A stretch of 64,000 nucleotides of DNA from Blastocatellia bacterium (GTDB taxonomy: Bacteria > Acidobacteriota > Blastocatellia > HR10 > J050). Below the pieces are notes generated by a model, which worked only from the letters and a program-made list of their open reading frames with translations, was not told the DNA's origin and searched no databases. The stretch covers positions 1 through 64,000 of the forward strand of contig JALSQX010000020.1 of assembly GCA_026985075.1 (NCBI GenBank). Direction: 5' to 3'. Of this stretch, positions 1 through 64,000 are shown in pieces. Made by a program: the position numbers and the translations under genes. Every line of letters begins with the position of its first letter. The first letter of the stretch is position 1.

Positions 1-441
1 TGGTTTGAGGGGCAAAGGATCTTCAAGCCCGGTCAGGAGGTGACCTTTCCGCCGATTCCTCCGCCCGACGATTCCAGCGTGAGGTTCGAGTATCTGGACG
101 TCACCGTCACCGGCGTGGTGTTCGCTGATGGGACGACCTGGGGAGCGTCGGGCGAATCGTTGCGGCGGCGGGTGCTGGCCAGATTGGGAGCGCTCTGCAC
201 CAGGTTGATCGAGGTGTTGAAGGTCATTCAGGACGATCCGCCGGAAGAGATCGAGCGCATGCTGCAGGGTCCCGGTCCCCTGATCCAGGGGCAGGAGCAG
301 GGGCATCTGGTGCAGCGCATTCTTCGCGGAGAGCTGTTGGACAGCGAGGGGAGGATTCATCCTGATGCGGTGGAGAGGCTGAGGCGGGTGATTGGGCGGC
401 TGGAAGACCTGATCGATGGCGGGAAGATCTCGGCGAACTAG
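1..441 (+). CDS. Hypothetical protein, C-terminal part (5' end outside window)
   Basis: The reading frame is open from the first base of the window and ends at TAG 439-441, so the true start lies upstream; the GTG at 40 is only an internal candidate. The visible 146 residues begin WFEGQRIFKPGQEV, followed by a Pro-rich turn, a beta-rich segment with the motif VVFADGTTWG, and a largely helical, charged tail. I do not recognise a named family. The FADGTTWG segment followed by an Arg-rich helix resembles the second half of the secreted protein at 2983-3726 (WVQFVGGSEYG), so the two may be distant paralogues. Function unknown. Confidence 0.6.
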   Translation, partial: WFEGQRIFKPGQEVTFPPIPPPDDSSVRFEYLDVTVTGVVFADGTTWGASGESLRRRVLARLGALCTRLIEVLKVIQDDPPEEIERMLQGPGPLIQGQEQGHLVQRILRGELLDSEGRIHPDAVERLRRVIGRLEDLIDGGKISAN

Positions 442-585
442 ATAACGAGCGGTGAGGGTGAGGAGGGTGGGCGCTGAACGGGGGCTCGTCCCCTCATCAC
501 GGTGTGTTCATCAGAATCAGAAAGGTTGTGGAGCGGTGGTGTGCCCTTCCGCCATCTTTATGCCCTGCTTCCATAGGAGGTCGTC

Positions 586-837
586 ATGGAAAACTTGCTC
601 CCCATTTTCGTGATGCTCGCGTTTTTTGTGCTCAGCTTCTGGGGCAAGCGGTGGAGCGAGACAGTATTCGGCGTTGTGTTGTCTTCTGGCGTCATGCTCT
701 TCTTTTTGATCATGGCCTTTGTAGATCGCGCCCACCTGTATCCTGATCTCTTTTTTGCTTTTCTTGCGGGTGCCTGGGCGTGGCGAAGTATGCGGTCATC
801 CGGGTTGCTCAGGAAGTTCCTTGAAAATAGGAAGTAA
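586..837 (+). CDS. Small integral membrane protein, unknown function
   Basis: An 83-residue protein that starts with ATG after a clear AGGAGGT ribosome-binding site. Nearly the whole chain is hydrophobic: residues 4-20, about 26-44 and about 52-66 can form three membrane helices, and the tail is basic (RKFLENRK), favouring a cytoplasmic C-terminus. No catalytic motif is visible. It is followed after 42 bases by another small membrane protein on the same strand, so the two may be expressed together. No family recognised. Confidence 0.6.
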   Translation: MENLLPIFVMLAFFVLSFWGKRWSETVFGVVLSSGVMLFFLIMAFVDRAHLYPDLFFAFLAGAWAWRSMRSSGLLRKFLENRK

Positions 838-879
838 ACAGAACTCACCTGAAATGCAAGTTATGGAGAAGGAGAGAGC

Positions 880-1149
880 ATGAATGCCTTTCCTCTGAGA
901 AAAGTAGCGATAGTCGCTCTCGCTGGCGCTCTCGGTGCCTTGGCGATGGGACTTTCACGTAAGGTGATGCCCAATCTATACGCTGAGGGCATTGGAATGT
1001 TCGCTCTCTTTATGGGCGTATTTCCTCTGAACAAGCAGTGGGCCGAAAGTACTGGCAGAAGCTATAGATTAGGAAGGCATATCGTGGCGAGTTGTGTAGC
1101 AGGAATCGTCGCCATTGGCGTGGGTTTTCTTCTCGACAAGGTACTCTAG
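880..1149 (+). CDS. Small membrane protein, unknown function
   Basis: An 89-residue protein with a good ribosome-binding site (GGAGAAGGAGAG just before ATG). Hydrophobic stretches at about residues 8-24, 36-50 and 70-86 suggest three membrane helices separated by a polar loop (NKQWAESTGRSYRLGRH). It follows the similar-sized membrane protein at 586-837. The stop is TAG 1147-1149, and the same frame continues into an AraC-type helix-turn-helix remnant, probably by chance of insertion. Function unknown. Confidence 0.6.
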   Translation: MNAFPLRKVAIVALAGALGALAMGLSRKVMPNLYAEGIGMFALFMGVFPLNKQWAESTGRSYRLGRHIVASCVAGIVAIGVGFLLDKVL

Positions 1150-1350
1150 GGCCGAGCCGAAGCCAAGGCGCTCGTCTACATAGCGGATCACGTTCAAGAA
1201 GACATGATGGACCGTCAGCTCTCCATAACCGACGTGTGTTTCCGGAGTGGATTCACCAATCTCCGCTCGTTCGAGCGCACGTTCAAACGGTGGACGGGCT
1301 GCACGCCGAAGCAGTACCGAATGAAGCTATGGCAGCAACGGAAAAGATGA
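1150..1350 (+). pseudogene. AraC-family DNA-binding domain remnant
   Basis: Frame 1150-1350 reads through a 66-residue segment that closely matches the C-terminal half of an AraC/XylS DNA-binding domain: a helix-turn-helix with LSITDVCFRSGFTNLRSFER followed by FKRWTGCTPKQYR and a short basic tail before TGA 1348-1350. This is the usual end of such regulators, but the first helix-turn-helix and the whole sensor domain are absent; the frame is closed upstream by the TAG of the preceding membrane protein. An ATG pair at 1204 could give a 48-residue peptide, but no good ribosome-binding site precedes it. I interpret it as the decayed 3' end of a regulator gene. Confidence 0.65.
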
Positions 1351-1480
1351 AGGAATCGCTTGGCGATGATCGCCATTGTCGTCCATATGATCGTTTCCGT
1401 CGCCAAGATGAGCGAAAGAGTCGAGACGAAGAGAGCGAATCGGGGGTAAACTGGTGGTGATAAATCGATGGAAGGGGAGG

Positions 1481-1741
1481 ATGAGCGATATGGCTCTCGC
1501 ACGTCGACTGGGGATTCAAATAGTCCTGCTTCTCTTCTTCACCCTTTTCGCCGCACCAATGAACGGCTCGTCAGCGGTTTCCAATATTCTCCTTCAACTC
1601 GGGGGCGGTGTTGTTGGTGATTGTTATCACTCAGAGGTGTACGCCCGCGACTGCCTGGGGAATACATGCCTCGTGTTGGAGTCCATCTGCGTATCTGATG
1701 ATGGAGCCACGGCCACGATTACGTTTGCCGGATGCGGATAG
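1481..1741 (+). CDS. Small secreted cysteine-containing protein
   Basis: An 86-residue product. The ATG at 1481 is preferred over 1454 because it directly follows the purine-rich GGAAGGGGAGG and gives a normal signal peptide: basic start (MSDMALARRLG), hydrophobic core (IQIVLLLFFTLFAA) and a probable cleavage near NGSSA. The mature part is short, contains five cysteines (DCYH, RDCLGNTC, SICV, GCG) and many small residues. It looks like an exported structural or binding peptide; no family recognised. Confidence 0.45.
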   Translation: MSDMALARRLGIQIVLLLFFTLFAAPMNGSSAVSNILLQLGGGVVGDCYHSEVYARDCLGNTCLVLESICVSDDGATATITFAGCG

Positions 1742-1839
1742 AGAGACATTCTATATTTGTTAAGCAATGAGCCATATGACTCTCACATCGAACGGCGGAT
1801 TTCATGGCTTTTCCATCAATGGCTTGGGGAGAGGTGACT

Positions 1840-2742
1840 ATGAGAAAGCCGATGACATCATGTGAAACCATCGCTCTTCTTTTCTCGATGGCGGTGGTTT
1901 TGTCCGTTTCGGCATTGGCACAGACTCGAACAATCACGTTCGACGTCACTCCCCTGACCAAGCGCTTCGCTCTAGAGGAGCAACGTCCACTCACAGTGAG
2001 GATCACTCATCTTGGACCGATGGGGGTGGTCGCCGTCGAAGCCTCATCTGATCCCCAGGTTGAGATGAAGGCGATAGCCATCGTCTATAAGGAACCGAGC
2101 GAAGAATCTGAGTTCCTCGTTGACTCTCTGAAGAAGATCCAAAAAATGGTCCCTCTTTCAGAAAAGAGTATCCGGATGAGCGATGACACAGTGACGATCG
2201 ATTGTGATGGCGAGGCCAATAGGAGAGCGGTGGTCTATTTGCGGGTGCCCGCGGGAACCCGGTTATCGCTGTACGTCAACGACCGGCTCATTCGCCAGGG
2301 TCCATTCTTCAAGAATATCACCGTTCAACACGGGAAGGCGATGTTGACCAGTGACAGTCACTTATTTCAACGCGCGATCATGCGGGCGACGGGTTTCCCC
2401 ATGGGGCACCCTGATACCATCCAGTATATCCCCGATCTGGACATGTACAGCGTTCCATGGGCAGCGCTTGAGGATTTGGCCATTGAGACTGTGATGCCGG
2501 AGCCGAGTATGAGTTCGGGAAAGAAGCGGACGGCTCTGGTGAGGCTTTTCGTGAATCGGGATGGACTTGTTACGGATGTGGAGTATGCATCTGGAGATCA
2601 TGAGCTGGCTGCGGTGGCCATGGGTGCGTTGAGATCCTGGCGTTTTCAACCGTTCGCGGTGAACGACCGATCCGTGTCAGTGACCAGCATTGTCGGCGTG
2701 GTGTTCGAGGATGGTCAAATACGGTTCTCGGACGGGAAGTAG
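1840..2742 (+). CDS. Exported protein with TonB C-terminal-like domain
   Basis: A 300-residue protein. ATG 1840 follows GAGAGGTGACT and gives a signal or anchor segment (LLFSMAVVLSVSALAQT). The central part is beta-rich and unrecognised. Residues about 230-295 match the TonB C-terminal fold: VRLFVNRDGLVTDVEYASG, then a helix ending in ALRSWRFQPF and a last strand (IVGVVFE). Proteins of this kind occur in Acidobacteriota either as TonB-like energy transducers or as periplasmic proteins that borrowed the domain. There is no Pro/Lys-rich spacer typical of a true TonB, so I infer a periplasmic protein rather than an active transducer. A TonB-dependent receptor is encoded at 20504-22906. Confidence 0.65.
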   Translation: MRKPMTSCETIALLFSMAVVLSVSALAQTRTITFDVTPLTKRFALEEQRPLTVRITHLGPMGVVAVEASSDPQVEMKAIAIVYKEPSEESEFLVDSLKKIQKMVPLSEKSIRMSDDTVTIDCDGEANRRAVVYLRVPAGTRLSLYVNDRLIRQGPFFKNITVQHGKAMLTSDSHLFQRAIMRATGFPMGHPDTIQYIPDLDMYSVPWAALEDLAIETVMPEPSMSSGKKRTALVRLFVNRDGLVTDVEYASGDHELAAVAMGALRSWRFQPFAVNDRSVSVTSIVGVVFEDGQIRFSDGK

Positions 2743-2982
2743 GCTGTGTCGCCGATGACTCCATCGCCCCTGTGCACCTGATCTCTCGCGCCTCGCTCGA
2801 CCGTCTCGCGCCCATAGTGAGTTCTGTAGCCAGTCATATCCACTCCTGCGACCGAGTACTGGTTCAAATCCGGCGGTTTTCGTTCGATATGGAGAGCGAC
2901 CGGGTTGGAGAGAGAGAACCCAGACCAACAATGAGTGAGAGCCTAGTGACCAATATTGTTTCCGACATGAGGAGGTTGAGAT

Positions 2983-3726
2983 ATGAACGCTCAATCCACA
3001 TTCATTGGGGGTGTTGTTGTTCTTCTTGTAACCGCGGGAGCCGCCCGCGCTCAACAATCTGAAACGGTGATCGAGATCATCGACCAATCCTCGGCCGAGA
3101 GTCCTCTCAAGCTCTCGGGATCGCTTCGCTGCGTGGAAACCATCCAAGGTCCGGGTCGCGTTCGGACAATCCTCACCGGGAAGCTCGCCTCCACGAACGT
3201 CACCGAGAAGCCCATCCTCGCTTACGTCGTACGCGTCGATGTGACAACGCCCCTTGGCCGATACAGGACGATGAGACAGCAAATCGACTGCGCCTTCGTC
3301 CAGCAATTACTCGATCCCCACCAGACGTGGTATGACGAGATCTCCACCGATTCTACGGAGACCGATGAGATCATCTCTGATCAATCCGTGAAAGCCGCTG
3401 AGATCGCGCCCGCTCAGCCAACAGCTCGCGCCAGGGTGTCATGGGTGCAATTCGTCGGCGGCTCCGAGTATGGTGACCGCCGGGAGGCCCGACCCCTCCT
3501 CGATGCCCGGAACGCTTTACGGGATAAACTGAACCGGCTGATGCGAGCATATGAGCGAAGCGGAGAATCGGCCTTTGCCGAGGAGCTGATGATTGACGAG
3601 CACACCCGTGGAACTCGCCCGTTCGTGAGGAGGCTGCGTCGGATCTATTCAGAACGGGGAATAGAGGCGGCCATTCGTCTCATTCGTCGAGCGTTGCACA
3701 ACGCCAGGGCCAATTTGGGACCATAG
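2983..3726 (+). CDS. Secreted hypothetical protein
   Basis: A 247-residue protein with a strong ribosome-binding site (GAGGAGGTTGAGAT before ATG) and a typical signal peptide (IGGVVVLLVTAGAARA, cleavage before QQSE). The first half is predicted beta-rich; the second carries WVQFVGGSEYG followed by long charged helices rich in Arg and Glu. This second half resembles the partial protein at 1-441, suggesting a small family of exported proteins in this region. No enzymatic motif is visible and no name can be given. Confidence 0.55.
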   Translation: MNAQSTFIGGVVVLLVTAGAARAQQSETVIEIIDQSSAESPLKLSGSLRCVETIQGPGRVRTILTGKLASTNVTEKPILAYVVRVDVTTPLGRYRTMRQQIDCAFVQQLLDPHQTWYDEISTDSTETDEIISDQSVKAAEIAPAQPTARARVSWVQFVGGSEYGDRREARPLLDARNALRDKLNRLMRAYERSGESAFAEELMIDEHTRGTRPFVRRLRRIYSERGIEAAIRLIRRALHNARANLGP

Positions 3727-4659
3727 TCCACGCTGGTGGCCTTGACACGATCACCGGAAAGAGGAGATCGAGCGCAACCGCCGGTTCCCAATCGGCAGAT
3801 GGACCCCCTAGCCGATTAGCATGGGTCGTCAGGTGCCAGTCGCACAGTCGCCAACTCGGGCTCTCAAGAGATTAAGAAGGGGCAGACTCCAGGCCTGTGA
3901 AGCGCAGCTCTGCGGGGTCTTCTGCCCTCACCTGCTCTCTGCCTCGAGTGGGTCAGATCGAGAGGAGTTCCAGACGACGAGGAGCGTCGCTCAGCACCCC
4001 GAGCTTATAGATATTCCACAACCCCAACCACCCGCCTCATTCTTGTAACGGAAGGGCCTCGGCAGGGCGTCTCTGATGAGTCAACCATCTCGCCCAGAAG
4101 ATCGAGCACGTCAGCATACCTTCATCGAGCCGAAAGGCTCTCCTGCTGTCTCAACCTGACGGGCGACCCTTCGAGGGCGACAGGCTTCGACTCCATGCAC
4201 CATCCCCTTCCTCTCGTTCGCCGAGGCACGATCACTGGAACGCGCTCTCTCTGATCTCACGCACTTCACCGGGTCGCCCCCCTGAACCTCACAGCGATAG
4301 CCCGGTCGGCAAATGCCCCAACCTGGCGAATCACGTCGAGAACGCCGGAAGGGGATACCTCGGAAGATGCACATTCCCGTTGCTCGGACCGGCGCCTTGT
4401 GCTACTATGGCGGCATCGAAGATCACAAATGACGAGCCAACGAGGTGGGGTGGTCCGGCGTGGGAGAATGAGGTCAAGGTGCTGGTGATGACCAGACGAG
4501 AATGCGCTGTTCACACTCCCACCCCTCTCGGGTATCGGGCATTCTCGCCGACCCGCAGGATTCGTTTGATTTCGCCATCGAGGCGGGTGAAACAATCCCA
4601 CCCTGTCTCACGTATTCACTCGGTGAACACCGACAAAACTTCTCAAGGAGTGCACGCTT
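3727..4659. other. Gene-poor region of 933 bases
   Basis: No convincing gene was found. The short open frames here (for example 3821-4048 on plus, 4266-4601 on minus) have atypical Arg/Pro/Ser-rich composition, no ribosome-binding site worth noting and no recognisable motif. No tRNA, strong terminator or long repeat was seen. The last part carries the leader of the TolC-type gene, with AAGGAG about 9 bases before its ATG at 4660. It may be a decayed gene region. Confidence 0.4.
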
Positions 4660-6423
4660 ATGAAGAGGATACGACGACTCGGGTCATACACGATGACTCT
4701 CGGTTTGATCATCCTGCTCAGTGCGCCACTGGGTTTCGCCCAGGCGGGCGCGCGTCAACGATTCGTTCAACGCGATCAGTCGGACCAATCTGCGATGCAG
4801 AATCCATCAGAGACCGAAAACCAATCTGCTCAACAAGAAGATCAGCAAGAAGCGCTGTTCGGGCCGGTGCATCCGCTGATGGTCCAACGGGTGGGCATTG
4901 ATCCCAACCAGATTCTCCGTCTCTCGCTCCACGACGCCATCCTCATGGCGTTGGAGAATAACAACGACATCCAGGTCGAGCGCACCAACGTGCAGATCGC
5001 CGACTACAACTTGAAGTCGTTCCGCGGAGCGTACGATTTCTTCGTCGAACCATTCATCCAGTATCGCTCAGACACGCGTCCCGCTCCCAGCCGATTGCAA
5101 CAAGGCGTCGGCGGCATCCCTCTCTCCTCGACCGAGACGCTCGACTATAACATCAGCGTGAGCGAGCAACTGCCCTGGTGGGGGACGACGTGGCGATTCT
5201 CCATCAATAACACCCGAACGCTCACCAACAACGCCTTCGCGGCGGTCAATCCTTTCTACAATGCTGCTATCAGAATCGATGTCACTCAGCCGTTGCTCAG
5301 GAATTTCCGCATCGATCAGACCCGCTCGCAGATCCGCATTCAGAAGAAGGCTATCAACCTCTCTGATAGCCTCTTCCGCCAGCGGGTGATTGACATCATC
5401 ACCCAGGTTCAACGAGCCTATTGGGATCTGGTGTTCGCCATTCGAGCGGTGGAGATTCGACAAGAGGCACTGGAGCTGGCCAAGACGAATCTGGAGAATA
5501 ATCGCAAGAAGGTGGAAGCGGGCACGGTCGCTCCCATTGATCTGGCTCAGTCGGAGGCCCAGGTCGAGCAGGAGCGACAGAACCTGATCACTGCTATCGG
5601 GAACGTGACGGCCATGGAAAACGCCCTCAAGGCATTGATCATTGGCGATCCCAATGCGCCGGAGTGGCGCGCCAATATCGTGCCCACCGAGAGCATCGGT
5701 CACCTGGCCCCGGTCATCGACTATGAGAGCGCCATCCGATTGGCGCTGGCCAATCGACCGGAATTGGAGCAACTCAAGCTGCGCAAGGAACAGAAAGAGA
5801 TCGAGATCAAATACCTCAAGAACCAGACTCTTCCTCAAATTGATCTGGTGGCCAGTTATACGAGTAACGGCCTGAAGGGCTCGGAAGTCATCCTCGACCC
5901 CGATTTGGTCCCTCCCGGATTCGCCGGCGAGACTCCCGCGGGCCTGATCGGTGGTCCTGGAGATGCCCTCCGACAAGCGTTCACCAATGACTTCCGAACG
6001 ATCTCCTTTGGACTGCGCATGAATTTCCCGATTCGGAACCAGACGGCCAGAGCCAATCTGGGACGCGCCCGAGCCGAGCGCCGGAGCCTGGATTTCCAGG
6101 AAAACAAACTCATCCAGCTCATCAGCACCGAGGTGCGTAATGCGCTGCAGAACGTGGAGACGGCGCGACAGAATATCGAGGCCGCCCGCGCCGCTCGCAT
6201 CGCTCGGGAGCGCCAACTGGAAGGAGAACAGAAGAAGTTCGAGGCTGGCCTGTCCACCACCTTCTTCGTGCTGCAATTCCAGAACTTCCTCTCGCAAGCC
6301 CGACTGGCCGAACTCCAGGCACTGGTCAATTACAACAAGGCCATCGCCGACTTGCAGCGCGTGATGTCGACGACACTCTCGGCACACAACGTGGAGATCG
6401 CTCCTCCCATGGGTGGCAAGTGA
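4660..6423 (+). CDS. TolC-family outer-membrane efflux protein
   Basis: A 587-residue outer-membrane channel protein of the OEP/TolC family, expected to form a trimeric export duct for tripartite efflux or type I secretion. It has a signal peptide (TMTLGLIILLSAPLGFAQA), a Gln-rich linker, and the paired helical repeats of the family: the first begins near residue 85 (LRLSLHDAILMALENNNDIQ) and the second near 355 (DYESAIRLALANRPELEQLK). Family signatures such as an AxxDLAQSEAQVEQ helix and a closing YNKAIADLQRVMST helix are present. Length is somewhat above the usual 450-500 because of the N-terminal linker and a loop near 400-450. Two MacB/FtsX-type permeases are encoded 1.2 kb away on the other strand, which fits a shared export role, but no ATPase or adaptor gene is in this window. 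Confidence 0.9.
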   Translation: MKRIRRLGSYTMTLGLIILLSAPLGFAQAGARQRFVQRDQSDQSAMQNPSETENQSAQQEDQQEALFGPVHPLMVQRVGIDPNQILRLSLHDAILMALENNNDIQVERTNVQIADYNLKSFRGAYDFFVEPFIQYRSDTRPAPSRLQQGVGGIPLSSTETLDYNISVSEQLPWWGTTWRFSINNTRTLTNNAFAAVNPFYNAAIRIDVTQPLLRNFRIDQTRSQIRIQKKAINLSDSLFRQRVIDIITQVQRAYWDLVFAIRAVEIRQEALELAKTNLENNRKKVEAGTVAPIDLAQSEAQVEQERQNLITAIGNVTAMENALKALIIGDPNAPEWRANIVPTESIGHLAPVIDYESAIRLALANRPELEQLKLRKEQKEIEIKYLKNQTLPQIDLVASYTSNGLKGSEVILDPDLVPPGFAGETPAGLIGGPGDALRQAFTNDFRTISFGLRMNFPIRNQTARANLGRARAERRSLDFQENKLIQLISTEVRNALQNVETARQNIEAARAARIARERQLEGEQKKFEAGLSTTFFVLQFQNFLSQARLAELQALVNYNKAIADLQRVMSTTLSAHNVEIAPPMGGK

Positions 6424-6458
6424 GACCGAGAGGAAGTCACCGAAAGACCCGAGTGTCC

Positions 6459-6490
6459 AGGCCCGAGATCGCATGCATGATCTCGGGCCT
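6459..6490 (+). terminator. Hairpin downstream of TolC-type gene
   Basis: A perfect 12-base-pair stem (AGGCCCGAGATC with GATCTCGGGCCT) closed by an 8-base loop, 35 bases after the stop of the TolC-type gene. There is no U-rich tail, so it may act as an mRNA-stabilising hairpin or factor-assisted terminator rather than a classical intrinsic terminator. Confidence 0.55.
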
Positions 6491-6713
6491 CTCTCATAGA
6501 GGAACTCGCCGCCGCGGCGGCAGAGAACGAATGGACGCGGATTGGTGACCGCGGGATGGCTATTTCCTCTGCTATCGTCTCCTTCATTCTACCACTCGCG
6601 CGTGTTATCTTCACCGTACCATCCGTCACCGACGTTGTGATGTGTGATTCCCCTTCTGGTCGAGGCTCGGCACATGCGAGCCGAACCGCCCCATCCCGAT
6701 CCAGATGAGCGCG

Positions 6714-6743
6714 TTGACAACCCGTCTGATTCTGGATTAGTCT
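6714..6743 (+). promoter_or_regulatory. Putative promoter of glycosyltransferase gene
   Basis: A perfect -35 TTGACA (6714-6719) is followed after 18 bases by TAGTCT (6738-6743), a weak -10. Transcription would begin near 6750, about 30 bases before the ATG of the glycosyltransferase. The -10 match is poor, so this is a candidate only. Confidence 0.4.
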
Positions 6744-6779
6744 AGTTGGGTTCGATGGTGGGGAGCCCATCAGGGGCGC

Positions 6780-7541
6780 ATGAAAATTTCTGTCACCATT
6801 ATCACGCTCAACGAGGAAGATCGGTTGACCGAGGCCCTCCAGTCGGTCACCTGGGCGGACGAGATCGTCGTCGTCGATGCCGGGAGCACGGACCGCACCG
6901 TGGCCATCGCGCGTCAGTATGCGGATCGTGTGATCATTCATCCCTGGTCGGGTTATGCGGCTCAGAAAAACTTCGCTGACGATCAAGCATCTCACGAATG
7001 GATTCTCAGTCTGGACGCCGACGAGCGCGTCTCGCCGGAACTCAAGCGCTCCATCGAGCGATTGAAACGCGAGGGCCCTCGGTATGATGGCTATCGCATT
7101 GCTCGTCGCGCCTGGTACCTTGGCCGGTGGATCAATCACTCGGGTTGGTATCCCGATTATCAGTTACGGCTCTATCGGCGTGATCGGGCGCGCTGGCAAG
7201 GAGATTACGTGCACGAGTCCGTACGGGTGGACGGCCGGGTGGGAACGCTCACTGGAGACCTCTGGCACTTCACGCGCCGCAACCTGGCCGAACATCACGA
7301 CGTGCTCGGACGCTATACGACTCTGGCCGCCGAGGGCGATTTCGCTCAGGGCAAGCGGGTGGGGTGGTTGAGCTTGCTGGTGAAACCGCCGCTGGCCTTC
7401 CTGCGAAGCTATATCCTCAAACAGGGGTTTCGCGACGGCATTCCCGGTCTCGTCATCGCCGCCTTCGCTGGCTATTACGTCTTTCTCAAGCAAGCCAAGC
7501 TGTGGGAGAAGCACCGGTTTCCCGAAGGCTGGAAGAAGTAA
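6780..7541 (+). CDS. Family 2 glycosyltransferase (LPS core WaaE/KdtX-like)
   Basis: A 253-residue GT-A glycosyltransferase, likely adding a sugar to a lipid-linked or lipopolysaccharide-core acceptor at the inner membrane. The N-terminal strand ISVTIITLNEED, the DAGSTD nucleotide-binding motif (residues 33-38) and the metal-binding DADE (79-82) are all in place. The stretch ARRAWYLGRWINHSGWYPDYQLRLYRR and a later HFTRRNLAEHH are typical of the WaaE/KdtX branch. Near the end a hydrophobic helix (LVIAAFAGYYVFLKQA) may attach it to the membrane. It stands alone between the TolC-type gene and convergent permease genes. Confidence 0.85.
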   Translation: MKISVTIITLNEEDRLTEALQSVTWADEIVVVDAGSTDRTVAIARQYADRVIIHPWSGYAAQKNFADDQASHEWILSLDADERVSPELKRSIERLKREGPRYDGYRIARRAWYLGRWINHSGWYPDYQLRLYRRDRARWQGDYVHESVRVDGRVGTLTGDLWHFTRRNLAEHHDVLGRYTTLAAEGDFAQGKRVGWLSLLVKPPLAFLRSYILKQGFRDGIPGLVIAAFAGYYVFLKQAKLWEKHRFPEGWKK

Positions 7542-7614
7542 AATTCTCCGGCTCTGTGACCCATATTTCCGTGTCCCGCTGAGATTGCGCCGTTCTTCCG
7601 GCCGGACTCACTCG

Positions 7615-8883
7615 TCACTCATATCTCAGCGCTTCGATGGGATCGAGCCGGGCCGCTTTGTTGGCCGGATACAAGCCGAAGAACAGGCCCACGCTCACCG
7701 AGACGGTGAACGCCACTATAATCCAGAACAGGGAGAGGCTGGTCGGCAAGGAAGGAAACATCCAGCGCACGACGAAACTGACTGCTCCCCCCAGTACAAT
7801 CCCCAGCACGCCACCGACGCCCGTCAAAGTGATCGCCTCGATGAGGAATTGCACCAGGATGTCGGCGCGACGGGCGCCCACCGCTTTACGGATGCCGATT
7901 TCGCGCGTTCGCTCGGTGACCGAAACGAGCATGATATTCATCACGCCGATGCCGCCCACCAGCAGCCCGATTGAGGAGATGATGAGCGTCAGCATGACCA
8001 GGGCTCCGGTCAACTGATTCCATAGCTCGGTGTAGATATCCGGCGTGATCGTCTCGAAATTATTCGGCTTATCGGCCGGCACGCCGCGCCGACGCCGCAA
8101 CACATTGATGACTTCATCGCGCGCCTGCTCCAGCAATCGCTGGTCGGCGACCTTCACGCCGATGAACGTCTCCTCGATGTCCGGATACAGCTTGACGAAT
8201 GTGGTTAACGGAATATGAATGAACTGATCGAGGCTCGGCCCGCCAAACAATCCCTTGTCTTCTTTCAACACGCCGATGACCTCGAACTGTTTTCCATTGA
8301 CGTTGATCTTCTTGCCCAGAGGATCGATCTGGGGGAACAAGGCCTCTTTGACGGCGTGGCCGATGACGCAGACCTGACGACGGCGGTTCATGTCCAGCTC
8401 GGAGATGAAGCGACCATCCTCGACGACCAGCAGTTCGACGACCTTCTCGTAGACGGGCTCCACGCCGCGCACGAAGGTACCGCGCATCTCCCGCCCTCGA
8501 TAGCTCACATAGTTGGGCTGGCCGAAGTAGACCGCGCGCGTACGAAACGGCGTGGCATACTGCACCGAAGGACAACCCCGGGCAATGGCATAGGCGTCTT
8601 CAAGGCGGAGATGCTTTCGCTTACGAATCTCCTCCGGAATGTGACCGAAATGCGCTGGCGGGAGTCGGGTGACGAAAAAGACCTGCGACCCCAATCGCTC
8701 CACCAATCCGGCGACGTGCGCATTCAAGCCGTGAATGACGGCGGCCACGGCGACCACGGCCATCACGCCAATGACGACGCCCAGAATGGTGAGGCCCGCC
8801 CGCAGCTTCTGCGACCGAATGGCTTCCAGGGCGATGAATACCGGCTCTTTGATTTGACTGATTGCATTTCCTCTCATCGACAT
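7615..8883 (-). CDS. ABC transporter permease, MacB/FtsX type
   Basis: A 422-residue permease with the MacB layout: an N-terminal membrane helix within [22 protein letters not shown], a large extracytoplasmic domain (about residues 50-280), and three C-terminal FtsX helices ([57 protein letters not shown]). The motif [19 protein letters not shown] and the ending [12 protein letters not shown] are hallmarks of the family. Substrates of such systems include macrolides, lipoproteins or peptides and cannot be deduced. It begins 6 bases after the stop of the paralogous permease gene upstream, so the two are co-transcribed. No ATP-binding subunit is adjacent. Confidence 0.85.
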
Positions 8884-8889
8884 TGGGCT

Positions 8890-10119
8890 TCACTCCCGAC
8901 GGAGCGCTTCGACGGGATCTAATGCCGCCGCGCGTTGAGCCGGATAGATGCCAAAAATCAGAGCGATCGCCGATGAGACCACCAGTCCCACCAGCACGGC
9001 CTCCGGTTGAACGACGGCAGGAAACGGCGTGTACCGGTTGACGAGCAGGGCCACGGCGAATCCCAGTCCCACGCCGATGCCGCCTCCGACCAGACACAAC
9101 GTCAGCGCTTCCATGAAAAATTGCTCCAGAATATCGCGACGGCGCGCGCCCACCGATTTTCGCAATCCGATCTCTCGCGTCCGCTCGGCGACGGTGACCA
9201 GCATGATATTCATAATGACGATGCCACCCACTACCGAGGCGATGGAAGCGATGATGATGAAGGCGATGAAGAAAGCGCTTTTAATATTATCCCACAGCGA
9301 CCGCAACGTATCCGCTGTGGCGATGTAAAAATTGTCCCTCTGACCGTAAGGCACATGCCGGCGGCCGCGCAAGATGAGGCGCGCCTGATCCACGGCCAAT
9401 GGCAGTCGCTCAGAATGAGCGGCGCGCGCCGTAATGGTGAGATCCTGGAGTCGGTTGCGATAGCCATACATCTTGAAAAAGCGATTGATGGGGATGATGA
9501 CGAACGTGTCTTGATCCTGTCCCAGGATACTCCCAATGCGATCGGCGACGCCAACGACCCGGTGAGGGTGTGGGCCAATTTTGACGGTCTTCCCTATGGG
9601 ATCGAGGTGGGGGAATAGCTTCTCGGCCACTTCGGCCCCTAACACGCAGACGCTGGCGGCATGCTCATCTTCCCAGGTGAGGATATATCGCCCTTCGGCA
9701 ATATCAACGTGGCCGATCTTCACCATATTGGCGGTCACGCCCCGAATCTCGACATCGGTCAATTCGCGACGGCCATATTTGACGTGGCCGGAAGTCGTCA
9801 CCTGCGCTCCCACGTCGAGACATTCCGAGCACCCGCGCTTGATGGCGTCCACGTCTTCCATAGTGAGATCCTTATAACGCAGGGCATCAAAATACTCATC
9901 CATGTCCGTCACCACGGGCGGCGTCTTGGTGATTTGAAATGAGTCGCTCCCCAGAGCGATGACTTTATCCTGCACATACGCGTTGGCTCCATCGACAATG
10001 GTGATGACCGTGATGAGCGTGGCCACGCCAATGATGAGACCCAACAAGGTGAGGAAGGATCGGAGCTTGTGAGCCCACAAGGAGGCGAATCCCATTTTCA
10101 GCGTCTCGATTTTACTCAT
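8890..10119 (-). CDS. ABC transporter permease, MacB/FtsX type
   Basis: A 409-residue paralogue of the downstream permease and the first gene of the pair. It starts MSKIETLKMGFASLWAHKLR, with the first membrane helix at about residues 20-45, a periplasmic domain to about 275, and the FtsX segment with SVVGGIVIMNIMLVTVAERT, REIGLRKSVGARRRDIL and the end ALDPVEALRRE. Two non-identical MacB-type permeases in tandem suggest a heterodimeric transporter whose ATPase is encoded elsewhere. The nearby TolC-type channel could be its outer-membrane partner (inference). Confidence 0.85.
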   Translation of the reverse strand: MSKIETLKMGFASLWAHKLRSFLTLLGLIIGVATLITVITIVDGANAYVQDKVIALGSDSFQITKTPPVVTDMDEYFDALRYKDLTMEDVDAIKRGCSECLDVGAQVTTSGHVKYGRRELTDVEIRGVTANMVKIGHVDIAEGRYILTWEDEHAASVCVLGAEVAEKLFPHLDPIGKTVKIGPHPHRVVGVADRIGSILGQDQDTFVIIPINRFFKMYGYRNRLQDLTITARAAHSERLPLAVDQARLILRGRRHVPYGQRDNFYIATADTLRSLWDNIKSAFFIAFIIIASIASVVGGIVIMNIMLVTVAERTREIGLRKSVGARRRDILEQFFMEALTLCLVGGGIGVGLGFAVALLVNRYTPFPAVVQPEAVLVGLVVSSAIALIFGIYPAQRAAALDPVEALRRE

Positions 10120-10381
10120 CTCCGCCCGTTACCGCTCAGGCCACCAAATCGCAAACTTTATATTTTACTTTACGACCGCCACGCCTCACCAGTTCACCGG
10201 GCTAACGCACAGTGACTCGGCGCCTCCAGCGATCCGCTCTTGACGTTCCCGCCCTCAGTTTATAACTTTCTTCCCCCGGTCGGCCAGTCGTGGAGGATTG
10301 GCACTGAGAGTGGACGATCGACCAGACCCGCGTGTGAGCGGGCTTGGGGCACCAAACATCTCGATGAGGAGGAAAGACGTC

Positions 10382-10864
10382 ATGGATCCGGAAATCAAAA
10401 AACAGGTCCTGCGCAAATTGACCTACGGCTTATATATCCTCACAGCGGCGCATGAGGATGACCTGGCGGGAGGGACCGTCAACTGGTTATCTCAGACGTC
10501 ATTCTCGCCGCCACTGGTGATGGTCGGCGTGAAGGCCGACAGTCACCTCCATCAGCTCGTTGAGCGAAGCGGAGCATTTGCCGTGAACATCCTCGCCGCC
10601 GATCAAAAAGAGGTCGCCGCAGCATTCTTTCGCCCCTCGGAGGTGAAAGATGGACGTCTGAACGGATACGCCTTTGAAGCGGGGGCTGAAACGGGCGCGC
10701 CACTCCTCATCGATCTTCCAGCCTGGTTCGAGGCGCGCGTCACCGATACCATCAAGCGCGGTGACCATACGGTGTTTGTCGCTGAGGTCATCAACGCTGG
10801 ATTGAGAAATGCCGAGGCTCATCCACTGGTGATGTGGGATACCGGTTGGTTCTACGGCGGATAG
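10382..10864 (+). CDS. Flavin reductase-like domain protein
   Basis: A 160-residue FMN-binding split-barrel protein of the flavin-reductase (DIM6/NTAB) group, probably an NAD(P)H-dependent FMN reductase or flavoredoxin-like protein. ATG 10382 follows GAGGAGGAAAGACGTC; the open frame extends upstream but lacks a signal. The N-terminal GLYILTA, the VNWLSQTSFSPPLVMVGV segment and the GAFAVNILA strand are typical flavin-contact elements. The domain ends with HPLVMWDTGWFYGG, as usual for this small group. It is transcribed alone and converges with apgM. Confidence 0.8.
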   Translation: MDPEIKKQVLRKLTYGLYILTAAHEDDLAGGTVNWLSQTSFSPPLVMVGVKADSHLHQLVERSGAFAVNILAADQKEVAAAFFRPSEVKDGRLNGYAFEAGAETGAPLLIDLPAWFEARVTDTIKRGDHTVFVAEVINAGLRNAEAHPLVMWDTGWFYGG

Positions 10865-10930
10865 GCTTGTTCACCGGCGGCTATGCTCCGCATGACTTCG
10901 GTCTCCATCGGACCCCAGGTTGACGGCTCG

Positions 10931-10952
10931 CGGCCAGGGCGCTCCCTGGCCG
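10931..10952. terminator. Bidirectional hairpin between convergent genes
   Basis: A 9-base-pair stem (CGGCCAGGG with CCCTGGCCG) and a 4-base loop lie midway between the stops of the flavin reductase-like gene (plus) and apgM (minus). No T-run follows on either side. Position and symmetry suggest transcription ends here for both genes. Confidence 0.45.
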
Positions 10953-10980
10953 GCAAATGGGGTCATCCTCGGTCATAGCC

Positions 10981-12198
10981 TCACGCGCCGTATTTGATGA
11001 GTTTGCCGGCGTGGGCTAGGAGCAGTCCCATGCCTTCCACCAGTCGAAAGCGTCCCAGGCTTCCCCGAGCGAATTCTCGCTCGTTGAATCCGGCCAGGCC
11101 GTCGGGCGTGAGCGTTTTGGCATGCAATAAATACGGCACCGGATGCCAACTGTGACTGGCCAGCATGCAGGGCGTGCTGTGGTCGCCGGTGATGGCCAGG
11201 ACGTCGGGCTTCAGGTCGAGAAGGGCGGGGATGATGATGCGATCCACCTGCTCGATGACATTCACTTTGCCCTGGAAATTTCCATCCTCGCCGTGACTGT
11301 CGGTCTTCTTCACATGAACGTAAAAGTAGTCGTGCGCGTCATAGTGTGCTCTGAGCAGACCGACCAACCCTTCCAGATCTTCTTCCGGAGGCGTTTGAAT
11401 GATCTCCATACCCGCCAATCGCGCCAATCCGCGATACATGGGATAGGTGGCAATGGCCGCTGGCCTGAGCTGATAGAGTTCCTGAAATGTAGGCATAGCC
11501 GGTCGTTTGGCGAATCCCCGCAAGACCACACCATTGGCCGGTCGCTCGTTTCTGAGGATTTCGCCGGCCAGCGTCACGAACTTGTTGACCACGGCGGCCG
11601 TTCGTTCGGAGGCCTCATCGCGCCCCTTCACCAATTTGGGCGACACGCCCACGCGCTGAGGATCGGAATCCTCGACGTCGGCTCCCAATCCTTCACCTCG
11701 AAGCACGAGCACGAACCGATACTCTTTGGACACCCGCACGAATACCCGGACGCCGTCAATTTCCGTGATGTGCTCCTGGAGAAGTTGGCAGAGCCGTTCA
11801 CCCTCCTGGTGGGGGATACGTCCGGCGCGGCGATCGACGATATTGCCTCGCTCGTCCAGCGTCACGAAATTTCCTCGAGCCGCCACGTCATCGGGCTCCA
11901 GCTCGAATCCCGTGCCCAGCGCCTCCAGCACGCCGCGGCCAATCTCCCACACGAGAGGATCATATCCGAAGATGGCGAGATGCCCCGGTCCACTGCCCGG
12001 CGTGACGCCTTTGATGACGGGATCGGCGAGTCCACAGTTGGACCGGCTCGCCAGTTGATCTAAATGGGGGGTATGGGCCACTTCCAGCTCGGAGCGTCCT
12101 TCGGGCCCCGGCGCTCCACCGAGCCCATCCATGATGAGCACCACGATTTTTGAATCCGTCCGCGTTGCGACCTGTCTGAAGAGTTCTAACGGCTCCAT
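10981..12198 (-). CDS. apgM: 2,3-bisphosphoglycerate-independent phosphoglycerate mutase, archaeal type
   Basis: A 405-residue glycolytic/gluconeogenic enzyme interconverting 3- and 2-phosphoglycerate in the cytoplasm. It belongs to the alkaline-phosphatase superfamily: the metal-binding start VVLIMDGLGG (Asp), the serine nucleophile in TPGSGPGHLAIFGYDP, and the C-terminal metal ligands in KKTDSHGEDG and ITGDHSTPC are all present. Length and motifs match ApgM rather than the longer GpmI. The start ATG 12198 follows a GGAGGTGCG site. It is a single gene; the region upstream to 12463 contains no gene. Confidence 0.9.
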   Translation of the reverse strand: MEPLELFRQVATRTDSKIVVLIMDGLGGAPGPEGRSELEVAHTPHLDQLASRSNCGLADPVIKGVTPGSGPGHLAIFGYDPLVWEIGRGVLEALGTGFELEPDDVAARGNFVTLDERGNIVDRRAGRIPHQEGERLCQLLQEHITEIDGVRVFVRVSKEYRFVLVLRGEGLGADVEDSDPQRVGVSPKLVKGRDEASERTAAVVNKFVTLAGEILRNERPANGVVLRGFAKRPAMPTFQELYQLRPAAIATYPMYRGLARLAGMEIIQTPPEEDLEGLVGLLRAHYDAHDYFYVHVKKTDSHGEDGNFQGKVNVIEQVDRIIIPALLDLKPDVLAITGDHSTPCMLASHSWHPVPYLLHAKTLTPDGLAGFNEREFARGSLGRFRLVEGMGLLLAHAGKLIKYGA

Positions 12199-12463
12199 CG
12201 CGCACCTCCAGCAAGGACGTTGATGGAAAATTCTGACAGAAATACGGAAGAATGTCTAACCGACCCGAGAATCGTATGAGGGCCCCTCTCCCGTGGGCCC
12301 ACGATGACAATATGCGTTCCGCACAGCTCCACCGATGAACGGATACCCGTCCCTTCCCCCGGTCGTCCATGCTCGCTTCACCTCTCATAGTGGGCCATCT
12401 CACGAGTGATTCCCTCCGAGACACTGCCCTCTTGTCTGTGGCGTGCTCGGTCGGAACCAACCG

Positions 12464-13453
12464 TCACCAACGCGACCCCTCCGCAACTCTGTGACGGGCC
12501 ATGAGCTGGTGAAGCACAGGGAAGTCGACATTTCGTCCCGTCAAGATGGCGGCCACCTTCCTCGCTGAATCGGGAACGACGCGCTCAAGAAGCCAAGCAA
12601 TGGGAACGGCGCCCGCGCCTTCCACCACGAGCTGCTCATGTGCGATGAGCTCGACTATCGCTCGTTCCAGACTTTCCTCCGAGACGAGTCGAATGTCATC
12701 GACGTAACGAAGAACCAACGGCACAGTGATCGAACCAGATTCGATATTCCCGGCCAACCCATCGGCCAGCGTGGGCTTCTCTTCCACCGTGACGAGCCGG
12801 CCGGCGCGAAATGTTTCATACATGGCCCGCGTGTGTGCCGATTGAACGCCGATGACTTTGATCTGCGGATTGATCGCTTTGGCCATGATGGCGATCCCGG
12901 CCAACAATCCCCCGCCACCCACCGGAACGAGGAGAGCATCGAGATCAGGGACGGCGTCCAGCACCTCCAATGCCACCGTCCCCTGTCCGGCGATCACGTC
13001 AGGATCATTGTAAGGGGAGACGAAAACCCAGTTCTTCTCGGTGGCCCACTCTCGCGCAGCGCGCTCGGCTTCGTCATAGGTTTCGCCCACGAGGTGGAGT
13101 TGGGCTCCTGTCCGTTCAATGGCCCTGATCTTGGTCCGTGGAGCTGAACGAGGGACTACCACGGTGACCGACAATCCAAAGAGCTTCGCTCCATAGGCGA
13201 TGGCCCGACCGTGATTCCCAGCCGAGACGGTCAGGATATGAGGAGATTCTGATGAGGCGGCAAGGAGCTTCAATTTATTCACCGCGCCGCGCAGCTTGAA
13301 CGAACCGGTGTGTTGAAGGTTCTCCAATTTGAGATAGACTTGGCACCCCGCCGCTTCCGAGAGCCACGCTGAATGAACACAGGGTGTCGACCAGATCAGT
13401 CCGCGCAGCCGTCGCTGTGCTCGCAGAATATCTCGAGGAGTCACCAGTGGCAT
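12464..13453 (-). CDS. Threonine/serine dehydratase (threonine ammonia-lyase)
   Basis: A 329-residue PLP enzyme converting threonine to 2-oxobutyrate and ammonia. The start MPLVTPRDILRAQ at 13453 is preferred because earlier starts add an unrelated tail overlapping the upstream gene. The PLP lysine lies in GSFKLRGAVNKL, the phosphate-binding glycine loop is PVGGGGLLAG, and the SAGNHGRAIAYGAK motif is intact. The C-terminal ACT regulatory domain of biosynthetic IlvA is missing, so this is the short TdcB-like type; serine dehydratase or racemase activity is also possible. It starts 5 bases after the stop of the nucleotidyltransferase-like gene, so the three minus-strand genes may share a transcript. 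Confidence 0.85.
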   Translation of the reverse strand: MPLVTPRDILRAQRRLRGLIWSTPCVHSAWLSEAAGCQVYLKLENLQHTGSFKLRGAVNKLKLLAASSESPHILTVSAGNHGRAIAYGAKLFGLSVTVVVPRSAPRTKIRAIERTGAQLHLVGETYDEAERAAREWATEKNWVFVSPYNDPDVIAGQGTVALEVLDAVPDLDALLVPVGGGGLLAGIAIMAKAINPQIKVIGVQSAHTRAMYETFRAGRLVTVEEKPTLADGLAGNIESGSITVPLVLRYVDDIRLVSEESLERAIVELIAHEQLVVEGAGAVPIAWLLERVVPDSARKVAAILTGRNVDFPVLHQLMARHRVAEGSRW

Positions 13454-13458
13454 AGCGG

Positions 13459-13944
13459 TCAAGATCGGCGCTCGCGTTCTTCGAGAATGACCTCCAGCTC
13501 GGCGATCGCCTCCAAGTCCCTGGGGCGACCCGCCGCCCGCTTGACATAAATGAGACGCTCCAATCCCAGGCACCAGCATTCAACGCCGAACAGGTGAAGT
13601 CGAATCGAATGCGGCAACAATTCGTCATAGCCGCCGCCCCCGGTGATCTCGCCGAACAGATCGAGAGCGCCAAGCGAGGTGGTGAGCGTGAAATTCAACC
13701 CATTCCAAATCGTGCGTTCGCTCCACTCGAAAGGCAATCCAGGGGGAGCACCGCGAAGGTATGGGTGATATGGAGCCAGGACTCGAACTAATCGGCTCAC
13801 ATTCTCTTCCGTCCGTCGGTAAACAATGTCTAAATCTTTGGTGAGACGAGTTGAGCCATGCGCGACGGCAGCCACGCCCCCGATGAGGATGAATTCGACT
13901 CCGGCCCCGGCCAGGAGTGAAATCAATTGCCGATAATCGGTCAT
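13459..13944 (-). CDS. Nucleotidyltransferase-fold protein (minimal NTase)
   Basis: A 161-residue protein with the minimal nucleotidyltransferase signature: GGVAAVAHGSTRLTKDLDI (residues about 22-40), that is GG followed by the DxD metal pair. The rest contains an Asp-rich strand (GALDLFGEITG) and ends with a charged helix (LEAIAELEVILEERERR). Its start overlaps by 4 bases the stop of a 62-residue protein, giving a tight two-gene unit. Such pairs often resemble toxin-antitoxin modules in which a nucleotidyltransferase modifies tRNA or a partner protein; here this is inference from size and arrangement only. Confidence 0.7.
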   Translation of the reverse strand: MTDYRQLISLLAGAGVEFILIGGVAAVAHGSTRLTKDLDIVYRRTEENVSRLVRVLAPYHPYLRGAPPGLPFEWSERTIWNGLNFTLTTSLGALDLFGEITGGGGYDELLPHSIRLHLFGVECWCLGLERLIYVKRAAGRPRDLEAIAELEVILEERERRS

Positions 13945-14129
13945 CGCTGCCTCTCCGCCTCTCGGCCTGCTCGTCGTACCTCCTCAGCGAACTGCTGCAA
14001 CTTCATGAGTTCCTCGATCCGCTGTTCGACCGTGAGCCGGAGGTTCTGGCGAACGAGCGTGCGATCGATGCCCTTCTTATAGGCCTCGATCACCGGATCG
14101 GGCTCAATGGATATCTTTGGTCGCTTCAT
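13941..14129 (-). CDS. Small charged protein paired with nucleotidyltransferase
   Basis: A 62-residue, highly charged protein beginning MKRPKISIEPDPVIEAYKKG and containing DRTLVRQNLRLTVEQRIEEL followed by an Arg/Glu-rich helix. Similar short proteins with a DRTL-R-NL-LT core commonly sit directly upstream of a nucleotidyltransferase-like gene in environmental bacteria (from memory). The start at 14129 has GAGG upstream; ATG at 14156 is an alternative. Its stop overlaps the next start (ATGA), implying translational coupling. A role as partner or antitoxin is likely but unproven. Confidence 0.65.
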   Translation of the reverse strand: MKRPKISIEPDPVIEAYKKGIDRTLVRQNLRLTVEQRIEELMKLQQFAEEVRRAGREAERQR

Positions 14130-14381
14130 GGCAGAATCCTCATCCAAGTATACCATGATGCCTCCATGCCGGCGGCGATGCAAGGCGCGATTTTCATTCG
14201 AGTGATTGACGCGCCGCCGAAGACGGCCCCTCCTGCCGATTCGCAGAATCTCTCATCGAAACCGTCGAACACACTGAGTTGATCGATGAATGAAGGGCGG
14301 CGGAAGATCAACGGCCTCCTCCCCGATCTCAACAGCGCGTTGATGGGACAATCTAGGCTCGTTCCCGATGATCGCTTCAGC

Positions 14382-14387
14382 TATAAT
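14382..14387 (+). promoter_or_regulatory. Possible -10 element before sensor kinase gene
   Basis: A perfect TATAAT lies 2 bases before the ATG at 14390, without a recognisable -35. If used, transcription would begin near 14394 and the second in-frame ATG (14399) would be nearly leaderless. Weak evidence. Confidence 0.25.
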
Positions 14388-14389
14388 GA

Positions 14390-17300
14390 ATGAGGCCCAT
14401 GTCCCTGAGAGATCGCATAAAGGTGAACTGTCGTCAGGCCACCTGGTTGGTGGGCTTGTTATTGGTCGTGCCCCTCATCATCCGGGCCGAGCGGTTGCCG
14501 ATTAAGCCGTACACCACGGCTGATGGGTTGGGCAGCGATTTCATCCAGCGCATTGTCCGGGATTCGCGCGGCTTCCTCTGGTTCTGTACCCGGGATGGGC
14601 TCAGCCGCTTGGATGGCCGCCACTTCGTCACCTACACCATGGAGCAGGGATTGTCCAATCCGACGATCAATGATCTGCTTCAGACACGCGATGGCACTTA
14701 CTGGGTGGCCACTAACGGCGGTGGCGTGTGCCGCTTCCATCCCGATCTCATGGAAAATCGAAAGGCAAAAGGCAAGGAGCAACAGGCAAAAATCCGAGAT
14801 CCACAATCTACCACCCGAAATCTGTTCACCGCGTATCAGGTGGGCGATGAGCTGGCAACCAATCGCGTCAATGTGTTGTATGAAGATCGCCGGGGACGAC
14901 TCTGGGCCGGAACCGACGGCGGTGTATTCCGACTGGACGAGATCAACGGGCAAGAAAGGTTTCGCTCCGTCGAGTTCGCCTTACCGTCGCGTGATCGCCC
15001 GGTCATCGTGACCGCTTTTGTTGAAGATCGAGAGGGGAGTCTCTGGATGGGCACCACGCGGGGGCTCATGCGAAGGTGGCCCGACGGTCGGATAGCTCAC
15101 TACACCATTCAACCGTCATCTCAGGGTCGTGATGTCGTGCAGGCGCTGCTTGAAGATCGCGAGGGACGGTTATGGGTGGGCCACGTTAGGGCAGGATTGA
15201 TCCGGTTACAGCCCGAGCGCATCTCAGTTGGGGTTCGAAAGGCAAAAGGGAAAGGAGAAGAGGCAAGAAACACATTCCGGGAGTCTGAAATCCACATCCT
15301 CACATCAACAATCCGAAAGGCTGGGGAGATCTGCTGGTACACGACTGCTGATGGGCTGGCTGACGATCGAATCACGGCCCTGCACCAATCGTCGGATGGT
15401 CAGATCTGGATTGGCACACGATGGGGCTTGACCGAGTATGATGGCCAGCGGTTTCGCAATTACACGACGGCACACGGCTTAACCCAGCATCATGTCCAGG
15501 CGCTGGCCGAGGACTGCAATGGGAACCTCTGGATCGGCACCCGGGGTGGGGCGATGAAATTGACCTGGAATGGATTCATCACCTACACCGAGGCCGATGG
15601 TCTGGGTCACACCCGGATTCATGCCATCTACGAAGATCCAGCGGGTGAGATTTTCGTGGTCAGCGGGAACTGGTTCATCAATCGCTTCGATGGGGAGCGG
15701 TTCATCTCGATTCAGCCCGAGTTGCTCAGGGATGCGAGGTATAGCTGGGCCAGTCAGGTTGGATTCCTGGATCGCACCGGGCAATGGTGGTTGCTGACGA
15801 CCAAGGGGCTCTACTGCTTCGCCCCGAGCAGCCATTTCCAGCAGTTGGTGCATGAGCGTCCGCTGGCCATTTATACCCATCGTGATGGGCTGACCGGGGA
15901 TGCTCCGTTCCGCCTATTCGAAGACGCGCATGGCGACATCTGGATCGGCATGCGAGGAGAAGCTCAGAGCGGATTGGCCCGCTGGGACCACACCACCAGC
16001 ATCTTCCATCGCTACATTGAAGCCGATGGACTCCCCCCGACGAAGGCACCCTCGGCGTTCTCTGAGGACCGGTCCGGTGCGCTGTGGATCGGGTTTTATG
16101 AAGGCGGCTTGGCGCGCTATCAGGAGGGGGGCTTCACGCTGTTCACGGTGATGGATGGTGTGCCCGCGGGTATGATCACGACGCTCCATCTCGATCAGGC
16201 CGGTCGGCTGTGGATCGGCTCCAATCAGGGAGGACTCGGTCGCCTCGATGACCCGACGGCGAATCATCCGCGGTGTGTCATTTATACGACGGCTGAGGGG
16301 CTCAGCAGTAATAACATCCGGTGCCTCACTAAGGATGTGGAGGGTTACCTCTACGTTGGAACGGTGCGGGGCGTGGACCGGCTCGATCCGGTGACGGGGC
16401 ACATCAGGCATTACACCACTGATGACGGGCTCGCGAACAGCTTTACGACGGCGGCCTTCTGCGACCGCCACGGCGCGCTGTGGTTCGGCACACTGCACGG
16501 GCTCTCGCGGCTCATGCCGGGACCGGACCGGCCGCCGTCGCCGCCGCCCATCTGGATCAGCAGGCTGCGTATCGAAGGCGCCCTGCAGCCACTCTCCGAG
16601 TTAGGCGAAACCGAGGTGTCAGAGCTTGAGCTGGGACCGAATCAGAATCAGCTCCAAATTGACTTCTTCGGCCTCAGCTTCGCGGCTGGCGAGGTGCTTC
16701 GGTATCAATACAAGCTGGAAGGCGCGGATTCCGACTGGAGTGCGCCGACCGAGCAACGCACCGTCCATTATGCCAATCTGTCGCCGGGACGGTATCGCTT
16801 CCTGGTGCGCGCGGTGAGCGCCGACGGCCTCACCAGCTCCACGCCCGCCACCGCCGCCTTCACTATTCTCCCACCTCTCTGGCAGCGGTGGTGGTTTCTC
16901 GCGCTGGCGGCGCTGGCCGTGGGGTCGATCATTCACGCCATCCACCGCTCTCGCGTGGCGCGCCTGCTGGAGCTAGAGCGGGTGCGGACGCGCATTGCCA
17001 CCGATCTGCACGACGATATCGGATCGAGTCTGTCGCGGATGGCCATCTTGAGCGAAGTGGTGAAACAGGAGATTGGCTCCACCCATCAAGGATCAGTGCA
17101 GCGGCTGACGGAAGTGGCAGAGACGGCACGCAGGCTGGTGGAGACGATGAGCGATCTTGTCTGGTCGATTGATCCGCGGCGCGATGATCTGAAGAATGTC
17201 ATTGCCCGGGTGCGGCAGTTCGCTTCTGATGTGCTGGACGCTAAAGGGATCCGGTGGGATTTTCAGACTCCACCAGAACCGGAGAAAGTGAAGCTCACGC

Positions 17301-17602
17301 CCGAGCAACGCCGACACGTCTTTTTAATTTTCAAAGAAGCGTTCCATAACATTATGCGCCATGCTGACTGTACGTCCGTCTCGCTCATCATTCGCGTCAC
17401 CGATCGCCACCTCGTGGCCGAGATCCGCGACGATGGCCGTGGATTCACTGTACCGCCACGGTCCGCGCCGGTTCGTCAGGACCGACTGGGCCACGGTCTG
17501 GAGAACATGCGCGCGCGAGCTGCCGAGCTCGACGGTCAGTTGCATATCGATTCGGTGCCCGGCCGAGGGACACACTTGACGTTGAGCGTTCCGCTCAAAT
17601 GA
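14390..17602 (+). CDS. Two-component sensor histidine kinase with Reg_prop beta-propeller
   Basis: A 1070-residue membrane sensor. An N-terminal hydrophobic segment (about residues 17-31) leads to a large extracytoplasmic propeller (about 35-720) built from repeated Reg_prop blades of the type LLEDREGRLWVG and IYTTAEGLSSNNI. A Y_Y_Y domain follows (about 730-805; LRYQYKLEGADSDWS), then a membrane helix (WFLALAALAVGSIIHAI) and a HisKA_3 dimerisation domain with phospho-acceptor His874 in TDLHDDIGSSLSRM. The HATPase domain has its N box (EAFHNIMRHA), RDDGRGF and GHGLENMRARA. It should phosphorylate the NarL-type regulator encoded 247 bases downstream. Two in-frame insertions of a purine-rich repeat lie in the propeller (residues about 123-145 and 283-310). 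The ligand is unknown; related proteins in Bacteroidetes sense oligosaccharides. Confidence 0.9.
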   Translation: MRPMSLRDRIKVNCRQATWLVGLLLVVPLIIRAERLPIKPYTTADGLGSDFIQRIVRDSRGFLWFCTRDGLSRLDGRHFVTYTMEQGLSNPTINDLLQTRDGTYWVATNGGGVCRFHPDLMENRKAKGKEQQAKIRDPQSTTRNLFTAYQVGDELATNRVNVLYEDRRGRLWAGTDGGVFRLDEINGQERFRSVEFALPSRDRPVIVTAFVEDREGSLWMGTTRGLMRRWPDGRIAHYTIQPSSQGRDVVQALLEDREGRLWVGHVRAGLIRLQPERISVGVRKAKGKGEEARNTFRESEIHILTSTIRKAGEICWYTTADGLADDRITALHQSSDGQIWIGTRWGLTEYDGQRFRNYTTAHGLTQHHVQALAEDCNGNLWIGTRGGAMKLTWNGFITYTEADGLGHTRIHAIYEDPAGEIFVVSGNWFINRFDGERFISIQPELLRDARYSWASQVGFLDRTGQWWLLTTKGLYCFAPSSHFQQLVHERPLAIYTHRDGLTGDAPFRLFEDAHGDIWIGMRGEAQSGLARWDHTTSIFHRYIEADGLPPTKAPSAFSEDRSGALWIGFYEGGLARYQEGGFTLFTVMDGVPAGMITTLHLDQAGRLWIGSNQGGLGRLDDPTANHPRCVIYTTAEGLSSNNIRCLTKDVEGYLYVGTVRGVDRLDPVTGHIRHYTTDDGLANSFTTAAFCDRHGALWFGTLHGLSRLMPGPDRPPSPPPIWISRLRIEGALQPLSELGETEVSELELGPNQNQLQIDFFGLSFAAGEVLRYQYKLEGADSDWSAPTEQRTVHYANLSPGRYRFLVRAVSADGLTSSTPATAAFTILPPLWQRWWFLALAALAVGSIIHAIHRSRVARLLELERVRTRIATDLHDDIGSSLSRMAILSEVVKQEIGSTHQGSVQRLTEVAETARRLVETMSDLVWSIDPRRDDLKNVIARVRQFASDVLDAKGIRWDFQTPPEPEKVKLTPEQRRHVFLIFKEAFHNIMRHADCTSVSLIIRVTDRHLVAEIRDDGRGFTVPPRSAPVRQDRLGHGLENMRARAAELDGQLHIDSVPGRGTHLTLSVPLK
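14756..14824 (+). repeat. Purine-rich repeat copy 1 inside sensor kinase gene
   Basis: About 69 bases including GAAAGGCAAAAGGCAAGGAG and then short units like ATCCGAGATCCACAATC. The segment encodes a Lys/Gln-rich stretch (ENRKAKGKEQQAKIRD) between the end of one blade strand (VCRFHPD) and the start of the next (FTAYQ). It resembles copy 2 at 15236-15318 and keeps the reading frame. Confidence 0.6.
15236..15318 (+). repeat. Purine-rich repeat copy 2 inside sensor kinase gene
   Basis: About 83 bases starting TCGAAAGGCAAAAGGGAAAG, with later AAATCCACATCC and CAACAATCCGAAA units matching copy 1. It encodes RKAKGKGEEARN and a polar tail, again in the loop after the RLQPE strand of a propeller blade. 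The frame is maintained. Confidence 0.6.
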
Positions 17603-17849
17603 ACGATGAATCCGCATGCTCACGATCTATTCGATCGGTTCGTCGCTCCAGGGATACAAGCAGACCGAGACGCCGGTGCCAGGAATGGGCGAATCAAAAT
17701 CTGTGCTGAAGTTATCGATCGAGACAGTAAACGGTGGGCGGTGGCCAGAAGGCTATCGCTGTTCACTCTTCCCGCATGAACATGCTATTGCGGGGGCCAA
17801 AGAAGCGCGTTAGGATAAGATTTCACTCAGAACTGATCACGAGACATGT

Positions 17850-18500
17850 ATGCACACAGACGAATCCATCCGTGTGGCCATTGTTGAAGATGATCGATCC
17901 ACCCGCGAAGGTTTGGGCCTGATCATCGATGGCACCCCCGGCTACCGTTGTGCGGGCACCTTTGGCTCGGTGGAAGCGGCGCTGCGGCACATTGGCCTCG
18001 ACGTGCCCGATGTGCTGCTCTTGGACATTCATCTCCCAGGGATATCCGGCACTGAAGGCGTGGTCCTCTTCAAAGAGAAGTATCCCGCCATGCAGATTCT
18101 CATGCTGACGATCTACGATGAGGAGGAGAAGGTCTTCGAGTCGATCTGCAACGGAGCCTGTGGCTATTTGTTGAAGAAGACGCCGCCGGCCAAATTGCTG
18201 GACGCGATTGGCGAAGCCCATCGAGGTGGCTCTCCGATGACGCCAGAGATTGCGCGCAAGGTAGTCACGCTGTTTCAGAAGACGGGGCCGCCAGAGAAAC
18301 TCGACCAGGCGCTGACGCCGCAAGAGGTGCGGTTATTGCAGTTGCTCGCCGAAGGCTACTCTTACCGGGGAATCGCCGATCGTCTCAACATCAGCATCAA
18401 TACGGTGCGCGATTACATCCGCAGCATTTACGAAAAACTTCACGTCCACTCCAAATCCGAAGCGGTCAGCAAAGCTCTGCGCAGTCGCATCATTCATTAA
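17850..18500 (+). CDS. NarL/LuxR-type response regulator
   Basis: A 216-residue cytoplasmic response regulator. The receiver domain (residues about 7-125) has the acidic pair Glu13-Asp14-Asp15, the phosphorylation site Asp59 in VLLLDIHLPG, the Thr of MLTIYD and the Lys of LLKKTPP. The C-terminal LuxR/GerE helix-turn-helix (about 150-212) contains LTPQEVRLLQLLAEGYSYR and the recognition helix INTVRDYIRSIYEKL. It is the probable output partner of the propeller sensor kinase just upstream. Genes controlled are unknown; the secreted protein at 18869-19546 is a nearby candidate. Confidence 0.9.
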   Translation: MHTDESIRVAIVEDDRSTREGLGLIIDGTPGYRCAGTFGSVEAALRHIGLDVPDVLLLDIHLPGISGTEGVVLFKEKYPAMQILMLTIYDEEEKVFESICNGACGYLLKKTPPAKLLDAIGEAHRGGSPMTPEIARKVVTLFQKTGPPEKLDQALTPQEVRLLQLLAEGYSYRGIADRLNISINTVRDYIRSIYEKLHVHSKSEAVSKALRSRIIH

Positions 18501-18868
18501 GCCCGTGGTCCGTCGTCCGCTGCCTGTGGTTGGCCGTCTTTGAGACCTCGACCGATGTTGATGGACTGGTAAGCGTTCCAACTACGTCTTCTCCGCACTG
18601 ATCTCCTCAAGTCTCTCCAGCTTATCAGACCAGAGCCAACCACTCATGAACCAACTCAAAAAACCACATGTTCATGCTATACCGGCCAAGACGAAAGAGA
18701 GGTATAAAAAAGGTGTACGCATGATCGTTCGGCCCGCAGCGTCGAATTGTGACACTTGATAGCTGATCTGAGCGCGTGATCGTTGACGACGCGGGCGTCG
18801 GGATGACGCGCTCGGGGATATCATGCGAGCCACTGAGTACAACCGAAAAGAAAGGGGGGATAGAATCC
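18501..18868. other. Intergenic region, 368 bases
   Basis: No gene, tRNA or clear terminator seen. The final bases carry the GAAAGGGGGGAT ribosome-binding site of the next gene. No promoter with both boxes was convincing. Confidence 0.35.
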
Positions 18869-19546
18869 ATGACAAAGAAACCCTCACCGATAAAGTCCTC
18901 GGCCACAGCGTTGCTGATATTTTTTCTGAGTACAATCCTGATGAGCCTCGGACTGTCAGCCCAGGCATGGCAGCGAGATGGTACGAGAATATCAGCTCAG
19001 GTGACACCCGAAAACGTCACGGTGCGAATTGTTGATCTGGAGACTCACCGGACCGAAGTGCAAGCGAAAGCATTACCGCTGGACGCCTCCTGGGTACATG
19101 GAAGCAACATCCAATTGGAGCAGCCGACAGCTTTGAAGCTCGTCCACTATGGGTATGGGACTGTGGTCACAGTGCCCGCGTCGGCGACAGCGCCGGGGGG
19201 GAATAGTGGTTGGATACACTTCGCCATCCCCACTCCCGTTCTTGTTGAGGGTGCACGAGCCAAGCTCCTCCGCGTGCTGCTTTCATTCGACGGAGATGCT
19301 GTCATTGACCGGGTTGACGTTTGGGACGGACCCTATAGGATCCTCGCGAATCCGATGTCGCCTCCCATGGGCGGTAGTCATGTTGGGCTTGGGGATTTGG
19401 CAGTTTTCGAGTTCTCAGATCCGCCATCCATTTTCTTTGGCGTGGGCATCTCGATTCACGTGAGGGGGTGTACGTTTGTCGATCCGCCAGGGTGCGACCA
19501 TCGCACGATCCAATTTGCAGCAGCGGGAGCTGATTTCACCCGATGA
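18869..19546 (+). CDS. Secreted hypothetical protein
   Basis: A 225-residue exported protein. ATG 18869 follows AAAGGGGGGATAGAATCC and begins a signal peptide (ALLIFFLSTILMSLGLSAQA). The mature part is beta-rich with LVHYGYGTVVTVPASA, NSGWIHFAIPTPVLVEGARA and a DRVDVWDGPYRI strand, suggesting a jelly-roll-like domain. Two cysteines near the end (RGCTFVDPPGC) may form a disulfide. Similar short secreted proteins of unknown function exist, but I cannot name the family. It could be a target of the two-component system next to it. Confidence 0.55.
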   Translation: MTKKPSPIKSSATALLIFFLSTILMSLGLSAQAWQRDGTRISAQVTPENVTVRIVDLETHRTEVQAKALPLDASWVHGSNIQLEQPTALKLVHYGYGTVVTVPASATAPGGNSGWIHFAIPTPVLVEGARAKLLRVLLSFDGDAVIDRVDVWDGPYRILANPMSPPMGGSHVGLGDLAVFEFSDPPSIFFGVGISIHVRGCTFVDPPGCDHRTIQFAAAGADFTR

Positions 19547-19894
19547 TAGCTGCCGAGCGCGCGGGCGAGAACGGCCACTCACGTAGCCCGTTGCCTACTG
19601 TCGGCCGGAGACTCTGCGTGTCGCGGTGAGGATGTGAATGCCACCTGGCCGATGGTTGTGAGATTACCTCTGCCCGCTCCATGAGTGAGGTTGCGGTGAC
19701 GAACCTAGCGTAAACGCGGATGGTCACCGCCGTGCATACTCGCAGTGGCAATCTCTGGCTCACGGTTTGGGATGTCAAAATGCTCTCTTGGCGCGCTTCG
19801 AGGGCAACATCAGCATGCAGTGGGACGGAGCGAGCTCTGGAGGGGGCTGCCTGTTGCCGACAGTCTGGTGTGTAGCGATGAGGCTCCAGCAGGT

Positions 19895-20437
19895 GACGAC
19901 CCGAGAGTTGACCGTGTCCACGGCGCTGACCTCGGCCGATTTTGATGAAGATGGGATGCTGGGTCTGATCATCGGGGAGATTAACCACGTCAATGGCCTA
20001 GCCGCTGTGGGAGCTGGTCTCAGCGGGTCGGCGCGGCCTGGGGCGATTATGACCATGATGGGGATTTGGATCTATTCGTACCCAGCTTCGGACGAACACA
20101 AGATTTCCTCTATCGAAACAACAGCTTCGGTGGAAAATACCTCACCGTGCGCACACTGACCGACGGCGATGGTGATGCCGCCGATGCCCATACCAATGAT
20201 GATCGCGATGCCATCGGCGCCCGCATCGAGGTCGAACGCGCCGGAGGCTTGATCCCACGCCGGGTGCTCGTTCACGAAATCGGTAGTGGACATGGCTCGC
20301 AGTCACAATTGGCGGCACACTTTGGATTGAGTCCAAGGGCGAGGTCGGTGACTGTCCGAGTCCGCTTTCCCGGTGGGACGGTCGTGGTTGAGGATGACGT
20401 CGCCATGAACCAGCTCATCGTCATCCGCGATCAGTGA
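19895..20437 (+). pseudogene. Remnant of VCBS-repeat/ASPIC-UnbV secreted protein
   Basis: Pieces of a large extracellular protein survive in two frames. In one frame (to about 20000) a VCBS-type calcium-binding repeat is visible (SADFDEDGMLGLIIGE). In a second frame, 20036-20437, come AWGDYDHDGDLDLFVPSF, then FLYRNN and a full ASPIC/UnbV domain (RDAIGARIEVERAGG, HEIGSGHGSQSQLAAHFGLS, VRVRFPGGTV). No single frame spans both parts and no start or signal peptide precedes them, so the gene is truncated at its 5' end and frameshifted. Region 19547-19894 shows no other recognisable coding sequence. Confidence 0.6.
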
Positions 20438-20503
20438 ATGAGAGTGAGAGAAACTCGCGCCGTAGTCACAGATGAGAGGGCGATGTTCATACGATCATGA
20501 AGC

Positions 20504-22906
20504 TCAAAATTCCACGTTGAACTGCAAGCCGATGCGAAAGGTGAACGGATTCCCCGGCGTGAAGTGATTATCGCCCACCGGCTCGGTCTCGAAAGGGAGG
20601 CGCGACGAGAAGAACGTCTGAGCTTCCTTGAAGTCCGTGTCGAACAGGTTCTCAAAAGAGGCGACGACATCGAGCCACTTCCTCAATCGTTGCTTGATGG
20701 TGAGATCGGCCACCAGGTATCCATCGCCACGAAACGTTCCCTCCTCGTTCAACGGGAAGTCGCCGATGCCACGCCACCGGAAGCTCCCCGAGAAACCGCG
20801 AGGATGGACGACGGTGAGGCCGCCAGCGACCGTCCAGCGCGGGGCGCGCGGGATGTTTTCTCTCGTCCCCCGAAAGAATCCCGTCGAATGCGTGAAATCG
20901 AATTCCGCCCACAGGTAATCATTGAGGCGCCCATTCACTTCCAGTTCCAGCCCATAGCGCCGCGTCGGTCCCCGCAATTCCGTCGTTCCCTCATCGCCGA
21001 CCCACACCAATTCCCCGTCCAGATCGAGCAACCAATAAGCGGCGTTCACTTCCAGTCGCCGACCCCATCGTTTGCTCACCCCGATCTCATATCCATCGGC
21101 AGCCACCAGCGCCGCATCCGTCGGATCAGCGACCACCGAGCGCGCATCATTGCTGTGAAAGCCTCGCCCATAATTCACGAATATCTGAAACGTCTCGTCC
21201 CTCAGTGGCGTCAAGATGAGCGACGCCTTGGGAAGCGCAATGGATCGCGTCTCATGTCCCCGAGGGCCGAATCCCGTTCGATCGCGCACGGCAAAGTCGA
21301 AGAGTTCGGCCCGGAGCCCCACAAGCGCCTTCACGCGGCGATGGACGGAGATCTCTTCTTGTGCGTAGAGACTGACATTCCGCTCGGTGATACGGGAATC
21401 GGCGACCGTGGACAATACGACGCGCTGCCGCTGATCGAACAACCCAACGGCGATATGATCCTCGCGATAATCGAGGCCCAACGTCAATACTCCCTGACGA
21501 CCCAGAAGCCGATGGGCGCTGAACGCTTGAACGTGTCCGCCGAACAGAGTACGATCATCCGACTGGCGAATCCCATCGCCGTTCACCGGATCGCGAAGAA
21601 AGAAGGTGAAGTTCGAGTAAAGATCCAGATCGTAATGGACGAGGTAGAACTGCGATTTGAGGGACTGCCGGCCCCATTGCTTGATGTGAGCCAGAGACAG
21701 AGTATAGCGTGATGACGTTCCTCCCTCGCTGGGATCGATGGCGTCGAATCGATCTAATCGCCCCGCTTTCACTTCCCGTAAAGGGATTTGACCAGAGGCA
21801 TTCCAGGTTCCTCGATACCCGGTGAACAATGCCGTCCATTGTTGATCGGCGCCCACGGGGAAGCTCCACCGGGTGGTCAGATTCAGTCGGCGCAGTTTTT
21901 GGGGATGGAGGAATGGTCCATCCGTCCAATATCCCTCCAGGGCCAGGAATCCTCGCGTCCAGGAGACATCGGGACTCCATCCGGTCAACACCCGTAGCGT
22001 GTCGAAACTCCCTCCCTGAATGCGAAAGAACGAGTGATCGAATTGATCTCGTAAGCGAAGGTGCGCCACGCCCGCCGTGGCCAGATTGCCATATTCGGCG
22101 AAGTAGGGTCCTTTATAGACATCGATCCTGTCCAACGTCTCCGGGATGAGGAAATGCAGATCGGCATAGCCCTGACCGTGTGCATGACTGACCATGTTGA
22201 CGGGAATGCCCTCAAAATATATGGCGAAGTCCGTGCCGTGATCGGCATCGAATCCGCGAATCAAATACTGATCGGCCTTCCCCCCTCCGGCGTGTTGCGC
22301 AATGACCAATCCCGGCACGGCGCGCAGTACGTCGCCCGGCGTCTCGATCTCCCTGAGCGCGAGCTCCTGCTGCCGAAACGTACTCGCCGAGGCCGCCGTG
22401 CGCGGCGTGGCGGCAACTACATCCATGCTCTCGACAATCGGCGGAATCTCCGGCTTGAGCTGAATGGAGAGCGATCGAGAACGCCCTTCGGCCACAGTGA
22501 TCAGTCGGCGAAACGGTTCATATCCGGTCACCTCGATGCTGATCTGATATCGCCCTGGAGGGATGACAAAATGGAACGCGCCGCGCGCGTCGGTGACGGT
22601 GGTGCGCACCGTTGCTTCCTCGGAGATGAGACGAACGGTGATGCCCGAAAGGGCATGACCGACCACGTCGCGAACCGTTCCCGTCAATGGAACGGACCCT
22701 CCATCAGACCAACATCCGGCCAGAACCCTTCCACTCACCAGGAGGCAGAGCACAAGCCCTCCAAGGACGAAGCTGCCAGAGAGACGACGCTCCTTTTCAG
22801 CACAACATCCTACCGAATGACCGACGGGAGATTCACCTCCTCTCTCCTTCTTCGTCCCCGTTCGATGGTTGAGCTCGACCCGTCCAGCCATAGACGTTCC
22901 ATTCAT
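20504..22906 (-). CDS. TonB-dependent outer-membrane receptor
   Basis: An 800-residue outer-membrane transporter. The ATG at 22906 is chosen (AGAGAGGTC upstream) over an upstream one at 22978. It has a signal/hydrophobic segment (SFVLGGLVLCLLVSGRVLA), a carboxypeptidase-regulatory-like beta domain (about 45-130; VPLTGTVRDVVGHALSGITV), a plug domain (about 150-270; DVLRAVPGLVIAQHAGGGKA, QYLIRGFDADHGTDFAIYFE) and a beta-barrel ending in FTFRIGLQFNVEF with the terminal Phe. The plug is His-rich (VSHAHGQGYADLHF). Its divergent neighbour is nikR, so uptake of nickel or another metal complex is a reasonable inference; the substrate is not proven. Confidence 0.88.
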   Translation of the reverse strand: MNGTSMAGRVELNHRTGTKKERGGESPVGHSVGCCAEKERRLSGSFVLGGLVLCLLVSGRVLAGCWSDGGSVPLTGTVRDVVGHALSGITVRLISEEATVRTTVTDARGAFHFVIPPGRYQISIEVTGYEPFRRLITVAEGRSRSLSIQLKPEIPPIVESMDVVAATPRTAASASTFRQQELALREIETPGDVLRAVPGLVIAQHAGGGKADQYLIRGFDADHGTDFAIYFEGIPVNMVSHAHGQGYADLHFLIPETLDRIDVYKGPYFAEYGNLATAGVAHLRLRDQFDHSFFRIQGGSFDTLRVLTGWSPDVSWTRGFLALEGYWTDGPFLHPQKLRRLNLTTRWSFPVGADQQWTALFTGYRGTWNASGQIPLREVKAGRLDRFDAIDPSEGGTSSRYTLSLAHIKQWGRQSLKSQFYLVHYDLDLYSNFTFFLRDPVNGDGIRQSDDRTLFGGHVQAFSAHRLLGRQGVLTLGLDYREDHIAVGLFDQRQRVVLSTVADSRITERNVSLYAQEEISVHRRVKALVGLRAELFDFAVRDRTGFGPRGHETRSIALPKASLILTPLRDETFQIFVNYGRGFHSNDARSVVADPTDAALVAADGYEIGVSKRWGRRLEVNAAYWLLDLDGELVWVGDEGTTELRGPTRRYGLELEVNGRLNDYLWAEFDFTHSTGFFRGTRENIPRAPRWTVAGGLTVVHPRGFSGSFRWRGIGDFPLNEEGTFRGDGYLVADLTIKQRLRKWLDVVASFENLFDTDFKEAQTFFSSRLPFETEPVGDNHFTPGNPFTFRIGLQFNVEF

Positions 22907-22968
22907 GACCTCTCTCTTCTCATCGCCCGGCGATGTGGTAGCACGAAAATGAAATTCATGCCACTCAC

Positions 22969-22997
22969 ACCTTATCAAGAGAGGCGAACGCTGTCAA
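22969..22997 (-). promoter_or_regulatory. Promoter of TonB-dependent receptor gene
   Basis: On the minus strand a perfect TTGACA (22997-22992) is followed after exactly 17 bases by TAAGGT (22974-22969). Transcription would start near 22962, giving a leader of about 56 bases. The intergenic region of 402 bases to nikR holds no other gene; I did not find a clear classical NikR palindrome. Confidence 0.6.
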
Positions 22998-23308
22998 CCC
23001 AGGCTGCATATCGGCTTGGCGGAGGTGGGATCGGAGAAACGTCGGGCATCTCCGCAGTATAGCCATCACACGTTGGAAGAAACACCCCCGCTCTCCTGGA
23101 CATACCGCTTCAGAGTCCCCTGTGATCAAGGGGCCTGTGTTCCCTGAAACGCCCGGCCTTGGCCCTCCGATGGCACCCCCTTCGAGTTCCCAGCGCCTGG
23201 TTGGCTCACCGCAATATCTAGAACCCATTGCCCCATGGCAGGCAGCGGCAATATAATGCCCTGGGCAGGCCGGAGACGGGAGATCCCGGCCGGCAACGGT
23301 CAGGAAGG

Positions 23309-23749
23309 ATGACGAGGAAAAAGCAGACCAAGTCAGGCCTCCGCGGCGTCGTTCAGCGGTTTGGTGTTTCCATGGAACCGGTCCTTCTGCGCCGGTTTGA
23401 CGCGCTCATCGCCCGCAAGGGCTATACGACGCGCTCAGAAGCACTGCGCGATATGGTTCGCGCCGCTCTGGCCGAAGAGGTTTTGACCGATGAGCGTGCG
23501 GAGGTGGTGGCCACCATTGTGCTGGTATACGATCACCATCTTCGCAATCTCACCGCCAAGCTCACCCAACATCAACACGACACTTTGGATCTCATCACTG
23601 CCACGCTCCACGTTCATCTGGATGAACATCGTTGTCTGGAGGTGCTGGTGGCGCGCGGTCGCTATGGACGCGTGCGCCGATTAGCGGACCATCTCATCAG
23701 CATGAAGGGCGTCCAGCACGGTGATGTCCTTGTGACTCCGCTCGGTTGA
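23309..23749 (+). CDS. nikR: Nickel-responsive regulator NikR
   Basis: A 146-residue ribbon-helix-helix repressor that binds DNA when loaded with nickel. The N-terminal DNA-binding part is RFGVSMEPVLLRRFDALIAR followed by GYTTRSEALRDMVRAAL. The C-terminal ACT-like nickel domain has the ligands: the YDHH motif (His76/His77), His101 and His103 in LHVHLDEHRC, and Cys109. The assigned ATG 23309 is tight against its AGGAAGG, so the exact start is uncertain. It probably controls the divergent TonB-dependent receptor, as nickel receptors are NikR-regulated in Helicobacter (established there, inferred here). Confidence 0.88.
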   Translation: MTRKKQTKSGLRGVVQRFGVSMEPVLLRRFDALIARKGYTTRSEALRDMVRAALAEEVLTDERAEVVATIVLVYDHHLRNLTAKLTQHQHDTLDLITATLHVHLDEHRCLEVLVARGRYGRVRRLADHLISMKGVQHGDVLVTPLG

Positions 23750-23841
23750 TCAACGGAACACGAGAGAGCGTCTCCTCGGACAACGTCGCTCGCCGGAGAT
23801 CATGCCGGGATCATCTCGAGGATGGCCATCGCCATGGGGCT

Positions 23842-24483
23842 TCACCGGGTGATCTTCACCGGCCTTTCCGGGAGTGGCCCTGGCGACGGAGAGATGTTAG
23901 ACGTCCGCTCGGTGGCTCGGATGAATTCCTCCAGGGCCTCGGCCGACTGTACACCGAATAATACGGTTCCGCCAGCAACGAACGCAGGGACGCCGCAGAG
24001 CCCGTAGCGAGCGGCGAGTTGCTCATCGGCCAGCACCTCGCTCCGATACTCGTGGTGATCCAATGCCCGCCTCAGGGCTTCACCTTTCAACCCGACTGAT
24101 TCGGCCAGCGCCACCAAGACGTCGGATTGACCGATATCCTCGCCTCGCTCGAAGAAGGCGCGGAATATGGCCTCATTCATCAGATCGAATGCTCCCTGAT
24201 GACGAGCCCAGGCGGCGGCCTCGTGCGCCAGACGCGAGCGCGGTTGCACCGGGGGGCGTCGCATGAGCATGCCCAATTTCTCGGCCAGTGGGTACACGGC
24301 CTGGGCCCAGGCGCGGCGGAGATATTCGCCCTGAGGATCGAGCGTGGGCACGGGTTCGGGCCTCAATTCGAAAGCGCGCCAGACGATCACCAGCTCAGGG
24401 ATGCGCCGTTTCACTTCTCGCACCGCTGGCTCGCCGAGCCAGCAGAACGGTCACACATAGTCGGAGAAAATCTCTAATCTCAT
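23842..24483 (-). CDS. DsbA/FrnE-like selenoprotein (UPFC active site)
   Basis: A 213-residue thioredoxin-fold oxidoreductase of the DsbA/FrnE group, interrupted at codon 11 by an in-frame TGA (24453-24451). The reading from ATG 24483, which has AGGAGGTGACCA directly before it, gives MRLEIFSDYV, then TGA, then PFCWLGEPAV; relatives have CPFC here, so the TGA stands at the first catalytic cysteine. Downstream the chain continues without another stop through the helical insert and the cis-proline loop (LCGVPAFVAGG) to TGA/stop at 23842. A hairpin at 24443-24425 starts 7 bases after the TGA. I read the TGA as selenocysteine. The shorter frame from GTG 24421-24423 would lack the catalytic site. 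No signal peptide is evident, so it is probably cytoplasmic. It lies 75 bases after a second TGA-containing redox gene. Confidence 0.85.
24425..24443 (-). promoter_or_regulatory. Putative SECIS hairpin of DsbA-like gene
   Basis: On the mRNA strand, GCTGGCTC pairs perfectly with GAGCCAGC around a GGC apical loop (8 base pairs). The stem begins 7 bases after the TGA and the loop lies at +16 to +18. This matches the distance and G-containing small loop expected for SelB-recognised bacterial SECIS elements. It is wholly inside the coding region, as in bacteria generally. Confidence 0.7.
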
Positions 24484-24558
24484 TGGTCACCTCCTGAGGT
24501 CCGGAGTCCAAACGGATACCACAGAGACTCGCGGTGCCCCAAAGCCTCACTCCGCCTC

Positions 24559-25101
24559 TCACTGCTTCCCGGCGAGCACGCTACACGCCTGGTAGGCGCC
24601 GGAGGGATCGATGGCCGAACGCCCCAACTCGATGTGGCGAATGATGCCCTGCTTATCGATCACGAACGTGGCGCGACGAGCGAACCCGCGCTCTTCGTCC
24701 AGAATGCCGTAGGCTTTCGAAACGCGTCGGTGGAAGTCGCTGAGGAGGGGAAACGTGACGCCCAAGTCCTGGGCAAATCGCTTATTGGCGGCGAAACTAT
24801 CCACGCTGATGCCCAACACCTGCGTCTCGGCCGCTTGAAACTTGGCGATATCAGCCTGATACGCCTTCAGTTCGCGCGTTCAGCCGGGCGTGAAGGCCAG
24901 TACGTAGAAGGCCAAGACGACGTTCTTCTTGCCCTTGAAGTCGCTGAGCGATATGGGCCGACCGTCTTGATCGCGCAGCGTGAAGTCGGGGGCGGGATCA
25001 CCGACTTTCAGGGGCGTCGTCGGCAGCGACTGTGCCAGGAGTGACACCACACTCAAGAGGAGCGTGACGCTCATGGCGGCGATGCACGATGCTCTGTTCA
25101 T
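24559..25101 (-). CDS. Exported peroxiredoxin selenoprotein (TPGU active site)
   Basis: A 180-residue AhpC/TSA-type peroxiredoxin read from ATG 25101 (AAGGAGG upstream) through an in-frame TGA (24882-24880) at codon 74. The N-terminus is a signal peptide ([18 protein letters not shown]). The fold motifs follow: [44 protein letters not shown], then [24 protein letters not shown] and [15 protein letters not shown]. In relatives the residue after TP-G/V is the peroxidatic cysteine, so TGA stands exactly at the catalytic position. The Thr of TPG and the Arg of the catalytic triad (FARRATF) are present. A Cys near the C-terminus (QACSVL) could be the resolving thiol. A hairpin with a GGC loop follows the TGA. 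Presumably it reduces peroxides outside the cytoplasm. Confidence 0.87.
24844..24865 (-). promoter_or_regulatory. Putative SECIS hairpin of peroxiredoxin gene
   Basis: On the mRNA strand GGCG-TATCA pairs with TGATA-CGCC around a GGC apical loop, with one bulged U on the 3' side (24848). The stem begins 14 bases after the TGA and the loop lies at +24 to +26. Size, position, bulged U and GG-containing loop agree with bacterial SECIS elements. The apical triplet is the same as in the hairpin of the neighbouring gene. Confidence 0.68.
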
Positions 25102-25150
25102 AGGATTCACGCCTCCTTGTTTGCTCACCTCTGGTCGAGGAGAATGCCCA

Positions 25151-25179
25151 ATTGTATCGGCGGACGGGGAAGAAGACAA
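25151..25179 (-). promoter_or_regulatory. Promoter of selenoprotein gene pair
   Basis: On the minus strand TTGTCT (25179-25174), a 17-base spacer and TACAAT (25156-25151) form a good sigma-70-type promoter. Transcription would start about 45 bases before the peroxiredoxin ATG. It lies between the stop of the uracil-DNA glycosylase gene and the peroxiredoxin and could serve both selenoprotein genes. Confidence 0.6.
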
Positions 25180-25181
25180 CG

Positions 25182-25916
25182 CTAGGAGGGCCGAGGGCGA
25201 ATTGACCGCTGGCCGTCCAGCAACTGGCGAATACGGTGGAAGATGGTGTGAAACATGGGCTCGGTGAGTCGACCGGTGAACGTATTCTGCTGACTGGGAT
25301 GATACGAGCTCATCAGCGTCAGGTGATCGGTGAGTCGATATTCGGCGCCATGACCGAATGCCGGGCGCTCCAGGCACGACCACCAGCCGAGATGCCGGAT
25401 GACAGCCAGCGAGGCATCGAAGGCAATCCGTCCCAGCGCCAGAATGACCCGAAGGCGATCAAGCCATCGCACCTCATCGACGAGATAGGGACGACAGTTT
25501 TTCACCTCTTCGGCCGAGGGCTTATTGCCCGGCGGCGCGCAGCGCACGGCGGCCGTAATGTAGCAATCGATCAACCGGAGCCCGTCGTCACGATGTACCG
25601 AGGTGGGTTGATTGGCGAATCCGAACCGATGTAACGCTCGATACAGCCAATCGCCGCTGCGGTCCCCGGTGAACATCCGGCCGGTACGATTCGCCCCATG
25701 AGCGGCGGGGGCCAGCCCGACGATGAGGAGGCGGGCGCGCGGGTCGCCGAACCCGGGCACCGGTCGCCCCCAATATGCCCAATGGTGATACCGCCGTGGT
25801 TTGCGCTCGGCGACCTCCTCCCGCCAGGCCACCAACCGCGGACATCGCCCGCAGCGGATGATCTCGCGCTCCAGTTCCTTCAGCGCCCGAATGGAACTTC
25901 GCCGCCGGTTGGGCAT
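25182..25916 (-). CDS. Family 5 uracil-DNA glycosylase (UdgB type)
   Basis: A 244-residue DNA-repair enzyme that removes uracil (and often hypoxanthine) from DNA. The start [18 protein letters not shown] is at 25916. The 4Fe-4S ligands are CGRCPRLV near residue 22-25 and two further cysteines (RCAPPGN and KNCRPY). The water-activating motif [19 protein letters not shown], with Ala instead of Asp at the general-base site, is characteristic of family 5. The second motif SSYHPSQQN is intact. Such enzymes are common in thermophiles and Acidobacteriota-like bacteria. Confidence 0.9.
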
Positions 25917-26160
25917 AGCGGCTTCATTATAGGTGAGTGGCCCGTCATCGGCAACCAGGGGCTTGAGCTGCATCGCGCCGTCGGATTCGGGCTATGCCGC
26001 TCCCCCCAGAATAGCCCGATGCGCGACCAGTCTCCTAACTTTCGTTTTTTCAATCCATTAGCCTCATCCGGGCGGCTCATTGTGGAAAATGTGTTGAAAA
26101 GTTGTGGACGGGTTGTGGAAAAAATTTTATTTCTTTCCTCTTGACCCACTTAGCGCCGAA

Positions 26161-26207
26161 CCACAAGATATTGTGATTTTTTTTCTTGACAAGCCATTAT
26201 GTTGTGA
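26161..26207 (+). promoter_or_regulatory. Tandem NrdR boxes upstream of nrdJ
   Basis: Two 16-base sites at 26161-26176 (CCACAAGATATTGTGA) and 26192-26207 (AGCCATTATGTTGTGA). Compared with the NrdR consensus acaCwAtATaTwGtgt they match at about 13 and 11 positions. They are 31 bases apart, three helical turns, the usual NrdR spacing, and the second lies inside the promoter spacer. This predicts repression of nrdJ by ATP/dATP-loaded NrdR. Confidence 0.75.
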
Positions 26208-26214
26208 TTACACT
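26186..26214 (+). promoter_or_regulatory. Promoter of nrdJ
   Basis: Perfect -35 TTGACA (26186-26191), 17-base spacer and -10 TACACT (26209-26214). The leader to the ATG at 26351 is about 130 bases and includes a GACGG/CCGTC hairpin at about 26233-26249. No cobalamin riboswitch was recognised in it. Confidence 0.7.
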
Positions 26215-26350
26215 GGGGACATCCTCGGACGGATTCGAACCGTCAGACGGCGACAAAAACAAAAGTGAGCGAGTTCAAGGGGTGGGTTTCGGTTGTGTGA
26301 GAGTGGTGGGGAGATCATCCTCAAAAACGCGGCAAAGGGGGACGAATCGG

Positions 26351-29149
26351 ATGGAACGAATGGAACGGTTCAGCCAAGGATCTCAGCGCAGAGAGATGGT
26401 CGACAGTGGTCTGCAGATTCGGCGGTATTTCACCATTCCCGGAGTCGATCCATTTGATCAGGTGGATTGGGAGCGGCGGACGGCGCGCATCGTGGGCAGC
26501 GATGGGGTGGTCGTTTTCGAACAAGCGGACGTGGAATTCCCCAAGTTCTGGTCTCAGCGGGCGACCGATATCGTCGCTCAGAAGTATTTCCGGGGGAAAC
26601 TCGGCTCGCCGGAGCGCGAGTACAGCGTACGGCAGATGATCGGGCGGGTCGTGGATACCATCACCCAGTGGGGAGTCAAGGATGGATACTTCGCCTCGCC
26701 GGAGGATGCCGCGACGTTCCGGGCAGAGCTGACGCACCTGTTGCTGTATCAAATGGCGGCGTTCAACAGCCCCGTATGGTTCAACGTGGGGTTTGAGGAG
26801 AAGCCCCAGTGTTCGGCGTGTTTCATCCTCTCGATCGAAGACAACATGGAATCGATCCTGGAGTGGTATCGGACCGAGGGCATGATTTTCCGGGGCGGTT
26901 CGGGTTCGGGCATCAATCTGTCCAAACTCCGCTCGTCCAACGAACAGCTCTCCAAAGGAGGGAAGGCCTCGGGACCGGTCTCGTTCATGCGCGGGGCGGA
27001 CGCCATCGCCGGGACGATCAAATCGGGTGGCAAGACCCGACGCGCCGCCAAGATGGTGGTGCTCAACGTCGATCATCCCGATATTCTGGAATTCATCTGG
27101 TGCAAGGCCAAAGAAGAGCGCAAAGCCTATGCGCTCAGCGAAGCGGGATTCGACATGTCCTCGCTCGACTCCGAGGGCTGGATCTCCATCCAATATCAAA
27201 ACGCCAACAACTCGGTGCGGGTGACCGATGAGTTCATGCGAGCGGTGATCGAAGATGGAGACTGGCATTTGCGGGCCGTCACCACCGGCGAGGTCGTCGC
27301 CACGCATAAAGCTCGGGATATCTTGCGTCAGATTGCCGAAGCCGCCTGGGAATGTGGCGATCCTGGCCTGCAGTACGATACGACGATCAACGAGTGGCAC
27401 ACCTGTCCTAACAGCGGGCGCATCAACGCCTCCAATCCCTGTTCCGAGTACATGCATCTGGATGACAGCGCCTGCAACCTGGCGTCCTTGAATTTGATGA
27501 AGTTCTATGATACGGCCAGTGGCGACTTCCGGGTCGAAGCGTTCAAACATGCCGTCGACATTATGATCCTGGCGCAGGAAATCATCGTCGGCAATTCCAG
27601 CTACCCGACGGAGAAGATCACCATGAATGCCAAGGCCTATCGTCAATTAGGCCTGGGCTATGCCAATCTCGGCGCCCTGCTGATGGCTCGTGGACTCCCT
27701 TATGATTCGGACGAAGGCCGCGCGTACGCGGCGACCGTCACGGCGCTCCTCACTGGCGAAGCCTACGCCATGTCAGCCCGCATCGCTGAAAAGATCGGTC
27801 CTTTCGCCGGTTTCGCCATCAATCGCGATCCGATGCTTCGGGTCATACGCAAGCACCGCGACAGCTTGCAGAAGGTAGATCGCCACCTCGTGCCCGAAGA
27901 CCTCTACCAGGCGGCTGAGCAAGCCTGGGACGATGCGTTGGCGCTCGGAGAACAATACGGCTATCGAAATGCCCAAGCCAGCGTGCTCGCGCCCACGGGG
28001 ACCATCGCCTTCCTCATGGATTGTGACACGACCGGCGTCGAGCCAGATATCGCTCTGGTCAAATACAAGAAGCTGGTCGGTGGTGGCACGATCAAAATCG
28101 TCAACCACACGGTGCCTATTGCTCTACGGCGACTCGGCTACGACGAAGATCACATCGCCGATATCATGGCGCATATTGACGAGCACGGCACGATCGAAGG
28201 CGCGCCCCATCTCAAAGAGGAGCATCTCCCGGTGTTCGATTGCGCATTCCGTCCGGCCAGCGGCACTCGCTCCATTCACTACATGGGCCACGTGCGCATG
28301 ATGGGCGCAGTGCAGCCGTTCATCTCGGGAGCCATTTCAAAGACGGTGAACCTGCCCCACGACGTCACCCCCGATGATATCGCCGAGGTGTATATCGAAG
28401 GTTGGCGTCAGGGCCTCAAGGCCATCGCCATTTATCGCGATGGCTCCAAACGCATTCAACCGCTGAGCACCGGCAAGAAGACGGCGGCCAAGAAAACGAC
28501 CGAGCCAGCGCCCACCCAATCCGAACGCCCGGGCCTCTCTCCGGCGAAAGTGGCTCAACCCGTTCGTCATCGACTCCCGGATACCCGACGGGCGATCACG
28601 CACCACTTCACCATCCGGAGCCAGGATGGCTCCGTACATGATGGATACATCACTGTGGGCATGTATGAAGATGGCTCGCCCGGTGAGATCTTCGTCACCG
28701 TGGCCAAGGAAGGAAGCACGATCTCCGGGCTGATGGACGCCTTTGCGACGGCCGTCTCCATCGCCCTGCAATACGGCGTCCCGCTGGAGGCGCTGGTCAA
28801 GAAATTCAGCCATATGCGCTTTGAGCCCTCCGGCGTCACGACGAATCCGGAAGTGCGCGTGGCCAAGTCCATGGTCGATTACATCTTCCGGTGGCTGGCT
28901 TCGCAATTCCTCGATGAGAGAGCACAGGAGGAACTGGGTGTGATGACGCCGCCGGTGCGAGAGAAGCTGGCTCGGGCCCTCTCCGGAGACGTGAAAGAAG
29001 ACGAGGCGCTCTCAGAACCGACCACGCCGCGAACGACCTATATCAGCCAATCGGATGCGCCACCATGTCCTGACTGCGGCCAGATCATGGTCAGAAACGG
29101 CTCCTGCTATCGCTGTCACAATTGCGGGAGCACCAGTGGATGTTCATGA
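26351..29149 (+). CDS. nrdJ: Vitamin B12-dependent ribonucleotide reductase, class II
   Basis: A 932-residue adenosylcobalamin-dependent enzyme reducing ribonucleotides for DNA synthesis, independent of oxygen. ATG 26351 follows GGGGGACGAATCGG; the open frame reaches upstream through the promoter, so earlier starts are rejected. Motifs include FNSPVWFNVG, the substrate/redox cysteine in QCSACFI, GGSGSGINLSKLRSS, the active-site loop NPCSEYMHLDDSACNLAS and APTGTIAFLMDCDTTGVEPD. The C-terminal tail ends with two CxxC pairs (CPDCGQ, CYRCHNCG) and a final cysteine that should reduce the active site. It is transcribed alone under NrdR-type control. Confidence 0.95.
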   Translation: MERMERFSQGSQRREMVDSGLQIRRYFTIPGVDPFDQVDWERRTARIVGSDGVVVFEQADVEFPKFWSQRATDIVAQKYFRGKLGSPEREYSVRQMIGRVVDTITQWGVKDGYFASPEDAATFRAELTHLLLYQMAAFNSPVWFNVGFEEKPQCSACFILSIEDNMESILEWYRTEGMIFRGGSGSGINLSKLRSSNEQLSKGGKASGPVSFMRGADAIAGTIKSGGKTRRAAKMVVLNVDHPDILEFIWCKAKEERKAYALSEAGFDMSSLDSEGWISIQYQNANNSVRVTDEFMRAVIEDGDWHLRAVTTGEVVATHKARDILRQIAEAAWECGDPGLQYDTTINEWHTCPNSGRINASNPCSEYMHLDDSACNLASLNLMKFYDTASGDFRVEAFKHAVDIMILAQEIIVGNSSYPTEKITMNAKAYRQLGLGYANLGALLMARGLPYDSDEGRAYAATVTALLTGEAYAMSARIAEKIGPFAGFAINRDPMLRVIRKHRDSLQKVDRHLVPEDLYQAAEQAWDDALALGEQYGYRNAQASVLAPTGTIAFLMDCDTTGVEPDIALVKYKKLVGGGTIKIVNHTVPIALRRLGYDEDHIADIMAHIDEHGTIEGAPHLKEEHLPVFDCAFRPASGTRSIHYMGHVRMMGAVQPFISGAISKTVNLPHDVTPDDIAEVYIEGWRQGLKAIAIYRDGSKRIQPLSTGKKTAAKKTTEPAPTQSERPGLSPAKVAQPVRHRLPDTRRAITHHFTIRSQDGSVHDGYITVGMYEDGSPGEIFVTVAKEGSTISGLMDAFATAVSIALQYGVPLEALVKKFSHMRFEPSGVTTNPEVRVAKSMVDYIFRWLASQFLDERAQEELGVMTPPVREKLARALSGDVKEDEALSEPTTPRTTYISQSDAPPCPDCGQIMVRNGSCYRCHNCGSTSGCS

Positions 29150-29194
29150 GGTCAGAGCCGGAGCCCACTCCGTTCGATGAGCATCTCTGAGATC

Positions 29195-29222
29195 GCCGGG
29201 GGAGAGAGACCTCTCCTCCGGC
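29195..29222. terminator. Bidirectional hairpin between nrdJ and murA
   Basis: A 12-base-pair stem (GCCGGGGGAGAG with CTCTCCTCCGGC, one G-U pair) and 4-base loop lies between the convergent stops of nrdJ and murA, 1 base from the murA stop. No T-run is present. Confidence 0.5.
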
Positions 29223-29223
29223 C

Positions 29224-30570
29224 TCATTGTCCGTGGACGGAATATCCGCGTCTCTCCTCGATGTTCGCGCCCAGCTCCCGCAATCGCCCATTCAGATTCT
29301 CATAACCTCGCTCGATGTGTTCAACGCCGGAGAGGATTGTCCGCCCTTCAGCGGTCAACGCCGCTTGAACGAGCGTCGCCCCGGCCCGCACGTCGGTGAC
29401 CTGAGCGCAGATCCCTCTGAGGGGCGTGGGGCCGTGAATCCTCGCTGCATGCCGATATTCGGGACGATCGTCCTCCCAGTTGAAGTTGTACACCTCCTCG
29501 GGTCGGTCCACTGGCGGATTGAACAGTTCGATGCGGGCTCCCATTCTCCGCAACTCCTCGACGTAGCCGAATCGCCGTTCGAAGACGGTCTCATGAACGA
29601 CGCTGATGCCCTCGGCTTGCGTCATCAACGTCGTCAGCAGGGGTTGCCAGTCGCTCATGAATCCCGGATGGGGGGCTGTCCTCACCTGAACGGGTTTGAG
29701 AGGACCGCGATACCACACATGCAATGACGCGGCATCCACGTCGAAACCGGCGCCGAGCCGCTCGAGCTGCTCGAGGAAGGCCTCGATATAGTCCGGTCGT
29801 ACGCCATCGATCCAGATGTCTCCCCGGGTGGCCAACGCCATGCAGGCGAACGAGACGACCTCATTACGATCGGACATCACCCGATGCACGGCCCCACGCA
29901 GTCGGTCGACGCCATCGATGATGATCGTCCGCGGAGCGGCGCGACGGATGCGCGCGCCCATCCCGTTGAGGAGGGCAATGAGATCATCCACTTCCGGTTC
30001 TTGAGCGGCGTTCTCCAGGACGGTTTGTCCCTGGGCCATGACCGCGGCCAGGATGAGCGTTTCTGTGCCCGTATGGGTGTTCTTCGGGAAGCGGTATCGG
30101 GTTCCCACCAGGCGCTCTCGTCGCACGTGAATGACGCCTTCGCGCTCCCGGACCTCGGCGCCCAAGGCGACCAGACCAGCGATATGGCGATCCAGCGGCC
30201 GGCGACCGATTTGATCACCGCCGGGAAGGGGTAACACCACTTCATCACATCGGGCCAACAGCGGACCGACGAACATGAACGAGGCTCGCGACTTCTTGGC
30301 CAATGTGGGTGGAAGCATACACCCCGTGATCCCCTCGGGATCGACCTCCACCGTGTGACGATCCAGACGCCGCACCCGGCCGCCGAGAAGTTGAATCATC
30401 TCACCGGCCAGGTCCACATCTCCCACGGCGGGAACATTGCTGAGGATCGTCTTCCTCTGCCCCAACAGGGCAGCGATCATCAGTTTGAACGCGACATTCT
30501 TGGCGCCACTGACCGTGATCCGACCATGGAGTGGCCGTTTGCCTTCAATGATCCATTGTTTCACTCCCAC
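29224..30570 (-). CDS. murA: UDP-N-acetylglucosamine 1-carboxyvinyltransferase
   Basis: A 448-residue cytoplasmic enzyme of the first committed peptidoglycan step, transferring enolpyruvate from PEP to UDP-GlcNAc. The PEP-binding SGAKN (Lys24, Asn25), HTGTET and the late GATLVQAAL region are typical. In the mobile catalytic loop PLPGGDQIGRRPLD, Asp119 replaces the usual Cys (Cys115 of E. coli); this natural variant is known from mycobacteria and Chlamydia to give intrinsic fosfomycin resistance. The gene overlaps murB by 10 bases, so it is translated from the same operon. Family members of this divergence could also be MurA-like paralogues, but the operon position supports MurA. Confidence 0.9.
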   Translation of the reverse strand: MGVKQWIIEGKRPLHGRITVSGAKNVAFKLMIAALLGQRKTILSNVPAVGDVDLAGEMIQLLGGRVRRLDRHTVEVDPEGITGCMLPPTLAKKSRASFMFVGPLLARCDEVVLPLPGGDQIGRRPLDRHIAGLVALGAEVREREGVIHVRRERLVGTRYRFPKNTHTGTETLILAAVMAQGQTVLENAAQEPEVDDLIALLNGMGARIRRAAPRTIIIDGVDRLRGAVHRVMSDRNEVVSFACMALATRGDIWIDGVRPDYIEAFLEQLERLGAGFDVDAASLHVWYRGPLKPVQVRTAPHPGFMSDWQPLLTTLMTQAEGISVVHETVFERRFGYVEELRRMGARIELFNPPVDRPEEVYNFNWEDDRPEYRHAARIHGPTPLRGICAQVTDVRAGATLVQAALTAEGRTILSGVEHIERGYENLNGRLRELGANIEERRGYSVHGQ

Positions 30571-31487
30571 TCTCCCAGATAGCGAATCTCTTCCTCCAGT
30601 CTGATGCCGAATCGTTCGGCGACCGCTGCCTTGGCCCGATCGATCAGAGATTTAATATCTGCGGCCGAGGCGCGATCTGTGTTGACGATGAAATTGGCGT
30701 GGCGCTCTGAGATTTTCGCCCCACCCACGCGATATCCCTTCAATCCGCATTGTTCAATCAACCGCCCGGCGAAATCGCCCGGCGGATTCTTGAATACCGA
30801 GCCGGCGCTCGGGCCGGCCGGTTGGTGCTGACGTTCCCGGAGCAACTCGGCCATTCTCCGCTCAATCCGATCGCGCCGGCCGGGCCGACCGCGAAGCCAA
30901 GCGGTGATGACAAGATCGCCGGTATGCTTCAATCGACTCTCGCGATACGCGAAGGCCAGATCCGATGGCGCCAGCCAGCGCTCCCGACCATGGGCATCGA
31001 TCACGCGAACGCGCTCCAGGACGTGACTCATCCATCGCGTGCGCGTGCCCGCGTTCACGGCCACGGCCGCCCCGACCGTTCCCGGAATGCCGATCAGGAA
31101 TTCCAATCCGCTCACCTCGTGCAGGGCCGCCTGTTTGGCCAGCACAGCGAGATTGGTCCCCGAATCGGCCTCCACGAGGCCGCGAGGGTGAAACGCGAGG
31201 CGCTCGGCACGATTCACGATGACGAATCCGCGAATGCCACGATCGGAGATGAGGACATTGGCTCCAAATCCCAGCACGGTCACAGGCTGACGGTGTTGTC
31301 GAGCCAGCCGCCACGCTCGAATCAACTCATCGGCCGTTCGCACGACGAGCAAGAGGTCGGCCGGACCTCCGACTTTCCAGTTACAGTATCGGGCCAATGG
31401 TTCCTCGATACGAACGCGCTCCTCTCCCCACACCGCGATGAGCGCTCGTTTGAGGGAATTGACATCGGAGATGGTCGTTGTCGTCAT
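30561..31487 (-). CDS. murB: UDP-N-acetylenolpyruvoylglucosamine reductase
   Basis: A 308-residue FAD enzyme completing UDP-MurNAc synthesis with NADPH. The FAD-binding core shows CNWKVGGPADLLL, LGFGANVLISD and the LIGIPGTVGAAVAVNAG segment; the catalytic Ser is in PSAGSVFKNP and the closing Glu in RLEEEIRYLG. These are features of type II MurB. It lies 14 bases after dapD and overlaps murA, forming the wall-precursor end of the diaminopimelate run. Confidence 0.93.
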   Translation of the reverse strand: MTTTTISDVNSLKRALIAVWGEERVRIEEPLARYCNWKVGGPADLLLVVRTADELIRAWRLARQHRQPVTVLGFGANVLISDRGIRGFVIVNRAERLAFHPRGLVEADSGTNLAVLAKQAALHEVSGLEFLIGIPGTVGAAVAVNAGTRTRWMSHVLERVRVIDAHGRERWLAPSDLAFAYRESRLKHTGDLVITAWLRGRPGRRDRIERRMAELLRERQHQPAGPSAGSVFKNPPGDFAGRLIEQCGLKGYRVGGAKISERHANFIVNTDRASAADIKSLIDRAKAAVAERFGIRLEEEIRYLGEWE

Positions 31488-31501
31488 GCAGGAACTCGGC
31501 G

Positions 31502-32338
31502 CTACCTCAGAATGTCCTCCAACTGGATCGCCCGTTCAGTTTTAGCATCGCGATACTTCACGATGATCGGCGTGTACACGGACAGGCCCAACTCCCGGCC
31601 GCGCCCTCGGGAAATTGCTCGACACCCGGGAACGACGACGGCGTTTTCGGGGATCTCCAATGGCGCATCCTCCGTCTTGCGATACACCGTATCTTTGACC
31701 AGATCGTACACCGGCGTCGAACCGGTCAAGATGGTGCCCGCGGCCAGAATGGCGCCGCGCCGGACGATCGCTCCCTCGTACACGCCACAGTTCCCCCCAA
31801 TGAGCACATCGTCTTCGATGATCACGGGCATCGACCCCACCGGCTCGAGCACGCCGCCGATTTGCGCCCCGGCGCTGATGTGCACGCGTTTGCCGATCTG
31901 CGCGCATGAACCGACGAGCGCGTGGGAGTCGATCATCGTTTCATCATCCACGTAAGCGCCCACATTGATGTACATGGGAGGCATGCAGACGACGCCGCGA
32001 CCGACGTAGCAGCCATCGCGAATCGCCGAACCGCCGGGTACGAGGCGAATCCCATCGTCGATCCCAATCCGCTTCAATGGATAGGTATGTTTATCGTAGA
32101 AGACGAAGTGCTCATTAATGGACATATTGCGCAGCGCGCCGATGCGAAACCCCAACAAAATGCCTTTTTTCACCCATGAGTTCACCACCCAGGTATCGCC
32201 CCGTTTGACGGCGGCGCGCACCTCGCCTCGATTCAATTTCTCCTTCAACTCGTTGAAGGCGTCGAAATACTCGTCGCCAAATTCATCCGAGCGAGCGTCA
32301 AAGAGCCGTTCGATTCGCTGTTGGAGTTCCATAGTCAT
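31502..32338 (-). CDS. dapD: Tetrahydrodipicolinate N-succinyltransferase
   Basis: A 278-residue trimeric left-handed beta-helix transferase that succinylates tetrahydrodipicolinate in the succinylase route to meso-diaminopimelate. Hexapeptide-repeat coils run from about residue 100 to 240 (GRGVVCMPPMYINVGAYVDD, GAQIGGVLEPVGSMPVIIED, GGNCGVYEGAIV). The N-terminal ERLFDARSDEF helix matches the family. Its start overlaps the dapA stop by 4 bases (ATGA), indicating translational coupling. Confidence 0.93.
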   Translation of the reverse strand: MTMELQQRIERLFDARSDEFGDEYFDAFNELKEKLNRGEVRAAVKRGDTWVVNSWVKKGILLGFRIGALRNMSINEHFVFYDKHTYPLKRIGIDDGIRLVPGGSAIRDGCYVGRGVVCMPPMYINVGAYVDDETMIDSHALVGSCAQIGKRVHISAGAQIGGVLEPVGSMPVIIEDDVLIGGNCGVYEGAIVRRGAILAAGTILTGSTPVYDLVKDTVYRKTEDAPLEIPENAVVVPGCRAISRGRGRELGLSVYTPIIVKYRDAKTERAIQLEDILR

Positions 32339-33261
32339 TCTCGCCTGGCATCGGAAGATTGAGCCGACGTCTGGAGCACGCCCAGGGAGACCAGGACGCG
32401 GCGCAACGCCTCTTTATTCTCTGGCCTCATGGGAACGAGCGGCAACCGGTACACCTCCTCGATATACCCCATCATGGCCAGCGCGGCTTTCACCGGGATG
32501 GGATTGGTCTCGATGAAATTCGCCCGCATGAGCGGCCAGAGCCGACGGTTGAGCGCGCGCGCCTCCTGGAATTGACCGTCCAGACACAAGTGGGTGAGCT
32601 TGGTCATCTCGGCGGGGATTTCATTGGAGACGACGGAGATGACGCCCACGCCCCCCAGAGCGATGATAGCGAGAGCGAGCGCATCGTCGCCGGAGAAAAT
32701 CTTGAACGACTCCGGGACGGTAGCCGCGATCTCGCCCACCTGCATGAGATCGCCCGAAGCTTCCTTGACGCCGATGATGTTCTCCACCTCAGCCAGTCGA
32801 GCGAGCGTTTCCGGGCGAATATTCGAACTGGTGCGCCCCGGCACATTGTACACGATGATGGGCAATGAGACGGCTTCGGCGATAGCGCGAAAGTGCTGGT
32901 ACAATCCCTCCGGCGTCGGCTTGTTGTAATAAGGCGCTACGGACAAGAGGCCATCAGCCCCCACCTTCTCGCACTGCCGGGCCAGCTCGATGACCTTGCG
33001 GGTATCATTGCCACCCGCTCCAGCAATGACGGGCACGCGACCAGCCGCCTCGTTGACGACGACCTCCACGACGCGGAGGTGCTCCTCAACAGTGAGCGTG
33101 GGATTCTCGCCGGTCGTCCCACAGGGCACGAGAAAATCGATGCCGTGATCGATCTGGAACGCTACCAATCTCTTCAGCGCCGGCTCATCGACGCGGCCAT
33201 CTGCCGTAAACGGCGTGACCAGCGCCGTTCCGCATCCTCTCAATTCATCGAGTTTTGTCAT
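32335..33261 (-). CDS. dapA: 4-hydroxy-tetrahydrodipicolinate synthase
   Basis: A 308-residue TIM-barrel Schiff-base aldolase condensing pyruvate with aspartate semialdehyde. The entry motif ALVTPFTADGRVDE, the CGTTGENPTLT turn, the catalytic Tyr of APYYNKPT and the Schiff-base Lys of IGVKEASGD are all present. It starts 116 bases after the dapB stop and is coupled to dapD. Lysine feedback inhibition is possible but cannot be judged from sequence. Confidence 0.95.
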   Translation of the reverse strand: MTKLDELRGCGTALVTPFTADGRVDEPALKRLVAFQIDHGIDFLVPCGTTGENPTLTVEEHLRVVEVVVNEAAGRVPVIAGAGGNDTRKVIELARQCEKVGADGLLSVAPYYNKPTPEGLYQHFRAIAEAVSLPIIVYNVPGRTSSNIRPETLARLAEVENIIGVKEASGDLMQVGEIAATVPESFKIFSGDDALALAIIALGGVGVISVVSNEIPAEMTKLTHLCLDGQFQEARALNRRLWPLMRANFIETNPIPVKAALAMMGYIEEVYRLPLVPMRPENKEALRRVLVSLGVLQTSAQSSDARRE

Positions 33262-33295
33262 GACGCCCTCTCCTCATTATTTAAGATCAAAAGCC

Positions 33296-33369
33296 CCCGG
33301 TGTTCCCACCGTCACCGGGCATGCGCCATCACTCTCCGTCGGATGAGCGCGGCTTCGGTCGCCTATTAT
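33296..33369 (-). promoter_or_regulatory. Possible internal promoter and leader hairpin of dapA
   Basis: On the minus strand a perfect TATAAT (33369-33364) lies in the dapB-dapA gap, without a good -35. Further down the leader CCCGGTG and CACCGGG (33319-33313, 33302-33296) can pair around a 10-base loop. It may allow separate expression of dapA-dapD-murB-murA. No lysine riboswitch is recognisable. Confidence 0.3.
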
Positions 33370-33377
33370 AAACGACA

Positions 33378-34073
33378 TCATTCGGTTCGTTCCACGAGCT
33401 CCTGAAATGTGTAGAACCCTTTCTTCCCCACGATCCACCGCGCCGCAAACAGCGCGCCATCGGCGAAGCCTTCTCGACTGCGGGCGACGTGTTTCAGCGT
33501 GATCGTTTCCACCGGGGAATCGAAGCTCACCGCGTGAGTGCCTGGAATATACCCAGCGCGCACACTGGAGATCGGCACATGATGATCGCCATAGGCCGCT
33601 TCCAGGATGCGCCCCAGTGTGATGGCCGTCCCCGACGGCGCGTCCTTCTTGAGCTTGTGATGGGCCTCCTCGATGAAGGGATCAAACTCCCGGAAGCGAT
33701 GGAACAAATGAGCGGCGTGCTCAACGATCTTGAAAAACAGGTTCATGCCCAGGGAGAAGTTCGGACCATAGACGAAGCCGATCCCGCTTTGAGCGACCAC
33801 GCGGCGCGCCTCGTCCAGATGCTCATACCACCCCGTCGTTCCCACGACCATGTTCACGCCCACCCGGGCGACTCGGCGAATATTTTCCATCACAGCCTGG
33901 GGCGTGGAAAAATCTATGCAGACGTCAATGCCGGCCAGATTCTCCGGCGTGAGCCCCTGGAACCATCCGTTATTCTTGGAATCGAGAATGAGCGAGACGG
34001 TGATCCCTTGACGTTGCGCACGCCGCTCGATGAGCTTACCCATCTTGCCATATCCAATCAGGGCGATATTCAT
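33378..34073 (-). CDS. dapB: 4-hydroxy-tetrahydrodipicolinate reductase
   Basis: A 231-residue NAD(P)H-dependent reductase making tetrahydrodipicolinate. The nucleotide-binding GYGKMGKLI, the DFSTPQAV segment, GTTGW and the catalytic EAHHKLKKDAPSGTA motif are clear. It is a little shorter than the 260-270 residues of most DapB because of the compact central part. It lies 10 bases after lysC. Confidence 0.92.
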   Translation of the reverse strand: MNIALIGYGKMGKLIERRAQRQGITVSLILDSKNNGWFQGLTPENLAGIDVCIDFSTPQAVMENIRRVARVGVNMVVGTTGWYEHLDEARRVVAQSGIGFVYGPNFSLGMNLFFKIVEHAAHLFHRFREFDPFIEEAHHKLKKDAPSGTAITLGRILEAAYGDHHVPISSVRAGYIPGTHAVSFDSPVETITLKHVARSREGFADGALFAARWIVGKKGFYTFQELVERTE

Positions 34074-34083
34074 GATCCTCTCC

Positions 34084-35445
34084 TCAATAAAACATCTCCG
34101 GATCTACGTCCCGGAACAAAAGATCGTGCAAGCGCTTCACGGCCTCGCCGACGTTCGCCGCGGGGAGAATGAGCACCAGGCTATGTTCAGACACTCCGTA
34201 AGAAATCGCTCCCACAGGTAGATCGCCGACCGCTTGGACGACCTGATGGAGAAGCGCCCCGTGCTGGTGGAGATGCTCTCCAACGAGGCAAACGATGGCT
34301 TGATCTGACACCATGGCGACGTTCGCCTCGGGCTCGAGATCAATGGTCAGCGCCTCGACGCTCTCCGAAGGATCGATGACCAGCATGATCCTCGTTTCCG
34401 TCGTCATGGCCAGATAGGTGTGAAGCTGAGCCCGCTCTACGGCCTCGAAGGCGGTCTTGAAGAATCGCGGCAGAGACGAGGCATGCCGAGCCGCTACCGT
34501 GAGAAGTGTGACCGGCCTCTTATACGCGATCGATTTGACGACCGACCGCGTGGGCGGGACAGTGGCGGCGATGACCGTGCCCGGTCCATCTGGATGTCGG
34601 GAATTGTAAATATGGACGGGGATGGCCTTCTCATCGGCGGGGAACAATGTGCTCGGATGAAGGACCTTGGCGCCGAAGTGGGTGAGCTCCTTGGCTTCCA
34701 GAAACGAGATCGCTCTGATCGTGCGGGCTTCTGGTAATATGGCTGGATCGGCCGTCATGATGCCATGGACGTCCGTCCAGATTTGAATATCCTCAGCCTC
34801 CAGAGCGGCGCCGATGATGGCGGCGGAATAATCCGAACCCTCGAACCCCAGCGTCGTCGTGACTCCATGAAGAGTCGCCCCAATGTAGCCTTGAGTGACG
34901 GGGATCCGTCCCGCTTGAAGGCATGGTCGGATGTGTTCGACGATCCGCGCCCGGGTGATGTCCATCAGTGGCCGCGCCCGCGTGTGATGCTCATCGGTGA
35001 TCATGAATTGACGGGCATCGAGCCAGACGGCATCGAGTCCTCCATGCTTCAGCGCTTCGGTCACGATGACTGAAGAGATGAGCTCTCCATATGAAGCGAT
35101 ACGATCGCGGCCGCGCAGTGTGAGCTCGCGCAGGATGGCCAATCCATCGATGAGCTGCTCGATGTCGCGAAAGTACCCTTCTACACGGGGGAGAGCCTCA
35201 TCAACATGCAGCGCGCGCATGAGAGCGACGTGATACCCTTTCAGTTCCTCCCATCGCCCGCGCGCCGTGGCCCGCTCACCACGAGTAGCACGCTCAGCAA
35301 TATCCAGCAGTGCGCGCGTCGTCTTCCCCATCGCCGAGACGACGATGACGGGGCCGAGATGGGCGCGCGCTTTAATGATATCAACTACCCGCTCGATTGA
35401 TGTGGCATCCTGAATCGACGTGCCCCCGAACTTCATGACGATCAT
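34084..35445 (-). CDS. lysC: Aspartate kinase
   Basis: A 453-residue enzyme phosphorylating aspartate, the entry step to lysine, threonine and methionine. The N-terminal KFGGTSIQDA kinase signature, ASYGELISS and GFEGSDYSAAIIGA are typical; two ACT regulatory domains fill the last 150 residues (ITLLTVAARHASSL; VAMVSDQAIVCLVGEH), as in monofunctional, feedback-regulated aspartokinases. No homoserine dehydrogenase domain is fused. It sits between the M20 peptidase gene and dapB. Confidence 0.93.
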   Translation of the reverse strand: MIVMKFGGTSIQDATSIERVVDIIKARAHLGPVIVVSAMGKTTRALLDIAERATRGERATARGRWEELKGYHVALMRALHVDEALPRVEGYFRDIEQLIDGLAILRELTLRGRDRIASYGELISSVIVTEALKHGGLDAVWLDARQFMITDEHHTRARPLMDITRARIVEHIRPCLQAGRIPVTQGYIGATLHGVTTTLGFEGSDYSAAIIGAALEAEDIQIWTDVHGIMTADPAILPEARTIRAISFLEAKELTHFGAKVLHPSTLFPADEKAIPVHIYNSRHPDGPGTVIAATVPPTRSVVKSIAYKRPVTLLTVAARHASSLPRFFKTAFEAVERAQLHTYLAMTTETRIMLVIDPSESVEALTIDLEPEANVAMVSDQAIVCLVGEHLHQHGALLHQVVQAVGDLPVGAISYGVSEHSLVLILPAANVGEAVKRLHDLLFRDVDPEMFY

Positions 35446-35524
35446 CTTGCAACCTCCTCAACCGATGCCGATGTTCTCTTCCAGGAGGACATCACGATCC
35501 CGTTCGCCCGGAACGTCTCCACGA

Positions 35525-36526
35525 TCAACGAGACTCGTTCAACAGCCTCTCGACCAGCCGAACATAGAGGTCCACGGCTTCGACGAGCGCTCGCTTTGGT
35601 ACCTTCTCGTGATCGGTGTGCGCGTCGAGGATCGAGCCCGGCCCCAGCAAATATGGTTTTCCCAGTCGCGTGAGAAACGGAATATCCGTACCGAACGAGA
35701 CGACGCTGGTTTCGAATCCTTCCACGCGATTCAGAAATACGGGTGACGCTTCAGAGATGATGGTGAGCGTCGCGCGCCCATCGGTCATCTCCTGAAGGCG
35801 CCGCTTCACCGCGGCCGGTTCCTCGACCAACCGAAACATGACTTCTGCCCGCGCTTGATCCGGAATCACGTTAGCGGCCACGCCGCCAGCAATAATGCCG
35901 ATGTTGTAAGTGCTCTCGCCGAGGAGGTCGTGGCGCGGAAGAGGTATCTGGCGGAGATCGTCGAGCACGTCCAACAGCTTCTCGATGGCCGATTCTCCCA
36001 TATGGGGATAGGCCGAGTGCGCCGCTCGCCCGTGGGTTGTGATCTTCACGCGCATCGAACCTTTAGTGGCCAGCACGAGCTTGTTTTCGGTCGGTTCGCC
36101 ATCGATGAGGAAGTCGCTCTCCCAGGTTAACTCGTTGGCCGCTTTGGCGCCCAGGCTGGTTCGCTCCTCATCGACCACGAACAGGAGTCCGATCTCGTCA
36201 ACGCCCCGGTCCGAGAGCCGCTCGGCCGCCTTGATTTGAGCCGCGGCAATCCCTTTAGCATCACACGCGCCCCGCCCATAGAGATAGTCGTCATCCTCGG
36301 ATGAGGCGATGAACGGTGGGACGGTGTCCAGATGCGTCGAGAGAATCGCGCGCGGTTGGCCCAACCGCGCCAGCACATTGAACCGATCCGGTTCGACCTC
36401 CTGCAACGTCACCTGAAATCCGCGTTCGGCCAGATAGTCCCTCAGGAAGAGCGCGACGTCTTTTTCGCGTCCGGTCGTGGAGTCAATATCGATGAGTTCT
36501 CGCGTCAAGGCGAACACATCCATCAT
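35525..36526 (-). CDS. M20 metallopeptidase, probable succinyl-diaminopimelate desuccinylase or ArgE-like
   Basis: A 333-residue dizinc amidohydrolase. The adjacent ATG pair at 36526/36523 follows GAAGGAGAGAGG. Zinc ligands and catalysis: STHLDTVPP (His65, Asp67), GRGACDAKG (Asp89), DEERTSLGA (Glu120/121) and FLIDGEPTENK. Location directly upstream of lysC-dapB-dapA-dapD, with dapD present, makes a DapE role the best inference, although the sequence is also similar to acetylornithine deacetylases. Dimerisation domain about residues 165-275. Confidence 0.75.
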   Translation of the reverse strand: MMDVFALTRELIDIDSTTGREKDVALFLRDYLAERGFQVTLQEVEPDRFNVLARLGQPRAILSTHLDTVPPFIASSEDDDYLYGRGACDAKGIAAAQIKAAERLSDRGVDEIGLLFVVDEERTSLGAKAANELTWESDFLIDGEPTENKLVLATKGSMRVKITTHGRAAHSAYPHMGESAIEKLLDVLDDLRQIPLPRHDLLGESTYNIGIIAGGVAANVIPDQARAEVMFRLVEEPAAVKRRLQEMTDGRATLTIISEASPVFLNRVEGFETSVVSFGTDIPFLTRLGKPYLLGPGSILDAHTDHEKVPKRALVEAVDLYVRLVERLLNESR

Positions 36527-36536
36527 CCTCTCTCCT

Positions 36537-38435
36537 TCACGGTCGTTTCGGCGCCGGCTCGCTCCCGGACACACTCAGGGTGATGCCATGCCCACGAGGA
36601 TAGAGTCCAGGCAAGGCTATCGGCAACCGCCCGCCAATGGGCGCTTGGCCAAACAGCGCGCGGGCGACGGCGCGTTGGGCATACACGGCATCTCCGGCAT
36701 CGCCGAACGCCGAGACGAAGGTGGGGAGCGCCGGATACTCGAGCAGGAGATAAGGACGTCCAAAAGAAATAACCACGACCGACGGCTGCCGTTCAGCAAT
36801 CCGCTTCAAAAGAGCACGAGCGGCGGCCGGGAGACCCGGTTGATGATCGCGCCGAGGATGCGCAAATAATGAGACGAGAACGAGATCGACCGACTCCGCT
36901 CGACGAAGAATCGCCGCCGCTCGATCGATGGGCGTGCACCGGTCGATGACGATACGCTCGGTGTCCAGCCGGCGACGCCTCAACTCATCGGTGAGGACGC
37001 GTCCCAAGGTTCGTCGCTCCTCAGCGTTGAACTCGGCATCGGTCACGATCAGATGCATCACCGATGTGAGTGAGGGAGAGCTCAACGGGATGGTATGCCG
37101 TTCATCCCGCACCAGCGTTATGGCACGCTGGGCGATGGTTTGCGCGACACGACGCGACGCCGAACCACCGACGAAACTATCGATGAGGTCGGTGTCTGTG
37201 AACCGATTGGCGGCCAGACCCAAGCGCACCTTGGCGGTGAGAATGCGCCGGACCGATTCATCAATGCGGGCCTCAGCAATCTCCCCTCGTCGAACAGCTT
37301 CCCACACGCTGCGCATCACTCCATCCACATCGGCTGGCGCGAGCAATATATCGACGCCCGCCTTCACTGCAGAGCGCGCACATTGGCGTGGAGTGAGATG
37401 GGCGGTCATCGTTGCGTCCGACAATCTATCCGTCAAGATGAGGCCATTGAATCCCATCTGGCGACGCAACAGATCGGCGATCACCACGGGCGAAAGTGAG
37501 GCCGGCCTGGTGAGTCTCGCTTCCGCCTGGAGTGGCTCCTCTCGCGAACCTGATGGGAGAGGTGTGGAATCGATCTGAGGAACGGCGATATGGCCGACCA
37601 GAAGAGCGCCCGTTCCACTCTCGATGGCCGCCCGAAAGGGGAGGAGGGCCTGCTCCCGAAGCTCATCGATGGAGCCGGTGAGCAGAGGGAAGGCCTCGCC
37701 GACCGGTGGCCGAGCGCTGCCATATCCGGGAAACGTCTTCACTGCTGTCACCACACCATACATCTGTGCGCCCCGAATATACGCAGAGACCATCCGGGCG
37801 ACCTGGCGGGGATCATCGCCGTAGGCGCGCACGCCGATCTGCCGATGACGAGGATCAGCGATAACATCGGCGATGGGGCCGATGAGGAGAGTGACGCCCA
37901 GGAGTCGCGCCTCCTGCGCCGTCACGCTTCCCTGCCGCATGGCCCACGCTGTATCACCAGTGGCCCCTACAGCCATGTTCCAGGGCAGGAGCGTCGCTCC
38001 GTGGAGCGTCGTCCCCACTCCGGCATCTACCTCGGCGGCGACGAGCAAGGGGAAGCGGGCCAACTCTTGGAGGCGATTGATCATCATGGCCGCTTCATAC
38101 ACCGGGCCGCGCCCGAGGAGAATGCCTCCCACGCGATGTTCCAGAATGTGATGGCGCAACGTCTTGAACCGTTCGCTCTCCAGATTCAGAAAAGTCGCCG
38201 ACGCCGGGATCATGATCATCTGACCGATCTTTTCCTCCAGGCGCATGCGTTTCAATTGAGCGTCGATCCACTTCCGCTCCCGCTTAGACAGGTGACGCTC
38301 ATAGGGGAACTTGGCCATCTCGATTTGCGGCCGTGAGAGGCTGACGCCAAAGCCTATGACGATCAGGCCGAGGAGTCCGACGAGCATGGCTCTCAGGCGA
38401 TGACGACCAACGCTGCACGCACCCAGACGACTCAT
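36537..38435 (-). CDS. Glycoside hydrolase family 3 protein, NagZ-like but atypical
   Basis: A 632-residue protein with an N-terminal membrane or signal segment (AMLVGLLGLIVIGFGVSLS) and a GH3 TIM barrel (about residues 60-410) plus a C-terminal alpha/beta sandwich (about 430-620). Related NagZ enzymes remove N-acetylglucosamine from peptidoglycan fragments. The nucleophile Asp336 in LILTDRLSD is present, but the usual KHFPGHG segment followed by a D-x-H acid/base dyad is KTFPGYGSARPPV here, lacking both histidines. It ends 11 bases before the M20 peptidase gene, consistent with a wall-related operon. Activity may be altered. Confidence 0.8.
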   Translation of the reverse strand: MSRLGACSVGRHRLRAMLVGLLGLIVIGFGVSLSRPQIEMAKFPYERHLSKRERKWIDAQLKRMRLEEKIGQMIMIPASATFLNLESERFKTLRHHILEHRVGGILLGRGPVYEAAMMINRLQELARFPLLVAAEVDAGVGTTLHGATLLPWNMAVGATGDTAWAMRQGSVTAQEARLLGVTLLIGPIADVIADPRHRQIGVRAYGDDPRQVARMVSAYIRGAQMYGVVTAVKTFPGYGSARPPVGEAFPLLTGSIDELREQALLPFRAAIESGTGALLVGHIAVPQIDSTPLPSGSREEPLQAEARLTRPASLSPVVIADLLRRQMGFNGLILTDRLSDATMTAHLTPRQCARSAVKAGVDILLAPADVDGVMRSVWEAVRRGEIAEARIDESVRRILTAKVRLGLAANRFTDTDLIDSFVGGSASRRVAQTIAQRAITLVRDERHTIPLSSPSLTSVMHLIVTDAEFNAEERRTLGRVLTDELRRRRLDTERIVIDRCTPIDRAAAILRRAESVDLVLVSLFAHPRRDHQPGLPAAARALLKRIAERQPSVVVISFGRPYLLLEYPALPTFVSAFGDAGDAVYAQRAVARALFGQAPIGGRLPIALPGLYPRGHGITLSVSGSEPAPKRP

Positions 38436-38599
38436 TGACGTCCCCCTCATCGATCGAAGCGAGCGATCCGGCGAGTGGCTGGGAACCGACGCGCCGGCCT
38501 CTCATTCCAGAGAAATCCTCCAGATGGATCGGGTGAATCCCCGAGCGTTACATGTTATAACAGCCACCCCCATAAGTAAAATTGATTCGCCCTCACCCT

Positions 38600-38629
38600 T
38601 TGTCGTTCACGATTCTTTTGTTGTACACT
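38600..38629 (+). promoter_or_regulatory. Putative dnaB promoter
   Basis: TTGTCG (38600-38605), an 18-base spacer and TACACT (38624-38629) lie about 110 bases before the dnaB start in an AT-richer patch between divergent genes. Matches are moderate. Confidence 0.45.
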
Positions 38630-38738
38630 AATGGTTGGCCTCGTCAAGAAGCGGAGAGGATGAGCATCGTCATCGGATTCATCTCTCTGCCGAGGCCTGG
38701 TGAGCAACTCGGTGGTCGCTGAGGCGAGGAAGGAACCG

Positions 38739-40085
38739 ATGGCCAAATCGCCCAATGAAGTGATGGTTGAGCGATCGCTCCCCCACAGCGTGGATGTGGA
38801 GCGCTCCATTCTCGGGATCATCCTGCTGGACAACTCCACGCTGCATCAGGCCTTGGAATTTTTGAGTCGTGATGATTTTTATCTCGAGGCGCACCAACGC
38901 ATCTTCGAAAAGATGCTCGCGCTCTACGAGAAGGATCAACCCATCGATCCCATCACCTTGCGAGAAGAACTGGAGCGCTCCGGCGAACTGGAGCAAATCG
39001 GTGGCGTCAGTTACATCGCCCGCTTGATGGATGGGACGCCCCATCTGAGGAATATCGAGCATTACGCCAAGATCGTCCGCGATAAGTCGCTGCTGCGACG
39101 CCTCATCATCGCTTCGAATCAAATCATCAGCGAGTGCTTCGAACAAGAGGACGACACCGACCTCATCCTGGAACGAGCCGAGCGCGCGATCCTCGATATC
39201 GCCGATGACCGCACCAGAGAAGGCTTCACCACGGTGGCCGACGTCGCCAAGCAACAACTGGAAGTCATCGAGCAGATGGCCGGCCGACCGCGAATGATCA
39301 CCGGCTTACCGACCGGCTTCCTGGAGTTCGATGAAATGACGTCGGGACTTCAGAAGAGCGATTTGATCATCGTTGCCGCCCGTCCCTCGGTGGGGAAAAC
39401 GAGCTTCGTCCTCAGCATCGCTCAGAACGTGGCCCAAGCCGGTTACACGGTCGGCATCAGTTCGCTGGAGATGAGCAAACAACAACTGGTCATTCGCCTG
39501 CTGTGTTCCGAGGCCAAAGTGAACATGCAGCGATTTCGTGGTGGCTTCCTCAATCGGGAAGATTGGCGACGGCTCGCTCAGGGGCTGAAGAAACTGGCCG
39601 AGTGCAAGATCTTCATCGACGATACGCCGGGCATCACCACGCTCGAGCTTCGCGCCAAAGCGCGGCGCCTCAAGCACGAGCGGGGACTCGATCTCCTCAT
39701 CGTCGACTATCTTCAACTGATGAGCGGTCGTGGCCGGGCGGAGAATCGACAACAAGAAGTTTCACAAATCTCGCGGGATTTGAAAGCCATCGCCAAGGAT
39801 CTGGATGTGCCGCTCATCGCCGTCTCGCAACTCTCGCGCGCGCCTGAGGCCCGGACCGATCACCGACCGCAGTTGAGCGATCTGAGAGAGAGCGGCTCTC
39901 TGGAACAGGATGCCGACGTGGTGGCGTTCCTGTTCCGCGAAGAACTCTACAATCGCACGCCGGAGAACGAAGGGAAGGCCGAACTGATCGTCGCCAAGCA
40001 GCGAAACGGCCCCACCGGCGTGGTCCCACTGGCCTTCCTCAAGGAATTCACGCGATTCGAGAATCTCATGGATGCCCCCCTATGA
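38739..40085 (+). CDS. dnaB: Replicative DNA helicase
   Basis: A 448-residue hexameric helicase of the replication fork. ATG 38739 follows GAGGAAGG; a GTG at 38700 would add 13 residues. The N-terminal domain ([19 protein letters not shown]) precedes the RecA-like motor with Walker A RPSVGKTS, the [12 protein letters not shown] motif, Walker [11 protein letters not shown] and the Arg-rich [15 protein letters not shown] region. No intein interrupts it. The stop overlaps the alr start by 4 bases. Confidence 0.95.
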
Positions 40086-41242
40086 GCCAGAAGATCGACG
40101 TTCGCGCATCACCCACCACGTCATGCTCGGCATCGGATGTCCTCGGTCGGCCTACCTGGGCGGAAATTCATCTGGATCATCTCACCGAAAACTTTCGCGC
40201 CCTTCGCACGCGCGTCGGCCCACAGGTGAAGATTCTGGCCGCCGTGAAGGCCGACGCCTACGGTCACGATGCAGTGATCGTCGCCCGGCACCTGGAGGAG
40301 CTGGGGTGTCATTGGTTCGGCGTTGCCCTTCCCGAAGAGGGCATCGCCTTGCGGGAAGCGGGAGTGACGCGCCCGATCCTTTGCCTGGGTGGATTCTATA
40401 ATAATCAAGCTCCCCTGCTCCTCGAATATGAACTCACGCCGACCATCTATGATCGCGAGATGCTCGAAAGACTGAATGCCGCTGCTCGCCTGCGCGGGCT
40501 CATCGCTCCCTATCACCTGAAAGTCGACACCGGCATGGGACGCCTGGGTGTGCCATTGGCCGAACTGGAAGAGTTTCTCGATCGTCTGGACAGCTACTCT
40601 CACGTCAAGATGGACGGGCTGCTCACCCATCTGGCTTCGGCCAACGAGCCGCGCCAGGATGAATTCACCCGCCGCCAAATCGAGCGGTTTCATCGAGCGA
40701 TGGAACTGGTGCGCCGAGCCGGCTACCGACCGACCTACTATCATCTGGCCAGCAGTGCGGCGATTTACGCCTACCCCGAGTCGTGGGGGAATATGGTGCG
40801 ACCAGGCGGAGCCCTCTATGGACTCTTTTCGGCCGCTCCCGAATTGCGGCCCGTGATGTCGCTTCATACGCGCATCATTCTCGTCAAGACGGTCCCCGCC
40901 GGCGCGCCGCTCGGATATGGGGGAACATTTGTCACTCGCCGTGAGAGTCGCATTGCGACTTTGCCCATCGGCTACCAGGATGGCTACTGCCGCGCCTTCT
41001 CCAATACGGCCCGCGTCATCATTCGTCAACGCTATGCGCCGGTGGTGGGGCGCGTGAGCATGGATCTCACGTTGATCGACGTCACCGATGTTCCCGGAGC
41101 CCGGGTCGGTGATGAAGTGGTGCTTCTGGGGGAAAAGGACGGACTCTCGGTCACCGCCACGGAGTTGGCCCGAAAGGCGCACACCATCTCTTACGAGATC
41201 ACCTGCGGCATTAGTCGTCGTGTTCCGCGAGTGGCCGTCTGA
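40082..41242 (+). CDS. alr: Alanine racemase
   Basis: A 386-residue PLP enzyme making D-alanine for peptidoglycan. The PLP lysine is in [11 protein letters not shown], the substrate-binding region [11 protein letters not shown] and the second-subunit catalytic Tyr in GYGGTFVT are present, as is [14 protein letters not shown]. Its ATG overlaps the dnaB TGA, so the two are translationally coupled, a common bacterial arrangement. Confidence 0.93.
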
Positions 41243-41444
41243 CGTCCTCCGGGGAAGCGATGGTGGCCTTCCCGAGATGGGCATTGGAGATCCCGAACGG
41301 CATCCGCGAAAACGGCGTCTCGATCAGCGCTTGGCCCTCTGTGAAGGGCAGCCTCGTCGAGGCGATCGTTCTTCTTTCCTCACTGCTCCGGGGAGCGTGC
41401 CTCGTTGACAGCGCTGATGGTGGATCGTTAGTTTTTAGTCGCCC

Positions 41445-42227
41445 ATGGCGGAGGAGAATCGAGCAGCCGTCGAGTTCCACGACGTGACCTATCGTCTCAA
41501 TGACCGGCCGCTGGTATCCCATCTGACTTTCCACGTGCGCCGAGGAGAAATTCTGGTGCTGCTGGGGCGCAGCGGTTCCGGTAAGACGACGACGTTGAAA
41601 CTCATCAATCGCCTGCTCGCTCCCACCGAAGGGGAGGTCCGCGTCGAGGGCACCGCGACCGTCGACTGGGACCCCATTCGACTGCGGCGACGCATCGGGT
41701 ACGTCATTCAAGAAGTCGGGTTGTTTCCTCACTTCACCGTCGAACGCAACGTCGGACTCGTCCCCACGCTCGAAGGATGGGAGCCCGAGCGCGTGCGCGA
41801 CCGCGTCCATCGCCTGCTGCGCCTGGTCGGTCTGCCGCCAGAGCAGTTCGCCCATCGTTATCCGCATGAACTCTCGGGCGGACAGCGACAGCGCGTCGGC
41901 GTAGCCCGGGCGCTGGCCGCCGACCCACCTCTCCTGCTCATGGACGAGCCCTTCGGCGCACTCGATCCGCTCACCCGGGTGGAGATGCAACGCGAATTCC
42001 ATGAGTGGCAACAGCGCCTGGGCAAGACCGTGGTGTTCGTGACGCACGACATCCAGGAAGCCCTCTTTCTCGCTTCTCGCATTGGGCTCATGGACGAAGG
42101 GCGCCTGGTGGAATTGGGAACGCCGACAGAGTTCCTGCGCTCTTCGCGCCCGGAAGCGCGAGCGTTCATTCAATGCCTTCGAGCCGTACCGTCGGACGAT
42201 CGCCTCTCTGAGGAAAAGCTGTCATGA
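41445..42227 (+). CDS. Osmoprotectant ABC transporter ATP-binding protein (OpuCA-like)
   Basis: A 260-residue ATPase with Walker A GRSGSGKTTTLKL, a Q-loop (VIQEVGLFPH), signature LSGGQRQRVGVARAL, Walker B LLLMDEPFGALD and the H-switch FVTHD. The FGALDPLTR pattern and RLLAPTEGEV are typical of the glycine betaine/choline/proline-betaine group. CBS domains of the longer homologues are missing. The stop overlaps the permease start by 4 bases. Confidence 0.88.
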   Translation: MAEENRAAVEFHDVTYRLNDRPLVSHLTFHVRRGEILVLLGRSGSGKTTTLKLINRLLAPTEGEVRVEGTATVDWDPIRLRRRIGYVIQEVGLFPHFTVERNVGLVPTLEGWEPERVRDRVHRLLRLVGLPPEQFAHRYPHELSGGQRQRVGVARALAADPPLLLMDEPFGALDPLTRVEMQREFHEWQQRLGKTVVFVTHDIQEALFLASRIGLMDEGRLVELGTPTEFLRSSRPEARAFIQCLRAVPSDDRLSEEKLS

Positions 42228-42880
42228 GTTTCATCGAATTTGTGATTCGGCATCAGCGCGAGATCATTCACCTCACCGAGGAACACCTCATCCTGGTGGG
42301 TCTTTCTATGAGCATCGCCCTTCTCGTCGGCATTCCGCTCGGCATCCTCATCACCCGTCAGCCGAGATGGCGCAAACCGGTGCTGGGATTCGCCAATGTG
42401 GTGCAGACGATCCCCAGCCTGGCTCTGTTCGGTTTTCTCATTCCCATCCCTTTCGTGGGAGGCATCGGCGCTCGCACGGCGATCGTCGCTCTCACCCTCT
42501 ACGCGTTGCTGCCCATCATCCGCAACACCTATGCGGGCATCATGAGTGTCGATCCCGCCGTTCGTCAGGCCGGTCTGGGAATGGGGATGACCGATCGGCA
42601 ACTGCTCTTTCAGGTTGAACTTCCCCTGGCGCTCGGCGTGATCCTGGCGGGCGTGCGCGTGGCCACGGTGATCTCCGTCGGCGTGGCCACCATCGCCGCC
42701 GCGATCGGCGCGGGCGGATTGGGCGTATTCATTTTCCGAGGTGTGGCGATGGTAGATAATCAGTTGATTCTGGCCGGCGCCCTGCCAGCGGCCTTGCTCG
42801 CTCTGGTCATCGATTTCACGCTCGGGTGGATCGAACGCCATCTCACGCCTCGAACCGAGGCGAGGAGAGAGATGGCATGA
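42224..42880 (+). CDS. Osmoprotectant ABC transporter permease (OpuCB-like)
   Basis: A 218-residue inner-membrane subunit with about six hydrophobic helices (LVGLSMSIALLVGIPLGILI; VVQTIPSLALFGFLIPI; AIVALTLYALLPIIRNTYAG). The EAA-type loop AGLGMGMTDRQLLFQVELP contacts the ATPase. The VATIAAAIGAGGLGVFIFRG segment is characteristic of betaine/choline permeases. It overlaps both neighbours by 4 bases. Confidence 0.9.
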   Translation: MSFIEFVIRHQREIIHLTEEHLILVGLSMSIALLVGIPLGILITRQPRWRKPVLGFANVVQTIPSLALFGFLIPIPFVGGIGARTAIVALTLYALLPIIRNTYAGIMSVDPAVRQAGLGMGMTDRQLLFQVELPLALGVILAGVRVATVISVGVATIAAAIGAGGLGVFIFRGVAMVDNQLILAGALPAALLALVIDFTLGWIERHLTPRTEARREMA

Positions 42881-43905
42881 GCACGAGCGCTCGATGTTTG
42901 GCGATCGGCGAGCCGGGATTCCGCCCCGGGAGTCGCGGACGAGAGGCCGGTCATGGAACTCCTTCGATCGGGCGCGCGACGCACCTCGGACGCGGGTTGA
43001 CCATCGGCTGGTTGTTCATGTTCATCCTCTTGATGGCTGGTTGCGCGCGCGTGGAGAGGCGCATCGTCGTCGGCTCGAAGAACTTCACCGAACAGGTCAT
43101 CCTGGGCGAGCTGCTCGCCCAGCACATTGAACGGCAGACCGACCTTCGAGTGGATCGTCGATTGAACCTCGGCGGCACGTTTCTCTGCCATCGGGCGATC
43201 ACCGCGGGCGAAATCGATCTCTACGTCGAATATACAGGGACGGCCTACACGGCGATCTTGAAGCACGATCCCATCGGCGACGCGCGTCAGGTCTATCAGC
43301 GCGTCAAACAAGAGTATGCTGAGCGATTCGACCTCGTATGGATGGAGCCTTTGGGATTCAATAATACGTTCGCCATCGTCATCCGCGGCGAAGATGCGCG
43401 AAAGCTGCACATCGCCACGATTTCGCAAGCGGCCAAATACGCGCCGCGATGGCGCGCCGGATTCGGGTATGAGTTCATGGAGCGAAAGGACGGTTATCCG
43501 GGATTGGCCAGGACCTACGGATTGAGATTCGCCGAACCACCGCGAGAGATGGATCTGGGATTGATGTATCGTGCGCTGCGAGATGGTCGCGTCGATCTGG
43601 TGGCGGGCAATTCCACCGACGGGCTCATCGCTCACCTCGATCTCGTGGTGCTGGAAGATGACAAGCATTATTTTCCGCCATATGAAGCCGCGCCGGTCGT
43701 GCGCCGTGACACACTCGCGCGATATCCGGCGCTCGGCGCGGCGCTCCGGCAACTCGGGGGACTCATCTCCGAAGAGGAGATGCGCCGGTTGAACTATCAG
43801 GTGGACGGCGAGCACCGCGACGTGAAACAGGTGGTGCGGGATTTCCTCGATGCCAAACATGCCTTCCTCCAGCCGGAATCAAGGTCGCGGGAGGGAACCG
43901 AGTGA
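42877..43905 (+). CDS. Osmoprotectant ABC transporter substrate-binding lipoprotein (OpuCC-like)
   Basis: A 342-residue quaternary-ammonium-binding protein. After a polar N-terminal stretch the membrane segment LFMFILLMAGC is a lipobox, so the mature protein should be lipid-anchored. The ligand-binding fold follows with IVVGSKNFTEQVILGELLA, AGEIDLYVEYTGTAYTAIL and VDLVAGNSTDGLIAH. The start ATG 42877 overlaps the permease stop; the polar extension before the lipobox is longer than usual, so a downstream start near 43017 is possible. Completes a three-gene importer unit for osmoprotection. Confidence 0.87.
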   Translation: MSTSARCLAIGEPGFRPGSRGREAGHGTPSIGRATHLGRGLTIGWLFMFILLMAGCARVERRIVVGSKNFTEQVILGELLAQHIERQTDLRVDRRLNLGGTFLCHRAITAGEIDLYVEYTGTAYTAILKHDPIGDARQVYQRVKQEYAERFDLVWMEPLGFNNTFAIVIRGEDARKLHIATISQAAKYAPRWRAGFGYEFMERKDGYPGLARTYGLRFAEPPREMDLGLMYRALRDGRVDLVAGNSTDGLIAHLDLVVLEDDKHYFPPYEAAPVVRRDTLARYPALGAALRQLGGLISEEEMRRLNYQVDGEHRDVKQVVRDFLDAKHAFLQPESRSREGTE

Positions 43906-44057
43906 GGGTTTCTCCATTTCTCCTGACGCTCAGATGAGCAGAGAGGCCCACTGATCCGCGCTCCGGCTTTCGTACGCTTCGCAGACTCGTCAGAGTTCAC
44001 CGAGATGGGGACCAGACTCAGGTCACAGATCCGCATCCTAGCCATGACCTCTCGAAC

Positions 44058-44086
44058 TTGTCAGGAGGCACTTTTTCGTCTACCAT
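44058..44086 (+). promoter_or_regulatory. Promoter of riboflavin operon
   Basis: TTGTCA (44058-44063), a 17-base spacer and TACCAT (44081-44086). The start would be near 44093, about 15 bases before the FMN riboswitch, as expected for a riboswitch-led transcript. Confidence 0.6.
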
Positions 44087-44108
44087 CTGCTTTTCAAAAC
44101 GTGATGCA

Positions 44109-44264
44109 CACCTTCGGGGCAGGGTGAGCCCCTCGATGAGGGGGGCAATTCCCGACCGGCGGTATGGCCCAGAGTCCTGGGCCGAGCCCGCGACCCCCAC
44201 GGCATGGTGGGGTGGATCCGGTGAGAGGCCGGGGCCGACGGTATAGTCCGGATGGGAGAAGGTG
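44109..44264 (+). ncRNA. FMN riboswitch (RFN element)
   Basis: The conserved RFN boxes occur in order: CTTCGGGGCAGGGTGAG, then CCGACCGGCGGTATGGC, the GAGCCCGCGACCCCC block, GGATCCGGTGAGAGGCCGGG, and GCCGACGGTATAGTCCGGAT with GGGAGAAGG. This aptamer binds FMN and reduces expression of riboflavin genes when FMN is plentiful. It is placed directly before ribD. Confidence 0.95.
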
Positions 44265-44334
44265 GCAATCGGATGTCGCTGGCTGAGCGCGATGCAGAGC
44301 GTCGGGTTCGCCAGCGGCGTATTGGAGCGGTGTC

Positions 44335-44369
44335 CCGGAGGTCACGATGGCTTCCGGTCTTTGTTTGTG
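44335..44369 (+). terminator. Possible riboswitch-controlled terminator
   Basis: CCGGAGG can pair with CTTCCGG (one G-U) around a 9-base loop, followed by the T-rich TCTTTGTTTG. It lies 70 bases after the FMN aptamer and 107 before ribD, a plausible expression platform; an antiterminator was not resolved. Confidence 0.4.
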
Positions 44370-44476
44370 ATCCCTCTGACGCCGTTCATGTGCCCCTCGC
44401 CGCATATCTCCCTGCCCGAAGGAAAACGTCCCGATGAGCTCTCGATGTCATCATGGGGAGCGATGAGCGAGACCGC

Positions 44477-45652
44477 ATGAACGAAGACTTCATGCAGCGA
44501 GCCCTGCGTCTGGCCGAGTGTGGGCGGGGACGGACCAGTCCCAATCCCATGGTGGGCGCCGTGCTCGTCCAGCGGGGTCGGATCGTCGGCGAGGGATTCC
44601 ATCCGCGGGCGGGAGCGCCTCACGCGGAAGCCTTCGCCCTGGAACGAGCCGGCCCGGCGGCGCGAGGCGCGACTCTCTACGTCAATCTCGAGCCCTGCTG
44701 TCACTTCGGGCGAACGCCGCCGTGCACTCGAGCGCTCATCGCCGCCGGCGTGGCCGAAGTGCACATGGCCATGCTCGATCCCAATCCATTGGTCGCCGGA
44801 CGAGGGCGCGCCGAACTGGCCGCAGCAGGCATTCGCACTGTAGTCGGCGAGCACCGAGCGGAAGCTGAAACGCTCAACGAGTGCTTCGTCCATTGGATTA
44901 CGACGGGACGGCCATTCGTCATCGCCAAGTTCGGAATGAGTCTGGACGGAAAGATCGCCACCCGGCGCGGCGAGGCGCGGTGGATCACCGGCCCCGAAGC
45001 CCGTCAGCAGGTCCATCAGTTGCGAGATGAAGTGGATGCCATCCTGGTTGGCGTCGACACGGTGATCGCCGATGATCCTCAACTGACCACGCGGCTGGAG
45101 AAGGACGATGTCCACCATCCGCTGCGCGTCATCCTCGATAGTCGGGGGCGCCTCCCCTTTCACGCGCGAGTGTTGGATTCCACGCTCCCCGGACGCACGC
45201 TGGTGGCCACAACCGAAGCGATGCCCGCCGACCGGCGTCGCGCCTTGAGAGCGCAGGGGGCCGAGGTGCTCGTTCTGCCCGCGCACGCTGGACGCGTCAG
45301 TCTCCCCCATCTGCTCGCCGCGCTCGGTCAACGCCAGGTCACCAGCCTCCTCGTCGAAGGAGGGGGGACCGTCCTGGGCAGCTTTTTCTCCGAGGGGCTG
45401 GTCAACAAAGTGTGGGCGTTCATCGCCCCACTGATCATCGGCGGTCATGCAGCGCCAACTCCCGTAGGAGGGATGGGCGTGGAGCGGCTGGCTGAAGCGC
45501 TCCGGCTCGAGCGCGTTCAGTGGCGCCAACTGGGCGCGGATCTCCTCATCTGTGGCTATCCGACCAGGACACAGTCGGCCCGTGCTCAAGTTGAAGCCGT
45601 CCGAGCGAGACGGAGTCGAGACGTGCTGGCTTCGGCCGCCCAACGCGATTAG
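44477..45652 (+). CDS. ribD: Bifunctional riboflavin deaminase/reductase
   Basis: A 391-residue enzyme carrying out steps two and three of riboflavin synthesis. The deaminase domain (residues 1-145) contains the zinc motif PHAEAF and EPCCHFGRTPPC; the reductase domain follows with KFGMSLDGKIATRRG, DAILVGVDTVIADDP and VEGGGTVLGSF. ATG 44477 (MNEDFMQRAL) matches usual starts; ATG 44453 is an alternative with only 8 extra residues. A short polar C-terminal extension (about 365-391) is not part of either domain. It is followed 9 bases later by ribE. Confidence 0.93.
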   Translation: MNEDFMQRALRLAECGRGRTSPNPMVGAVLVQRGRIVGEGFHPRAGAPHAEAFALERAGPAARGATLYVNLEPCCHFGRTPPCTRALIAAGVAEVHMAMLDPNPLVAGRGRAELAAAGIRTVVGEHRAEAETLNECFVHWITTGRPFVIAKFGMSLDGKIATRRGEARWITGPEARQQVHQLRDEVDAILVGVDTVIADDPQLTTRLEKDDVHHPLRVILDSRGRLPFHARVLDSTLPGRTLVATTEAMPADRRRALRAQGAEVLVLPAHAGRVSLPHLLAALGQRQVTSLLVEGGGTVLGSFFSEGLVNKVWAFIAPLIIGGHAAPTPVGGMGVERLAEALRLERVQWRQLGADLLICGYPTRTQSARAQVEAVRARRSRDVLASAAQRD

Positions 45653-45661
45653 GAGAGCGCC

Positions 45662-46333
45662 ATGTTCACTGGCATTGTCGAAGAGATTGGAACTATACGT
45701 CGCCTGGAGCGCCGAGGAGGGTCCGTCACTCTGGAAGTGGCTGCCAGCAAGACGCTCCAGGAGACGCGCATTGGCGACAGCATCGCCGTCAATGGAGCCT
45801 GCCTCACGATCACCGCTCTCGGCCGAGACACGTTCACCGTGGATCTGGCGCCGGAGACGCTGCGGCGAACGAACCTCGGACGATTGCGACCCGGCGACGG
45901 CGTCAATCTGGAACGAAGCGTAGCCATGGGCGATCGCCTGGGAGGGCACTTCGTCCAGGGCCATGTCGATGGCGTCGGTCGGGTGAAAGCGCTGCGACCG
46001 GAAGCTGACGCCGTGATTGTCTCGTTCGCCGCGCCGGCTGAGATCATGCGCTATGTCGTCCCCAAAGGATTCATCGCCGTCGATGGAGTGAGTTTGACCG
46101 TTGTCGATCGTCTCGATGGAGGGTTCACCGTCTCGTTCATCCCCTATACGCTGGCTCACACGATCGCCGGTCGCTATCGCGCGGGGAGCGTGGTCAATCT
46201 GGAAGCCGATATTCTGGGGAAATATGTGGAGCAGTTTCTCTCTCACTGGAGAGAAGCCGGGACGCTGAGTCGTCAGTTCTTACTTCGCCATGGATTCCTC
46301 GAAGGAGGTGAAGATGTCACTGGCAACGATTGA
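45662..46333 (+). CDS. ribE: Riboflavin synthase alpha subunit
   Basis: A 223-residue enzyme dismutating two molecules of dimethylribityllumazine to riboflavin. It has the duplicated barrel of the family: first copy starts [10 protein letters not shown] with [13 protein letters not shown], second has [10 protein letters not shown] and [14 protein letters not shown]. The end overlaps the start of ribBA by 20 bases. Confidence 0.94.
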
Positions 46334-47519
46334 AGAGGCCCTGGAGGAGTTGCGTGCCGGGCACATGCTCATTGTGATCGATGACGAAGACCGGGAGAAC
46401 GAAGGTGATCTGGTTCTGGCGGCGGAGAAGGTGACGCCGGAAGCCATGAACTTCATGCTCCGGCACGGGCGCGGGCTCGTCTGCGTGCCCCTTCCCGGCG
46501 AGCGGCTAGAAGCCTTACGGCTCCCCCTGATGGTTTCGTCCGAAGAGAACACGGCGCCCACCCGAACGGCGTTCACCGTCTCGGTCGATGCTCGCGAGGG
46601 GGTCACCACGGGCATCTCTGCCTACGATCGAGCGGTCACTGTGCGACGACTCGCCGATCCCCGAGCGCGACCGGAGGATTTCGTCCGGCCGGGACACATC
46701 TTCCCGCTCCGCGCCGCCGATGGGGGCGTTCTCGCGCGCCCCGGCCACACCGAAGCTGCCGTCGATCTCACCCGGCTGGCGGGTCTTCAACCGGCGGGCG
46801 TCATCTGTGAGATCCTGGCTGAAGATGGTCACATGGCCCGGTGGCCCGAACTCCGCGCCTTCGCCGCCCATCATGGATTGAAGATCATCCGCATCGCCGA
46901 TGTGATCGCTTATCGGCGACAACATGAGATGTACCTGCGCTGCGTCGCTCGCGCTCAGCTCCCGACCCGGCACGGTTCATTCACCGTTCGCGCCTACGAA
47001 GAGACGACGACCGGCCAGCAACATCTGGCCCTGGTGATGGGCAATGTGAATGATGGTCGGCCAGTTCTGGTGCGCGTTCATTCCGAATGCCTCACCGGCG
47101 AAGTATTCGGCTCGCAACGCTGCGACTGTGGAGCCCAGCTCGACAGAGCCATGGAAATGATCGCGGCCGAAGGGCGGGGCGTCATTCTCTATATGCGCCA
47201 GGAAGGACGAGGCATTGGCCTGTGTAATAAACTGCGGGCCTATGCGCTCCAAGAACGTGGACTGGATACGGTGGAAGCCAATCACCAATTGGGCTTCCCC
47301 GCCGACCTGCGCGACTATCGCGTCGGCGCCCACATTCTCATCGATCTGGGCATTCACGAGGTCCGATTGCTCACCAATAATCCGCAGAAGGTCAAAGGAT
47401 TGGAGCGACACGGACTGCGGGTCGTCGAGCGGGTGCCGCTCATCGTTCCGCCGACGGCGGAGAATTGGGCCTATCTGCGGACCAAGCGAGATAAGATGGG
47501 GCATCTTCTCGATCTCTGA
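46314..47519 (+). CDS. ribBA: Bifunctional DHBP synthase/GTP cyclohydrolase II
   Basis: A 401-residue two-domain enzyme supplying both riboflavin precursors. The start ATG 46314 follows GGAGGTGAAG. The N-terminal RibB half has [16 protein letters not shown] and [10 protein letters not shown] with [11 protein letters not shown]. The C-terminal RibA half has the zinc cysteines in [15 protein letters not shown] and the ligand segment [13 protein letters not shown], and ends near the conserved [12 protein letters not shown]. Its stop overlaps the region preceding ribH. Confidence 0.95.
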
Positions 47520-47575
47520 TGGGGGCGAACGCCGTGCCTGCGGGAGAGATGAACCCCACGTTCGGAGGAGAATCC

Positions 47576-48046
47576 ATGGGAAAGACCTTTCGCGGAGCGC
47601 TCACCGGGAAGGGGCTGCGTATCGCTTTAGTCGTCTCCCGGTTCAATGAATTCATCAGCCATCGCTTGCTCGCTGGCGCGCGCGATGCGCTGGAGCGACT
47701 CGAGGTGGCCGATGACAACATCGACGTCGCTTGGACGCCGGGTGCTTTCGAGCTCCCACTGGTGGCCAAACGATGTGCTGAAAGTGGCCGCTACGATGCC
47801 GTCGTCTGCCTGGGCGCGGTCATTCGCGGCGCCACGCCACACTTCGACTATGTGGCCAGTGAAGTGGCCAAAGGCGTGGCCACCGTGGGGTTGACGACCG
47901 GCGTGCCCATCATCTTCGGCGTGCTGACGACGGATACCATCGAACAGGCCATCGAGCGCGCCGGATCGAAATCGGGCAACAAGGGATTCGATGCCGCCAT
48001 GGCTGCTATCGAAATGGCCAACCTCCTTAAACAGATTGCCTCATGA
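47576..48046 (+). CDS. ribH: 6,7-dimethyl-8-ribityllumazine synthase
   Basis: A 156-residue capsid-forming enzyme, last gene of the rib operon. ATG 47576 follows GGAGGAGAATCC; the TTG/ATG further up overlaps ribBA without a site. Motifs: [44 protein letters not shown] with the catalytic His, and [17 protein letters not shown]. Confidence 0.95.
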
Positions 48047-48404
48047 AGAGGGGTCTCAGATGTAGAGGCGAACGTGGCGGTCTCATCGCCCGCGACCTCA
48101 TACGATCGCCGCTTCTTCACAAACAGTGTGGTGCGAGCTGACAGCTTGCGCGACATTCTCCCAAAGTCCTCTTCACCCCCTCGGTGTGGCCCACGAGGTC
48201 ATGGGCGATTTCGCAGTAAACAGGCGTAGCGCAAGTTATTGACTCGCCCTCCTCACCTTCATCCTGGGGAATGGACACGTTGCCCATGAGTGATCCCCCT
48301 TGGGCTGAGCGCGATCAATCGGTACAGCGGTTGAGCCTGAGCGCCTCTATGCTACAATAACCGCCCCAATGAGAGATCACGACTCGCGGAGAGGAAAAAA
48401 TCAT
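48047..48404. other. Intergenic region, 358 bases
   Basis: No gene, tRNA or clear terminator found after ribH. The end holds the promoter at 48331-48358 and the ribosome-binding site (GGAGAGGA) of the next gene. Confidence 0.4.
48331..48358 (+). promoter_or_regulatory. Promoter of permease gene
   Basis: TTGAGC (48331-48336), 16-base spacer and TACAAT (48353-48358). Start near 48365, leader about 40 bases. Confidence 0.5.
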
Positions 48405-48911
48405 ATGAATCCCATCGGACTCATCGTTCTCGCCGTCCCTGTAGCGACGCTCATCCTGCTGGCTTATCATCGAGCGGGGATGAGAGGTGTTGGTCAGGGA
48501 TTCGCACAGACGGGAACGCTCATTCTTTCGATTCTTCCCTATCTGGCTCTGGGCATCACATTGGCTGGATTCCTCACCTACCTTTTACCTCAAGAGATCG
48601 TCGCTCGTTGGCTGGGGGCGGAAGCCGGGTTCAAGGCCATCGGTCTCGGTTGTGTGGCGGGCATCGTGATTCCCGGTGGGCCGTTCATTCACTATCCCAT
48701 TCTGGCATCGCTTCTCGCTCGAGGAGCGGCTCTGGGGCCGGTGGCTGCCTACATTGCGGCCTGGGGACTCATGAACATGAATCGCGTGCTGGTTTGGGAA
48801 TCTCCCTTCTTCGGCTGGCGGTTCGTGGGAATTCGCCTGCTGGCCTCGCTCGTCTTTCCCTTTCTCATCGGCGTGGTGGCTCAAGAACTCACCAGGATGC
48901 TCTCGCCTTAA
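48405..48911 (+). CDS. Small permease of the YraQ/DUF318 type
   Basis: A 168-residue membrane protein with about five hydrophobic helices (GLIVLAVPVATLILLAY; LILSILPYLALGITLAGFLTYL; IGLGCVAGIVIPGGPFIHYP; GPVAAYIAAWGLMNMNR; IRLLASLVFPFLIGVVA). The GGPFIHYPILASLLARGA element and the NMNRVLVWE stretch are typical of half-length members of the permease family that includes arsenic/unknown-substrate exporters (YraQ). Such proteins dimerise or pair with a second half. No partner is next to it. Substrate unknown. Confidence 0.7.
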   Translation: MNPIGLIVLAVPVATLILLAYHRAGMRGVGQGFAQTGTLILSILPYLALGITLAGFLTYLLPQEIVARWLGAEAGFKAIGLGCVAGIVIPGGPFIHYPILASLLARGAALGPVAAYIAAWGLMNMNRVLVWESPFFGWRFVGIRLLASLVFPFLIGVVAQELTRMLSP

Positions 48912-49082
48912 CTTCGCCTCTTGAGGAAATGAGATGAGTGCATATGCGCTGCTCACCACGCGAGGCTCATGCGGGGAGAAGGGTGGGAATGAGGGAATCA
49001 ATTCACCGGACAGAAACGAGGTTGTCATCGAGTGTTCATCGGTGTAGGCTCTCAAAGAATGCGGCTTTCCGGAGGTGATCGT

Positions 49083-50138
49083 ATGAACATGGGCTTTGCG
49101 GCGATGATGTTTCTCCTCCTCATTCCAATCATCAGCCAGACGGCGTTCGCACAAGAGTTCTCCGTCGGTCCAGTGACCGCCGGTCCGGGAGAGGTGGCCT
49201 CGGGATTCATTGAGGTGCCGCCCGGTGTGGATGAGGGCACGCGCATCCCGATCAGCGTGCTTCATGGACGACGACCGGGACCAGTGCTGGCCCTGATCGC
49301 CGGAAATCACGGTTATGAGTATGCCCCTATCCTGGCGCTTCAGCGGTTACGCGGCCGGCTCGATCCCAAAGCGCTCGCCGGCACCGTCATCATGGTGCAC
49401 GTGGCCAACATGCCATCGTTCCTACGTCGAACGATCTATTACAGTCCCATCGACGGCAAGAACCTCAACCGCGTCTATCCGGGCAAGAAGGATGGAACCG
49501 TGTCCGAGCGCATCGCTTATGCCATCACGCAACAGGTCATCGAGCGGTGCGACTATCTCATTGATTTGCACTGCGGCGACGGCAACGAGTCGCTGCGTCC
49601 CTACACGTACTGGCCGAAGACGGGAAATCCCCAGCTCGACGAGAAAGCGAAACAGATGGCCCTGGCATTCGGCCTCGATCATATCGTCATCGATACCGAT
49701 CGTCCGAAAGACCCCCGCCACTCCGTCTACTGCTCGAACACGGCGACGACTCGCGGCAAACCGGCCATCACGACCGAGTCGGGAGGACTGGGTCAAACCG
49801 ATGAACCATCTATCGCGCGCATTGAGCGGGGAGTGATGAGCGTGCTCCGATGGCTGCACATGCTGGACGGCGAGCCCCAGTTCGTCGAACATCCCATCTG
49901 GATCGATCGTTCAGAGGTCATCCGCAGTCAGGTGACCGGCCTCTTCTATCCGCTGGTGAAAAAAGGCGTCGCCGTGACGAAAGGAATGCGGCTCGGTTAC
50001 ATCACCGACTTTTTTGGTCAACGAATCGCCGATGTGCGCGCGCCATTGAGCGGCGTCGTGTTGTACATTCTGGGCACTCCCCCGGTGAGCCCCGACGAAC
50101 CGCTGGCATTCGTCGGACATATCTTGTCCGAGAAATGA
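49083..50138 (+). CDS. Exported AspA/AstE-like zinc carboxypeptidase-fold protein
   Basis: A 351-residue protein of the succinylglutamate desuccinylase/aspartoacylase superfamily. ATG 49083 follows GGAGGTGATCGT and opens a signal peptide (GFAAMMFLLLIPIISQTAFA). The zinc site shows GNHGYEYAP (His, Glu) and the second His in LIDLHCGDGNE; NRVYPGKKDGT and TTESGG are further active-site segments. The C-terminal beta domain resembles a lipoyl-like barrel (GYITDFFGQRIADVRAPLSG). Export is unusual compared with cytoplasmic AstE; it may hydrolyse an extracellular amide. Substrate unknown. Confidence 0.8.
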   Translation: MNMGFAAMMFLLLIPIISQTAFAQEFSVGPVTAGPGEVASGFIEVPPGVDEGTRIPISVLHGRRPGPVLALIAGNHGYEYAPILALQRLRGRLDPKALAGTVIMVHVANMPSFLRRTIYYSPIDGKNLNRVYPGKKDGTVSERIAYAITQQVIERCDYLIDLHCGDGNESLRPYTYWPKTGNPQLDEKAKQMALAFGLDHIVIDTDRPKDPRHSVYCSNTATTRGKPAITTESGGLGQTDEPSIARIERGVMSVLRWLHMLDGEPQFVEHPIWIDRSEVIRSQVTGLFYPLVKKGVAVTKGMRLGYITDFFGQRIADVRAPLSGVVLYILGTPPVSPDEPLAFVGHILSEK

Positions 50139-50326
50139 TGGCGGGAAACACCGCGGTCGCCGATCCGGCCGGGAAGCGAAATGCATTAAGGGAATCCGAT
50201 GCTGCATTGGTCTTCGGCATTGCGCACCCGAAGACACACTCAGAAATTGGGATTTTCAAGATTTCAAAGATCACTGATCGGACATCCCCTCGAGCGTTTC
50301 ATTCTGCTCTCCTGTCGTCCCCTATA

Positions 50327-50355
50327 TTGCCGAATATGACTGAGCGAGATACAAT
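50327..50355 (+). promoter_or_regulatory. Promoter of Uma2 gene
   Basis: TTGCCG (50327-50332), 17-base spacer and TACAAT (50350-50355), about 100 bases before the ATG. The rest of the 319-base gap contains no gene. Confidence 0.5.
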
Positions 50356-50457
50356 AGAAACCAGCGTAATGAGTGCTCGTAGGAGAGTGGGCATGGGCGT
50401 CGTTCGATGAGCACTGGGTGCGCGCGAGTTCGAGACATGTCATGGAGGTGATCCACG

Positions 50458-51093
50458 ATGGCGCAGGAAATCAAAATGAGATCGACTACTGCTGGCGCGC
50501 CACCACCCGGCCGCATGACCTACGAAGAATTTCTCGCGTGGGCCGATGAAGATACCTGGGCTGAGTGGGTCGATGGAGAAGTGATCATGATGAGTCCCGT
50601 ATCCAAACTTCATCAACAGCTTGGATTGTTCCTTCTCCTGCTCCTGCAGCATTTCGTAGAATCCCATCAATTGGGCACGGTACTTTACGAGCCGTTTCAG
50701 ATGAAGACGGGACCGGAGCTACCTGGGAGATCGCCCGATATCATCTTTGTTCGCCGGGAGCATCTGGATCGCCTCAAGGAGAATTACTTGGATGGTCCCG
50801 CCGACTTAGTCGTAGAGATCATCAGTCCCGAGAGTCGCGCCCGCGACCGGGGAGAGAAGTTCTACGAATACGAGCAAGGCGGCGTGCGCGAATATTGGCT
50901 CATCGATCCGGATCGCAAACAGGCCGAATTTTATCAACGGGGAGAAGATGGCATCTATCGTCTTGTGCCGGTCGGCGAAGAAGGAATTTATCGAAGCGCC
51001 GTCCTGGAAGGGTTATGGTCGAAAGTAGCCTGGTTGTGGCAAGACCCGCTGCCGCCGCTCATGAGTATCCTCAAGGAATGGGGACTGGTGTAA
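50458..51093 (+). CDS. Uma2-family (DUF820) putative endonuclease-fold protein
   Basis: A 211-residue restriction-endonuclease-fold protein. The domain begins RMTYEEFLAWADED and shows the PD-(D/E)xK-like core: SPDIIFVRREH (Asp), VVEIISPESRARDRG (Glu) and a following Lys in GEKFYEYEQGG; VREYWLIDPD follows as usual. The family is abundant in cyanobacteria and other free-living bacteria and its biological role is unsettled. The gene stands alone and converges with the nucleotidyltransferase gene 9 bases away. AGGTGATCC precedes the start. Confidence 0.88.
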   Translation: MAQEIKMRSTTAGAPPPGRMTYEEFLAWADEDTWAEWVDGEVIMMSPVSKLHQQLGLFLLLLLQHFVESHQLGTVLYEPFQMKTGPELPGRSPDIIFVRREHLDRLKENYLDGPADLVVEIISPESRARDRGEKFYEYEQGGVREYWLIDPDRKQAEFYQRGEDGIYRLVPVGEEGIYRSAVLEGLWSKVAWLWQDPLPPLMSILKEWGLV

Positions 51094-51101
51094 TCATCCG
51101 G

Positions 51102-52580
51102 TCACGCCTCCGGCACCTCCTCATCGTGCCCGTCTTGCGCCTGGCGTCCGGCCTCCTTCCCCATGAGTCCTTGCGCCGCTCTGATGGCTTCTTCCAGAGT
51201 GGTGATCTTGCCATCCAGTTGCATCTCATAAACGGCTTTGAGAATCTCGCCCATGCGCGGTCCCGGCGGAACGCCCAGGGGGATGAGGTGCCGTCCCATG
51301 AGAATGGGTTTGGGTGGAGCGTGTTCCACGGCCAGCGCCCGCGCCCGCTGGATGAACCATTCCTCGGCGGCCGAGTCGCTGGCCGGACCACGAGCCAGGG
51401 CATCGGCTTTCGCAACCAGATAGAGGAGTTCCAGATCGCACTTCCGCGCCAATCGACGAAACGCGCCATCGGTGATGCGATGGCGCTCGCCATAAAACTG
51501 CGAGGGCTTCAAATGATTGGTGACCAGCGCCACCACTTGCCCACGAACATCATAGCCGTTGATCGTGTGCACGTTGAGCGCATCGAGCACTCGCAGGGTT
51601 GGTTCCCGAGCCGCCTCCTCGTGCCCCGGCGAACGAAGGTGCCCGCGTTCGAATCGCGTCATTTGCGGTTTTGCGATGTCATGAAGCAGTACGGCGAGGA
51701 TGACGGTGAGCCTCTTCTCCTTGGGAAGCCCTTCGGTCAACGCCACCGCCTGATCGACGGCCATTAGCGTGTGAATCCAAACATCGCCCTCCGGATGCCA
51801 TTCGGGGTCCTGTGGACATCCGACCATCGGTTTCAGATCGGGCAGCAACTTATCGATGATGAGCAGATCGAGGGCCGCCTGCAATCCAATGGATGGACGT
51901 CGCGCTAACAAGAAGAGCTTCTCGAATTCGCCCCATATGCGCTCCTTGGGCAAATCGGTCAGATCAATCGAGCGACAGAGCTCTCTGGTGTTCGGCTCGA
52001 TCTGGAATTCAAATCGGGCGGCAAATTGCATGGCCCGCAATACGCGCAGGCTGTCCTCGCCGAATGTGCGCGGATCCACGGCCCGGATGATCTCGCGTTC
52101 GATATCCTGGACGCCGTGATAGGGATCGAGAATGTCCTCGCTCAAAGGATCATACATGATGGCATTGATGGTGAAATCGCGGCGGCGAGCCGCTTCTTCG
52201 AACGACATGAACGGGTCGCCGGTCACAGCGAATCCGCGATGTCCCCGACCCACTTTCGATTCCCGGCGCGGCAAGCTGATATCGATCTCCAACGGCTCTT
52301 CCTCGTCCCCGTCGAGGCGAAGCTTATAGACGGTGAATCGGGCGCCCACCATGTTGACGGGTCCAAACTGCCGGAGCAGCGATTCCAGGACGTCGGGCTG
52401 GAGATAATACACCTCCAGATCGTAATCCTTCGAGGTCCTGCCCATCAACCGATCGCGCACGCCGCCCCCGACCATCAGCGCCCGTCCGCCAGCGCGGCTG
52501 ATGGTGCGACAGATGGAGAGAACGATGGGATGGATGGTCTGACTGGCGATGTGATGGATGGCGGCCACTTCAATGCTCAA
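51102..52580 (-). CDS. tRNA nucleotidyltransferase/poly(A) polymerase family protein with HD domain
   Basis: A 492-residue class II nucleotidyltransferase adding CCA (or A residues) to RNA 3' ends. Catalytic GGGVRDRLMGRTSKDYDLEVY with the DxD-like pair, RRRDFTINAIMYDP and the RVLRAMQFAARF helix are typical of the head and neck. An HD phosphohydrolase domain follows (VILAVLLHDIAKP, GHEEAA), as in many bacterial CCA enzymes. Only one such gene is in the window, so full CCA addition is likely; split A-adding/CC-adding specificity cannot be excluded. It is the last of a minus-strand run with the radical SAM and glycyl-tRNA synthetase genes. Confidence 0.85.
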   Translation of the reverse strand: MSIEVAAIHHIASQTIHPIVLSICRTISRAGGRALMVGGGVRDRLMGRTSKDYDLEVYYLQPDVLESLLRQFGPVNMVGARFTVYKLRLDGDEEEPLEIDISLPRRESKVGRGHRGFAVTGDPFMSFEEAARRRDFTINAIMYDPLSEDILDPYHGVQDIEREIIRAVDPRTFGEDSLRVLRAMQFAARFEFQIEPNTRELCRSIDLTDLPKERIWGEFEKLFLLARRPSIGLQAALDLLIIDKLLPDLKPMVGCPQDPEWHPEGDVWIHTLMAVDQAVALTEGLPKEKRLTVILAVLLHDIAKPQMTRFERGHLRSPGHEEAAREPTLRVLDALNVHTINGYDVRGQVVALVTNHLKPSQFYGERHRITDGAFRRLARKCDLELLYLVAKADALARGPASDSAAEEWFIQRARALAVEHAPPKPILMGRHLIPLGVPPGPRMGEILKAVYEMQLDGKITTLEEAIRAAQGLMGKEAGRQAQDGHDEEVPEA

Positions 52581-52637
52581 CGAGAGTCTAATGAGACGCC
52601 CATGTGCACGGGAATGTGATCCCGCGCGCTCCTCCCC

Positions 52638-54047
52638 TCAACCGGTATGCATCCTGTGCGAATCGACGCTCTTTGTCGACGTCGCGTCCCGAGACGCCGT
52701 CATAGCAGGGTCATCGTCGACATCGATCACGTCCATGAACGCGCTGACCGAGAAGACGGCGCGACCAATGCCCGGATCACCATACCCGGGGGGAACCGGC
52801 AGCCGATACTTGGCATGCGTGTCACGCCACACGCGCAGCAACCGAACGTGATACTCCAGCGGAGCGCCTTGAGGATTCTGTGGACCGAGCGCGGTGAGCG
52901 GCTCCGGACACCACGTCGTGAATCGAGGGCAGATTCCATGCGACATGAAAAAGTCTAATCCTTCGGCCGTCGACGCGATCGCCTCATCGACCGTCTGAAA
53001 GCCATAGGGTTTGGCCATCTCGATGCCGGCGACGAAGTTGGGAATGACATGTGTGGGACCGAAGATCTCGGCAGCATCCAGGATGCGCCGAACCCACTCT
53101 CGATGACCGATGAAGCGCGCCTTACCCGGACAGAGAAGAGCGAATAAACGCTCATCCCACACTTCATAGTTGGGGTGGTAAATTTGCACGCCCGCATCCT
53201 TGAATTTTTTCAGTTCGTCTTTGGGCAGCGCCTGAACAACCATTTTACTGATCCAGCGTCGCGGGAAGGCGCGTTCGATCGCTTCGGCATATCGGGCATA
53301 GAAGTCGACTTCGGTCAGTCCCTTCAGCCTGGTGGTGATGCTCCCGCCGGTGATGGTATAGGCTTGGCTGACGGTATCCGTCTCCTGAATGATCTCCAGC
53401 GCCTCCAGAATCTCCTCAATCGACTTCACACCGGTATAGGGCCGCCCGGCAGCGATCTGCTGACGGTAATTCTCATTGATGTCGCAGAACCGACATTCCT
53501 CTTGCTCGCCGAAGTACTGACAGATGCGATAAACGGTCAGGTAGACGAGATATCCCCACTCGATCGTGGGAGCGATGTCGATGACCCGCTTGCCATTCGA
53601 CAGCGTGCGCGTGTAGTACTCGGGGACGGGCTCAAAGTGGACATCGGCAATGGGTGTCCCCTCCAGTTTCAAGATGGCTCGCCCCTGGACGGCCTCCACG
53701 CGGTACGGCGAGCGAGGATTCAATCGCACGGAGATGATGGTGCGACGGAAGCCATAGGGCCCCCCCTCCAGAGCGATCTCTTCCGGCGCATAGAGATGCT
53801 CGCGCTGCGCCATTTCGGCCAGAGGGACCAGATCGAAGGAGAAGATGAAATACGCTTTGGACTTGAAGCGCGCGGCGAGCCGGAGCGCCTCGGGACTGAA
53901 CGCCAGTCCGGTGCGGAGCATATCTTCCTTGAAGATCGCCTCTGACGGGAGATCCGGATAGCGGTTGATCATCTCTTCGATCAGGTCTAACCGGGTCGGA
54001 TGTTCGCGCTCTCGCTCAACCGCGGTGGTCACTCTCTTCCTCGGCAT
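52638..54047 (-). CDS. Radical SAM protein with CX8CX2C cluster motif
   Basis: A 469-residue protein starting after GAGGTGATCGT. An N-terminal domain of about 160 residues (with FSFDLVPLAEMAQREHLYAP) is unrecognised. The radical SAM barrel follows; its 4Fe-4S ligands appear as Cys176, Cys185 and Cys188 (ICQYFGEQEECRFCDIN), spaced CX8CX2C rather than CX3CX2C. SAM-binding elements follow, including the YTITGGSITT strand with its GG motif, then VQALPKDELKKFKDAGVQIY, NYEVWDERLF and HVIPNFVAG. The function is unknown; the arrangement recalls noncanonical families such as HmdB. It lies 21 bases after the glycyl-tRNA synthetase gene and is probably co-transcribed with it. Confidence 0.8.
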   Translation of the reverse strand: MPRKRVTTAVEREREHPTRLDLIEEMINRYPDLPSEAIFKEDMLRTGLAFSPEALRLAARFKSKAYFIFSFDLVPLAEMAQREHLYAPEEIALEGGPYGFRRTIISVRLNPRSPYRVEAVQGRAILKLEGTPIADVHFEPVPEYYTRTLSNGKRVIDIAPTIEWGYLVYLTVYRICQYFGEQEECRFCDINENYRQQIAAGRPYTGVKSIEEILEALEIIQETDTVSQAYTITGGSITTRLKGLTEVDFYARYAEAIERAFPRRWISKMVVQALPKDELKKFKDAGVQIYHPNYEVWDERLFALLCPGKARFIGHREWVRRILDAAEIFGPTHVIPNFVAGIEMAKPYGFQTVDEAIASTAEGLDFFMSHGICPRFTTWCPEPLTALGPQNPQGAPLEYHVRLLRVWRDTHAKYRLPVPPGYGDPGIGRAVFSVSAFMDVIDVDDDPAMTASRDATSTKSVDSHRMHTG

Positions 54048-54068
54048 ACGATCACCTCTTCTGGGCCT

Positions 54069-55394
54069 TCAGATGTGGCACCCAAATTGTTCCAGGAAGT
54101 ATGCCTTCACCTGATCGGCGGCAATGCGAATCTGCTCCATGGTATCGCGATCGCGGATGGTGACCTGCTGATCCTCGAGCGACTGGACGTCCACGGTGAC
54201 GCAGAACGGCGTCCCAATCTCGTCCTGCCGCCGATAGAGCCGGCCAATGGAACCTGTGTCGTCATACACGGTGTGGACGACCGACTGGAGATCTCGCTTG
54301 ATGCGCTTGGCCATCTCGACGATCTCCGGACGATTCCTCAAGAGCGGCAGGACGGCCACTTTAATGGGAGCCAGTTCCTTATGGAGCTTGAGCACCACCC
54401 GCTTTTGTCCTCGAACCTCTTCCTCGTGGTAGGCATCGACCAGGAAGGCGAGCATGGTTCGATCCACGCCGGCCGATGGTTCGATCACGTAGGGCGTGAT
54501 GTGCTCGTTCGTCTCGGGATCGAAATAGGTCAAGTTCTCGATGCTGTGCGCGTTCTCGGGATTGGATTTCGAATGAGCGCGCAAGTCGAAATCGGTTCGA
54601 TTGGCGATGCCTTCAATCTCCGACCAGCCGATGGAGAAGAGATACTCGATGTCGATGGTGCGCTTGGCGTAATGGGCCAGCTCATCCGGAGATTGTTCGC
54701 GCTGGCGCAAGTTCTCCCGCCGAATGCCCAACCGGAGATACCAGTTGAACCGCTCCTCGACCCAGCGCTCGAACCACTCCTCATCGGTTCCCGGCTTGAC
54801 GAAATATTCGATTTCCATCTGCTCGAATTCACGAGTGCGGAAGGTGAAATTCCCCGGGGTGATCTCATTGCGGAACGCCTTCCCGATCTGCGCGATACCG
54901 AAAGGCAACTTCCGCCGCATGGTCGTCTGCACGTTCAAGAAGTTGACGAAGATCCCTTGCGCCGTCTCCGGTCGCAGATAAACCAGCGCCGACTCATCTT
55001 CCACCGGTCCCATGAACGTCTTGAACATGAGATTGAACATGCGCGGCTCGGTCAGTTCTCCACCGCACTCGGGGCATGTCCGGCCCTGAACCTGGTCGGC
55101 ACGAAACCGCCGCTTACACTCCCGGCAATCCACCAGAGGATCGGAAAAGGTGTCTTCGTGACCCGAATACTTCCACACCCAACGATTCATCAAAATCGCC
55201 GCATCCAATCCCTCCATGTCATCCCGCTCGTACACTACGGCCCGCCACCAGGCGCGTTTGACATTATTTTTCATCTCGACACCGAGTGGACCGTAGTCCC
55301 ACGTGCTCTCTAATCCTCCATAGATTTCGCTCGACGGAAAGATGAATCCCCGCCGTTTGCACAGCGATCGAATCTTCTCCAGGTCTACCGGCAT
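54069..55394 (-). CDS. glyQS: Glycyl-tRNA synthetase, homodimeric type
   Basis: A 441-residue class II synthetase attaching glycine to tRNA-Gly. The N-terminal region [15 protein letters not shown], zinc-binding [12 protein letters not shown] and CPECGGE, motif 2 ([21 protein letters not shown]) and motif 3 ([15 protein letters not shown]) are clear, and the anticodon-binding domain ([17 protein letters not shown]) ends the chain. This is the alpha2 type found in eukaryotes, archaea and some bacteria rather than the alpha2beta2 type. Confidence 0.95.
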
Positions 55395-55518
55395 ATCCGC
55401 TTCATTCTCCCTGACCAGGCGCGAGCCCCAGCATCACGGGCTCTACCTGAAATATCATGGTTTCAAAACCGATAAATCATATCAGATGCGCGCGCCGTGG
55501 TCTACGGCGAAACGAGGA

Positions 55519-55618
55519 GTCTCTGCGGTAACAGGACGTGAACATCGTGTTGGTGCGCCTCATGACGCGCACAGGCCCATCGCCGGGTCTCTGCTGTAAC
55601 AGTGCTTGAACATCGCGT
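55519..55618. repeat. Two-copy imperfect 32-base direct repeat
   Basis: Copies at 55519-55550 and 55587-55618 share 27 of 32 bases (core GTCTCTGC-GTAACAG, then TGAACATCG-GT) and are separated by 36 bases, giving a 68-base period. No third copy is seen at the expected positions and no cas gene is near, so it is called only a repeat. The remainder of the 349-base gap before the GNAT gene holds nothing else recognisable. Confidence 0.55.
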
Positions 55619-55743
55619 AGGGGGGCGGGAGGGGGAATTCGGGAAACGAATACCCTCTCCGGAGTTCCCACCCACAGGATTGCGTGAAGGATGCCAGCCG
55701 AGTATTATATGGCTGAAATGGTGCAGAGCGAGGTTTAAAAACC

Positions 55744-56232
55744 ATGGCGGCCAACATCACCGTACAGCGAATGACCATCAAGGATGCGCGGGCCTGCTGG
55801 GAACTCGATCAGCGCTGTTTCACTGATGGGGAAGCGTACGATCTGGAAACGTTTCAATATCTCCTCACCAATCCCCAGGTCGTGGCCAGGAAAGTGGAAC
55901 TGGCCGATGGCACAATGATTGGCTTCGCCGTAGGGATGCTCGAACCGGGGGCCGTCGGACACGTGATCTCGGTGGGCGTCGCTCCCGAATGGCGGCGTCG
56001 GGGCATCGGCCGCCTGCTCATGGGGGAGATCGAGCGCGGGTTCATGAAGCGTGGCGCGACGATCACCCGCCTGGAAGTCCGGACCGGGAATCGCCCGGCG
56101 CAGCGACTCTATGTGAAGCTCGGCTACACGATCACCGAGCGATTGCCTCACTATTACGCCAACGGCGATGATGCACTGGTGATGGTCAAATCGCTTCCCG
56201 TGCGTCGCTCCTTCTGGCGATTCAGACACTGA
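55744..56232 (+). CDS. GNAT acetyltransferase, RimI-like
   Basis: A 162-residue acetyltransferase that may acetylate ribosomal protein S18 or another amino terminus. Motif A is intact: VISVGVAPEWRRRGIGRLLM with the acetyl-CoA pyrophosphate loop RRRGIG. The C-terminal signature RLEVRTGNRPAQRLYVKLGY and the late YYANGDDALVM strongly resemble RimI. The ribosome-binding site is weak (GAGG about 11 bases upstream). Confidence 0.8.
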   Translation: MAANITVQRMTIKDARACWELDQRCFTDGEAYDLETFQYLLTNPQVVARKVELADGTMIGFAVGMLEPGAVGHVISVGVAPEWRRRGIGRLLMGEIERGFMKRGATITRLEVRTGNRPAQRLYVKLGYTITERLPHYYANGDDALVMVKSLPVRRSFWRFRH

Positions 56233-56295
56233 ACGAGATGAGCGCACACCCGTCACTCCTTTCGGCTTGGATGGCGTATTCGACTGGGCTGCAGC

Positions 56296-57084
56296 ATGCC
56301 TTCGTCTGACTCCTCGATCGTTTTTACAATGGCGCCTGTGAAGCGAAAACGCCAAATGCTGGAGGCCCCTGCCGGCCCCCGACTCATCGTTCCTCGGGGC
56401 GCTGAGTTTCGCCCCGAATGGATCGACTTTCGGCGCGGGATTCGCGTTGGCCGCCTCGACCCTCATCAACGGATCACGCAGATTCTCAAAGCGGCATTGG
56501 AATCGGGCTTTGGAGACCCGTTCGTCACCGTTCGCTGGGGTCGCGGCATCTATTGGCAATGGATCGGATGGTTCCCCCGCGCCAATCGTCTGGCGAAACC
56601 TCTCTCCAGCCATGTGAGTTTCGGCTGCGCCAAGTATTTCATCTCCATGGCCCGCGACGAAGAGGTGTTCAAGGCGGGAATGCAAGTCGAGCGCGGATTC
56701 CTGCGAGCCCCCGACGAATATCCCGAATCCGAACTCCGGGACGATTGGGATTGGCACCGGTTGCTGGCGCAGTTGAAACCCAATAGTCGATTGGAACGGC
56801 ACTTACGGCGACTCATCCGCCGCGATGGATTTCGCCTGTTCGCCGGGAGTTGGACGGCATATCGCGAGCTGACGGCGCGCGATTTCCGAGGTGCTCGACA
56901 ACTTCGCCAGATGCTGACCGAAGCGCCTCCCGATGATTGGTGCGGATTCCAGCTTTTCTACCCTCTCTCGGAGCAAGAGGTGCGCTCGATGACTGGCATC
57001 GAACTGATCGAGGCCATCCTGGCCGTTTTCTCCGAAGTCACTCCGATCATGAACCGATGCATGCACATCCGTCTCGGTCCCTGA
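56296..57084 (+). CDS. Hypothetical protein with aromatic/Arg-rich composition
   Basis: A 262-residue soluble protein; an alternative start is ATG 56329 (MAPVKRKRQML). No signal peptide or membrane helix. Distinctive segments are FGDPFVTVRWGRGIYWQWIG, HVSFGCAKYFISMARDEEVF and FRLFAGSWTAYREL. I do not recognise the family. It is transcribed in the same direction as the GNAT gene 63 bases upstream and converges with glnE; the 225-base gap to glnE shows no clear terminator. Confidence 0.6.
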   Translation: MPSSDSSIVFTMAPVKRKRQMLEAPAGPRLIVPRGAEFRPEWIDFRRGIRVGRLDPHQRITQILKAALESGFGDPFVTVRWGRGIYWQWIGWFPRANRLAKPLSSHVSFGCAKYFISMARDEEVFKAGMQVERGFLRAPDEYPESELRDDWDWHRLLAQLKPNSRLERHLRRLIRRDGFRLFAGSWTAYRELTARDFRGARQLRQMLTEAPPDDWCGFQLFYPLSEQEVRSMTGIELIEAILAVFSEVTPIMNRCMHIRLGP

Positions 57085-57309
57085 GAATATTCTCCTGAGA
57101 GCCATCGCCATACATTCCTCTTCCCGGGATCGGGCGAGGCCGATAGGGCGCTCACATCGACCGGGCGGCGAAATCGGAACTCGAAGCGAGCGGAGAACTG
57201 CGAACACGCGCGTGGAGGGATGCGACTCAGCCCATCTCCGAAGCATCGAGTTGACAGGACTCTGTCACTGGCGACGCCTTGGTGAGCTGGGGCCTTCCGG
57301 GGGCTCGCC

Positions 57310-60210
57310 TCATGACGTCGCGGCGAGGATGCGATCATACACTCGCCGGATGTTCGCCGTGTGGGACTCGTAGGCCTGTTGCCATTGCTCGATCGATTCG
57401 GAGCCAAATAGTCGAACCAGGCCCTCGAGCCGTTCGCGGCTCGCCGGCAAGGTGTTCTTCGGTCGGTCGAACAACAGTCGCAGACAATGATCCGTCCGGC
57501 GCAAGAAGGCGTATCCGTCAAACAGAACCCGATGCTGCTCGCGGTCGATGACTCCGCAGGCGAACAGGTGATCGATCAGAGGGAGCGTTCCGCGCTCCGG
57601 CGGATCGGGAATCTGATGCTTCAACTGAAGATATCGGGTGGCGAAGTAGACATCCAACATCCCGCCCTTCCCATACTTGATGTTGCGCCGCTCGACGCCG
57701 CGCGCCTTCTCTCGCTCCAGGCGCTGACGGATATCGCGGACATGGCGCGCCAGTTCCTCCAGGTGCGATTGGTGCGCCTGGAGGATGTGAGTTTGCAGTT
57801 CCCGATAGATCATCTCGGCGAATGTCGGTTCGCCGGCCACCGGATAGGCTTTCAGATAAGCGAGATGTTCCCAAACGGCCGCTCTCTCTCTGACATAATC
57901 GAGGAACGCTGCACCACTATGGGCCAGAGGACCGCTATGGCCATCCGGTCGCAGCCGTAAATCGACGGTGTAGAGCATGCCCTCGCGAGTGATCGCCGAG
58001 AGGATGTGCACCAGACGCTGGACGAACATCTCGTAGGCTTCTTGAGCGCCAAGGCCGGAGAGCGGACTTCCCCGGTCTTCGTCATAGACGACGAGGATGT
58101 CCAGATCGGAATTGTAGTCCATGCCGTTATGGCCCAACCGCCCCAGTCCCAGGATGGCGTATCGCGGGAGCTCGCGCCATGCGCCGAATTTGTCCTCTAA
58201 CTCCTGAAAGGCCAGCTCGCTGGCTACCATCAACGAGGCACGCGCCAACGCCGTCTGCGCGACATTGGTCTCGCGTAGCGAGGCCATCCCGGTGATATCC
58301 CGATAACCGATGTGCAGAAGTTCTTCGTGCCACCGCCGCCGGAGCGCGTTCATACGGAGCAAGAGATCGGCGGGTAAATCGGCCACCGCCATGTCCAACC
58401 GCCGTCGATACTCGTCCACTGTTCGCCCAACGCGCTCGCCGGTCGGTGCCAGCAATTGAGAGACGAGTCGAGGATGGGAGATGAGAATTTGGGAGAAGAA
58501 TTGACTGACGCCAAAGAATCGAATGAGTTTCTCTACAATCTCCCCAAACGCCTCATCCGAAACCGGCCCCATCCCGGCCAGGGAGGGCTCTTCTGACAAG
58601 GCGTGGCTCAGCGATTGAGCGAAAGCAATGAAATTTTTCGTCGCTCGACCGGGATTGAGCGTTGCGCTGAGAGCCATGGGGATGCGAGCATCGAGCGCGC
58701 GGCGAGCTGACTCGCCGGCATCGAAGGCGATGACCAACTGCTCCACGGCTTCAGTCAACGCCGCCCGTCTCCACTCCGTCTCATCGCGCGGCGGCGTCCA
58801 TCGTCTGGCTCGACTTCTCTGCCCACCACGGAACATACTCTCAAACAACGCTGCAACATGGGCCATATGGTGCTGCAAATCGTCCAGGAAAGCGCGTCCC
58901 GGATGGGCTTCGGCCAGGTAACCCAGGCGCTTAGCCAACAGATCGAGTCGCGCTGGGTCCATCGGGACGACGTGCGTCCGCAATCCCTGCTCCATCTGCA
59001 ACCGATGCTCCACCATGCGGAGAAACGTATAGGCTTCCGAGAGGCGGGCGTGATCGGTCTCCGAGATCATGCCTTTGTCCGCCAATCGTTGCAATCCGAT
59101 CAAGATGGGACCGACGCGAATCCAGGGTTCGCGCCCGCCGTAATACAACTGCAGAGCCTGGACGATGAACTCGATCTCGCGAATGCCGCCTCGACCGAGC
59201 TTGACGTGAATGCCCCGATGGCGTCGACTCGTCTCGCGATCGATCTTATCCTTGACCGCCCGAATCTCCTCTAATACCTCCGGCGAAGGACGAAGGGGAT
59301 AAATATCATCCCTCACTGCCGCCAGGAACTGCTGGACCAATGACGCGCTCCCCGCCGCACAGCGAGCACGAATGAGCGCTTGACGTTCCCATGGTTGAGC
59401 CACCCGTCGGTAATAGGTGGTAGCTTCGTTCAACGAGATGGCAATGTCGCCCACCCGACCATGGGGGCGCAATCGCAAATCGATGCGGTATACGGCCCCC
59501 TCCTCGCCGGTGCCACCGATGACTTCGGTGATGCGCTCGGCCAACTTGATGAAGAACTCCTTGTTCGTCAACTGGCCGGTCGAAGTCGTCCCGGGCTGCG
59601 AGTAGAGATAGAGGAGATCGATATCCGAGGCGTAGTTGAGTTCCTGGCTACCCAGCTTTCCCAACGCCACGATGGCGAAGGCCGCCGGCTGAATGCGCCC
59701 GCGGGCGTCCCTGACTTCCGGCGTGCCGTATTGATTGATCAACTGCTGATAGCTATGCCAGAGGGCGTGCTGCAACAAGACGTCGGCCAAATTAGATAAT
59801 TCCAGCGTCGTCTCCGAAAGGGTGGCCAGTCTCAGACAATCGCGCAGATAGATGCGCAGCCACTCGCGATGCTTGAATCGGGAGAGGAGCGCCGACTCGC
59901 TCAACGTGGAGTGGATGGCGGCGAAGCGGGCCAGGTCTTCGAGGAGCTCTTCTTTCGATTTCATCCGTTTGAGATCTCGCTCTGCGCCCAGCCATTCGAC
60001 GTATTCCGGATGCCGCAACATGGTCTCGGCCAGAAAGGGGCTGTGGGCCGCCAGGACGAGAAGATTGGCCACCCAGGTTGGTCGTTCCGCCACCCGTCGA
60101 GCGACGGCGGGATGCTCGCGCTGCAATCGCTCGATGAACCGGCGCGCGCCCACGGGATCGGGAAGCGCCTCCAGAAGATGCGAAGGAAGTTTCACCTCGA
60201 CACCCATCAC
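57310..60210 (-). CDS. glnE: Glutamine synthetase adenylyltransferase/adenylyl-removing enzyme
   Basis: A 966-residue bifunctional regulator of glutamine synthetase in nitrogen control. It has two nucleotidyltransferase halves: the adenylyl-removing half with GKLGSQELNYASDIDLLYLY and the adenylylating half with GRLGHNGMDYNSDLDILVVY, each with GS-x-DxD type metal sites, joined by a helical central region. GGIREIEFIVQALQL and GGMLDVYFATRYLQL are conserved in both halves. Its activity is normally governed by PII proteins encoded elsewhere. It is a single-gene unit. Confidence 0.95.
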   Translation of the reverse strand: MMGVEVKLPSHLLEALPDPVGARRFIERLQREHPAVARRVAERPTWVANLLVLAAHSPFLAETMLRHPEYVEWLGAERDLKRMKSKEELLEDLARFAAIHSTLSESALLSRFKHREWLRIYLRDCLRLATLSETTLELSNLADVLLQHALWHSYQQLINQYGTPEVRDARGRIQPAAFAIVALGKLGSQELNYASDIDLLYLYSQPGTTSTGQLTNKEFFIKLAERITEVIGGTGEEGAVYRIDLRLRPHGRVGDIAISLNEATTYYRRVAQPWERQALIRARCAAGSASLVQQFLAAVRDDIYPLRPSPEVLEEIRAVKDKIDRETSRRHRGIHVKLGRGGIREIEFIVQALQLYYGGREPWIRVGPILIGLQRLADKGMISETDHARLSEAYTFLRMVEHRLQMEQGLRTHVVPMDPARLDLLAKRLGYLAEAHPGRAFLDDLQHHMAHVAALFESMFRGGQRSRARRWTPPRDETEWRRAALTEAVEQLVIAFDAGESARRALDARIPMALSATLNPGRATKNFIAFAQSLSHALSEEPSLAGMGPVSDEAFGEIVEKLIRFFGVSQFFSQILISHPRLVSQLLAPTGERVGRTVDEYRRRLDMAVADLPADLLLRMNALRRRWHEELLHIGYRDITGMASLRETNVAQTALARASLMVASELAFQELEDKFGAWRELPRYAILGLGRLGHNGMDYNSDLDILVVYDEDRGSPLSGLGAQEAYEMFVQRLVHILSAITREGMLYTVDLRLRPDGHSGPLAHSGAAFLDYVRERAAVWEHLAYLKAYPVAGEPTFAEMIYRELQTHILQAHQSHLEELARHVRDIRQRLEREKARGVERRNIKYGKGGMLDVYFATRYLQLKHQIPDPPERGTLPLIDHLFACGVIDREQHRVLFDGYAFLRRTDHCLRLLFDRPKNTLPASRERLEGLVRLFGSESIEQWQQAYESHTANIRRVYDRILAATS

Positions 60211-60379
60211 CGATTACATTCTAAACCCGAAATCTCCCGGGCGAAATACCACTCCCTCGCCGGCCGCCGCTCGTACCCGATGGGGGAATGGCGCTCGCCG
60301 AGCGAAGCGATCCACGCCGACAACATGCGCCTGTCGAACGGCAACATAATGGAACTGCGATCCAGGGAACGTCGCCCGC

Positions 60380-61921
60380 TCACCCCACCAAAGAACGCAA
60401 CGCGTAGAGGCCGCCGGTCACCAGAAGAATGCCAATGGCGTCCAGGATGAGGCCATAGCGGATCATCTGGGTCACCGGGACATATCCCGATCCATACACA
60501 ATGGCATTCGGTGGCGTCGACACCGGCAAGACGAAAGCCATGGAAGCGGCGAAAGTCGCTCCCAGAGTGGGCCCCAGCGGATCAATGCCGGCGCTTTGGG
60601 CGGTGGCGATGATGATCGGGATCAACATGCTGGTTGCCGCCGTGTTGGAGATCAACTCGGTCAACAACACGCTCACCAACGCGGCGGCCAGAATCATGAA
60701 CAGGCTCGCGCTCATCGGGAATCCGGCGCTCACCACGCTCTTGAATGCCTCACCAATGCGATCGGCCAATCCCGTCCGAAAGAGCAACTTGCCCAGGGCC
60801 AGCCCGCCGCCGAAGAGCAGAATCGTCCCCCAATCGATTTGCGTCGCTTCGGACCATACCAACACGCGGCGCGTCTCTCCGGAATCATCGCGGTCGCCGG
60901 GCAAGATGAACAGCAAGACGGCCCCCAGAATGGCGACCACGCTCTCGGGGAGCAATGTCCGCAGCGTCTGCGATAAGGAATGGGAGCGCCCCAGGATCAC
61001 GCTCAGCACCCCGGGCAAGAGCCACAACACCACCGTCGTGGCGAAGGCGATGACGACGCCACGCTGGGCCCGGGTGAGCTTCTCCGGCGAGCGATTGACG
61101 TCCAGAGGAATGCGCTCCACCGATGGCCGACACAGTCTGGCGAAGTAAACGTACATGATCGAGAAGAAGAGACCGGTGATGGGCACGGCCACCATCATCC
61201 AATCGAAGAAGGCGATCTCATAGGAGGTCAATTCCCGCAGGTAACCGAGCGCGATGACGTTGGGTGGCGTTCCCACCGGCGTGGCGATGCCCCCGATCGA
61301 AGCGCTATACGCTGTGATCAACATGAGCGCCGCCGCATATTTTCGGTCTTGAGGAGTGAGCCTGCCGGTAGCCGAGGAGAAGCGGGCCAGAATGGAGAGT
61401 CCAATGGGGAACATCATCGCCGTCGTGGCCGTGTTGCTCAACCACATCGAGAGCAAAAACGTCAATCCGCCGAACGCCAGCAGGACGCGCGCCGGCCGAC
61501 CGGCGATCCATCGCCGACTGAGAACCATCGCGGCCACTCGTCGATCCAGTTGATGCACGAAAACGGCTCGCGCGATAATGAACGAGCCGATGAACAGAAA
61601 AATCAGCGGATCGGCGAACGGCGTGAACACTTCGCTGGCCGGCGCCACGCCCAGGATGACGCAGCTCACCGCCCCCAGCAAGGCCGTCACCGGCAATGGC
61701 AGGCTTTCGGTGACCCATAACACGGCAGTGGCGGCGGCAATGGCGGCCAACCGGTGAGCGGCCGGCGTCAGCGAAGGGAAGGGAATGAGGAGAATGATGA
61801 GGAAAACGAGCGGGGCGAGGACATATCCCGCTTTCCGCCGCCAGAGATCGAAGCGCTGTTCGGCCGATGTGAAACCCTCATCAATCACCAGATGCGAATC
61901 GGAACGCATGCTGCGAGTCAT
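60380..61921 (-). CDS. DASS/SLC13-family anion or dicarboxylate:sodium symporter
   Basis: A 513-residue inner-membrane transporter with about twelve hydrophobic helices. The SNT substrate/Na motifs occur twice: LSNTATTAMMFPIG and ISNTAATSMLIPI, with IATPVGTPPNVIALG and VSTPPNAIVYGSGYVP in the paired hairpins. These define the divalent-anion:sodium symporter family, transporting C4-dicarboxylates, citrate, sulfate or similar. The substrate is not determined. The start may be either Met1 or Met5. It follows thiG by 132 bases on the same strand. Confidence 0.88.
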   Translation of the reverse strand: MTRSMRSDSHLVIDEGFTSAEQRFDLWRRKAGYVLAPLVFLIILLIPFPSLTPAAHRLAAIAAATAVLWVTESLPLPVTALLGAVSCVILGVAPASEVFTPFADPLIFLFIGSFIIARAVFVHQLDRRVAAMVLSRRWIAGRPARVLLAFGGLTFLLSMWLSNTATTAMMFPIGLSILARFSSATGRLTPQDRKYAAALMLITAYSASIGGIATPVGTPPNVIALGYLRELTSYEIAFFDWMMVAVPITGLFFSIMYVYFARLCRPSVERIPLDVNRSPEKLTRAQRGVVIAFATTVVLWLLPGVLSVILGRSHSLSQTLRTLLPESVVAILGAVLLFILPGDRDDSGETRRVLVWSEATQIDWGTILLFGGGLALGKLLFRTGLADRIGEAFKSVVSAGFPMSASLFMILAAALVSVLLTELISNTAATSMLIPIIIATAQSAGIDPLGPTLGATFAASMAFVLPVSTPPNAIVYGSGYVPVTQMIRYGLILDAIGILLVTGGLYALRSLVG

Positions 61922-62053
61922 CCGTGACCAGCAACCAGAAGTGCGCCAGCCATGCGCTGGACTTCAGAAAACAACGCATCAGCCTCTTCCCGCTCAGAGA
62001 GCGCGCCCATGAGGAGAGCTCAAGCCAGTCGATTGGGGGACAACGGCCAGCGC

Positions 62054-62851
62054 CTACCGACTCATCCCTCGTCCGATGACACCTTCCAGCGGACTGCTGG
62101 CGGTAGCGTACAACTTCTTCGGAATGCGTCCGGCCAGATACGCTTTTCGACCGGCTTCGATGGCATGTCGCATGGCCTCAGCCATCAACGGCGGATTCTC
62201 GGCCTGAGCGATGGCCGTATTCATCAACACTCCATCATAGCCCAATTCCATGGCAATGACGGCATCAGACGCCGTTCCCACGCCGGCATCCACGATGAGG
62301 GGCACGTCGGTGATCTGTTCGCGCAGGATGCGCAGATTGGCGTAGTTCTGTATGCCCAACCCCGACCCGATGGGCGCCGCCAGAGGCATGACGGCGGCCA
62401 CGCCGACATCGACGAGCTTCTTGGCCACGATGAGATCGTCCGTCACGTAGGGCATGACGATGAAGCCCTCCTTCACCAATCGCGCCGCCGCCTCAATGGT
62501 CGCTTGATTATCGGGGAAGAGCGTCTTTTCATCGCCGATCACTTCCAACTTGATGAACGGCGTCCCCAACGCTTCACGGGCCAGATGAGCCGTGCGAATG
62601 GCCTCCTCGACCGTGTAGCAACCGGCCGTGTTGGGGAGCAGCTTGTACCGGCTGGGATCAATGTAGTTGAGGAGCGATTCCTCATCGCGATTGAGATTGA
62701 CCCGCCGCACGGCAACGGTGACCCACTCCGTCCCACTGCGCTCCAGAGCCTCGACCATGACCTGATAGGAACGATACTTCCCCGTTCCCACGATCAGACG
62801 CGATCGGAACGCGTGTCCGGCTACGGTTAACACATCATTGGCTGTGCTCAT
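62054..62851 (-). CDS. thiG: Thiazole synthase
   Basis: A 265-residue TIM-barrel enzyme making the thiazole phosphate of thiamine from deoxyxylulose phosphate, dehydroglycine and ThiS-thiocarboxylate. Typical: [29 protein letters not shown], the catalytic Lys in [15 protein letters not shown], and [10 protein letters not shown] with [11 protein letters not shown]. It is the partner of ThiS, which is encoded 88 bases upstream. Confidence 0.95.
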
Positions 62852-62939
62852 AAGACTCTCATCCGTTTGGCGATGTTCTAAGTCTCTATTTTACTGCACG
62901 GCGGTGCGTTTGGCAAAAAGCGAGACCCCGATCGACGCG

Positions 62940-63140
62940 TCAGCCGCCCCCGACAAAATGGACGATCTCCAGCTCATCTCCTTCCTCAATGAGCGTCGTC
63001 GTCCAGTCGGCGCGACGGACGATTTCCCGATTGCGCTCGACGGCGATGCGCTCCCCTCTGAGACCGAGATACTCAATGAGCTCCTCCACATTCACTCGGT
63101 CGGGAACCTCGCGGGGCTCGCCATTGATGATGACCCTCAT
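62940..63140 (-). CDS. thiS: Sulfur carrier protein ThiS
   Basis: A 66-residue ubiquitin-like protein. MRVIINGEPREV starts at 63140; three more residues are possible. The chain follows the family pattern (VNVEELIEYLGL; RIAVERNREIV) and ends HFVGGG, so the Gly-Gly C-terminus used for adenylation and thiocarboxylation is present. It precedes thiG in a short thiamine operon. Confidence 0.93.
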   Translation of the reverse strand: MRVIINGEPREVPDRVNVEELIEYLGLRGERIAVERNREIVRRADWTTTLIEEGDELEIVHFVGGG

Positions 63141-63238
63141 AGAACTCATTCTAGCAACAGCGGAAGGCAGCGTCTATGGGCGAAAAGAACGGCGGCGGGC
63201 CAGCGAGACGCGTCGGTACGGCCAAAGAGCGACATCAG

Positions 63239-63413
63239 GACTCCCGGCTCCCGATGGGCGCTCCGCCAGAGGAACAAGGGTGCGAAGGCCCGGAGAGGCG
63301 AAGGGCGTACCGTCCTCCCGGCTTCCGATGGACGGAAGTCGAGTCCTCATTCCGATTGTGCCATACCCCTGGCGTACCGTCCTCTCGGCTTCCGATGAGC
63401 GTCCCGCCAGAGG
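63239..63413. repeat. Three-copy imperfect repeat before lipB
   Basis: Related units occur at about 63239-63272, 63305-63336 and 63372-63413. All share a CTCyCGGCTyCCGATG core; copies 1 and 3 also share the following CCGCCAGAGG (28 of 32 bases identical), and copies 2 and 3 share the preceding GGCGTACCGTCC. Unit spacing is 74 and 67 bases. The rest of the 376-base thiS-lipB gap has no gene. Confidence 0.5.
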
Positions 63414-63516
63414 TATTGAGCATGGTGGCAAGTGTGGAACCGACTCCGCTTCCAGTCGCACCGGAGTTCCACACGGCGGTTGGGCCGGTGGGTGATCATG
63501 AGGTAAAATCGACTGG

Positions 63517-64000
63517 TGCTGGAAGTCTATCGACTGGGCCGACAACCATACGCGCTCACCCTTGAACTCCAACGTCGATTTTTGCGGGCGCGCCAGCAGG
63601 GTCGATGTCCCGACCGCCTCATTCTGGTGGAGCATGAACCGGTCATCACCCTCGGTCGGCGAGCTACTCTCGATCACGTTCTGGTCGATGTTCACACGCT
63701 GGCCGCTCGAGGCATCGAACTCTACTCGGTCGAGCGCGGCGGCGATGTCACTTTCCATGGTCCGGGGCAACTGGTCGGCTATCCCATCATTCACCTGCGG
63801 CAACGTCGTATTGCCGGACCACGCCGATATGTGTGGATGCTCGAGGAAGTGCTCATCAGCACGCTGGCCGAGTACGGTGTCCGGGCGTTCCGCCGCTCCG
63901 GACTCATCGGCGTCTGGACCGACCGAGGCAAGATCGCCGCCATCGGCGTCTCCATTTCCCGAGGTGTGACCATGCATGGATTTGCGCTCAACGTGCATCC
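63517..64000 (+). CDS. lipB: Octanoyl-[acyl-carrier-protein] transferase, N-terminal part (runs off window)
   Basis: An open frame begins at GTG 63517 (LEVYRLGRQPYALTLELQ) and runs to the window edge, giving about 161 residues. Diagnostic LipB motifs: LVEHEPVITLGRR, ERGGDVTFHGPGQLVGYPI, then GVWTDRGKIAAIGVSISR with the catalytic Lys, and MHGFALNV. The enzyme transfers octanoate from acyl carrier protein to lipoyl domains. The upstream boundary is uncertain because no strong ribosome-binding site is present. Confidence 0.93.

Follow-up and report, generated by a model that had tools for sequence, protein, structure and literature searches.

Does the TGA that interrupts the active-site motif of a DsbA-like gene end translation, or does it encode selenocysteine (Sec)? 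The question is raised by a minus-strand gene in the 64,000-nucleotide stretch of Blastocatellia DNA analysed here (the window), which an initial annotation had marked as a probable selenoprotein with a U-P-F-C active site. Judged from comparative sequence evidence, this TGA is almost certainly read as Sec in the catalytic centre.

Reading frame through the TGA

Along the minus strand, AGGAGGT is followed by GACCA, an ATG (24483-24481), codons for MRLEIFSDYV, the TGA and codons for PFCWLG (Table 1), which is the start and frame that the initial annotation had described. From PFCWLG the frame is open to residue 213 and includes the cis-Pro loop, GVPAF (P166), in agreement with the earlier claim that the rest of the fold is uninterrupted. 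Mechanical ORF calling returns only a 193-residue frame that begins with a GTG (24423) 3′ of the TGA and from which the catalytic motif is absent. The existence of this frame is what speaks for an ordinary stop, in which case the true start would lie downstream and the upstream codons would be untranslated. However, the ribosome-binding site and ATG lie upstream of the TGA, and a protein of 193 residues would be without both strand 1 of the fold and the catalytic motif; the doubt already cast on an ordinary stop was thus well placed. Ordinary gene calling would shorten this FrnE-like enzyme and remove its catalytic centre, an annotation that the longer frame corrects.

Table 1 Coordinates of the two putative selenoprotein genes and their signals in the window
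Feature	Positions	Strand	Details
FrnE/DsbA-like selenoprotein CDS (putative)	23842..24483	minus	213 aa, predicted Sec at residue 11 (UPFC); stop TGA 23844-23842
Ribosome-binding site AGGAGGT	24489..24495	minus	5 nt before ATG; kept in 89%-identical sister gene
In-frame TGA	24451..24453	minus	nucleophilic-Cys position of CxxC
Bacterial SECIS-like hairpin	24425..24443	minus	8-bp stem, GGC apical loop, loop G +16 from TGA
Peroxiredoxin selenoprotein CDS (AhpC/TSA, TPGU; putative)	24559..25101	minus	PF00578 E 2e-42; TGA 24882-24880
SECIS-like hairpin of peroxiredoxin gene	24844..24865	minus	GGC loop at +24; core TATCAGGCTGATA

TGA and Cys codons alternate among orthologues

Relatives were taken from public genome contigs and from the class to which the window's genome belongs, giving, with the window included, 28 distinct loci that cover the position. 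The column of the window TGA holds TGA in 23 of these loci, TGC or TGT in five, and TAA or TAG in none, at protein identities to the window protein that run from 89% down to about 32%. Cys orthologues, which the initial annotation had suggested seeking, therefore exist in relatives, and their Cys codons fall exactly where it had placed the first Cys of a CPFC motif. Moreover, relatives preserve the peptide EIFSDYV just before the TGA, with synonymous variation in its codons; a lack of conservation upstream of the TGA had been named as grounds for rejecting a selenoprotein. This protein-level conservation, together with the Cys orthologues that are open through the TGA position, leaves an ordinary stop with a downstream start very improbable.

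By record title, the TGA forms come from Acidobacteriota, Gemmatimonadota, Desulfobacterota (Thermodesulfobacteriota), Methylomirabilota, Nitrospirota and Rubrobacter (Actinomycetota); most of these records are metagenome bins, so single phylum placements may be wrong. Putative Sec-containing FrnE is nevertheless spread through several bacterial phyla, and well-supported branches of the tree force at least three changes between Sec and Cys labels. Both Sec and Cys FrnE occur among close relatives, and these natural pairs would allow the contribution of selenium to a DsbA-fold enzyme to be tested.

The same comparison bears on whether the TGA is a sequencing error, such as a misread TGC, or a recent nonsense mutation that has turned a Cys gene into a pseudogene. 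The contigs are drafts, mostly from uncultured organisms, as such an explanation would suppose. Against it, 23 loci drawn from various assemblies and phyla share TGA at this position and none has TAA or TAG, nearly all of the frames are otherwise open, and a genus-mate carries the same TGA in a gene with 89% protein identity. Since related organisms that were assembled independently carry the TGA too, a sequencing error is very improbable, and we give error and pseudogene together a very small probability. The exception among the frames is a Pyrinomonadaceae contig in which a frameshift or an assembly error disrupts the FrnE gene beyond residue ~143, from about position 4432. One genome (G149) has both a Cys FrnE orthologue and, at a separate locus, a distant paralogue of FrnE in which the equivalent codon is TGA (L056 and L059).

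A SECIS-like hairpin follows the TGA

A perfect 8-bp stem with a GGC loop had been reported 7 bases after the TGA, and GCTGGCTC-GGC-GAGCCAGC is found there, starting exactly 7 nt past the codon. In the model of the bacterial SECIS element given by a recent review, a small apical loop lies 16-37 nt from the UGA and has G as its first or second base (PMC13188914); the hairpin agrees with this model, the first G of its GGC loop, at +16, lying at the lower limit of that range. Across the window, only 6 of 2421 TGA triplets (0.25%), that of the FrnE gene included, are followed by a comparable stem, defined as perfect, at least 8 bp long, with G in the first two loop positions and 16-37 nt past the TGA.

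The predicted folding energy is -15.1 kcal/mol for a 23-nt piece and -22.6 kcal/mol for a 41-nt region, which is more stable than its dinucleotide shuffles (z -3.6; 0 of 200 as stable). Because the stem doubles as coding sequence for W-L-A-E-P and shows little variation, weak covariation is to be expected, and tests against synonymous codons were used in its place. When the same peptide was given resampled synonymous codons, the window hairpin stood out (z -2.7, p 0.007), as did that of the 89%-identical sister gene (z -4.0), whereas in several relatives the stability of the hairpin did not exceed the synonymous null. Mean folding z values against synonymous nulls were about -1.2 for the 23 TGA genes and about -0.1 for the five Cys genes, these loci not being independent of one another.

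In an alignment of 13 TGA genes, standard pairs fill 94.5% of the pair cells in the 7-bp core, compared with 12-58% when the partner strand is slid; covariation in this set is indeed weak, with mostly one-sided variation that does not exceed a shuffle control. Codon choice over the hairpin in 19 TGA genes is narrow (Ala+6 only GCG or GCA, Glu+7 mostly GAG, Pro+8 mostly CCA and Ala+9 mostly GCC); beyond the stem, by contrast, the four-fold codons (Ser-4, Val-1, Val+10, Arg+25 and Ala+26) are mixed. By this measure of codon usage, the wobble positions of the stem are unusually conserved.

The genome encodes the Sec machinery

The same genome has selA (577 bits), selB (371 bits) and selD (369 bits), the last with a TGA inside its own frame, together with a tRNA-Sec whose anticodon is TCA. 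A genome with no Sec machinery, which the initial annotation had held would overturn its proposal, is thus not what we find. The selD product (L090, G000:C33:250191-251117) reads HGAGUACK, as a Sec-containing selenophosphate synthetase.

The residue inserted at a UGA is invisible in DNA, and this leaves room for Trp or Cys in place of Sec, whether through reassignment of the codon or through leaky readthrough. Four observations argue against it. First, UGA is the normal stop of both the FrnE gene and the neighbouring peroxiredoxin gene. Second, selA, selB, selD and tRNA-Sec are present. Third, the TGA aligns with a catalytic Cys, not with a Trp. Finally, the SECIS-like hairpin lies 3′ of the TGA. 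We therefore regard insertion of Trp or Cys as highly improbable and retain Sec as the preferred reading.

Among the 22 genomes examined, selB scored over the cut-off in 20, the two exceptions being 67% and 75% complete. Across the whole class, selB occurs in 131 of 162 genomes. A link between the choice of Sec or Cys and loss of selB was considered and rejected, as Cys-bearing genomes also keep selB; with the gene so common and retained alongside Cys forms, its distribution offers little or no contrast.

Assignment to the FrnE subfamily

With residue 11 read as Cys, the protein matches the DSBA profile PF01323 at 122.5 bits (curated cut-off 25.6; E 2.5e-35), and no NCBIfam model scores above its own cut-off. 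The best phmmer match among PDB sequences is Deinococcus radiodurans FrnE (5cp1/5cnw, E 1.2e-20). An AlphaFold2 model built from an alignment of the window protein with the fetched relatives has a mean pLDDT of 91.2, and a Foldseek search with this model places FrnE 5cp1/5cnw first (E 5e-15), then SCO1869, with HCCA isomerases, kappa-class GSTs and other DsbA-like oxidoreductases further down the list. The profile match, the search of PDB sequences and the predicted fold all identify the protein as a FrnE.

The closest comparison, D. radiodurans FrnE (DR_0659; 5cnw, 5cp1), shares the FrnE fold, the position of the CP(F/W)C motif and the cis-Pro loop, and likewise is without an apparent signal peptide. 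It differs in having Cys where the window protein has its predicted Sec and in its C-terminal CxxxxC, which was looked for in the window protein and is absent. That motif is frequent in FrnE and optional, the D. maricopensis protein being without it (PMC8945050), and so does not define the subfamily (cd03024, COG2761). Besides residue 11, the window protein has only Cys14 and Cys163; Cys163 is not conserved, and Cys14 is the only other conserved Cys in the aligned relatives. Streptomyces coelicolor SCO1869 (PDB 3gl5) has a probable DsbA/FrnE oxidoreductase fold as well, but shows 25% identity in the fold comparison and is not a selenoprotein entry. Strand 1 of the predicted fold begins at residue 2, so that a signal peptide could not fit ahead of it, and the protein is probably cytosolic, the location predicted for other FrnE (PMC8945050).

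A study of Sargasso Sea data reported nine DsbA-like selenoprotein sequences of COG2761 that carry UxxC in 2005 (PMC1088965), DsbA-like selenoproteins have also been identified in bacterial genomes (PMC1794560), and reviews of 2022 and 2026 include the family among those known (PMC9312934, PMC13188914), with NIP15863.1 as a deposited example. The window gene resembles the DsbA-like protein form 1 of the first report (COG2761/PF01323) in its DSBA domain, predicted Sec first in UxxC, widespread Cys homologues and a bacterial SECIS-like element downstream; the likeness is drawn from descriptions, in which no difference is apparent. Since UxxC selenoproteins of COG2761 were described in 2005, the window gene is not new in kind; it is a further case of a known selenoprotein family and brings no new principle.

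A proposed model for Sec insertion and catalysis

Standard bacterial Sec insertion proceeds through SelB bound at a hairpin downstream of the UGA, and in DsbA/FrnE chemistry the first position of CxxC attacks and the second Cys resolves. Starting from five computed results (the open frame, the TGA or Cys codon conserved at residue 11, the Sec machinery of the genome, the SECIS-like hairpin and the predicted fold), we propose, with a probability of about 95%, that the gene encodes a probably cytosolic FrnE-type protein of the DsbA family with a Sec nucleophile (U11-P-F-C14) inserted by SelB at the hairpin and with Cys14 resolving. SelB carrying Sec-tRNA(Sec) would bind the mRNA hairpin (24443-24425), leading to insertion of Sec at the UGA. 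The U11 selenolate, at the N-terminus of helix 1, would then attack a disulfide or oxidised thiol species of a presumed substrate; Cys14 would resolve the mixed selenenylsulfide to form a U11-C14 selenenylsulfide; and a thioredoxin- or thiol-type reductant, as the presumptive partner, would recycle the enzyme. We infer a redox direction in which the protein would probably serve as a disulfide reductase or isomerase in oxidative stress. For D. radiodurans FrnE, a role as a disulfide reductase of the cytoplasm has been proposed, and deletion of frnE raises susceptibility to oxidative treatment (PMC8945050). By analogy, a similar disulfide reductase role is most likely for the window protein.

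A probable seleno-peroxiredoxin upstream and the gene neighbourhood

The FrnE gene had been called the second probable selenoprotein, and its upstream neighbour is indeed a TPGU peroxiredoxin gene with a SECIS-like hairpin of its own. This neighbour resembles the selenoprotein peroxiredoxins (TXXU) in carrying TPGU within an AhpC/TSA domain and belongs to a different family from FrnE. Its TGA is kept in all of the best 10 matches in related genomes, the window's own included, and its hairpin core is nearly invariant in relatives. The peroxiredoxin carries an apparent signal peptide. When all TGA codons in the window were scanned for motifs, 239 matches resulted, most of them noise; on inspection by eye, coherent redox motifs were recognised at just the TGA codons of the FrnE and peroxiredoxin genes.

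In both genomes of the genus the two genes lie side by side; in a further genome (G146) some 4 kb separates them, and elsewhere they are on separate contigs. They may form a shared operon within the genus, with no broad functional link. A more ambitious proposal joins them in a two-gene selenium redox operon serving one pathway and has the Sec-FrnE clade, which is without CxxxxC, recycle in a manner unlike D. radiodurans FrnE; adjacency in just two genomes of one genus and an apparent signal peptide on the peroxiredoxin alone make a shared pathway doubtful, and we judge this proposal unlikely. Gene neighbourhood was also tried as a clue to function and rejected: outside the genus the neighbours of FrnE differ between relatives, so no partner can be inferred from them.

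Two more peroxiredoxin-like genes with an in-frame TGA occur in the same genome, L087 (G000:C44:38068-38469), with its TGA within WTPVUT, and one at G000:C102:35281-35706; the genome seems rich in seleno-peroxiredoxins. Elsewhere in the window, a NikR-type nickel regulator (23228-23749, plus strand) is convergent with the FrnE gene, a class II (B12-dependent) ribonucleotide reductase is encoded at 26186-29149 (plus strand), and an FMN riboswitch (RF00050, 88.1 bits) lies at 44106-44267 (plus strand).
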